From the NCBI GenBank assembly GCA_029261215.1, contig JAJDBT010000071.1, positions 1-37,407 on the forward strand: a stretch of 37,407 bases of DNA, in the 5' to 3' direction. The first letter of the stretch is position 1; each line of letters starts with the position of its first letter. The DNA is from Nitrospirota bacterium (lineage in GTDB: Bacteria; Nitrospirota; Nitrospiria; SBBL01; JAADHI01). The translations under genes were made by a program, and so were the position numbers. Shown one piece after another: positions 1-37,407 of the stretch. Below the pieces are notes generated by a model, which ran no database searches, was not told the origin of the DNA, and saw nothing but the letters and a program-made list of their open reading frames with translations.

Positions 1-412
<412 letters not shown>

Positions 413-481
413 GTTTGAACCTTTTTCAAAATTGATACTTTTATTGTTGCTTGATTCGCTATGTGTCAATACACACTATTT

Positions 482-534
482 AGTTTTCAAAGATCAAAAA
501 TTATCCCCGCATATATCTCTCTTTTATGCGGGGA
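482..534 (-). promoter_or_regulatory. rRNA leader: boxB-like hairpin followed by boxA-like element
   Basis: Read on the minus strand, a perfect 10-bp inverted repeat (arms 525-534 and 504-513, 11-nt loop) is followed by TGATCTTTGAAAACT (482-496), which resembles the boxA antitermination element of rRNA leaders. The order hairpin then boxA, just upstream of 16S, matches the nut-like boxB-boxA layout of rrn operons, where Nus factors bind to prevent premature termination. The hairpin is followed by a short T run, so it could instead act as a terminator for tyrS. The leader position favours the antitermination reading. Confidence 0.55.
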
Positions 535-596
535 CCATCTTTTGGATATTCCCATCTGAGCGCGTGTTTTTTCCCACTGCGCTTGCGAAGTTTCGT

Positions 597-626
597 GTTA
601 TACCATTACCAGAAATTAAAAGTCAA
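597..626 (-). promoter_or_regulatory. Sigma-70-type promoter of the rRNA operon
   Basis: On the minus strand TTGACT (621-626) is separated by 18 bp from TATAAC (597-602), with an A/T-rich stretch upstream that could act as an UP element. Initiation near position 590 would give a leader of about 180 nt before 16S. The -35 hexamer contains the TGA stop codon of tyrS (623-625), so the rRNA promoter begins inside the preceding gene. Confidence 0.7.
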
Positions 627-1825
627 ATCTTTTTAACTAAATAATACCGATTTTTTTTTCCAACCCTTATTTCCTTCTTATCTCCAACTTTAATTACTAT
701 TTTATCTAAAGGGTCGTTCACTTTTTGTTGGTTTACTTCAACGGCACCCTGCACTATCAGTTGGCGGGCTGCCCTTTTACTTTTTGCCCATCCCTTTTGA
801 ATGATTAAATCAATAATACTCAAGGGTTCACTGTCCTCTATAATAATAACCGGAATCTCCGCTTCTGTTTTTCTGCCAACGGTTGTGTCAAAGTGGTCAC
901 GGGCTTTTTGGGCCTTCTCACTATCGTAAAACTGTTCGACCATATAAAAAGCCAAGCGGAGTTTCGATTCCATCGGATGAAGCTGCCTCACCTCTGCCAG
1001 GTCTTCACTTGTCAACAGCTCATAATATCGATACATTAATTCGTCATGAATAGACATAATCTTACCAAACATTTCAGAAGGGGTGTCCGTTAGCGCAATA
1101 TCATTCCCAAAACTCTTACTCATTTTCCTCTGCCCGTCTGTTCCTTCGAGCAAGGGAAGGGTCATCACGACTTGTTGGGATTGACCATACACTTTTTGTA
1201 AAACCCTTCCGACGAGGAGATTAAATTTCTGATCTGTTCCGCCTAGTTCAATATCTGCTTTCAAAACAACAGAATCGTACCCTTGAATAAGCGGATAAAG
1301 AAATTCGTGAACTCCGATTGGCTGGGATGACTGATAGCGTTTTTGAAAATCATCTCTTTCCAGTAGTCTTGCAACCGTGTATTGAGATGTTAAGTAAACC
1401 ATCTTCTCAGCGGTCATGACATCCATCCATTCACTATTAAAGCGAATCGTCGTCCGCTTCGGATCTATCACCTTAAAGATCTGTTCTTTATACGTTTCAG
1501 CATTCTTGAGTACGTCTTCACGTGTCAAAGGCGTTCTTACTTCAGAACGTCCTGTAGGGTCTCCAATCATCCCCGTAAAATCCCCGATCAAAAAGAGAAT
1601 TTCATGTCCTAAATCCTGAAACTGCCTCATTTTTTGCAGGAGAACGAGATGACCAAAATGTAGCCGTGGCGCCGTCGGATCGATTCCGACCTTCACCCTC
1701 AGAGGTCTTTTTTCCAGAATGGCTTTTTTAAGCTTTTCTATTAATTTTCCTTTTGGAACCACCTCTTCGGTGCCACGGGACAACAACTCAACAGCTTTTT
1801 CAAGTTCATTTAGAGATTGATCCAT
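623..1825 (-). CDS. tyrS: Tyrosyl-tRNA synthetase
   Basis: This 400-residue protein charges tRNA-Tyr with tyrosine in the cytoplasm. It is a class I aminoacyl-tRNA synthetase. The HIGH-type signature appears as HFGH at residues 56-59 and the KMSKS loop at 234-238, and GGTDQ at about 195-199 belongs to the tyrosine pocket. The C-terminal 65 residues form an S4-like tRNA-binding domain. HxGH together with KMSKS marks the TyrZ-like subgroup rather than the E. coli TyrS type with KFGKS. Length is normal. A TTG codon directly upstream (1826-1828) is in frame, but the ATG at 1825 is preferred; no strong ribosome-binding site helps decide. No T-box leader is visible upstream. Confidence 0.97.
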
Positions 1826-1844
1826 CAAATAAGGTGCCCCAAAC

Positions 1845-1905
1845 CTGACAATGTCAGAAATATCATGGCCAGACCATGATCCATACTAATGAATACGTCA
1901 TTATA
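1845..1905 (-). promoter_or_regulatory. Probable tyrS promoter -10 and tandem palindromes in the leader
   Basis: On the minus strand a perfect TATAAT occurs at 1900-1905, but no good -35 box lies 16-18 bp upstream. Two palindromes follow before the tyrS start: a 7-bp inverted repeat with a 5-nt loop (1862-1880) and a 6-bp palindrome with one central base (1845-1857). They could be operators or small RNA hairpins. Their function is unknown. Confidence 0.3.
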
Positions 1906-2005
1906 CAACCTCTTAGCTATTTTGGACACTAAACTAAAGGATAACACCTGAACAACCTAGGCGAAAGAATCAAGGCAGGACGACAAGAGAGATGAATGGG
2001 TGCTC

Positions 2006-2377
2006 CTATCGGACAACAGATCCAAGGGAAAGAAAGGGAGAGAGCGTTTTTAATTTTTTGTCTCCAATTCCCTTCACACGGGTAAGATCATTTAAAGTTT
2101 GAAACGGCCCTCGGGCTTCACGATCTTTAATGATTGATGCAGCAATCTTCGGCCCGATACCGGGGAGAGATGTCAATTCTTCCAAAGTGGCCGTATTAAT
2201 ATCAATTAATTCACGACCCTGTTCTTTTTGAGGGGATGGCGCATCAGAAGCAATGGCGGTACTGGGGACAATGACATGAGGCAGATCATTGAACTGTGCT
2301 TGTGACCAAAAACGAAAATAAAACACAGCACTAAAGATAGTAAGACAGAAGATTATTTTTCTTAAGAAAAGACTCAT
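2006..2377 (-). CDS. comEA: ComEA-like helix-hairpin-helix DNA-binding protein, membrane anchored
   Basis: This 123-residue protein has one N-terminal hydrophobic segment (about residues 6-26), a short polar linker, and a C-terminal pair of helix-hairpin-helix motifs (about 58-118) with the signature LPGIGPKIAASII and a second VKGIGDKKL hairpin. The ComEA family binds double-stranded DNA without sequence specificity outside the inner membrane and pulls it in during transformation. Short ComEA-like proteins are also common where competence has not been shown. It lies 31 bp downstream of gcvH on the same strand and may be cotranscribed. The pilin operon elsewhere in this window fits a possible DNA-uptake role, but no comEC is present here. 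Confidence 0.85.
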   Translation of the reverse strand: MSLFLRKIIFCLTIFSAVFYFRFWSQAQFNDLPHVIVPSTAIASDAPSPQKEQGRELIDINTATLEELTSLPGIGPKIAASIIKDREARGPFQTLNDLTRVKGIGDKKLKTLSPFLSLGSVVR

Positions 2378-2408
2378 AACGACCTCCTATTCTTCCAGGT
2401 GCTCTGGG

Positions 2409-2795
2409 TCAAGCTGTCTCATTTTCAAGAAAGGAAGCATATTCCTTTCCTGACATCAATGTATTCGCCTCTTTCGGGTCATTCATTTCAATCACAATGA
2501 CCCAGCCCTCACCGTAGACATCCTGATTAATTAATTCTGGGCGCCCTTCCAATGCCTCATTGACCGCGACAATTTTACCGCCGACAGGGGCATATAACAT
2601 AGACGTTGTTTTAGTTGATTCAATCTCGGTCACTTCATCACCATATTGAAGCATTGTCCCAAGTTTCGGAATTTCAAGATAAACAATATCACCAAGCGCC
2701 TCTTGCGCAAAATCGGAAATACCGATCGTCGCCCTCGACCCGTCTAAACGTACCCACTCATGTTCTTTATGATATAGAAGACTCTCTTGAATCAT
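2409..2795 (-). CDS. gcvH: Glycine cleavage system H protein (lipoyl carrier)
   Basis: This 128-residue protein carries a lipoyl arm that shuttles the aminomethyl group between the P, T and L proteins of the glycine cleavage system. The lipoylated lysine is K62 in the ESTKTTS motif. It is preceded by GDEVTEIES and followed by the conserved YAPVGGKIVAVN strand. Length matches the family. No gcvT, gcvP or lipoate ligase gene is nearby, so the gene stands alone. Isolated H proteins can also serve as lipoate acceptors in lipoylation pathways. It starts at an ATG at 2795 with only a weak purine-rich site upstream, and probably leads a two-gene unit with comEA. Confidence 0.95.
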   Translation of the reverse strand: MIQESLLYHKEHEWVRLDGSRATIGISDFAQEALGDIVYLEIPKLGTMLQYGDEVTEIESTKTTSMLYAPVGGKIVAVNEALEGRPELINQDVYGEGWVIVIEMNDPKEANTLMSGKEYASFLENETA

Positions 2796-2827
2796 TTCAT
2801 TTTCTCTACTAGTAAAAAGATGGGAGA

Positions 2828-2856
2828 GATATATACGAAATCGCTTACAATTTCAA
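2828..2856 (-). promoter_or_regulatory. Candidate promoter for gcvH-comEA
   Basis: On the minus strand TTGAAA (2851-2856) is separated by 17 bp from TATATC (2828-2833) in the 147-bp divergent gap between gcvH and thiD. The -35 is good and the -10 is moderate. Initiation would give a leader of about 25-30 nt. I see no equally convincing promoter for thiD in the same gap. Confidence 0.4.
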
Positions 2857-2942
2857 GAAGACAAGACAATTATTTGAGATTTTCTATTCAGAAATTATTT
2901 TTTCTTGACCATATCAAGAGATAGCAGTTAAAAGGAAGCACT

Positions 2943-3794
2943 ATGCCGCAGCACATCAGCCAATCAACCCAACACAACGAATCAAAAGCGGTTCCTATTG
3001 TCTTGACCATTGCTGGCTCAGATCCCAGTGGCGGGGCCGGGATTCAAGGGGACATCAAATCTATTGAAGCAAACGGGGCTTTTGCCATGTCTGTTTTGAC
3101 GGCAATTACAGCTCAAAACAGTGTCAGATTTTCATCAGCTATTGATCTTCCGATCTGGATGATTGAATCACAATTCACAACACTCATTCAGGATTTCAAA
3201 CTTTCGGGCATCAAAACAGGCATGCTGTCTTCCAAAAGGATTGTTAAAAGTATCGCCAAACTATTAAAGAAAAACCCGATCCCGAACTTTGTACTTGATC
3301 CGGTGATGCAGTCAAAAGACGGCACACACCTACTCAACCCGGAGGCGATTGAAGCACTGAAAAAGGAGCTCATTCCCCTATCAACATTACTAACACCCAA
3401 TATCCCTGAAGCCGAACAGCTGATCGGTAAAAACATTCGCACGCTTTCAGAAGTGGAAGAGGCTGCAAAAACAATTTTTAAATTGGGCTGTCGCGCCGTA
3501 TTGATAAAAGGAGGCCATCTGCTTCAATCGCCCGGAAGTGATATTCTCTTTGACGGAGAAAAAATCCAACACTTTAAGGGGGAATTCATCCAGACCTCAA
3601 ACACCCACGGAACGGGCTGTACCTATGCTTCTGCAATCGCAGCACATTTGGCTAGAGGAGAAACCTTAGAAACCGCGATATCCACTGCCAAACATTATGT
3701 CACTGAGGCCATACGATATAGTATTTCTATAGGGAAGGGGCAGGGCCCCACAAACCATTTTTATTTTTTAAAAACGAGAGATCATAAAGAATAG
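2943..3794 (+). CDS. thiD: Hydroxymethylpyrimidine / phosphomethylpyrimidine kinase
   Basis: ThiD phosphorylates 4-amino-5-hydroxymethyl-2-methylpyrimidine and its monophosphate to the pyrophosphate used in thiamine synthesis. The 283-residue protein shows the ribokinase-like fold of the family: the substrate-binding motif GSDPSGGAG at residues 25-33 near the N-terminus, and the anion-hole and catalytic motif GTGCTYASAIAA starting at 223. There is no fused ThiE domain. A ribosome-binding site (AGGAAG) lies 5-6 bases before the ATG. The gene is single, divergent from gcvH and convergent with the acetyltransferase gene, with only 8 bp between the two stop codons. Confidence 0.95.
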   Translation: MPQHISQSTQHNESKAVPIVLTIAGSDPSGGAGIQGDIKSIEANGAFAMSVLTAITAQNSVRFSSAIDLPIWMIESQFTTLIQDFKLSGIKTGMLSSKRIVKSIAKLLKKNPIPNFVLDPVMQSKDGTHLLNPEAIEALKKELIPLSTLLTPNIPEAEQLIGKNIRTLSEVEEAAKTIFKLGCRAVLIKGGHLLQSPGSDILFDGEKIQHFKGEFIQTSNTHGTGCTYASAIAAHLARGETLETAISTAKHYVTEAIRYSISIGKGQGPTNHFYFLKTRDHKE

Positions 3795-3802
3795 ACTACG
3801 AA

Positions 3803-4303
3803 CTAACTCACTGGCTCACCGACAGGACGCATATCAAGAGAAGGTGCATTCCGTATGCGAAAAACATCAAGGTCGACCAGGGCTCCTTTTGAAGAAAGAC
3901 GTGCCTGAACCCGTTCCTCAAACTGCATACCAATTTTTTTCAAGAGAGAAATCGAGGCCTGGTTTTCGGACATGGATCGTCCTTCGATCGTTTCCAGTAA
4001 CATCACCTCAAAACCGAAATCGACCACAGCTTGGCAAGCCTCACTCATATAGCCACGCCTTCTCTCTGTATGTTTTAGAATAAATCCTATTTCTGCTAAT
4101 TGGCTATCACGTTCCCAACGGATGAAACCTATGCTGCCAATGGGTTCTTCGGACGCTTTCAAAAAAATCGTCCAGTTACTGGGTAAACCCCTTAGTGTAT
4201 TGAGATCCACGCCCTGGAGAGAAGGGAAATCGTGTGGCCCCAGCCCTTGTTGTGAAACCAGTTCAAGACGTTTTGTCGTTAATGAAGGTGGAAACCAAGA
4301 CAT
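3803..4303 (-). CDS. GNAT-family N-acetyltransferase (RimJ/RimL-like)
   Basis: This 166-residue protein fits the acetyltransferase_3 branch of the GNAT fold. TKRLELVS near the N-terminus is typical of RimJ/RimL-like proteins. The acetyl-CoA loop appears as HTERRRGYMSEA (around residues 93-104), followed by a hydrophobic helix, and the N-x-x-S-x-x-L-L-K-K-I-G-M segment (around 115-130) is the conserved end of the fold. Such enzymes acetylate ribosomal protein N-termini, amino acids, antibiotics or other small molecules. The substrate cannot be read from the sequence. It is a single gene, convergent with thiD and divergent from the histone-fold gene. Confidence 0.88.
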   Translation of the reverse strand: MSWFPPSLTTKRLELVSQQGLGPHDFPSLQGVDLNTLRGLPSNWTIFLKASEEPIGSIGFIRWERDSQLAEIGFILKHTERRRGYMSEACQAVVDFGFEVMLLETIEGRSMSENQASISLLKKIGMQFEERVQARLSSKGALVDLDVFRIRNAPSLDMRPVGEPVS

Positions 4304-4335
4304 AAAAAAATCCGTTTATTTATAAATGTTTTCCC

Positions 4336-4365
4336 TTGCCTTTATTTAATAAGCTGGCATAGAAT
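4336..4365 (+). promoter_or_regulatory. Candidate sigma-70 promoter of the histone-fold gene
   Basis: TTGCCT (4336-4341) and TAGAAT (4360-4365) are separated by 18 bp in an A/T-rich stretch directly before the small gene. The start would fall near 4372, leaving about 40 nt of leader before the GGAGG site. The -10 matches consensus at five of six positions. Confidence 0.5.
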
Positions 4366-4412
4366 GTCGGCGAATCAGGTTACTTTTGCTAAGCGAGAAT
4401 ATGGAGGAACGC

Positions 4413-4595
4413 ATGTCAGACATTTTGATTGTCAGTTCAAAAGTTAAAAAGTTCGTTCAGGACAAAGCCCAATTTAATACTTCAAAAGAGTTCTTGGATG
4501 CATTAAGCCAATCCGTTGAAGGGATCTGCAACGAAGCAATTGAAAAAGCCCGCAAAGACAAACGCAAAACCGTAAAAGCAAGAGACCTCTCTTAA
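4413..4595 (+). CDS. Bacterial histone-fold protein (Bd0055/HBb-like)
   Basis: This 60-residue basic protein looks like a single minimal histone fold. A short first helix begins near SSKVKKFVQDK, a long central helix runs from about residue 22 to 48 (SKEFLDALSQSVEGICNEAIEKARKDK), and the RKTVKARDL loop and third-helix start resemble the RKTIKAEDI segment of archaeal histones. The third helix is truncated, as in the small histone of Bdellovibrio. By family, such proteins form dimers and bind and bend DNA. The start is fixed by GGAGG five bases before the ATG at 4413; upstream in-frame ATG and TTG codons lack this. It stands alone behind its own promoter. DUF1931-type function is the main alternative. 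Confidence 0.85.
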   Translation: MSDILIVSSKVKKFVQDKAQFNTSKEFLDALSQSVEGICNEAIEKARKDKRKTVKARDLS

Positions 4596-4599
4596 TTTT

Positions 4600-4638
4600 G
4601 TTCAGGAAAGGGCTTTCAGTTCAAGTCCTTTCCTGAAC
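4600..4638. terminator. Long hairpin between the histone gene and the cyclase gene, likely bidirectional terminator
   Basis: A perfect 12-bp inverted repeat (4600-4611 with 4627-4638), extendable by one G-T and three further pairs to a 7-nt loop, lies between two convergent genes, 4 bp after the histone-gene stop and 16 bp after the cyclase stop. The flanks lack a strong T run on either strand, so termination would be inefficient or protein assisted. Its position between convergent stops supports the call. Confidence 0.55.
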
Positions 4639-4654
4639 TGAACACTTTTCACCT

Positions 4655-5815
4655 TCAATCACCCCTTTGTGAATTCCACCCAAAACCCGCTTGAGTTTGT
4701 TCTGCAGATCCCGCGATACATACCCGGTTTTTTCCATTCATCTTTGCGTTATACATTGCCGCGTCTGCTTTTCGGATGAGCATGTGCCGGGCTTTGGGTG
4801 TTGACACCTGATACCCCACATGTTCCTTAAGAGAAACAAGACCGATACTACACGTGAGGCACCCTTTTAATAAATCCGGTTTCTGCTTCGGATAAGACGG
4901 AATGGATTTGAACGCGCTCGATTGAATCGCTTCACGGACAGATTGGGCAACTTTATCCGCCTCTTCTAATCTCATTTTAGAAAAAATAATCGTGAACTCA
5001 TCTCCACCATAACGCGAAATGGTTGTGCCACTTGAAGGAACAATTTCACGAAGGATTGCACCCACATCTTGAAGCACTCGGCTTCCGGTTAAATGTCCAA
5101 ATTCATCATTCACTGCTTTGAAATGGTCCAAATCCAAAAAAAGGAGAATGAGGTCGTCATCTCGGCGCCGTTTTGCATTCTTGATTTCTTTGTCAAGCTT
5201 TGCATAAAAATATCGATCATTAAAAAGACCGGTTAAGCCATCCAGCTTAGACATCTCAATATGAGTTTTGGCATAGAGCACATTTTGAATCAAGGTCGAA
5301 GTATACCCTGCAAAAATCTCTAAAAGCTTCAATTCCTCTTGAGTATAATTTTTTTTATCTTTACGGTTAATCAGCTCAATTACGCCGCACACCGATTTTT
5401 CGATAATAATCGGAGCGCAAATAATGGATCGTGTTCTAAATCGGCTCACCTGATCTCTTTTAGGCTCAAAGCGCTTCACCACAGATAAATTTCTACCTAA
5501 ATAGGGTTTTCCCGAAAGGTAGGTTGCCCCAACGATTCCTGCATTGATCGGCAGCTGAAGGCCCGGAAGATTGCTTGAGCCAAGACCAAACGAGGCGACA
5601 AAAACAAGTTCCTGATATTGCACCTTTTCTTTTTTTCGAAAAGGATTATCTAGTAAAACTGAGCCCGCCTCGGAAGGCACAAACTGATTCGCTTTATTTA
5701 AAATTTCCTTTAAAACCTGATCAAGCGCAGGACTCCCCTCCTGGAGTTCCTTCTGCTGCCGCTCTCGACTCAAGAGCTGATTGAGTTGTTTTTTTTCAAG
5801 TATTTTTAAGTGCAT
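4655..5815 (-). CDS. GAF-GGDEF diguanylate cyclase
   Basis: This 386-residue soluble protein has a short N-terminal charged helix (1-28), a GAF sensor domain (about 30-180) and a C-terminal GGDEF domain (about 190-365). The active-site loop is an intact RYGGDEF, and DLDHFKAVNDEFGH is the metal and GTP-binding region. The domain should make cyclic di-GMP from two GTP. The inhibitory site RxxD five residues before GGDEF is missing (the region reads PSSGTTISRY), so product inhibition by that site is not expected. The GAF ligand is unknown. No membrane segment is present. The neighbouring pilus operon is a plausible c-di-GMP-controlled output, but this is inference from proximity. Confidence 0.93.
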   Translation of the reverse strand: MHLKILEKKQLNQLLSRERQQKELQEGSPALDQVLKEILNKANQFVPSEAGSVLLDNPFRKKEKVQYQELVFVASFGLGSSNLPGLQLPINAGIVGATYLSGKPYLGRNLSVVKRFEPKRDQVSRFRTRSIICAPIIIEKSVCGVIELINRKDKKNYTQEELKLLEIFAGYTSTLIQNVLYAKTHIEMSKLDGLTGLFNDRYFYAKLDKEIKNAKRRRDDDLILLFLDLDHFKAVNDEFGHLTGSRVLQDVGAILREIVPSSGTTISRYGGDEFTIIFSKMRLEEADKVAQSVREAIQSSAFKSIPSYPKQKPDLLKGCLTCSIGLVSLKEHVGYQVSTPKARHMLIRKADAAMYNAKMNGKNRVCIAGSAEQTQAGFGWNSQRGD

Positions 5816-5896
5816 AGTCCGAATAAAATACCTAAGCGGGAAAAAACTGTCAAGAAAGGGAAAGTCGAATCAAGGATTGTTTTAATGCCATAAAGT

Positions 5897-5922
5897 GATA
5901 GGCGTTTTTGATGGCGCCTATC
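5897..5922 (-). terminator. Hairpin downstream of the binding-protein gene
   Basis: A perfect 8-bp inverted repeat (5897-5904 with 5915-5922, 10-nt loop) lies 25 bp beyond the stop codon of the substrate-binding protein gene, in the gap before the cyclase gene. The minus-strand tail is only moderately T-rich, so this is a weak intrinsic-terminator candidate. Confidence 0.35.
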
Positions 5923-5946
5923 GATACTAATTTTCTTACGTTTATA

Positions 5947-7140
5947 TCATTCAGCGGGATTCCAAAAGGCTTCAAACCGTCCATTTCGAGTAATCCACAC
6001 AATATAGGGTGATTCGGTAACGTCTCCCTTTTCGTCAAACTCAAGGTGCCCCAAAGCACCGTCATATTTCATCTTTCGCATCAATTCAATAATCTTCGCG
6101 GAATCCGTACTGTTTCCCTCCGAGATGGCTTTTAGCAAAATATTGGCTGCGTCATAAGCATAAATCGCGTAGGGAGCCAGTTCCTCCCCAAATTTTTCTT
6201 TGTATTTTTTTAAAAAATGAGCCGCGTTCGGCAATTGCTCAATATCGGGCATAAAAGTGAGATACGTTCCCTCCGCTGCCTCACCCGCAATTTCTATAAA
6301 CTTTGGATCAATAACACCATCTCCGCTCATCATCGGAACATTTAAACCGACCTCCTTCGCCTGTTTAACCAAAAGACCGCCCTCAGGAAAAATCCCTCCA
6401 AAAAAATAAAGGTCGATGTTCTTTTCTTTTAAACTGGTCAATATGCCACGAAAATCCTTGTCCCCCTGAGTCAAGCCATCGAATGAAACAACCTCAATGC
6501 CTTGCCCTTCAAATCGGGCGAGACTCTTTCGAAATTCATCGGCCAGACCTTGGCCATAAGTGGTCTTATCATGAAGAACAGCGACGCGCTTGGCTTTCAG
6601 CTGTGTAAAGGTAAAGTCGGCCGCCACCTTACCTTGTTGATCATCCCGGCCTACCACACGAAATACATTTTTAAAACCTTGCTCCGTTAACCTCGGGTTA
6701 GTGGATGCGGGGGTAATCATCGGAATTCCGGCATCATGATACACAGAAGAGGCCGGTATCGACGCACTCGAATTAAAATGTCCCACCATCCCGACAATGC
6801 CAAGATTCACCATTTTATTGGCAACAGAAACCGCTTCTTTCGGATCATGCCGATCATCTCCGACTTCAAGACGAATCATACGTCCCATAATTCCGCCACG
6901 GGCATTCCATTCCTCCACGGCAATGCGCGCACCGCGTTCGACATCGCCTCCGATTTTGCTTTGATCGCCTGTCATTGGCCCGGCAACACCCACCAGGATC
7001 TCACCGACCACCTTTTCTCCTTCAGTACTCGGATTTTTTTTCTCACACCCCGCTCCTATGACGATTAGGAGAATAAGACTCAGAAAAATACAAGTCGGAC
7101 GACGTTTTTTTTGAACTAAAAAAAGAGACGTTTGAGCCAT
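5947..7140 (-). CDS. ABC transporter substrate-binding protein, branched-chain amino acid (LivK/Leu-Ile-Val-binding) type
   Basis: This 397-residue exported protein starts with a basic segment and a hydrophobic stretch ending in IGAGC (about residues 20-32), which looks like a lipoprotein signal although the -3 residue is not ideal. The rest is a type I periplasmic binding fold with family hallmarks: VGVAGPMTGDQSKIGGDVERGA at the start of the first lobe, GVVGMVGHFNSSAS-like loops binding the ligand, and YAYDAANILL near the end. Ligands of this family include branched-chain amino acids, amides and urea; the sequence does not decide. No permease or ATPase genes lie nearby. Its first 25 bases overlap the 3' end of the mrcB-like gene, suggesting coupled translation. 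Confidence 0.88.
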   Translation of the reverse strand: MAQTSLFLVQKKRRPTCIFLSLILLIVIGAGCEKKNPSTEGEKVVGEILVGVAGPMTGDQSKIGGDVERGARIAVEEWNARGGIMGRMIRLEVGDDRHDPKEAVSVANKMVNLGIVGMVGHFNSSASIPASSVYHDAGIPMITPASTNPRLTEQGFKNVFRVVGRDDQQGKVAADFTFTQLKAKRVAVLHDKTTYGQGLADEFRKSLARFEGQGIEVVSFDGLTQGDKDFRGILTSLKEKNIDLYFFGGIFPEGGLLVKQAKEVGLNVPMMSGDGVIDPKFIEIAGEAAEGTYLTFMPDIEQLPNAAHFLKKYKEKFGEELAPYAIYAYDAANILLKAISEGNSTDSAKIIELMRKMKYDGALGHLEFDEKGDVTESPYIVWITRNGRFEAFWNPAE

Positions 7141-9443
7141 TTTAGAATTCCTTTATCACAGGTTTGAGAGGGTTCCGTGCCAAGAATAAAGGCTTCTTCC
7201 GAGCCATCTTTATCACAGATCATCCCTCTGTCGTTTACATGAAGTAATACCACACCTGTAGGCGGCGTAAAATCACTTGGGGCCGAGAATGAGGCCTCTT
7301 TCATAAATCGGGTCCAAATGGGAAGCGCTGCCGATGCTCCCGTCAAGGCCCCGTGCTGGTTTTTATCGAAACCCACCCAGACCACCGTGACAAGGTCAGG
7401 CGTATATCCCACAAACCAGGCATCGCGCAGATTACTGGTCGTCCCCGTTTTCCCTGCGGCAGGTGCCTTAAAACCCAGCTGACGAACCCCTTTCCCCGTA
7501 CCGGAATCAAGCACACCCTTCATTAAGTGCGTCACCAAAAAAGCAGCGGAAGCTGAAACCACCTGACGCGGCCGCAGGTCTCTGCTATCGTCCCCTTCTT
7601 TTTCAATCGGCAATCCTCTCGGATCGATAATGCCCTCTAAAAACATCGCAGGACGAAAAACCCCGCCACTCGCCAAGGTGCTGTAAGCAACACCCATTTC
7701 AAGTGGCGAGACTTCGACACTCCCCAAGGCCAGGGAGGGAACCGGCTTTAAAGGACTTTTAATGCCGATATCACGCGCCATGCTTATAATCGCATCCATC
7801 CCCACTTCTTGTGAAAGACGGACCGTCGCTGTATTTCGAGAACCTTCAAGGGCCGCCCGCAGTGTGATCGGACCCAGGTATTGATGATCATAGTTTTCCG
7901 GAGACCATTCTTTTCCCCCCACAGAAAGCGTAACAGGCGCATCATCAATCTCACTAATCGGGGTATACGGCGTCCCGCCTCTCGCGGCTTGCTCAAATGC
8001 CGTCAAATACACAATCGGTTTAAATAAAGAACCCGGTTGACGCTGCGCATCCGTGACACGATTAAACTGGCTTTTTTGGTAATCCCGGCCCCCCACCATC
8101 GCTTTGACCGCACCTGTTTTGGGGTCAATCGCAACAAGGGCACCCTGCAACTGATCATCCGGGTCAGAACGCTTCAGTCGGGAATCCTTCGCCTCCAGAT
8201 CTTCAAGTCCCTTTTTCAGAGCATTTTCGGCAATACGCTGGATCTCTGGGTCAAGCGTACTAAAAATCTTAAGACCACCCGAAGTAAGGATCCGCCGGGG
8301 ATAAAGATCTGCAACCTGACGACGAATCTCATCAATAAAGTAAGGCGCAGTGTTCAGGCGTTGTTTCAGGGTCTTTGCAATCACCTTCTCCCCTCTTGCC
8401 GAAAAATAAGATTGCAGTGTGATTTTACCTTCGGCAAAAAGCACCTCAAGTACAAGGTTTCGACGGCGAATCGCTTTATTGATATCTTTGCTCGGAGCAA
8501 AGACATTCGGGGAGCGGATAATGCCTGCCAGCAGAGCAGCTTCCCCCAGAGTCAAATCTTTAGGCGCTTTCTCAAAATAAAACCAGGCCCCCTGTCCGAT
8601 GCCATAGATCCCCATGATGCCATTTTGGCCAAAATAGATCTCATTCAAATACGTTTCTAAAATTTCATCTTTTCCATATCGCCGCTCCAAGAGTAGCGCC
8701 ATCAACGCTTCTTGCCCTTTACGAGCAAAAGTCCGTTCATTTCCCAAATAAAAATTTTTAACCAATTGCTGCGTAAGCGTGCTTCCGCCCTGGACAATCC
8801 CTCCGGCCCGTAAATTCACCCAGGCCGCCCGGGCAATACTCTTTATATTGATGCCAGGATGTTCATAAAACTTGCGATCCTCCATCACAATTACCGCATC
8901 GGTTAGGATTTTAGGCAGTTCAGACAGCTGAATGAGACGTCGTTCCTCCCACTCCGCTTCATAAAAGCCACCGACCACTTCAGGTTCGATCAAAGCATAA
9001 TCCAGGTCAATATCCAGACTCAGATCACTCACCTTCAAAATTCTATTTTCTTCAGAAAGAGACACCCGAATCGGCAAACCGGCTTCCGCATAGTTCGGAT
9101 AGTCAAAGGGGTGAAGATACACCTCTACAAACTCCCCACTCCGAAAAAACTCTCCGGAATTTTGAATGGGCCGTTTCACCTCACGGTACGCGAGGCGTTT
9201 CAGGCGAGAAACGAGACCCGCCTGAGCTATATCAAGCCCCGGAGAAAGTTTTAATGGTGCAGAATAAATTTTAGACGGAAGCTGCCAGCGTTGGCCTTCA
9301 AATTTTTTGACCACCGCGCCATCCAGGTAAAGGACGTAGAGGATTGAAATCCCCAGAAAGATAAAGCCCGTAAAAAAAAGGACACGAGAGACAATCCGCG
9401 TTCTTTTTTTTCTCCGTGGCTTACTTTTTTTTAAAAGTTTCAT
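7116..9443 (-). CDS. mrcB: Bifunctional penicillin-binding protein, PBP1b type (glycosyltransferase/transpeptidase)
   Basis: This class A penicillin-binding protein polymerises glycan strands and cross-links peptides outside the inner membrane. After a very basic cytoplasmic tail comes one membrane helix (about residues 20-42), then a small domain like UB2H of E. coli PBP1b (LKRLAYREVKR). The GT51 glycosyltransferase follows, with catalytic EDRKFYEHPG and GGSTLTQQLVKN motifs, then the transpeptidase with SLFK, SRN and KTGT motifs, all intact. About 775 residues is normal. An ATG at 9443 is taken as the start; an in-frame GTG at 9461 would add six residues, and neither has a clear ribosome-binding site. 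No LpoB-like gene is seen nearby. It overlaps the binding-protein gene downstream. Confidence 0.95.
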   Translation of the reverse strand: MKLLKKSKPRRKKRTRIVSRVLFFTGFIFLGISILYVLYLDGAVVKKFEGQRWQLPSKIYSAPLKLSPGLDIAQAGLVSRLKRLAYREVKRPIQNSGEFFRSGEFVEVYLHPFDYPNYAEAGLPIRVSLSEENRILKVSDLSLDIDLDYALIEPEVVGGFYEAEWEERRLIQLSELPKILTDAVIVMEDRKFYEHPGINIKSIARAAWVNLRAGGIVQGGSTLTQQLVKNFYLGNERTFARKGQEALMALLLERRYGKDEILETYLNEIYFGQNGIMGIYGIGQGAWFYFEKAPKDLTLGEAALLAGIIRSPNVFAPSKDINKAIRRRNLVLEVLFAEGKITLQSYFSARGEKVIAKTLKQRLNTAPYFIDEIRRQVADLYPRRILTSGGLKIFSTLDPEIQRIAENALKKGLEDLEAKDSRLKRSDPDDQLQGALVAIDPKTGAVKAMVGGRDYQKSQFNRVTDAQRQPGSLFKPIVYLTAFEQAARGGTPYTPISEIDDAPVTLSVGGKEWSPENYDHQYLGPITLRAALEGSRNTATVRLSQEVGMDAIISMARDIGIKSPLKPVPSLALGSVEVSPLEMGVAYSTLASGGVFRPAMFLEGIIDPRGLPIEKEGDDSRDLRPRQVVSASAAFLVTHLMKGVLDSGTGKGVRQLGFKAPAAGKTGTTSNLRDAWFVGYTPDLVTVVWVGFDKNQHGALTGASAALPIWTRFMKEASFSAPSDFTPPTGVVLLHVNDRGMICDKDGSEEAFILGTEPSQTCDKGILKWLKRLFF

Positions 9444-9512
9444 TGGAAATTTGTATACCACAATTCAAAAACGGGTTCAACGCGACTCACATTTTCTGCG
9501 TCGGATCATCCC

Positions 9513-9542
9513 AGAAACTATGTAATCATTTACACAGTTTCT
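9513..9542. repeat. 13-bp imperfect inverted repeat in the mrcB / pilus-operon divergent gap
   Basis: Arms 9513-9525 and 9530-9542 pair with a single mismatch around a 4-nt loop. The element lies 70 bp upstream of the mrcB start and about 115 bp upstream of the sigma-54-like promoter. It could be an operator, an activator site for the pilus promoter, or an RNA hairpin in the mrcB leader. Confidence 0.45.
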
Positions 9543-9655
9543 CGCTGCTCGATTCCTTATTTTACATCCAGTCATAAAAACCCACGCCCACACTCCAGAA
9601 CCATAAGGCGTTGTAATTAAAAGAAATACTTCATCTTTCAATGACAAGAAATTTT

Positions 9656-9671
9656 CGGTACAAGACTTGCA
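9656..9671 (+). promoter_or_regulatory. Sigma-54 (RpoN)-type promoter of the minor pilin operon
   Basis: CGGTAC-N5-TTGCA keeps the invariant GG (9657-9658) and GC (9669-9670) with exactly 10 bases between them, as required for -24/-12 promoters. Initiation about 12 bases later (near 9682) would make the ATG at 9685 leaderless and supports the start at 9736. Pilin operons are often RpoN-controlled. The activator is not in this window. Confidence 0.55.
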
Positions 9672-9735
9672 AATTTGAGAAACCATGAATAAAGAGACAC
9701 AAAAAACCATCAACAATAGAAAGTCTGAATCAAAG

Positions 9736-10197
9736 ATGAATAAAAAAGGGTTTACACTTCTGGAAATTCTGGTTGCTGTCGCGATACTCGGGATACTCGT
9801 TGGCATTGCAATCCCTAATTACCTCACATGGAATGCACGCTACGAATTTAAAGATGCCGCACGAAACCTTTCGTCTAACCTCACACTTTCTAAACTCAAT
9901 GCCATGAGTCGGAATGCTGCAATCACACTGACACTTCAGGCCAATGGCACAGACACAGAGTATGAAATGAAAGATGCCGGTGGCATTTCAGTCATTCCCA
10001 CTGAGATCTTTCCAGCCGATGTCAGCGTCGTGGGCGGGCTCCCTGTGGCCGTCACCTTTAATGCCTTTGGACAAAGAACATCCGGAGGCGGGGGAAATCA
10101 AGTAATTAATCTCGATAGTGTGTCGCAAACAAATACCCGGTACGTCATTACGGTCACCGTCAGTGGAAAAGTCACCATCACCATGAACAATATCTGA
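9736..10197 (+). CDS. fimT: Type IV minor pilin, GspH/FimT family
   Basis: This 153-residue prepilin-like protein has a short leader ending in KKG followed by FTLLEILVAVAILGILVGIAIPNY, the class III signal cut by the prepilin peptidase PilD before F. The glutamate at +5 needed for assembly is present. The conserved helix is followed by the GspH/FimT pattern of a soluble beta-rich domain (about 40-150) with a Gly-rich loop. Minor pilins prime the type IV pilus in the inner membrane. An in-frame ATG at 9685 would add 17 residues, but it falls right at the predicted transcription start and would give an unusually long leader. It is the first gene of a seven-gene operon. Confidence 0.92.
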   Translation: MNKKGFTLLEILVAVAILGILVGIAIPNYLTWNARYEFKDAARNLSSNLTLSKLNAMSRNAAITLTLQANGTDTEYEMKDAGGISVIPTEIFPADVSVVGGLPVAVTFNAFGQRTSGGGGNQVINLDSVSQTNTRYVITVTVSGKVTITMNNI

Positions 10198-10205
10198 GGA
10201 TGATT

Positions 10206-10700
10206 ATGACATTTAAAAGATCATTTACAAAACGAAAAAATAAAAATGAAAAAGGCTTCACCCTTCTGGAGGTTCTTATTTCGGTCTCCATTTTATCCGT
10301 GGGTTTGCTCGGCATCGCCGTCATGCAGGATGCCGCCATTCAGGGCACAGTGGTCGGCAGTAAAATGAGTATTAGCACAAACATGGCGGACGAAATGATG
10401 GAACGCATCCGACTTAAAATGCCAGGTGTGGCCAGCCCCGGTTTTGACGTGACTGCCTACAACGGGATCAACACCTCGCTGGCGGCAACGAGGCCTTCTG
10501 CCGCCGCATGGCAGGCACGCGGGGACTACGACCAATGGGCCGCACGCATTCAGCAATACCTTCCCGGCGGCGTAGGAACTGTAACGGTTGTACAACCGGC
10601 GGTCAATCCGCTGAATCGCAATGATATTACCGTCAGCATTACCTGGCCGGGTGCCACACGAAATTTCACCGTTACCATGATGACATCAATTCTTTCATAG
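10206..10700 (+). CDS. pilV: Type IV minor pilin PilV-like
   Basis: This protein of about 164 residues has a long basic leader ending in EKG, then FTLLEVLISVSILSVGLLGIAVMQ. The VSILSVGLLGI stretch is characteristic of PilV/PilI-type minor pilins, and the glutamate at +5 is present. The C-terminal domain is beta-rich (VTVVQPAV, DITVSITWPG, TVTMMTSI). PilV sits with PilW, PilX and PilY1 in the tip-priming complex of the pilus. GAGGA overlaps the stop codon of fimT and lies five bases before the ATG at 10206, so that start is preferred over the ATG at 10200. The stop is 7 bp before pilW. Confidence 0.93.
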   Translation: MTFKRSFTKRKNKNEKGFTLLEVLISVSILSVGLLGIAVMQDAAIQGTVVGSKMSISTNMADEMMERIRLKMPGVASPGFDVTAYNGINTSLAATRPSAAAWQARGDYDQWAARIQQYLPGGVGTVTVVQPAVNPLNRNDITVSITWPGATRNFTVTMMTSILS

Positions 10701-10707
10701 GGATGAA

Positions 10708-11625
10708 ATGAATATACAGATGAAGTTACTTGGAAAAAAATCGAATCAAACAGGCTTTACGGTACTGGAGTTTCTCATTGCGAGCACCATATTTGTCGTT
10801 GTGATGGCAGCAGGCTCTGACTTCTTTAATAATATGAACCGCTCGGCCGTTGTGAACTCTGCGCTCACTGATGTGCAGCAAGACGCACGGGCCGCAATGT
10901 TGACCCTTGTACGTGATATCTCCATGGCAGGTTATGGGGTCACCAGCTTCGGGGCTTGTCCCAATGCAATCACCCCCACCAACTCAAACAGTGGTCCCGA
11001 TGGAATCAGTATCGCCAACATGGCCACCATTGCAACCACACTTGCGGCCCCCGGCGCACCCGGAAATGCGAAGATCACACTCGCTGATCTTGTTGAGGGA
11101 ACAATTTCCTTTAATGGCATCCGTACCGCAACCGCCGTACTGGATGTCGGAACAACGGTCAATATTTCTCCAGCGCTGGATAGTTCAGGAGAACAATATC
11201 CCGCCGGAACCCCAATTTTAACGCCAGGCTGCGTGGTCTATTCCTTGAATCCTGCAACCAGGGAACTCAGCAGAACGATCGGAGGCGTTGGAAGTGTGTT
11301 GGCAAGCGGCGTCATGGATATGCAGTTTGCCTACGCCCTGGATGCCAACGGAGATGGCCGCATTGATGACGCCAACTTAAGCGGCGCATACGATGCGGGA
11401 GATTTCGTGAACCTCCCTGCAGACCTTTCCTCGATCAGGCTGGTCCGTGTTTCACTCTATCTGCAAACCGGTCAAGGCGATCCAAGATACATCCTCGGTG
11501 TACCAGAAACCTTAGAGGATCATGATCCAACAACAGACGGAGGGTACGATCTGGCGGACTACCAACCCTTTCGGAGCAGAGTTTTAACACGCATTGTGCG
11601 TCCCAGAAATATAGGACTGCCATAA
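10708..11625 (+). CDS. pilW: Type IV minor pilin PilW-like
   Basis: This 305-residue prepilin has a leader ending in QTG, then FTVLEFLIASTIFVVVMAAG with glutamate +5 and a long amphipathic helix reaching about residue 65 (VQQDARAAMLTLVRDISMAGYG), a segment typical of PilW. The large globular domain contains DANGDGRIDDANL (about 212-224), which looks like a calcium-binding loop. Two cysteines (near FGACPN and PGCVVY) may form a disulfide. PilW links the other minor pilins and PilY1. GGGATGA before the ATG is a plausible ribosome-binding site. It follows pilV after 7 bp and precedes pilX by 75 bp. Confidence 0.93.
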   Translation: MNIQMKLLGKKSNQTGFTVLEFLIASTIFVVVMAAGSDFFNNMNRSAVVNSALTDVQQDARAAMLTLVRDISMAGYGVTSFGACPNAITPTNSNSGPDGISIANMATIATTLAAPGAPGNAKITLADLVEGTISFNGIRTATAVLDVGTTVNISPALDSSGEQYPAGTPILTPGCVVYSLNPATRELSRTIGGVGSVLASGVMDMQFAYALDANGDGRIDDANLSGAYDAGDFVNLPADLSSIRLVRVSLYLQTGQGDPRYILGVPETLEDHDPTTDGGYDLADYQPFRSRVLTRIVRPRNIGLP

Positions 11626-11700
11626 ATAATCGGTAAAAACTAAACAAGAAATAAAAACAAGGCGCATTTTTAATTCAAGAAAGAAAGGATTCGAACCGAT

Positions 11701-12294
11701 ATGAATAGTGGATACGGGAGAAAAAAAGCAAGGGATGAACAAGGAGCGGCACTCATCACCATGTTACTTTTTTTGGCGATCCTGACTGTCATTGGACTGA
11801 CTTCGGTCTCCATTACCTCTATCGAAAATCGAACGGCCCAAAATGAGCGGATTTATGAAACACGAATGAATGATGAGGAAGGCGGCGTGGAGCCTCAGGT
11901 GATTGTTTTAGAAGACACCATTTTATCAGGGGGCGTCCCGGCGACTTATCTTAACCCGACAGGGCCAGTCATCGTCGGCACAAACCTACAGAATGAAATT
12001 TTAGATCATCTTGTTGAGGCAGATTCTCCCAAGCTTGCTGGCGCATTAGGGCCCGACCTTCAATTTGACTTAGGGACAAGAACAGTCAGCATGGATATCG
12101 ACTACCTTTTTACAAAACTCAAAACCGGCAGCGCGATTGAATTCGCTGCAGGTTTTGAAGGAGTCGGCTCTGGTGCAGCGAGTGGTGGCGTTGAAAACTA
12201 TTTCCAAATGGTTTCAGAGGCCACTGTCGGGAATGGAAATGGATCAATCACCAACTATTACAACTGCGTTGTTTCGGGGGCATGTCAGAAATAA
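11701..12294 (+). CDS. pilX: Type IV minor pilin PilX-like
   Basis: This 197-residue protein begins with a basic leader and EQGAALITMLLFLAILTVIGLTSVSITSIEN, the PilX N-terminal pattern: processing after G and a hydrophobic helix without the +5 glutamate of other pilins, as usual for PilX. The remainder is a soluble domain with Gly/Ser-rich stretches (around 150-165) and two cysteines near the end (NCVVSGACQK), a likely disulfide. PilX is part of the pilus initiation complex with PilV, PilW and PilY1. The best purine stretch (AAAGGA) is 12 bases upstream, further than usual, so translation may be weak. The next gene starts 43 bp downstream. Confidence 0.85.
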   Translation: MNSGYGRKKARDEQGAALITMLLFLAILTVIGLTSVSITSIENRTAQNERIYETRMNDEEGGVEPQVIVLEDTILSGGVPATYLNPTGPVIVGTNLQNEILDHLVEADSPKLAGALGPDLQFDLGTRTVSMDIDYLFTKLKTGSAIEFAAGFEGVGSGAASGGVENYFQMVSEATVGNGNGSITNYYNCVVSGACQK

Positions 12295-12337
12295 CATGCA
12301 TCGGAATCAGACCATATTGAGCAAAATGGAGCACATG

Positions 12338-12679
12338 ATGAAAAATGCAATCCTTATTCTCTTTGCACTCATTCTTTACGGCCCCCTGGCCCTGCCTGCC
12401 TCAGCGGCCCAAGTACAATGGACACCCGTCAGCATGACGGAAGCCGACCCGCAAAAAGAGGGCTTATGGGGAAACATCCGGTTTTATACAAACAAAGACA
12501 TCAAACTTGAGACCGGCCAGCACATTCGATTTTCTAAAAATGTGTTGATCGATGTTGAAAATCTGGCAAACGATGATCGCGGAAATGTCCGCATTTTACT
12601 GGATGCGGACGGAAACGCCAAAGCGATTTTTTTTAATGGGATCGACATGCCGGACGTGATTAGACGATTTAAAAAATAA
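12338..12679 (+). CDS. Small exported protein of unknown function in the pilus operon
   Basis: I do not recognise this 113-residue protein. It has a clear signal peptide (KNAILILFALILYGPLALPASA, cut after about residue 22) and a mature part of about 90 residues, rich in charged residues and probably beta-structured: a QVQWTPVSMTE start, a WGNIRFYTN strand, an RILLDADGNAKAI strand-turn-strand, and an RRFKK end. There are no cysteines. GGAG lies six bases before the ATG at 12338; ATGs at 12335 and 12326 are alternatives. An open frame extends upstream inside pilX but has no coding support. It lies between pilX and pilY1, which suggests a periplasmic role in PilY1 export or pilus assembly, by location only. 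Confidence 0.75.
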   Translation: MKNAILILFALILYGPLALPASAAQVQWTPVSMTEADPQKEGLWGNIRFYTNKDIKLETGQHIRFSKNVLIDVENLANDDRGNVRILLDADGNAKAIFFNGIDMPDVIRRFKK

Positions 12680-12701
12680 AGGCCTGATAAGGAGCATCGT
12701 T

Positions 12702-15700
12702 ATGAATAACTATAAATCAAAATATATGGTCATCATCCTCTCAGTTCTTCTCATGCAAATGACGCTGACAGCGCCTGCCTTTGCGGTCCATAAATGGTGG
12801 CATAGCGGCGGCGGGCCTTCTCCGGCACCGGCACCGGCTCCGGCGCCCGCTCCGGCGCCATCACCATCTCCTTCGCCTTCACCAACTCCCGCGCCCGCTC
12901 CGACGCCGACTACACTTTCTGAAATGTCTGATTTCACGGCTTTTCCGCCATTTCTCACAACCGCCGCACCTCCGCTGACGATGTTTGTCTTATCAAAAAA
13001 CCATAAACTTTTTTACAAAGCCTACAACGACATTACCGATCTTGACGACGACGGCATCCCCGATTCCACCTACAAAGACACAATTAATTATTACGGGTAC
13101 TTTGATGCTTATAAATGTTACGAGTATGGCTCAGGCGTTTTCGTCCCGAAAAACCTGGGGACCGGAGCCAATTACCATTATTGCACCGGCCAGTGGAGCG
13201 GTAACTTTTTAAATTGGGCATCCATGTCACGCATGGACCTCATTCGCAAAGTGCTTTATGGCGGCAAACGTGTCACAGATACAAGCTCCAAAACCGTTTT
13301 AGGACGGGCCTTGCTTCCACGGGATGGACATTCATGGGCAAAAACCTACAGCGGGACAGACATCTCATCCTTAACGCCCTACAGCTGGAGCGACATTACC
13401 CTCTGCAATACCAACACAACAAAAACAGAAAACTCCTCCCTTCTTTTTGCACTTAACGGCTACTTCCCCTATGCCGCAAGTACGGAAGGCAAACAATGCA
13501 CTCTGGAAAAACCAGGCGGCTCTTCTTTAACGATTGCAGACACCTATAAGGTTGATGTCGAAGTTTGTGTGACCGGTATGCTCGAACTAAGCTGCACCGA
13601 ATATCAAACAGGAGGTTCTACACCCAATTTCAAACCCTCCGGCTTAATGCAAACCTTCGGGGTCGAAAGAAATGGCACCCCGGATACGGCCGATGATCGG
13701 GTGAAGATGAAATTTGGTTTGATGACCGGGAGTTACGGGGCCAATGTCAGCGGCGGTGTCTTGCGGAGCAATATCGGAGACCTCTCCAATTCCGAAGTGG
13801 ACAACGGAAACGGCATTGTGAAAGGCGTATCTAAAATCATTAAAACCATCGATAACTTTAATATCACACAATACAACTACAGCACCGGCTGGTACGATTT
13901 AGGAGGGACAGAAGGAAGCTGCGTACCGACAGAACCTGCAGTACTCAGCAATGGAGTCTGTACCAGCTGGGGTAACCCCGTGGGTGAGATGCTCTATGAA
14001 ACCATACGATATTTTCAGGCACAGGTTGGAGCAACCCCCGAATTTAAACTAGGCACACCCGATCCTGGATTTTCGTCTCTTAACGTTGAGGGGACATGGG
14101 AAGACCCCTATCTCAGCTGTCCGGCCTGCTCAAAGGCCTTTGCCATGATTTTAAGCGACGAGTTCACGAACTATGACTCAGACGATCTCCCCGGTTCGTA
14201 TTGGCCCGCCAGTATCAGCACCTCGGATACGCCCAGCGTACAAAGCCTGGTCAGCACGGCCAACATGGATGTGCTTGAATCCATCGGCTCTACATTTATC
14301 GGAGAATCCACATCAACGTTTGACCGGAACTGCACAGCCAAACCAGCGAGCTTTGGCAGTATCAGGGGGCTTTGTGTCGAAGAGCCGACCAAACAGGGGG
14401 CTTATTATATTGCAGGTCTTGCCAACTATGCCAAAAACACAGACCTCAATCCGGCCCCTGGCATGCAGGATATGACGACCTATGCCATTTCCACCGGATC
14501 CGTCATCCCCAACCTTGAATTTGATGTTGACGGAAAAAGAGTGGTCATCGTTCCCATTTTTCACGATGGCTGCCCAGATACGTCCTATGCCGGCTGCCTC
14601 ACCCAAGGCTTGAATGGAGATAACTCCAAAGGCGCGATGGTCGATTTTAAGTTTTGCCCCGATGATGCCGACTGGACCACCGAAAAAGGCAATGGGTACA
14701 CCTCCTGTTACGATGGTATGTGGGATGATGCAGAGTACGGATGGGATTACGAACTGGATATTCAGTATCGGATTTACGTCAAACAGGGCGCATCGACCAT
14801 TACGGTCAAAACCAAAGGGATTGCCGCTGCTGCAGGGCATGAGGATTTTGCCGGTTATGCCATCAGCGGGGTTTCAGCTGCAAGAGAATACTATGAAATT
14901 CGCTGCGGCGGAGCGGCAGGTTTTAATGACTGCGACCGTTATGACAAAAATGAAACGCCTGAAAGCGAACGCACCTTTGCCGTTACCGGTACCACGACCG
15001 GATTTTTAAAAAGTCCGCTCTGGTACGCAGCAAAGTACGGGGGATTTAAAGACAGTGATGGAGACGGCACCCCCAATCTGGTGGGCGAATGGGACAATGA
15101 TGGCGACGGGACACCGGATACCTATTTTAATGCCGCTAATCCCCTGAAATTAGAATCCGAAATTGCAAAGGCCCTGACTGCGGTTTTAAACAGGTCTTCT
15201 TCTGGCACCTCGGTTTCCGTGCTCGCGACTTCAGGCGAAGGGGAAGGCGCGCTGTATCAGGCCTATTTTTTCCCTTCAAAATATGAAGACGGCCTGGAAA
15301 GAAAATGGATCGGGTTTTTACATGGTCTTTTTCTTGATACCTTCGGCAACTTGAGAGAAGACACCGACCAGGATGGTCGGCTCATCTTGAGTAAAGATCA
15401 GATTGTCAGAAGCTTTTTTGACTCCGTCTCCGGGGACACAAAGGTGAATAAATTTTTAGACGCGAACGGTGACGGAAAAGCGGATTCAAGCACACCCTCC
15501 GATACCATCGCCCTAGATGAAATGGCTCCGATCTGGGAAGCGGGAAAAGAACTGGCCCTAACCAGTCCCAGCAGCCGCAAGATATTTACATGGCTCAATG
15601 CCAATGACGACGGGACGGTAGATCCCGGAGAGTTTATCTCCTTCGATGACTCGAAAAAAGCAGAACTAAAACCCTATCTTCGTGCCCTTGATGATAACGG

Positions 15701-17483
15701 CAACGGCACAGCGGATGATGAGTCGGCCAATATCATTAATTTCATCCGGGGGGAACAGATTACCAAAATGCGGGAAAGGGACATTACCATCAATGGCGTC
15801 AAAAAAATCTGGAAGTTAGGTGATATTGTCTACTCCACACCCGCAACCGTGGCCGCGCCAAGAGAACGCTATGACCTGATTTATGGCGACACCTCTTATC
15901 AGGCCTATTACAATCAATACAAAAAACGGAGAAACGTCGTTTATGTCGGAGCCAATGACGGGATGCTGCACGCCTTTAACGCCGGATTTTATAATCCAGG
16001 AGATGATCCGCTGACTCCCGAAAGAGAACATGGGCACTTTGACCCCGGGACAGGGAAAAAACTGGGAGAAGAGCTTTGGTCCTTCATCCCCTATCAATTG
16101 CTGCCTCATTTAAAATGGCTCACCCGGACAGACTATACCCATGTTTATTATGTCGATCTGAAACCAAAAATCAGCGATGTTCAGATCTTTACGCCTGATG
16201 CCGATCATCCCAATGGCTGGGGAACGATCTTAATTGGCGGTATGCGCATGGGCGGCGGCTCAATGACGGTCACTGATATTTTTTCAGGCAGCACAGCGAG
16301 TTCACGAAATTTCCGATCCGCCTACTTTGTTCTGGATATTACCAACCCGGAAAAGGACCCCGTATTGTTGGCCAGTTTCACAGACAATGACGTCGGATTT
16401 ACCACCTCATTTCCATCCATCTTGCGGGTCACGGACGGCGCTTCGCCACCCACCGCAACAAAATGGATGTTCATGGTGGGTTCAGGCCCGACCACTTATA
16501 CAGGGGCCAGTGCACAAAATGCGAAAATTAAAATCGTCGATGTCGCAACCGGTGTTTTAGAACGTACCATCGACACAGGACTGAGCAATGCCTTTATGGG
16601 TGACTCGATCAATGTCGATGGAAATCTCGACTACACAACGGATGTCGCTTATATCGGCAGCAGTTACATACAAGGCGGAAAATGGAAAGGGAACATGTAT
16701 CGCGTCAATGTTCAAAACAGACTCAACCCGGCCGACTGGGTCCTTTCCACAGTGTATGCAACCAATCCGGGCCCCATTACGGCCGCACCCACAGCTTCCT
16801 TTGGGGTAAATAATCAGCTGTGGATTTATTTTGGGACGGGACGTTACTACGATCCTTCAGACCAGAGCGACGTCACCCAGCAACGATTTTACGGCATTAA
16901 AGATCCTTGCTGGAATGACACAACCCTCGCGTGTACAACCACGATGACAACCGCAGGGTTAAGGGATACGACATCGATCGATGTTTACACAGATAGTTCG
17001 GTCGTGGGCGGTGGATCAGATACCACCTTGGCTGCACTCTTAAGCACTGCTCTCACAAAAGATGGCTGGTACAAAAACCTGGCCACAAAGGAGCGTGTAC
17101 TCGCCAAAAGTTCTGTCCTAGGTGGCACTGTTTTCTTTACCACTTTTATTCCCAACGGTGACCCTTGTACCGCAGGAGGAAAAAGTTTTATTCATGGACT
17201 CTTCTTTGAGACAGGAACCAGTTATAAAAAATCTTCGTTCGGCGATCCCCCTCCCCCTCCAGGAGATCCGGCAGAAGTCATTGAGAATGTAAAAGAAATT
17301 GGAGAAGGACTACCCTCGGGTATCGGGCTTCATATCGGTTCCGCCTCAGGCGGAGGTGGCAGCGGCACATGTCAGGGCGGCGTGAAGGGCTTTGTCCAGC
17401 AAAGTACGGGGACAATTACCGAAGTCTGCGGCGATCCGGCGCTCAGCATTCGAAGCGGGGTGAAAGGGTGGCGTGACTTTTGA
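12702..17483 (+). CDS. pilY1: Type IV pilus tip-associated adhesin PilY1
   Basis: This 1593-residue exported protein has a signal peptide (residues 1-28), a Pro-Ala/Pro-Ser linker (about 39-70), a large N-terminal domain and a C-terminal PilY1 beta-propeller (from about 1040). The propeller start is recognisable by KLGDIVYSTPATVAAP and VYVGANDGMLHAFNAG (near 1081). Where P. aeruginosa PilY1 has a von Willebrand A metal site (DxSxS), this protein has PPLTMFVLSKNHKLFYKAYND, the form common in delta-proteobacterial homologues, so a MIDAS is absent. Asp-rich loops that look calcium-binding occur near residues 113, 784, 797, 886, 919, 965 and 996. Many cysteines suggest disulfides. PilY1 promotes pilus extension, adhesion and surface sensing. 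RBS AAGGAGC precedes the ATG. Confidence 0.95.
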   Translation: MNNYKSKYMVIILSVLLMQMTLTAPAFAVHKWWHSGGGPSPAPAPAPAPAPAPSPSPSPSPTPAPAPTPTTLSEMSDFTAFPPFLTTAAPPLTMFVLSKNHKLFYKAYNDITDLDDDGIPDSTYKDTINYYGYFDAYKCYEYGSGVFVPKNLGTGANYHYCTGQWSGNFLNWASMSRMDLIRKVLYGGKRVTDTSSKTVLGRALLPRDGHSWAKTYSGTDISSLTPYSWSDITLCNTNTTKTENSSLLFALNGYFPYAASTEGKQCTLEKPGGSSLTIADTYKVDVEVCVTGMLELSCTEYQTGGSTPNFKPSGLMQTFGVERNGTPDTADDRVKMKFGLMTGSYGANVSGGVLRSNIGDLSNSEVDNGNGIVKGVSKIIKTIDNFNITQYNYSTGWYDLGGTEGSCVPTEPAVLSNGVCTSWGNPVGEMLYETIRYFQAQVGATPEFKLGTPDPGFSSLNVEGTWEDPYLSCPACSKAFAMILSDEFTNYDSDDLPGSYWPASISTSDTPSVQSLVSTANMDVLESIGSTFIGESTSTFDRNCTAKPASFGSIRGLCVEEPTKQGAYYIAGLANYAKNTDLNPAPGMQDMTTYAISTGSVIPNLEFDVDGKRVVIVPIFHDGCPDTSYAGCLTQGLNGDNSKGAMVDFKFCPDDADWTTEKGNGYTSCYDGMWDDAEYGWDYELDIQYRIYVKQGASTITVKTKGIAAAAGHEDFAGYAISGVSAAREYYEIRCGGAAGFNDCDRYDKNETPESERTFAVTGTTTGFLKSPLWYAAKYGGFKDSDGDGTPNLVGEWDNDGDGTPDTYFNAANPLKLESEIAKALTAVLNRSSSGTSVSVLATSGEGEGALYQAYFFPSKYEDGLERKWIGFLHGLFLDTFGNLREDTDQDGRLILSKDQIVRSFFDSVSGDTKVNKFLDANGDGKADSSTPSDTIALDEMAPIWEAGKELALTSPSSRKIFTWLNANDDGTVDPGEFISFDDSKKAELKPYLRALDDNGNGTADDESANIINFIRGEQITKMRERDITINGVKKIWKLGDIVYSTPATVAAPRERYDLIYGDTSYQAYYNQYKKRRNVVYVGANDGMLHAFNAGFYNPGDDPLTPEREHGHFDPGTGKKLGEELWSFIPYQLLPHLKWLTRTDYTHVYYVDLKPKISDVQIFTPDADHPNGWGTILIGGMRMGGGSMTVTDIFSGSTASSRNFRSAYFVLDITNPEKDPVLLASFTDNDVGFTTSFPSILRVTDGASPPTATKWMFMVGSGPTTYTGASAQNAKIKIVDVATGVLERTIDTGLSNAFMGDSINVDGNLDYTTDVAYIGSSYIQGGKWKGNMYRVNVQNRLNPADWVLSTVYATNPGPITAAPTASFGVNNQLWIYFGTGRYYDPSDQSDVTQQRFYGIKDPCWNDTTLACTTTMTTAGLRDTTSIDVYTDSSVVGGGSDTTLAALLSTALTKDGWYKNLATKERVLAKSSVLGGTVFFTTFIPNGDPCTAGGKSFIHGLFFETGTSYKKSSFGDPPPPPGDPAEVIENVKEIGEGLPSGIGLHIGSASGGGGSGTCQGGVKGFVQQSTGTITEVCGDPALSIRSGVKGWRDF
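12815..12909 (+). repeat. Low-complexity Pro-Ala/Pro-Ser coding repeat in pilY1
   Basis: About 95 bp of alternating proline codons with alanine, serine or threonine encode a flexible linker after the signal peptide. The region is GC-rich with degenerate hexanucleotide repetition, so repeat number may vary between strains. Confidence 0.8.
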
Positions 17484-17542
17484 CGGGCCGAGCCCCTCAT
17501 CAAAAATAAACATGCTGTTTTTTTACAAAAAGGAGATCGAGC

Positions 17543-18484
17543 TTGAAAATTAAAATAAAAACCCTGCCAAAGGTTGGCCCACTGATGTTCATTGGCATCA
17601 CAGGGATGATCGTAATGGGGTGCCAGTCGGCCGAAATCAAATCAGTCTCATCCAACGAGGCGCCCATGATTGTGTCCGCCGAACTTTTTCCAGCAGAATT
17701 AAAACAGGGACATTCCGTTGTGGCGCAAGCCTATGGGAAAGACCCGGAAAATGATGCAATCACATTTCGATATGAATGGTTCGTCAATGAAAAGTCAGTC
17801 CATCACGAACGTGAATTGCCGCCACATTTTTTGAAACGAGGGGCAAAAGTTGCGGTCGAAATTATTCCAAATGACGGATACAACGATGGACTCCCTTTTA
17901 AAACGGCATTGTCAGTCGTCAAAAACACGCCGCCGGAAATCGTATCCATACAACTTTTGCCGCAACCCTTTCAAGCCGGTCAAGTCATCAGGGCTGAGGT
18001 CACGGGCATAGACAATGAAGGAGACTCCATTGAATACGACTATGAATGGAGAAAAAATGGGCTCCCGCTTTTCTCTGATCATGGTTCAGAGATCGTCATT
18101 AACGATCTAAAAAAGGAAGACCTGATCACGGTTCAGGTCACGCCACACGACGGGATTGAAGCCGGTCGGGCATTTGAGTCACTTCAATCAAAAAGTAAAA
18201 ACCGTGGCCCCAGCATCATCTCCAGTCCGCCGCTTCAATTTGAAGACGGCACTTATACCTATGCAGTCGTGGCGACAGATCCGGATGGAGATCATCTCGA
18301 ATATTCGATTTTAGATCCCCAGCCCGGCATGCACTTTCACCCTAAAACAGGTCATTTTCAATGGCTTATCCCGGAAGAAACGAAGGGAGTTCAATATGTA
18401 ACCCTCGTCGTTCGTGATTCAGAAGGGGAAGGCAGCGCTCAAAAAGTAAGGCTGGATATCGATTTTTTAAGAAGCCATTCTTGA
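17543..18484 (+). CDS. Lipoprotein with tandem Ig-like/cadherin-like domains
   Basis: This 313-residue protein has a basic N-terminus and a signal ending in IVMGC (cysteine 27), a lipoprotein-type cleavage site. Three beta-sandwich modules follow: residues about 40-130 and 130-222 are a tandem duplication sharing P-x-IVS, G-K/I-D-x-E-x-D-x-I and a YEW strand, and 223-308 resembles cadherin-like or He-PIG modules with ATDPDGDHLEYSI and FHPKTGHFQWLIP. It starts at TTG, supported by AGGAG seven to eight bases upstream and the lack of a comparable site for the internal ATG. It is the last gene of the pilus operon, 59 bp after pilY1. A role as an outer-membrane anchor or adhesin partner of PilY1 is inference. 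Confidence 0.85.
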   Translation: MKIKIKTLPKVGPLMFIGITGMIVMGCQSAEIKSVSSNEAPMIVSAELFPAELKQGHSVVAQAYGKDPENDAITFRYEWFVNEKSVHHERELPPHFLKRGAKVAVEIIPNDGYNDGLPFKTALSVVKNTPPEIVSIQLLPQPFQAGQVIRAEVTGIDNEGDSIEYDYEWRKNGLPLFSDHGSEIVINDLKKEDLITVQVTPHDGIEAGRAFESLQSKSKNRGPSIISSPPLQFEDGTYTYAVVATDPDGDHLEYSILDPQPGMHFHPKTGHFQWLIPEETKGVQYVTLVVRDSEGEGSAQKVRLDIDFLRSHS

Positions 18485-18488
18485 GGGT

Positions 18489-19505
18489 TCAGGCTTTGAT
18501 CAGGCACTCTGCAATCTGAATGGCATTCAAGGCAGCGCCTTTTCGCAGGTTGTCTGCAACGACCCAGAGATGGAGTCCATTTTCTGTAGACTTGTCTTCC
18601 CGGATACGTCCGACATACACATTGTCCTGCCCCACAGTGTCCAGCGGTGTGGGGTAGATTTTTCGAGCAGGATCATCCAGAACAATAATCCCCGGAGCCT
18701 CTGAAAGCAAGGCACGCGCTTCGTTCAATGTGAGTTTTTTTTCTGTTTCAATCGTCACCGCTTCGCCGTGAGAACGAAAAACAGGGACGCGTACCGTTGT
18801 TGCCGTAATACGTAAATCAGGTTCGCCCAATATTTTTCTTGTCTCGGCGACAATTTTGTCTTCTTCTTCCGTATCGCCCGTTTCGGGATCACAGTCCCAA
18901 TTGACAATACAATTAAAGGCAATTTGTTCACGATACACATGACATTCAGCTTCTTTAAAAGAAAGAATCGCCTTCGTTTGCTCAATCAGCTCATCAATGG
19001 CTTCTTTGCCTGTACCGGAAACCGATTGAAAAGTGGTCACATTCACACGCCGCAGTTTGGCCGCATCATGCAAAGGTTTCAGGGCAACGACCAATTGCGC
19101 TGTGGAACAGTTTGGATTTGCAATAATGGGCTGATCTAAAGTAACGAGGTACCCATTCACTTCTGGCACAACCAATGGGACCAAAGCTTCCATCCGAAAC
19201 GCACTCGAATTATCAACAATGGCGCAACCGGCCTTTAACGCTTTTGGTGCATAGATCTTAGCCAGGGAACTACTCGTGGCCCCTAAAATCAGGTCAATTT
19301 TTGAAAAGTCCGCCTCATCCAGGGTTTCGACAAAAACCTCTTTGTCCATAAACGTGTAGGATTTCCCTGCTGAACGTTCAGAGGCAAATAGAGACAGTTG
19401 GTCAATCGGAAATTTCCGGGAAGCCAAAATCTCCAACATTTCTTCACCCACAACGCCCGTGGCTCCGGCGATCGCAACATTGTACTTATCTTTTTTTTGA
19501 AACAT
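18489..19505 (-). CDS. asd: Aspartate-semialdehyde dehydrogenase
   Basis: This enzyme reduces aspartyl-phosphate to aspartate semialdehyde with NADPH, on the route to lysine/diaminopimelate, threonine and methionine. The 338-residue protein has the nucleotide-binding GATGVVGEEML motif near the N-terminus, the catalytic cysteine at about residue 133 in NPNCSTAQ, the SVSGTGKEAIDEL segment, and the substrate-binding RVPVFRSHGEAV motif. Length is typical. It is the last gene of the leuA-leuB-asd string, 11 bp after leuB, with GAAGG before the ATG. Its stop lies 4 bp from that of the convergent pilus lipoprotein gene. No terminator is obvious in the gap. Confidence 0.97.
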   Translation of the reverse strand: MFQKKDKYNVAIAGATGVVGEEMLEILASRKFPIDQLSLFASERSAGKSYTFMDKEVFVETLDEADFSKIDLILGATSSSLAKIYAPKALKAGCAIVDNSSAFRMEALVPLVVPEVNGYLVTLDQPIIANPNCSTAQLVVALKPLHDAAKLRRVNVTTFQSVSGTGKEAIDELIEQTKAILSFKEAECHVYREQIAFNCIVNWDCDPETGDTEEEDKIVAETRKILGEPDLRITATTVRVPVFRSHGEAVTIETEKKLTLNEARALLSEAPGIIVLDDPARKIYPTPLDTVGQDNVYVGRIREDKSTENGLHLWVVADNLRKGAALNAIQIAECLIKA

Positions 19506-19516
19506 CGCAATACCTT

Positions 19517-20632
19517 CTATGAAGAATGTTGTTTCAACTGCGCGACTACCCGCTCGCCCATCTCAATGGTTCCGATTGTTTTTGTGCCTTTCCCCGAAAT
19601 ATCAGGGGTACGATATCCCGCCTCCAGGACAGAAAAGACCGCTTGTTCAATCAGCTGTGCTTCCTTTTCAAGGCCAAATGAATATTTCAACATCATGCCC
19701 GCAGAAAGAATGGTGGCCAAAGGATTGGCTTTGTCTTGCCCCGCAATATCCGGAGCGCTGCCGTGAATCGGTTCATACATTCCTTTAAGACAGCCTTCGC
19801 GGTTTTTGGAAGCCTGAGCGCCAAGGCTCGCAGAGGGCAGCATGCCGATGGACCCGGTCAACATCGCCGCCGCATCCGACAAAATATCACCAAACATATT
19901 GGTCGTGACAATCACGTCAAATTGCTTCGGGTTCCGAATCAGCTGCATCGCACAGTTATCTACATACATATGCGAAAGCGCCACATCCGGGTAGTCTGCA
20001 TGAACGCGCGTAACAACCCTTCGCCATAATTCAGTCGCTTCCAGCACATTGGCTTTATCGATTGAGGTCAGTTTTTTTTCCCGTTTTCGCGCCACATCAA
20101 AGGCCACACGCGCAATACGTTCAATTTCTGACGTTGTGTAAACGAGGGTGTTGATTCCCCGCTCTTCATTTCCAAATTTTTCAATTCCACGAGGCTTTCC
20201 AAAATAGATGCCCCCGGTCAGCTCTCTCACAACCATTAAGTCAATGCCTTCGATGACTTCCCGCTTCAGGGTCGAGGCATCCGTCATCATGGGATAAAGG
20301 GTCGCGGGTCGCAAGTTGGCAAAAAGCCCCAGCTTTTCACGAAGACCCAATAAGGCCCGTTCAGGACGAATGGCGTAATCCAGCCCCTCCCATTTAGGTC
20401 CGCCCACAGCCCCAAGCAAAACAGCATCCGCTTCAATCGCAATACGGAGGGTCTCTTCAGGAAGCGGCACTCCAAACTGGTCGATCGCATCTCCACCCAC
20501 AATCCCGTGATTAAACTCAAAGGCGTGATGTGTCATTTCGCCAAGTGCTTCCAATACAGCCACCGCCTGTGGGGTAATTTCTCTACCGATGCCGTCTCCG
20601 GGAAGAACAGCAATTTTCAGCTCATTTGCCAT
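19517..20632 (-). CDS. leuB: 3-isopropylmalate dehydrogenase
   Basis: LeuB oxidises and decarboxylates 3-isopropylmalate with NAD to 2-oxoisocaproate, the leucine precursor. The 371-residue protein shows the beta-decarboxylating dehydrogenase pattern: PGDGIGREI near the N-terminus, the substrate arginine region ([24 protein letters not shown]), catalytic Lys and Asp segments ([22 protein letters not shown]), and the NAD site [15 protein letters not shown] lies seven bases before the ATG. It follows leuA by 78 bp and precedes asd by 11 bp. The isomerase genes leuC and leuD are not in this window. Confidence 0.97.
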
Positions 20633-20710
20633 GTTTTGCCCTATTTTTTATATAGTGAGTTAAACAGTTTTTTTACGGGGACTGAAAAAAAGACATCCGA
20701 TTTTTTGAGG

Positions 20711-22258
20711 CTATATTAAGCCAACCTTCTTTTCACCGGCATTTTCCTTTGAACCCAAGGCCGCCAGTTGATTAAGTGCACTCAAATACGCCTGCACAGA
20801 GGCAATGATGATGTCCGTATCCGCACCGTGTCCCGTAATGCGACGGCCCGCTTCTTCAACAGTCACCGTCACTTCACCCATGGCATCCGTACCACCCGTA
20901 ATTCCTTTGACGATATAGGCGCAGAGTCGGCTCTTCGTTTTTGTCATCTGTGCAATCGTTTTATAAGCGGCATCCACAACACCGTCACCGTGCCCCATTT
21001 TTTCAATCACTTGCTCATGAACGGATAACGTCACCGTCGCCGTCGGTTTGGTCTCGCTCCCACTTTCGGCATGAAAGGAAATCAAACGAAAGGCCTCCGT
21101 CGGACGACCCATTTCATCCGAAATGATCGCCTCTAAATCTTCATCAAAAATCTCCTTCTTTTTATCAGCCAATGTTTTTAATCGCTCAAAGGCTTTGTTT
21201 AAATCTGCCTCATTCGGGTGATATCCGAGCGCTTCCAAACGAGCTTTAAAAGCATGACGTCCTGAATGTTTTCCCAATACAAGACTCGTTTTTCCAGCGC
21301 CAACGGATTCAGGGCGAATAATTTCATACGTCATTCGTTCTTTCAGCAAACCGTCCTGGTGAATCCCGGACTCATGCGCAAATGCATTTGCGCCCACAAT
21401 CGCCTTATTCGGCTGAACAGACATCCCTGTAATTTTACTGACCAATCGGCTCGAACGCATGATCTCTTCGGTCACAATCGCGGTATCCGCTTGGAAAAAA
21501 CCTTTTCGGGTGCGGAGCGCCATCACAATTTCTTCAAGAGAGGTGTTCCCCGCCCGTTCACCAATGCCGTTAATGGTGCATTCAACCTGTCCCGCGCCAG
21601 CACTAATCGCACTCAATGAGTTGGCTACAGCCAGCCCCAGATCATTGTGACAATGCACCGAAATGACCGCCTGATCAATATTGGCTACCCCTTTTCGAAT
21701 ACCCTGAATCAAGTGATAAAACTCTTCCGGCGTCGTATAACCAACGGTATCAGGAATATTCACCGTTTTCGCACCCGCAGCAATCACAGCTTCAATCACC
21801 TCGTAGAGATACATCTCATCCGAACGGGTCGCATCCATGGGAGAAAACTCAACATCCTCCACATAGCTTTTGGCCTGAGCAACAACTTCTACAGCCCGTT
21901 TGAGGGCCTCATCACGGGTTAAACGAAATTGATATTTCAAATGAATATCGGAGGTCGAGATAAAGGTGTGAATACGAACATTCTGACCACCCTCCAAGGC
22001 CTTCCATGCGCATTCCACGTCTGCCGACTTAGCACGCGCAAGACTACAAATTGTCGGCCCTTCAATTTCGTGGGCGATGGTTCTAATGGCTTCAAAATCA
22101 CCCGATGAACTAAAAGCAAACCCTGCTTCAATGACATCCACTCCCAATCGGGCCAACTGACGCGCAATCGATACCTTTTCCGCAACATTCATTGTCGCGC
22201 CAGGAGACTGCTCTCCGTCACGTAGTGTGGTATCAAATATGGAAATCATTCTAGACAT
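20711..22258 (-). CDS. leuA: 2-isopropylmalate synthase
   Basis: LeuA condenses acetyl-CoA with 2-oxoisovalerate in the first committed step of leucine synthesis. The 515-residue protein starts with [16 protein letters not shown], the DRE-TIM barrel signature with the divalent-metal aspartate. [14 protein letters not shown] carries the metal-binding histidines, and [15 protein letters not shown] completes the HOMT pattern. The C-terminal 130 residues are the LeuA dimerisation domain that senses leucine. Length matches long-form LeuA. An ATG at 22249 is an alternative start four codons in. It lies 61 bp downstream of pssA and is the first leu gene of the cluster. Confidence 0.97.
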
Positions 22259-22319
22259 GGTTCAAAAATGCCTTTCAAAAAGAAAAATGCTGTCCCGAGT
22301 AGCTCTTCAACCTACAAAA

Positions 22320-23156
22320 CTAGCTTTTAATCAGGATTTCTTTATCTTCAATATCGTCGATTTCCTCTTCAGAAAAAATCGTATTTTTTTTGGATTCGGT
22401 ACTGGGCTGCTCATCCAGTTTACGATAGAGCATGACGAGTGGTTTTTCAAGAATCCCGACAAGGACATACAACAGGGAAAGGGAAAACATCATAATTTGG
22501 GGAATCGTCACCAATACCATCAACGCAAGCACCAATCCAACTAAAACATTAAACGGCTTACGATCTTTTAAATTGAGCCCCTTAAAACTCCGATAACGAA
22601 TATTACTGACCATCAAAAATGCCAAGAGATAGGTCAGCGAAAGCGTCAACCCCGGCCGAAACTTAGTACCCAGATTAAAAATATCTGCATCAAAAACAAC
22701 CATCGAAGCAACAAGAATTGCGGCGGCAGGCGTTGGAAGACCGATAAAATCTTTGCTTTCCGGTCCAGAAACCTGAACATTAAAACGTGCCAATCTCAGT
22801 GCCCCACAAACGATGTACAAAAATAATCCCATCCATCCAAAACGACCAAAGGGTTGAAGCGCCCAGGCATACGCCAGCAAACCGGGAGCGACGCCAAAGG
22901 AAACAAGGTCTGACAGGGAATCATATTCCACACCGAAGCGGCTGGTTGTCTTGGTCAAACGTGCCAGTTTTCCGTCCAACAAATCAAAAATGGCCCCCAC
23001 CATGATCGCCATTGCAGCGGTCACGAATTGGGAGTGCAACACCGACATAATTGAGAAAACACCACAAAAAAGATTACCCGTTGTAAAGAGATTAGGAATA
23101 ATGTAAATCCCCTTTTTCCCAAACTCTGTCATCTTGTGTTTTCGTCTTTTGCTCAT
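22320..23156 (-). CDS. pssA: CDP-diacylglycerol--serine O-phosphatidyltransferase
   Basis: PssA makes phosphatidylserine from CDP-diacylglycerol and serine at the inner membrane. The 278-residue protein has several hydrophobic helices and the CDP-alcohol phosphotransferase motif D-G-x2-A-R-x8-G-x3-D-x3-D, seen as DGKLARLTKTTSRFGVEYDSLSD at about residues 61-83. The C-terminal tail is acidic and hydrophilic. This is the integral-membrane (Bacillus-type) enzyme, not the E. coli peripheral type. Its ATG overlaps the psd stop codon as ATGA (23153-23156), so the two phospholipid genes are translationally coupled and catalyse successive steps. Confidence 0.95.
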   Translation of the reverse strand: MSKRRKHKMTEFGKKGIYIIPNLFTTGNLFCGVFSIMSVLHSQFVTAAMAIMVGAIFDLLDGKLARLTKTTSRFGVEYDSLSDLVSFGVAPGLLAYAWALQPFGRFGWMGLFLYIVCGALRLARFNVQVSGPESKDFIGLPTPAAAILVASMVVFDADIFNLGTKFRPGLTLSLTYLLAFLMVSNIRYRSFKGLNLKDRKPFNVLVGLVLALMVLVTIPQIMMFSLSLLYVLVGILEKPLVMLYRKLDEQPSTESKKNTIFSEEEIDDIEDKEILIKS

Positions 23157-23800
23157 CTTAAAATCCCTAAGATTGTTTCCCCTCCAACAACTTTATCTCC
23201 CATTGATATTTGTATTTCTGTTTCAGGGGGCACAAACAAGTCAACACGAGAGCCGAAACGGATCAAACCAAAACGCTCTCCACGATCAAGCGCAGCACCT
23301 TTTTTTATCCAGCAGACAATGCGCCTTGCGATCAATCCCGCAATCTGGATACAGAGAATTCGTTTTCCATTTTGCATCTCAATCAAAACGGCATTCTGCT
23401 CGTTTTCCAGGGATGCCTTTGGGACACTGGCCGCAAAAAAACGGCCGGGATTATAAAAAATATCGACAATCTTTCCCTCTACAGGTACACGGTTCACATG
23501 GACATTAAAGACATTTAAAAAGATACTGATTTTGATTGCGGGCTTCTTTAAAAACCGGTCCTCCTGGACAGAAGAAATATCCACGATCTTGCCATCGCCG
23601 GGGGAAACCAACAAGCCCTCGCCTTGAGGAACTTTCCGTTTTGGATCTCTAAAAAACCAAATACAAAAAAAGGTCAGCAGCGCAAAAAAAATCGTTGAAG
23701 CCTGCCCCAGAAACGCATAACTCAATGCTGTCACTGTTGCGCCAATACCAATAAAAATGTACCCTTCTTTTACGATCGGGGCTTGATTTTCTACTGCCAT
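23153..23800 (-). CDS. psd: Phosphatidylserine decarboxylase proenzyme (short type)
   Basis: Psd converts phosphatidylserine to phosphatidylethanolamine using a pyruvoyl group made by self-cleavage. This 215-residue protein belongs to the short Psd-A form. It has two hydrophobic segments near the N-terminus (about 13-50), the FFRDPKR motif, HVNRVPVEGKI, and the self-cleavage site at Gly183-Ser184 in RFGSRVDLFVP, a variant of the LGST motif. The predicted alpha chain is about 32 residues. It is followed directly by pssA with a 4-nt overlap and sits 157 bp downstream of ilvC. Phosphatidylethanolamine should thus be a major lipid. Confidence 0.95.
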   Translation of the reverse strand: MAVENQAPIVKEGYIFIGIGATVTALSYAFLGQASTIFFALLTFFCIWFFRDPKRKVPQGEGLLVSPGDGKIVDISSVQEDRFLKKPAIKISIFLNVFNVHVNRVPVEGKIVDIFYNPGRFFAASVPKASLENEQNAVLIEMQNGKRILCIQIAGLIARRIVCWIKKGAALDRGERFGLIRFGSRVDLFVPPETEIQISMGDKVVGGETILGILR

Positions 23801-23957
23801 AAAGAGTCTCTAAATATCAATAATTTTACCATGTTATGCCTCAATCTCACTCTGCGCCAGGATAAACGCAGTAATGGCTCAGGCAGGCAATCGAAAACCA
23901 GCGAAATTCTACCACGTTATAGGGGAAAAAAATAGGGACGACCAGTAAAGAGGAAGT

Positions 23958-24971
23958 TCAGTTTTTATCCCGGTCAACCAAAAGACCCTGTTTAAGCCAC
24001 GGCATCATAGACCGAAGTTTTGCGCCGACTTCTTCAATCGGGTGCACTTCACCTTTTTTGGCCAATGCATTAAATACGGGACGGTTGGCTTTGTTTTCCA
24101 GTATCCATTCTTTCGCAAACTGACCGCTTTGAATCTCGCCCAGGATCTTTTTCATCTCGGCTTTTGTTTCATCCGTCACAATACGAGGTCCGCGCGTCAT
24201 GTCTCCGAAACGGGCTGTATTGGAGATGGAATAACGCATATTAGAGATACCACCTTCATAAATGAGGTCGACAATCAGTTTTACTTCATGGAGACATTCA
24301 AAATAAGCCATTTCCGGGGAATAACCGGCCTCAGTCAGGGTTTCAAAACCTGCCGTAATGAGAGAGGTCAGTCCGCCGCAGAGGACGGATTGTTCGCCAA
24401 AAAGATCTGTTTCGGTCTCTTCTCTAAAATCAGTTTCGAGCACACCGGCACGAGTTCCGCCAATCCCTCTGGCGTAAGCTAAGGCCATCTGTTTTGTTTT
24501 ATTGGAAGGGTCTTGATAGATTGCGATTAAAGCAGGTACGCCGCTCCCCTTTTGGTACTCAGATCGCACCAAATGCCCAGGCCCTTTTGGTGCAACCATG
24601 AAGACATTGATCTCTTTCGGCGGAATGATCTGACCAAAATGAATATTAAACCCATGTGCAAAGGCAAGAGAAGCGCCATCTTTTAGGTTAGGGCCAACCA
24701 GACTTTTATACAAATCCCCAGTGGATTCATCGGGTGTCAGCAACATGACCACATCAGAGGATTTCACGGCATCCGCCACCGGCATGACCTTCAGTCCGGC
24801 CTGTACGGCCTTGTCCCAAGATCTGCCTTCCCTTAGCCCAATCACAACATCCATTCCACTTTCTTTTAAATTTAAAGCATGGGCATGGCCCTGACTGCCA
24901 AAACCAATAATTGCAATTTTTTTATCAGCTAAAACAGCGGTATCCGCATCTGCATCATAATAGATCTTCAT
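23958..24971 (-). CDS. ilvC: Ketol-acid reductoisomerase (NADP-dependent, class I)
   Basis: IlvC isomerises and reduces acetolactate or acetohydroxybutyrate to the dihydroxy acids of the valine and isoleucine pathways. The 337-residue class I enzyme has the Rossmann motif [13 protein letters not shown], the cofactor-specificity loop LREGRSWD, the active-site [12 protein letters not shown] region, and the metal-binding acidic residues in [12 protein letters not shown] and EAYSPEM-like segments ([14 protein letters not shown]). The LREGRS loop suggests NADPH. AGGGG precedes the ATG by about seven bases. It is 25 bp downstream of ilvN in the ilvB-ilvN-ilvC unit. ilvD and ilvE are not in the window. 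Confidence 0.97.
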
Positions 24972-24996
24972 TCAATTCCCCTTTGTTGATTAAATA

Positions 24997-25524
24997 TTAC
25001 CTTGAAACACTTCGCCGCTCTGGAATATCACGGACAGAAGCATTCCTGCCTTCGCCACGCGCGATCGCAATTCTTCCGGTCCGAATCAGATTTTTGATAC
25101 CAAGCGGTCTAAGCAGATTAATAATAGCATCGATTCTTTTCACATCCCCGGTAATTTCAATGGTATAGGTATTGGGCGTTGAATCAATAATTCTCGCACG
25201 AAAAATATCAACAATACGCAAGGCCTCTGCACGGTCTTCAGAACGTGTATTGATTTTGATCAAGGCCGTTTCGCGTTCGACGTATTCCTGTTCAGTCAAA
25301 TCGACGACCTTAATTACATCAACGAGCTTATTCAATTGCTTGGTGATTTGCTCAATAATCCGATCATCACCTTCTGTCACAATTGTCATCGTCGAAACAT
25401 CCGGATCAAGTGTGGGGCCCACGGAGAGACTCTCAATATTAAAACCTCTTCCTGAAAAGAGACCTGAAATACGGGAAAGCGCGCCAAACTTATTTTCAAC
25501 CAAAACAGAAACAATATGCTGCAT
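24997..25524 (-). CDS. ilvN: Acetolactate synthase, regulatory (small) subunit
   Basis: The small subunit activates the catalytic subunit IlvB and gives valine feedback control. This 175-residue protein has the N-terminal ACT domain (HIVSVLVENKFGALSRISGLFSGRGFNIESLSVGPT, about residues 2-37 and on) and the second conserved domain from about residue 80 (ALIKINTRSEDRAE, IEITGDVKRIDAIINLLRP). The ATG at 25524 is chosen because family members begin with M-x-HIVSVLVEN; an in-frame TTG at 25548 would add eight residues. It lies between ilvB and ilvC on the minus strand. Confidence 0.96.
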   Translation of the reverse strand: MQHIVSVLVENKFGALSRISGLFSGRGFNIESLSVGPTLDPDVSTMTIVTEGDDRIIEQITKQLNKLVDVIKVVDLTEQEYVERETALIKINTRSEDRAEALRIVDIFRARIIDSTPNTYTIEITGDVKRIDAIINLLRPLGIKNLIRTGRIAIARGEGRNASVRDIPERRSVSR

Positions 25525-25584
25525 ACGATCTCTATTAAACACGGACAAAGATATTCTTTGCCGCGCTCCTCCTCAAATAAAAGG

Positions 25585-27342
25585 TCAAGCGGTCAGAATC
25601 CCGCCGGCTTTTTTTGCCTTCTGAATTTCTGCCGCAGGTCTTGGACCAACCGGATCGGCAAAAACCATCTCGTTAATTGCGGCTCCCGCCGGAACCATGG
25701 GATAACAATTTTCTTCTTCGTCTACCCTGAAGTCGATCAGAACAGGCCCTTTAATACTCAAGGCTTCCTGAAGGACGGGCTCAACTTCCCCAACTTTAGA
25801 GGCAAGAAGACCTGTCAGACCAAAGGCTTCTGCGAGTTTAACAAAATTAGGCTGCTCGCCGATAAAACTCGAAGAATACCGTTTATCATAAAAAAGCTGT
25901 TGCCACTGACGCACCATCCCAAGGTATCGATTATTTATAATCGCAATTTTTATTGGAAGCTTGTATTGGACCGCCGTGGTCAATTCCTGGATATTCATTA
26001 CAATACCGCCATCACCCGCAATACAAAAAACCATTTTTTCCGGAGCTGCCATTTGAGCCCCGATTGCTGCGGGCAAACCATAACCCATCGTCCCCAGACC
26101 TCCCGAAGTGAGGAAGGTTCGTGGACGATCAAATTTGTAGAATTGAGCCGCCCACATTTGATGCTGGCCGACATCCGTTGCGACAATGGCTTCGCCTCGT
26201 GTGGCCTCGTAAATTTTATCAATGACATACTGCGGTTTAATTGTCTCATCACCCTGATCATAGGAGAGGGGGCGTTCCTTTTTCCAAGCTGCAATTTGCT
26301 CGTGCCACGGTTTACATTTTCCTGAAACGCCATTCCCTGAAGCTGAGAGATATTGGTTAAGATCCTTTAAAATCGTCTTGGCTTCTCCGACGATCGGGAT
26401 GTTTGCCGTAATCACCTTGTGAATCGAGGTCGGATCAATATCGATATGAATAATTCTTGCGTTCGGCGCGAAATCCTTCACGCGGCCCGTCACTCGATCG
26501 TCAAAACGTGCCCCCACGGCAATAATCAAATCTGAGTTGTGAATCGCCATATTGGCGCTGTAAGTCCCGTGCATGCCCAACATGCCCAGAAAAAGCGGAT
26601 GAGTTCCAGGAAATCCGCCTAAACCCATCAAGGTGTTTGTTACAGGGATATGGGCCGTCTCTGCCAATTCGCGAAGCTCTTTTGAGGCATCAGACGCCAA
26701 GACGCCGCCACCGGCATAAAGCACAGGCTTTTTCGCTTTTAAAATCTCCTGAACCGCTTGTTTAACCTGCCACTTATTCCCTTTAAAGTTAGGAGAGTAG
26801 CTCCGAATATACACAGACTCTGGGTAATTAAATGCGGCCTTTGCCAAAACAACATCCTTCGGGAGATCAATCAAAACAGGGCCAGGCCGCCCTGAAGTCG
26901 CGATATAAAACGCTTCTTTCACGGCCTGCGCAAGGTCGTTGACATCTTTCACAAGGATATTATATTTCGTGCAGGGACGCGTGATACCCACCATGTCGGC
27001 TTCCTGAAAAGCATCGTTTCCGATCATTTGAGTGGGAACCTGCCCCGTCAGAATAATCATGGGCGTTGAGTCCATTGCCGCATCGGCGATGGCCGTCACG
27101 GTATTGGTCGCGCCCGGCCCTGAAGTCACCAGCACAACCCCGGCTTTTCCTGTCACACGCGCATAACCTTCAGCCATGTGACCGCCGCCCTGCTCATGCC
27201 GACAAAGCACAACATTTATGTCTTTCTGATCATAAAGGACATCAAAAATAGGAAGATTAACCCCGCCCGGATAAGCGAAGAGCGTCTTGACGCCCTCCTT
27301 TTTGAGGCATTCCACTAATATTTGTGATCCTGTCATCTTCAT
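25585..27342 (-). CDS. ilvB: Acetolactate synthase, catalytic (large) subunit
   Basis: IlvB condenses two pyruvates, or pyruvate and 2-oxobutyrate, in the first common step of branched-chain amino acid synthesis. It is a thiamine-diphosphate and FAD enzyme. About 585 residues cover the N-terminal pyrimidine domain (catalytic glutamate in RHEQGGGHMAEGYAR), the central FAD domain (VGARFDDRVTGR, HIDIDP) and the C-terminal cofactor domain (AGDGGIVMNIQELTTA to NNRYLGMVRQWQ), with the family motif SGGLGTMGYGLPAAIGA. An upstream GTG (27396) is open, but GGAG lies about eight bases before the ATG at 27342 and family alignment favours it. It is the first gene of the ilvBNC unit. Confidence 0.97.
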   Translation of the reverse strand: MKMTGSQILVECLKKEGVKTLFAYPGGVNLPIFDVLYDQKDINVVLCRHEQGGGHMAEGYARVTGKAGVVLVTSGPGATNTVTAIADAAMDSTPMIILTGQVPTQMIGNDAFQEADMVGITRPCTKYNILVKDVNDLAQAVKEAFYIATSGRPGPVLIDLPKDVVLAKAAFNYPESVYIRSYSPNFKGNKWQVKQAVQEILKAKKPVLYAGGGVLASDASKELRELAETAHIPVTNTLMGLGGFPGTHPLFLGMLGMHGTYSANMAIHNSDLIIAVGARFDDRVTGRVKDFAPNARIIHIDIDPTSIHKVITANIPIVGEAKTILKDLNQYLSASGNGVSGKCKPWHEQIAAWKKERPLSYDQGDETIKPQYVIDKIYEATRGEAIVATDVGQHQMWAAQFYKFDRPRTFLTSGGLGTMGYGLPAAIGAQMAAPEKMVFCIAGDGGIVMNIQELTTAVQYKLPIKIAIINNRYLGMVRQWQQLFYDKRYSSSFIGEQPNFVKLAEAFGLTGLLASKVGEVEPVLQEALSIKGPVLIDFRVDEEENCYPMVPAGAAINEMVFADPVGPRPAAEIQKAKKAGGILTA

Positions 27343-27419
27343 TGACACATCTCCATTTTCTCGTAAAAGACTCGAAAACCCATCCGACTCAAACACTTGA
27401 AATCTATGCTAAAACGCAT
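27339..27419 (-). CDS. Possible 26-codon upstream ORF overlapping the ilvB start
   Basis: An ATG at 27419 with GTGGA five bases upstream opens a 26-codon frame. Its TGA overlaps the ilvB ATG as ATGA (27339-27342). This layout suggests translational coupling. The peptide holds only single Ile, Leu and Val codons, so it does not look like a classical branched-chain amino acid attenuator. It could be a chance frame. Confidence 0.25.
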   Translation of the reverse strand: MRFSIDFKCLSRMGFRVFYEKMEMCQ

Positions 27420-27457
27420 AAGATTCCACAATATATTTTTTAGATAAAAAGTTATTA

Positions 27458-27487
27458 TTTTTAGCACACCCCTTTATCTGGAGTCAA
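27458..27487 (-). promoter_or_regulatory. Candidate promoter of the ilv cluster
   Basis: On the minus strand TTGACT (27482-27487) is followed after 18 bp by TAAAAA (27458-27463) within a very A/T-rich run. The -35 is good, and the -10 is poor and ambiguous because AATAAT follows closely. The leader to ilvB would be about 110 nt. Confidence 0.3.
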
Positions 27488-27553
27488 CTTGCGAAAATAT
27501 TGTGAACTTGGAGGCTTGAGCATGTACGGTGTCGAGAATACGCTGCCCGACGA

Positions 27554-28828
27554 CTAAAAAACATAACTAAAAGACGCGTTCACGATATGAATCCTGGATT
27601 CAAAAGTGCCAACGACACTGGCATTGCTCACATCCCGATCTTTTTTCTGGGAGAGCAGATATCCCAGAGCCAAGGTAGTTCGTTCTCCATGATGATATTT
27701 CAAGCCAGTGGAATAGATGAACGCATCAGCCCCCGGCAATTCAAAACTAAGTGTATTTTCCGGAACAGGACTTTCATCAAAACCAAAACCAAGCAACCAT
27801 GTAAAATCCTGATTATAAAGATAAGTGAAGCCCAGGCGATAGGTATCCGAATTTTCCCAATTTTTCACAACAGGATTATCAAATATTGCGAGGGCGGGGG
27901 AGCCCGTAGGTAAACCACCAGGGTATTCAACATCAAGTGTACTATACGCACTCCAATAGGTTCGTTCGTAAACAAACTCAAAGACGGCTTTTGGAAGAGT
28001 ATACGCTGCAGCAATCTGCCAGGTTGCCGGAAGTACAACCTCAAGTGAAGCAGGGCCGGAAAAAGAACCGCCACCCAGTCCTGTAGCGGAGAGTGTTGCA
28101 TCTCCCTCAAGATTCGGAGTTATTTTTGAACGATAGAGCGTTGATAAAGTCAGCATTTTCAGTGGTTTATACGATACCGCAAGGTAGTATCCGGAGTTAA
28201 AATCGTCCCCTTTTAAATCTCGCATCAAATCCCTGGGGCCAGAAGCATCAACCGTCGCAGTCCCGTCGCCTTTAATGACTCCTTCACTAAAAATGCCTCT
28301 AATGCCCCATCCAAGCGAAAGGTTTTCATGGACCAGAAAGGCAACTGCAAGATCAAGTTCAATGACTTCTAATGTAAATTCTTTAAAAAATGCCCTCTGA
28401 GGTGATCCATCCCACCTTTTAGAAAGCCCAAAAGGGTAAACAAGCGAAAAACCAAAACGGGCCTTCCCATAATTCGAGGAGATAAAGTGAATATTGGGTA
28501 AAAAAGCATCTTCACTTTTTGAAGTTGTATCGGCACTCACGCCTAAATAAGTGCCTCTAAAATCAACACCTGGCAAATGGATATAGTTTAAACTCGTCTC
28601 AATCGCCGGTCCTTCAGCACTCCAAACTATGTTCGCCGGATTAAAGTAAACCGAATCAGGGCCGGAGGCATTCGCGACATAAGCCCCACCCAACGCTAAA
28701 GAACTAAACGACTGTTCAGGAATTTTATAACCGGCGGCAAAAAGGATTGTTGAAGATATACTGGTAAGCGTTAACACTAAAATCAAGATCAAAAGCATTT
28801 TTTTTAGGAATCGTTCAAATCGCTTCAT
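27554..28828 (-). CDS. FadL/OmpP1/TodX-family outer membrane transporter
   Basis: This 424-residue protein has a cleavable signal (hydrophobic about residues 11-31, ending near ILFAAG) and a mature start GYKIPEQSFSSLALGGAYVANASGPDSVYFNPAN, the hallmark of FadL-like proteins whose N-terminal hatch plugs the barrel. The rest is alternating beta strands with many aromatic residues, ending in SFSYVF with terminal phenylalanine, the usual sign of BAM-inserted barrels. Family members import long-chain fatty acids or aromatic hydrocarbons across the outer membrane. The substrate is unknown. Its ATG overlaps the stop of rluB (ATGA), making it the last gene of a uspA-rluB-fadL unit. Confidence 0.92.
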   Translation of the reverse strand: MKRFERFLKKMLLILILVLTLTSISSTILFAAGYKIPEQSFSSLALGGAYVANASGPDSVYFNPANIVWSAEGPAIETSLNYIHLPGVDFRGTYLGVSADTTSKSEDAFLPNIHFISSNYGKARFGFSLVYPFGLSKRWDGSPQRAFFKEFTLEVIELDLAVAFLVHENLSLGWGIRGIFSEGVIKGDGTATVDASGPRDLMRDLKGDDFNSGYYLAVSYKPLKMLTLSTLYRSKITPNLEGDATLSATGLGGGSFSGPASLEVVLPATWQIAAAYTLPKAVFEFVYERTYWSAYSTLDVEYPGGLPTGSPALAIFDNPVVKNWENSDTYRLGFTYLYNQDFTWLLGFGFDESPVPENTLSFELPGADAFIYSTGLKYHHGERTTLALGYLLSQKKDRDVSNASVVGTFESRIHIVNASFSYVF

Positions 28829-29661
28829 GATTTTCTCCTCTGTTTTGGTGCAGGGGCCGCAGACCTTGTCTTTTTCACACTGGGTTTCGCTAAACGTTTA
28901 ACAGGAGCTTTCTTTAAAACAGGTGGCTCAAAAGGCTCACCTAAGGCAATCGCTTGTAATTTTTTAATTTCATACGAGGTCAAATGCCGGTACTTTCCGA
29001 TGCCCAGTGCTCTTATTTTTAAGAAGGCATAGGCCACGCGCTTCAATTTCACAACAGGATGCCCGACACGCTCCAAAACCCGTCGAATCTCCCGTTTTTT
29101 GCCTTCATGCAAAACCAATTCAACCCATCCGTTTTCTTTCGTCTCGTGAATCTTTCGAATTTTACACGGGGCCGTTTTCCCGGTGGGCAAAGAAATTCCG
29201 CCTCTTGCGATTTTAAGCAAGGTTTCTTCAGATAAATGTCCTCGCACTTTGGCCCAATAGGTCTTTTCAACCTCGTTTTTTGGATGCATTAATGCGTTGG
29301 CTAAATCCCCGTCGTTGGTTAAAAGAAGCAATCCCTCGGTTTCGTAGTCCAAGCGGCCGACCGGCGAAACCCGATCTTTCACATCAGCGATCAAGTCCAT
29401 CACTGTCGGACGCCCTTCGGGATCATGACGGGTCGTAATATAGCGTTTCGGTTTATTGAGTAGAATATACACTTTTCGCGAGGCTTTTTTGAGTCGTTTG
29501 CCATCGACTTTAATGTAGTCCGAGGCCGGATCAACCTTCATCCCCTGCTCCGTCACAACAGCGCCATTTACAATCACCCGCCCTTCGGAAATCATTGTTT
29601 CCGCTTCGCGGCGTGATGCAATCCCCGCCTGGGCAATAACCTTTTGTAATCGGTCTGACAT
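28825..29661 (-). CDS. rluB: Ribosomal large subunit pseudouridine synthase B-like
   Basis: This 278-residue protein has an N-terminal S4 RNA-binding domain (LQKVIAQAGIASRREAETMI, about residues 4-60) and an RsuA/RluB-type catalytic domain with the aspartate motif GRLDYETEGLLLLTNDG. A C-terminal tail of about 40 residues is rich in Lys, Arg, Pro and Ala and is probably disordered. RluB modifies U2605 of 23S rRNA in E. coli; RluE/RluF or RsuA specificity cannot be fully excluded. The start at 29661 is chosen because it overlaps the stop of uspA as TAATG and begins at MSDRLQKV; an open frame extends ten codons further up. Confidence 0.93.
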   Translation of the reverse strand: MSDRLQKVIAQAGIASRREAETMISEGRVIVNGAVVTEQGMKVDPASDYIKVDGKRLKKASRKVYILLNKPKRYITTRHDPEGRPTVMDLIADVKDRVSPVGRLDYETEGLLLLTNDGDLANALMHPKNEVEKTYWAKVRGHLSEETLLKIARGGISLPTGKTAPCKIRKIHETKENGWVELVLHEGKKREIRRVLERVGHPVVKLKRVAYAFLKIRALGIGKYRHLTSYEIKKLQAIALGEPFEPPVLKKAPVKRLAKPSVKKTRSAAPAPKQRRKS

Positions 29662-30119
29662 TATTTTCCTGGAATCGTCAGTACGGGACACTTGGCCAAA
29701 CGCACGACCCTTTCCGCCACGCCGCCCAGCAGAAGATGTTCCATCCCCGTTCTGCCGTGCGTGCCGATGACAATCAAATCCACGCCTTCGTCTTCCGCCT
29801 TCGTGATGATTTCCTTGTAGGCTGAGCCCTGTTCTAAAAACCGATTTGCGGATAAACCCTGATCCACAAGATCATTTTGAAGATTTTCCAATAAAGCCGC
29901 CGCCGTCGCAGAAAGGGCTTGTTCGTGACCCACAACCGTCATACTGTCTGTCACGCTGTAACTGAACGATTCGATGACATGCAAGAGGGACAATGTCGCA
30001 TTGAATTTTTTTGCCAGCACGACGGCGAATTCAACTGCGCGCTCCGAATAATCAGAAAAATCCGTTCCCACCAAAATCCTTTTAAAACCAATTGTTGTCT
30101 TTTTTTCTTTTTCAGGCAT
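29661..30119 (-). CDS. Universal stress protein (UspA family)
   Basis: This single-domain universal stress protein of about 152 residues starts with FKRILVGTDFSDYSERAVEFA and ends with GTHGRTGMEHLLLGGVAERVVRLAKCPVLTI, which contains the G-2x-G-9x-G ATP-binding pattern. It is probably a cytoplasmic homodimer binding ATP. The ATG at 30119 is chosen over the one at 30134 because GGGGAG lies at suitable distance and the predicted promoter would start transcription right at 30134. It is the first gene of an overlapping trio with rluB and the FadL-type gene. The role is general stress tolerance; no more specific claim is possible. Confidence 0.92.
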   Translation of the reverse strand: MPEKEKKTTIGFKRILVGTDFSDYSERAVEFAVVLAKKFNATLSLLHVIESFSYSVTDSMTVVGHEQALSATAAALLENLQNDLVDQGLSANRFLEQGSAYKEIITKAEDEGVDLIVIGTHGRTGMEHLLLGGVAERVVRLAKCPVLTIPGK

Positions 30120-30142
30120 TTCCTCTCCCCACATTTAGGCAC

Positions 30143-30171
30143 ACTTTACTGTAAGCCCTTATTTTAATCAA
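30143..30171 (-). promoter_or_regulatory. Candidate sigma-70 promoter of uspA-rluB-fadL
   Basis: On the minus strand TTGATT (30166-30171) is separated by 17 bp from TAAAGT (30143-30148), each matching consensus at four of six positions. Initiation near 30135 would give a leader of about 15 nt to the preferred uspA start. Confidence 0.4.
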
Positions 30172-30250
30172 GAAAAACACGGGCTTCCGATATGAATATG
30201 GGCTATATTTTCAATACCTTTTTATCCCTGCCCTTCGGCAAGAATACACC

Positions 30251-30279
30251 TTGCTTAACAAAACAGCTTCTCCTACAAT
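30251..30279 (+). promoter_or_regulatory. Candidate sigma-70 promoter of the cytochrome c gene
   Basis: TTGCTT (30251-30256) and TACAAT (30274-30279) are 17 bp apart. The -10 matches at five of six positions. The leader to the ATG at 30328 would be about 40 nt and carries AGGA before the start. Confidence 0.45.
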
Positions 30280-30327
30280 AAAACCAGATCTTTTTAAGAA
30301 CCCATAACAACAATTCAGGAAAAAATC

Positions 30328-30720
30328 ATGCGCTATTTTCACTTCAAGTTCGTATTATTCAGCATCTTCTTTCTCACAATGCTTTCCGCCTGCACAAACC
30401 CGGATGCCCCGGCCTCAAATGCGCCCACACCTCCCGCACCCGCAGCGTTTTCCAGCGGAGAGAAGCTCTTTAACAGTAACTGCGCAGGATGTCATGGCAT
30501 GGGAGCAAAAGGCTCGGATCGTGGGCCGACCTTTATTTCAAAGATTTATGAACCCAGCCACCACGGTGACGGGGCTTTTCATATGGCCGTACAAAAAGGC
30601 GTTCGGGCCCACCACTGGAATTTTGGAAATATGCCAAAAATCAGTGGGGTTTCCAAAGAAGAAGTGGACGAGATTATCGGGTACATTCGCTGGATTCAAA
30701 GAGAAAACGGGATTTCCTAA
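30328..30720 (+). CDS. Monohaem class I cytochrome c lipoprotein
   Basis: This 130-residue exported protein has a signal with the lipobox LSAC (cysteine 22), a Pro/Ala-rich linker (about 26-42) and one c-type haem domain. The haem is bound by CAGCH (52-56) with His56 as proximal ligand; Met102 in FGNMPKISG is the likely distal ligand. The fold should be that of a small soluble electron carrier tethered to a membrane, working in the periplasm. No oxidase or reductase gene is adjacent, so the redox partner is unknown. AGGA lies about seven bases before the ATG. The gene is single and convergent with pafA. Confidence 0.93.
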   Translation: MRYFHFKFVLFSIFFLTMLSACTNPDAPASNAPTPPAPAAFSSGEKLFNSNCAGCHGMGAKGSDRGPTFISKIYEPSHHGDGAFHMAVQKGVRAHHWNFGNMPKISGVSKEEVDEIIGYIRWIQRENGIS

Positions 30721-30784
30721 TCGTTTAACGACAACTAAAATTCGATCTATCGAGATGAAGCCCTGTCAAATGAGCGGGATTATT

Positions 30785-32200
30785 TCATAGAAGATTCACG
30801 GTTTTCAAAAAAACTTTGGCTTCTTTGAGGTAGGTTTGAAATGGGTCAACCATCGAAAGATGCTGCCCTTCGATATACACCGAAGTCCAATTGAACATAT
30901 AGGGGGCGGGATCCTTCATTAATTTCCGAAGCAGCATGGCGCGGCCAGCAGCACGAGTCTCTACCGGCGGCATTTTCATCGCTTGCTGGATAGACTCTAA
31001 AGTGGTTCGGCGACTCATTTTTCCTTCTGCTTCCAGGCCGAAATAGAGCCCGCGCTCAGGATCAAGATTGTGATATTCCAGATCCAGACTTTTTAACCAG
31101 GGATCATCCCAAGTAAGTTTTTCTTCGGCCATAAACCCTTCCAGCAGCCACAGTTTTGAGGCCCAGTCTACCCGACCCACCAGCTTTTCCGAATCCCCTG
31201 TCTCAAGATCATTCAGGGTTTCTTCCCAGGCTTTCAGTGTCCAGTCGATATCATCACTTTGGCCAGACAAGTACTTTTTTCCCGCATCCAGGTAGTCGCG
31301 TTGCACCTCAAGTGCCGTAATCGGCTTGCCATCTTCCAGACAAATTTCCCAACGGCGTTCAGGGTCACGCGAAATCAGCTTAAGGGCATTCACGGGGTCG
31401 AGAATCGCCACATCCGGGGCCACGCCTTCATGAATCAAATCCAGCACCAGCGCAGTCGTTCCAACCTTAAGGGCTGTGGCATATTCGGAAAGATTTGAAT
31501 CCCCCAAAAGCAGATGAATCCGTCGATAGCGGCCGGGGTCGGCCAGGGGTTCGTCACGGGTATTGATGATGGCACGGTTAAACTGTACCCACTGGTAAAA
31601 ATCACTCACGATATGGTCGGTGCGTTGTGAAATCTGAAAAGGAATCTTGGGAAACTCAGGATCGCCCAAAACCATGTAGCCCTCTGGAACAAAGTTGGCG
31701 CCCAGCCGTCCTGCGCCCGTAAACACCTGACGGGTGACCAAAAAAGGCACCAGACGGCCGAGGCCCCGCTCCGTAAAGGGAAAATCGCGGGAGACAAGAT
31801 AGTTTTCATGCGCCCCAAACGTCGCGCCCGTTTCGTAATCAATGTTATTTTTAATAAAACTGGCGTGCTCCGAAAGGCCCATATCCACGAGGGTTTGATG
31901 CAAGAGCACATCCCCCGCCCGGTCAAATGCCACCATTTCAGAAAGGCCTGTACACTCCGGCGTGGCGTATTCAATGTGCCCCATGTCAATGTAAAAACGA
32001 CCGCCGTTTAAAAGAAAACCACCGTTGCCGGGAGGTTCGTCATGCGCGCGATGATGCCGATCAATCAAACCGACTTTGTGTTGTTCAAAAAGATGGTCCC
32101 GCACCTGATGCACCAGCATTTCGGGCGGAATACCGACTTCCGGGTTGTGAATGAGAAGACCATATTCCGTTTCAAGTCCGAAGAGGTGTCCGGGTCTCAT
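30785..32200 (-). CDS. pafA: Pup/UBact--protein ligase PafA
   Basis: PafA joins the C-terminal glutamate of the modifier to lysines of target proteins using ATP. The 471-residue protein has the carboxylate-amine ligase fold shared with Dop and glutamine synthetase: FGLETEYG (Glu10 and Glu12, metal and ATP binding), NGGRFYIDMGHIEYATPE (Asp72, catalytic), INTRDEPLADPGRYRRIHLLLGDSN, and ALKVGTTALVLDLI. It is called PafA rather than Dop because the other paralogue in the operon matches Dop better; assignment by eye is less certain than the fold. The start at 32200 is supported by GGAG six bases upstream and an ATGA overlap with prcA; longer in-frame starts exist. Confidence 0.88.
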   Translation of the reverse strand: MRPGHLFGLETEYGLLIHNPEVGIPPEMLVHQVRDHLFEQHKVGLIDRHHRAHDEPPGNGGFLLNGGRFYIDMGHIEYATPECTGLSEMVAFDRAGDVLLHQTLVDMGLSEHASFIKNNIDYETGATFGAHENYLVSRDFPFTERGLGRLVPFLVTRQVFTGAGRLGANFVPEGYMVLGDPEFPKIPFQISQRTDHIVSDFYQWVQFNRAIINTRDEPLADPGRYRRIHLLLGDSNLSEYATALKVGTTALVLDLIHEGVAPDVAILDPVNALKLISRDPERRWEICLEDGKPITALEVQRDYLDAGKKYLSGQSDDIDWTLKAWEETLNDLETGDSEKLVGRVDWASKLWLLEGFMAEEKLTWDDPWLKSLDLEYHNLDPERGLYFGLEAEGKMSRRTTLESIQQAMKMPPVETRAAGRAMLLRKLMKDPAPYMFNWTSVYIEGQHLSMVDPFQTYLKEAKVFLKTVNLL

Positions 32201-32931
32201 CCATCGCTCCATTTCCCGGTCCATGCCTTGATTTCTGACGCTGTAATCCCCCGGTATTTTGAAGAACCATTCAGTGAAACAGAAAGTAAACCGCCTTCGA
32301 TGGTTCGCTCTTTCAGGGTCTCTTTTAGGTGTGTCTCAACATGCTCTTCTGTGACTTCGCCCAAGGCCCAAAGGGTGAGGGCATCTTCAAAAACAGCAGC
32401 CACCGGGCGTGCGGCCGGATCGTCAAGGGCTTTCATCGCCGCCTCAGCGCGTTCCGTCGCTTCACCAAAAGCTGCGAGCACAACACCCTGATGAGACTCC
32501 TTAAAGACTCCGTCATAATTCAGGGTGTACAGAATAGGCTGATCTGACGATCCCAGCTCCGCAATCAACAAACGGATAATGTAGGGCGCATGACTGATTT
32601 CCTCAAAGGCCTGTTTAACCGCTGGCGCAAGGCCAAACTGGATGAGCCGCCGCGCGGTCACATCTGAGGGGGATCGGTTAAATCCTTCCAGGTGCGCCAT
32701 ATCTAAAATGACGTTCCGAAGACGTTCTACATCGGCAGGGTGTCCCATCGCGCCCAGGGCAATACGGTCATAGATTTCATATAATTTCTGTGTGCCTGCA
32801 CTCACCGAAAGCAGTAAAATCCCTTCCAGACAAGGCAGCGCAATCACAGGACTTGCGGCTTTGAGCTGCTCTTCAAGATATTCGCGTCGATTGGAAACCG
32901 CCTCGACCCAGCGGTACGGTTCATCAAACAT
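32197..32931 (-). CDS. prcA: Proteasome subunit alpha
   Basis: PrcA forms the outer heptameric rings that gate the 20S proteasome. The 244-residue protein has the N-terminal helix region (FDEPYRWVEAVSNRREYLEEQLKAASPVIAL) followed by the Ntn-hydrolase sandwich (LYEIYDRIALGAMGHPADVERLRN, PILYTLNYDGVF), as in mycobacterial PrcA. It has no catalytic threonine, as expected. The start at 32931 aligns with the Mycobacterium N-terminus and overlaps the end of prcB by 8 bases; a start at 32955 would add eight residues. It overlaps pafA by four bases at the other end. Confidence 0.9.
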   Translation of the reverse strand: MFDEPYRWVEAVSNRREYLEEQLKAASPVIALPCLEGILLLSVSAGTQKLYEIYDRIALGAMGHPADVERLRNVILDMAHLEGFNRSPSDVTARRLIQFGLAPAVKQAFEEISHAPYIIRLLIAELGSSDQPILYTLNYDGVFKESHQGVVLAAFGEATERAEAAMKALDDPAARPVAAVFEDALTLWALGEVTEEHVETHLKETLKERTIEGGLLSVSLNGSSKYRGITASEIKAWTGKWSDG

Positions 32932-33715
32932 GACTGCCCACCACTTGTTCTTCATAAAGCCTGTTTAAAACATCCAGAGGAATCTCCTGAACACCCGCGT
33001 CATTAATGGTCTTAATAATGGGGAAAACGTTCGCACTCTTTTTAACGCCCCCAGTCGCTGCGTCAAACTCCGCCGCAGTCTCCAACAATCTCAAGGCCAA
33101 AATAACGGCCTCTTTTTGGGGAAGCGCGGATACTGGCCGTTCCTCCCACTTATTTTGGTAATGCAACACCCCGCGAATGCCGGGAGAGCCCGAACCGGAG
33201 GTCGCAAATTCGACCCCTTCAAATTCCGCCCCGAGGATGTCGTAAAAATAAATCCGGCCTTCCTTGATTTTTGGATCATAGGCCGCAAAAATGGGCGCGA
33301 CCGCCCCGATGCCCTGAATGGCCATGGGGATGTTGTCTTTCAATAGCCGGGAAAGCGCCCGCACCTTGCCTTCGAGGGACAATTCCTGAAGCTGACTTCT
33401 GCGGTAGTACTTGAAACTATGTTCCAGAACCCGCGCCATTTCAAAGGCCGTAGCCGGAACACCCGCAATCGCCATCACCGCGTGGCTGTCGATATCAATC
33501 ACTTTGTCCGCGCGGTCATACATCACTGTCGTACCCGCAGTTGCCCGACGGTCTCCGGCCACCAATACGCCCCCTTTATATTTAAAGGCCAAAATGGTTG
33601 TTGCCGAAGTGACAAGGGTTCCGTGTGAAAGCGTATTGTTCTGGTTCGAAAGCCCGACAGGCCCCAAAGTATAACCCGTGGTTTTTAATAAATTAAGGAA
33701 ATTTCCTTCGCCCAT
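32924..33715 (-). CDS. prcB: Proteasome subunit beta (catalytic)
   Basis: PrcB forms the inner rings and carries the peptidase sites. The 263-residue precursor has a propeptide of 38 residues. The likely N-terminal nucleophile is Thr39, first of the pair in SATTILAFKY. Counting from this Thr, Asp17 (GDRRAT) and Lys33 (RADKVID) fall exactly where the catalytic Asp and Lys of 20S beta subunits belong, and SGSGSPGIRGVL holds the conserved later motif. The residue before the nucleophile is Ala instead of the usual Gly. GGGGG inside the last codons of ubact lies five bases before the ATG, which overlaps the ubact stop as TAATG. Confidence 0.94.
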   Translation of the reverse strand: MGEGNFLNLLKTTGYTLGPVGLSNQNNTLSHGTLVTSATTILAFKYKGGVLVAGDRRATAGTTVMYDRADKVIDIDSHAVMAIAGVPATAFEMARVLEHSFKYYRRSQLQELSLEGKVRALSRLLKDNIPMAIQGIGAVAPIFAAYDPKIKEGRIYFYDILGAEFEGVEFATSGSGSPGIRGVLHYQNKWEERPVSALPQKEAVILALRLLETAAEFDAATGGVKKSANVFPIIKTINDAGVQEIPLDVLNRLYEEQVVGSHV

Positions 33716-33888
33716 TATTCCCCCGTTCTCTGCCGGTAACGTTCCGATTGTTTGGGGTCTACCTTGCGCATTCTTTTTAAAAGCTTGTCCCGCGAAGTGT
33801 CGGTATCCGGTTTTTCCGGACCGCCCGTATCTCGTGGTTTTTCCACAGGGTCGATCGGTTTTTCTCGTCGTTCAAATTGTCCTATCAT
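33715..33888 (-). CDS. ubact: UBact, Pup-like ubiquitin-like protein modifier
   Basis: This 57-residue protein is the tag of the bacterial proteasome pathway. It is hydrophilic and very rich in charged residues and Pro (MIGQFERREKPIDPVE...), with no hydrophobic core, so it is probably disordered. The C-terminal half (SRDKLLKRMRKVDPKQ) may form the helix that binds the ATPase coiled coil. It ends RYRQRTGE: the terminal Gly-Glu matches the ligation-competent end of Pup, but with Thr before Gly rather than the GGQ/GGE of Actinobacteria. The glutamate is already present, so deamidation by Dop should be unnecessary. GGAGG lies seven bases before the ATG. It sits between dop and prcB, as pup does in Mycobacterium. 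Confidence 0.9.
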   Translation of the reverse strand: MIGQFERREKPIDPVEKPRDTGGPEKPDTDTSRDKLLKRMRKVDPKQSERYRQRTGE

Positions 33889-33922
33889 TTTGCATCCTCC
33901 GACAGATTCATCATTAATGTTT

Positions 33923-35425
33923 TCAGACGCCGATCAGCTCATCGACACTCTGGCACTTTCGAATCCGTTCCATTTCTTTTTGTACTGCCTGAGGTTCAAA
34001 CAGCTGATCCAGTGAATAGACCGGCTTGATGATTCCCCCCTGAAACGTGATTTTTTCCCATTGAATCTTATGAATGTCTTTCAAAAATTTTGATACGATC
34101 ATCCCGCGAACTCCGGCACGGGTGTCCATTGGCGGGGTGTCCATTGCCAAAGCAATCGCCTCATCCGTCACCAATCGGTGGATGGCCCCTTCCAATTCCA
34201 AGCCCAAAAACAAACCGCGTTCGGGGTCGATGTTGTGATATTCGAGATCCAGTCCGGGTAGGCGTGAATCTTGCCAATCCGTTCCTTCAGCATCGATAAA
34301 GGTTTCCAGCAGCCACTTTTTGGCCACCCAGTCCAGTCGATCCACAAGCTGCATGGGGTCATTTCCCAAAACATCCAGGGTTGTTTCCCAATTTTCAAGA
34401 ATCCACCGGGTTTCCGTATCGCCCCCCGAAAAAGCGCTTTTGGCCGCGTCGAGATACAAACGCTGGTGATCGATAGGCGCAATACTGCGGCCATCGGACA
34501 AACGCAGCGGGTTTCTCAGGGATACATCACGTGAAAGCGCCTGCACACTTTCGACAGGTGTGGCCAGAGCAGCGGACTTGGGTGAAAGCCCGCGTTCGAT
34601 CAATTGCAGCATCAGAGCAGTCGTCCCGACTTTAAGGGCCGTCGCAAACTCCGACATATTGGCATCACCGATAATCAGATGCAGCCTGCGGTAGTGTTCG
34701 CGGTTCGCGTGCGGTTCATCTCGTGTATTGAGGATGGGCCGCTCGTGCATGGTGTCGATGCTCATTTCGACTTCCATAAAATCTGCGCGTTGCGAAAGCT
34801 GATATCCTTCCTGCCGGTAATCATTTCCCTTTTCAATCCCCACCTTGCCCGCACCTGCGAAGATTTGACGGGTCACCAGAAATGGGATGAGATGGGTTGC
34901 AAGATCGCCAAATGGCACATGACGCGGTAAAAGATAGTTGTCGTGGCAGCCGTAGCTGTGCCCGTGAAAATCGGTATTGTTTTTATAGAGCTGCACGGCA
35001 TCCGCCGCGCCCAACAATTGATTACGCTTTTTGGCGCAGTCGAGCAAAATACGCTCCCCGGCCCGGTCGTGTGCGATCAGGCTTACGAGTGTTGCGCATT
35101 CAGGCGTCGAATATTCGGGATGGGTGTGGTCGTTGTAAAAACGCGCCCCGTTCCCCAGCATCAGGTCACTTTTCATTTCATGAAAGGAGAATGGCCGGTG
35201 GCGATCCTTTTCCTCAAATTCCAGTTCTTCTTCTTCCTGTTGAAGTATTTTGGCCCGGAACCCGCGTGCATCCTGTTTGGGGTCTTCTCCGCCGTAGTCC
35301 CAGTCGGCTCGAAAGGGACGATGGTGACAACGCACAAGTTCCATCGACTCAATCACCGGATCCGATGTTTCCGTATCCTCGCGAATGATGCCGTATTCTG
35401 TTTCAAGTCCAAAAAGTCGGGCCAT
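33923..35425 (-). CDS. dop: Depupylase/deamidase Dop (removes Pup/UBact)
   Basis: Dop hydrolyses the isopeptide bond between modifier and target lysine. The 500-residue protein shares the fold of PafA: FGLETEYG (Glu8, Glu10) and NGARFYNDHTHPEYSTPE (Asp99 as likely catalytic base). Dop-specific resemblance includes DWDYGGEDPKQDARGF, LYKNNTDFHGHSYGCHDNYLL and QLSQRADFMEVEM, all close to mycobacterial Dop. A charged insertion near residues 60-80 (QQEEEELEFEEKDRH) sits in the region of the Dop loop. Since UBact ends in Glu, its main task should be removal rather than deamidation. AAGGA overlaps the arc stop codon and precedes the ATG by nine bases. Confidence 0.92.
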   Translation of the reverse strand: MARLFGLETEYGIIREDTETSDPVIESMELVRCHHRPFRADWDYGGEDPKQDARGFRAKILQQEEEELEFEEKDRHRPFSFHEMKSDLMLGNGARFYNDHTHPEYSTPECATLVSLIAHDRAGERILLDCAKKRNQLLGAADAVQLYKNNTDFHGHSYGCHDNYLLPRHVPFGDLATHLIPFLVTRQIFAGAGKVGIEKGNDYRQEGYQLSQRADFMEVEMSIDTMHERPILNTRDEPHANREHYRRLHLIIGDANMSEFATALKVGTTALMLQLIERGLSPKSAALATPVESVQALSRDVSLRNPLRLSDGRSIAPIDHQRLYLDAAKSAFSGGDTETRWILENWETTLDVLGNDPMQLVDRLDWVAKKWLLETFIDAEGTDWQDSRLPGLDLEYHNIDPERGLFLGLELEGAIHRLVTDEAIALAMDTPPMDTRAGVRGMIVSKFLKDIHKIQWEKITFQGGIIKPVYSLDQLFEPQAVQKEMERIRKCQSVDELIGV

Positions 35426-35437
35426 ATCAAAACGTCC

Positions 35438-37126
35438 TTAAATCACACTTTTTCGGGGCATCACACGATGCTTTTCTTTGCCAAAAGGAGAAATGCCGAC
35501 GACGTTTTCGGGGTCGTGGTCAATCAGCATGAGCCAGTCTTCGAGAATGTCCGTCGGGGGAAGGATCTCACCCTCTTTATACTCCTCGGTCATCGCTTCA
35601 AGCAGATCTTCCTTGCGTATGCCTTCCGCCTCTCCCGCGATGGCCCGTTTGATGGCCTTTTCCTTAGCCCGCTCAACAATGGACGATATAATCGCGCCGT
35701 TGACCAGATCTTTTCGATAAAGCGTTTCCCGACGGCTACTGCGAAGACGGACTTCGATGATCCGGTTTTTTTCACTGGTGTCAAACAGGGCATCGACCGC
35801 CAAAGCAATCAGTTTTTCTCTGGCCTGTGCGGAGTCGCCGCCCGCTTCACCCAACAAGGTTTGATCCAAAGGCAATTCCGGCTTGAGATAGATTGAAAAA
35901 ATTTCCTGCGTGGCCTCCCGATTGGGCCGACCGACTTTAATTTTTCGATCGATCCGGCCGGGCCGAAGTACCGCCGGATCGATAAGATCGGGCCGGTTTG
36001 AAGCCAGAATAATGACCATGTCTTTCAAGGAAGCCACACCATCCATTTCGGCGCAAAACATTGGCACAAGGGTACTTAAAATATTATGGGAACGTGAAGA
36101 CCGGCGGGTGCCTAAAATCGACTCTGCTTCGTCAATAAAAACAAAAGGAAGATAGCCGGATTCTCGTTTTTCCCGCGCCTGGGCAAAGATATCGCGCACC
36201 ATGCGCTCGGATTCGCCCAGCCACATATTCAGGATTTCCGGACCTTTAATATGCAGAAAGTATTCTTCAACCTTCTCTTTTTTCTCTTCCTGCAAACGTG
36301 CAACAAGACTGGCCGCCGTCGCCTTGCCAATAAGCGTTTTACCGCAGCCGGGCGGGCCGTAAAGTAAAAACCCCTTGGGCTGGGCATATTGAAAGCGTTT
36401 GTAGAGATCCGGGTGGAGCAGCGGGTGCTCCAGGGTATTGCGGATCGCGTCAATGGCCTCCTTTTGCCCGCCGATTTGGTCCCAGGTGACTTTGGGGGTC
36501 TCTTCTAAAAAATAGTTGCGTTTCTGCGAGGCCTCTACTCGTTCCACGGCCACTCGGTGGCTTGAGTCTGTCCGGATCTCGTCTCCGACTTTTAAGGGGG
36601 TGTCTTTTAATGCGGATGCACGGATCAGCAAGGTGGCGTTCAGGCCGGTCTCTTGCGCGACCCGAATGCGGCCGTCGGGCAAAAGATCGCTGATTTTCAT
36701 GACCGCACCGCCCTTATCGTATCCCAGGGTTTCGATGACGACATAGGCCTCATTGACTAAAATCTGTGATCCAATCTGTAGTTTTTCCGGCGTGAGGCGC
36801 GGATCGACGTTGGCGTAATACTCCGCACCCCCGACGACGATATACGCCGTTTCATCAGTCGGCAAACCCAGAAGGGTCCCGATACGGTTTGCCGGAGCGG
36901 TCACTTGCTTGACCACCTCATTCAGTTTCTTTAATTCGGTCTGTTGGTGCTGCAAGGTCAAATCGCTTTCCAGCACCCTTTCCCGTAAACGGATCAAAAT
37001 CCTCCGCTGATCGTCCTCAACAGCCTCTAAAAGAACCTGGTCTATGAGCTGAAGCGCGGTAACCCGTTCCGATTCCTCTTGAGGCGGTTCAAAGACCTCT
37101 TCTCGATAGTCCCGCTGATCACTCAT
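35438..37126 (-). CDS. arc: Proteasome-associated AAA+ ATPase (ARC/Mpa)
   Basis: This hexameric unfoldase recognises the modifier and feeds substrates into the 20S core. The 562-residue protein has an N-terminal coiled coil (about 38-78, RERVLESDLTLQHQQTELKK), two OB-fold-like domains (about 85-200) and one AAA module with Walker A GPPGCGKT (257-264), Walker B FVFIDEAES (328-336), a pore-loop region KGPEILNMWLGESE (295-308) and the DPAVLRPGRID region. Unlike mycobacterial Mpa, which ends in QYL with a penultimate Tyr that docks into PrcA, this protein ends in RKSVI. The coding frame is intact to the stop. It is the first gene of the proteasome operon. Confidence 0.92.
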   Translation of the reverse strand: MSDQRDYREEVFEPPQEESERVTALQLIDQVLLEAVEDDQRRILIRLRERVLESDLTLQHQQTELKKLNEVVKQVTAPANRIGTLLGLPTDETAYIVVGGAEYYANVDPRLTPEKLQIGSQILVNEAYVVIETLGYDKGGAVMKISDLLPDGRIRVAQETGLNATLLIRASALKDTPLKVGDEIRTDSSHRVAVERVEASQKRNYFLEETPKVTWDQIGGQKEAIDAIRNTLEHPLLHPDLYKRFQYAQPKGFLLYGPPGCGKTLIGKATAASLVARLQEEKKEKVEEYFLHIKGPEILNMWLGESERMVRDIFAQAREKRESGYLPFVFIDEAESILGTRRSSRSHNILSTLVPMFCAEMDGVASLKDMVIILASNRPDLIDPAVLRPGRIDRKIKVGRPNREATQEIFSIYLKPELPLDQTLLGEAGGDSAQAREKLIALAVDALFDTSEKNRIIEVRLRSSRRETLYRKDLVNGAIISSIVERAKEKAIKRAIAGEAEGIRKEDLLEAMTEEYKEGEILPPTDILEDWLMLIDHDPENVVGISPFGKEKHRVMPRKSVI

Positions 37127-37188
37127 GATGATGTGCTCCTAAAAATAATGCGTGTTTCTCACAATATCCATACTGTACACGTCGGAAA

Positions 37189-37217
37189 ATTCTATGCTCC
37201 CACCATCGCCATGTCAA
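37189..37217 (-). promoter_or_regulatory. Sigma-70 promoter of the proteasome operon
   Basis: On the minus strand TTGACA (37212-37217, perfect) is separated by 17 bp from TAGAAT (37189-37194, five of six). Initiation near 37182 gives a leader of about 55 nt with AGGAG some ten bases before the arc ATG. It is one of the best-matching promoters in the window and suggests steady expression. Confidence 0.7.
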
Positions 37218-37284
37218 CCTCAAGTCATTGTGGGATAAGTCGCGCTCAACATTTCAAAAAAGCCGGGGCTGTTAAAAGCAAATA

Positions 37285-37377
37285 GAGTTGTCCGGATTTA
37301 GAGCACATGAGTTGTCCGCTTTTTAATGGGCCTGATGTTTTAGTCTGGGCGGGTTTTTCCCGTACTAAAACATCAGG
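37285..37377. repeat. Repeat-like terminus: short direct repeats and a 14-bp inverted repeat (possible insertion-sequence end)
   Basis: GAGTTGTCCG occurs twice, at 37285-37294 and 37309-37318, offset by 24 bp. A perfect 14-bp inverted repeat (37331-37344 with 37364-37377) encloses an inner 4-bp stem (CGGG/CCCG around five T). Repeated short terminal motifs are found at ends of some insertion sequences, for example the IS21 group. No transposase is visible in the remaining 30 bases, so the element is not identified. Confidence 0.35.
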
Positions 37378-37407
37378 AGCTCAGCGCAGCGGGTTTACGC
37401 GGCAGCT

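Follow-up and report, generated by a model that had tools for sequence, protein, structure and literature searches.

The 57-residue protein encoded between dop and prcB in the window (the whole stretch of 37,407 nucleotides analysed here) is, as judged from its sequence, an ordinary and well-conserved UBact, a family that has already been described. We give a probability of roughly 0.86 to the reading that this UBact is a Pup-like tag served by the enzymes and proteasome of its own operon and works alongside a canonical Pup system of the same genome, probably insulated from it.

Family membership was established by profile searches, which bore out the proposal of an earlier note, made from the letters alone, that this is a Pup-family modifier of the UBact type. 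The protein matches the curated Pfam profile PF20513 with 61.6 bits (cut-off 27.8, E=5.8e-17) and the NCBIfam equivalog NF033388 with 65.9 bits (cut-off 35, E=2.8e-18); the Pup profile PF05639 gave no match, UBact being the sole Pfam match at E up to 1. Its C-terminus, RTGE, agrees with the R-x-G-[EQ] pattern of UBact, and its neighbours are Pup-ligase-family enzymes and a proteasome, again as described for UBact. In family score, C-terminal R-T-G-E and site between dop and the proteasome genes, it shows no difference of note from other UBacts. With Pup (PF05639; M. tuberculosis, C. glutamicum) it shares the character of a small polar modifier, a C-terminal Gly-Glu and the dop-pup-prcBA-pafA operon with ARC, but it lacks the GG[EQ] end typical of Pup (TGE versus GGE or GGQ), and its helix sequence reads KRMRKVDPKQSERYRQR, compared with DEIDDVLEENAEEFVKNYVQK in Pup.

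The reading frame itself (Table 1) runs over 57 codons and encodes MIGQFERREKPIDPVEKPRDTGGPEKPDTDTSRDKLLKRMRKVDPKQSERYRQRTGE, the final residues being ERYRQRTGE. It lies 34 nt downstream of dop, and its stop codon shares one base with the start of prcB (TAATG). The window holds 464 stop-bounded frames of 40 aa or more, of which two, this one included, end in G[EQ]. The small frame between dop and prcB, its strong ribosome-binding site and its RQRTGE end are just as the earlier note had described them.

Table 1. Features of the UBact operon in the window and of the second, Pup-type operon of the same genome
Feature	Position	Strand	Basis
UBact-side PafA-like ligase (PafA_U), no Dop-loop, WVQFNRAIINTRDEPLAD signature	30785..32224	-	PF03136 425.4 bits; predicted fold best matches 4bjr
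PrcA, 20S proteasome alpha subunit (divergent)	32197..32955	-	PF00227 30.6 bits; TIGR03691 69.5 bits (below cut-off)
PrcB, 20S proteasome beta subunit	32924..33715	-	PF00227 90.7 bits; TIGR03690 163.2 bits (below cut-off)
UBact (57 aa, C-terminus RQRTGE)	33715..33888 (read 33888..33715, ATG to TAA)	-	PF20513 and NF033388 over cut-off
Shine-Dalgarno GGAGG	33896..33900	-	sequence; 7 nt before UBact ATG
UBact-side Dop (Dop_U)	33923..35425	-	PF03136 545.5 bits; TIGR03688 476 vs TIGR03686 387.7 bits; best structure matches Dop
UBact-side proteasomal ATPase, ARC/Mpa type	35438..37126	-	PF17758, PF16450, PF00004; TIGR03689 471.6 bits (below cut-off 504.75); best PDB match 5kwa
Second proteasome operon, complete, canonical Pup	L130 (contig C39: 28000-46000), 6035-12495 within L130	-	own Dop, PafA, PrcB, PrcA, ARC
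Pup-side ARC, ends GHYL	L130 10648-12495	-	stretch read
Pup-side Dop	L130 9128-10603	-	stretch read
Pup, 65 aa, ends GGE	L130 8919-9116	-	PF05639 77 bits

UBact was found over cut-off in 104 of the 296 genomes of the phylum sample, the nearest named relatives being Nitrospiria MAGs and Candidatus Manganitrophaceae, which suggests that the window derives from this part of the Nitrospirota. Across 112 Nitrospirota UBact loci (a set in which some genomes are represented twice), 97 end in RTGE and 15 in RTGQ, with the Thr invariant (112/112); the same two ends, RTGE or RTGQ, occur in four UBacts of a different family that lies outside the class. Because every locus ends in RTG[EQ], the Thr is the family norm and not a missing Gly, and the view that the absence of the first Gly is unusual finds no support. 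The related suggestion of an altered fit in the PafA and Dop active sites is a plausible one if the system as a whole has co-adapted, since the UBact-side PafA carries a fixed signature of its own in the active site. It had also been proposed that the Glu end allows ligation without deamidation. This follows from Pup biochemistry; close relatives, however, carry either E or Q, and by the same biochemistry a UBact ending in Q would have to be deamidated first by a Dop. In the 27 genomes in which both tags were read, Pup always ends in GGE while UBact ends in TGE in 21 and TGQ in 6, so the E/Q state of UBact is independent of Pup. A second, weak UBact match in one genome (G141) was discarded as a chance frame with no stop after RTGE. 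No relatives of UBact were found on viral contigs in the collection searched, and a phmmer search of the PDB gave one non-significant match only, to a chain named C2-Zn2-HEHE-2.

The operon comprises six genes, on one strand and in the order ARC-Dop-UBact-PrcB-PrcA-PafA, with small gaps or overlaps throughout. The full order recurs in 72 loci, most of the others being cut by contig ends. PrcB has its Thr1 in SA/TTILAF (Thr1 following the stroke), with D17 and K33 present, counted from Thr1. The residue preceding Thr1 is Ala in the window and in many UBact-side relatives, and Gly in others; it does not serve as a marker of UBact-side PrcB, given this variation and the presence of Ala in Pup-side PrcB as well. 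The genes adjoining the operon (27554-30720) encode an FadL-type outer membrane protein, an S4/pseudouridine synthase, a universal stress protein and a cytochrome c, with no evident link to it.

The predicted folds of the two UBact-side enzymes (AlphaFold models, mean pLDDT 84) resemble those of actinobacterial PafA and Dop (4B0T/4BJR and 4B0R/5LRT/7OXY), the best match being the PafA-Pup complex 4bjr for PafA_U (E=1.8e-34) and Dop structures for Dop_U. With residue roles taken from published work (PMC8599861, PMC7947786), both enzymes retain the catalytic Asp, the NTRDEP Arg and the equivalents of R201/R221 and H241. In PafA_U, D80 (D64 of C. glutamicum PafA) and R223 (the NTRDEP Arg, R193 of M. 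smegmatis PafA) are invariant among 40 aligned homologues, as are W212, Q214, R217 and L227; the alignment also shows the R201 and H241 equivalents, and no Dop-loop, as expected of a PafA. Dop_U does have the Dop-loop, DWDYGGEDPKQDARGF (also given as WDYGGEDPKQDARGF), with an invariant W42. It retains the equivalents of H231, R227 and H241, together with the Thr which in A. cellulolyticus Dop (T217) contacts the C-terminal residue of the tag (PMC8599861).

The UBact-side ligase differs from the known enzymes around the active site. The alpha-loop Thr pair (T183 and T184 of M. smegmatis PafA) is absent from PafA_U, which has WVQ or WIQ where PafA and Dop have Thr residues, and DEPLAD replaces DEPHAD; the actinobacterial TT..R..NTRDEPHAD thus compares with W[VI]Q..NR.I.NTRDEPLAD. 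Similarly, D-x-x-H-P-E-Y is replaced by D-M-G-H-[LI]-E-Y. Mutating both Thr residues of M. smegmatis PafA slows the enzyme, and mutating the Arg leaves no activity (PMC7947786). The alpha-loop is expected to be helical in a ligase and a loop in a depupylase; in the AlphaFold model of PafA_U it is of low confidence, with pLDDT under 50 for residues 202-208 and 210-223. Neither enzyme reaches its NCBIfam equivalog cut-off: PafA_U scores 321.1 versus 551.3 bits for PafA (TIGR03686), and Dop_U falls narrowly short for Dop (TIGR03688, 476 versus 492.3 bits).

The UBact-side ARC, like mycobacterial Mpa, has tandem OB domains and an AAA domain, with an N-terminal coiled coil expected, and occupies the equivalent place in its operon. 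It differs in its C-terminus, which is PRKSVI and has no GQYL, the motif of mycobacterial Mpa that is needed for opening of the 20S gate (PMC8142254). UBact-side tails are generally rich in Ile and Val (LVNQII, PRKSVI): in 77 of about 79 the last-but-one residue is Ile or Val, and none has Tyr there (the count leaves out L180, a misassigned Pup-side ARC). The relatives end mostly in -II. In contrast, the Pup-side ARCs of the same genomes end in TGHYL wherever the gene is complete. The distinct tail suggests that the UBact-side ARC docks differently on the UBact-side 20S, which would help to keep the two systems apart.

The genome from which the window derives carries four Pup_ligase genes, two in the window operon and two on another contig (C39), where a complete canonical Pup operon is found; these statements rest on family searches and on individual stretches that were read. 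The cell therefore very probably runs two parallel tagging-and-degradation systems, UBact and Pup. Among 114 class-level genomes searched, at least three Pup_ligase genes occur in 86 of the 87 with UBact as against 4 of the 27 without it, 23 of the latter having at most two. The association of UBact with the extra Pup_ligase pair (Fisher p=5.5e-19) is overstated by this value, since related genomes are not independent. Four genomes (G239, G216, G233 and G287) gave three Pup_ligase matches and no UBact match, which may reflect fragmentation, or a UBact-side enzyme that was left behind. Of the 87 class-level UBact genomes, 86 also contained Pup. In G019, a closed, 99%-complete genome from elsewhere in the phylum, UBact occurs with two Pup_ligase genes, and the stretches open to search gave no match to Pup, which indicates that the UBact set can stand alone. 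Dual systems as such have been known from Leptospirillum since 2012: passages of a review (PMC3511204) describe how Leptospirillum ferrooxidans carries the entire system twice, the copies differing greatly in sequence and one of the two Pups being without GGE. The second locus there (L2) resembles the present case in having two complete sets per genome, equal gene order and one modifier without the terminal GGE. It differs in that the dual set here belongs to the class Nitrospiria, and those review passages do not compare the two sets residue by residue.

In phylogenetic trees, Dop_U and PafA_U together are split from every Pup-side and actinobacterial PafA or Dop sequence (99/99, and 100/100 once Nonomuraea references are added). 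Constraining the Dops to a single group lowers the log-likelihood by 20 to 24 units (AU p=0.048 and 0.063). The branch leading to PafA_U is long, at about 1.0 changes per column. Taken literally, the trees would favour two origins of PafA-type ligases, although the published tree has a single Dop/PafA duplication (PMC7947786) and the AU test does not firmly reject the usual grouping; with these p values and the long stem, a single origin followed by fast evolution of PafA_U could still apply. The stronger proposal is that PafA_U forms a separate enzyme class, a second ligase origin from a Dop-like ancestor, giving two independently evolved and insulated circuits with differing active-site residues and ATPase-20S docking. 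We regard this only as a tentative idea that is rather unlikely to hold.

The same grouping with Dop_U bears on whether PafA_U is a ligase at all. Its sequence is closer to Dop (phmmer, 276/269 bits) than to PafA (233 bits), and it lacks both the Thr pair and the His of DEPHAD, so that it might be another Dop-like hydrolase or a regulator, in an operon with a function other than conjugation. This seems to us very improbable, given that the Dop-loop is absent, the best fold match is PafA complexed with Pup, the gene sits where pafA is expected, and the catalytic Asp and Arg are retained. In G019, moreover, the Pup_ligase family is represented by the two proteins of the UBact operon alone, which leaves no further member to act as ligase.

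It is a little more conceivable, yet still improbable, that UBact is a second tag on shared machinery, handled also by the Pup-side PafA, Dop and 20S, the two sets being partly redundant. The enzymes of the two sets are homologous, they coexist in one genome and have in common the R201/R221-type contacts to the terminal Glu; however, their active-site and ATPase-tail signatures stay distinct across the phylum, UBact-only and Pup-only genomes exist, and UBact travels with its own ligase pair. That the frame arose by chance or is a Pup in decay, as its shortness and the lack of a Pup-family match might bring to mind, has a negligible probability: the curated UBact models are matched over cut-off, a ribosome-binding site is present, and place and C-terminus are kept in about 100 loci. 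The earlier note would have abandoned its proposal had the frame not been conserved in relatives; instead, many tens of related loci have homologues with the same gene order, and this conservation refutes the chance or decayed frame.

We thus return to a UBact served by its own operon, for which we infer conjugation, degradation and insulation as follows. The C-terminal Glu of UBact would be phosphorylated, and the PafA-like enzyme of the operon would join its gamma-carboxylate to substrate lysines. The Dop of the operon would remove UBact, or deamidate it in relatives with a Gln end. The ARC ATPase would bind UBact and the conjugates would be fed to the operon's own 20S proteasome, along a route parallel to the complete Pup system elsewhere in the genome and probably insulated from it. 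This reading is supported by the UBact profile matches, the constant RTG[EQ] end and the conserved operon order; by the predicted folds, the catalytic residues, the Dop-loop and the tag-contacting Thr of Dop_U; and by the second system in the same genome, the extra Pup_ligase pair that tracks UBact and the UBact-only G019. Counted against it are the absence from PafA_U of both alpha-loop Thr residues, the equivalog scores of PafA_U and Dop_U, and an ARC without the GQYL-type tail.

We found no biochemical demonstration of UBact conjugation in the literature searched, and to our knowledge there is no experimental demonstration of it, so this locus offers a clear first experiment. Attention is due to the presence of two complete systems side by side and to the sharp, fixed ways in which their enzymes differ, rather than to the TGE end as such. 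Nitrospiria cells with both Pup and UBact systems are a natural test of how two homologous tagging pathways are kept apart in one cytoplasm, and the fixed differences in the PafA alpha-loop, DEPLAD, the ATPase tail and TGE versus GGE provide concrete targets for testing specificity.
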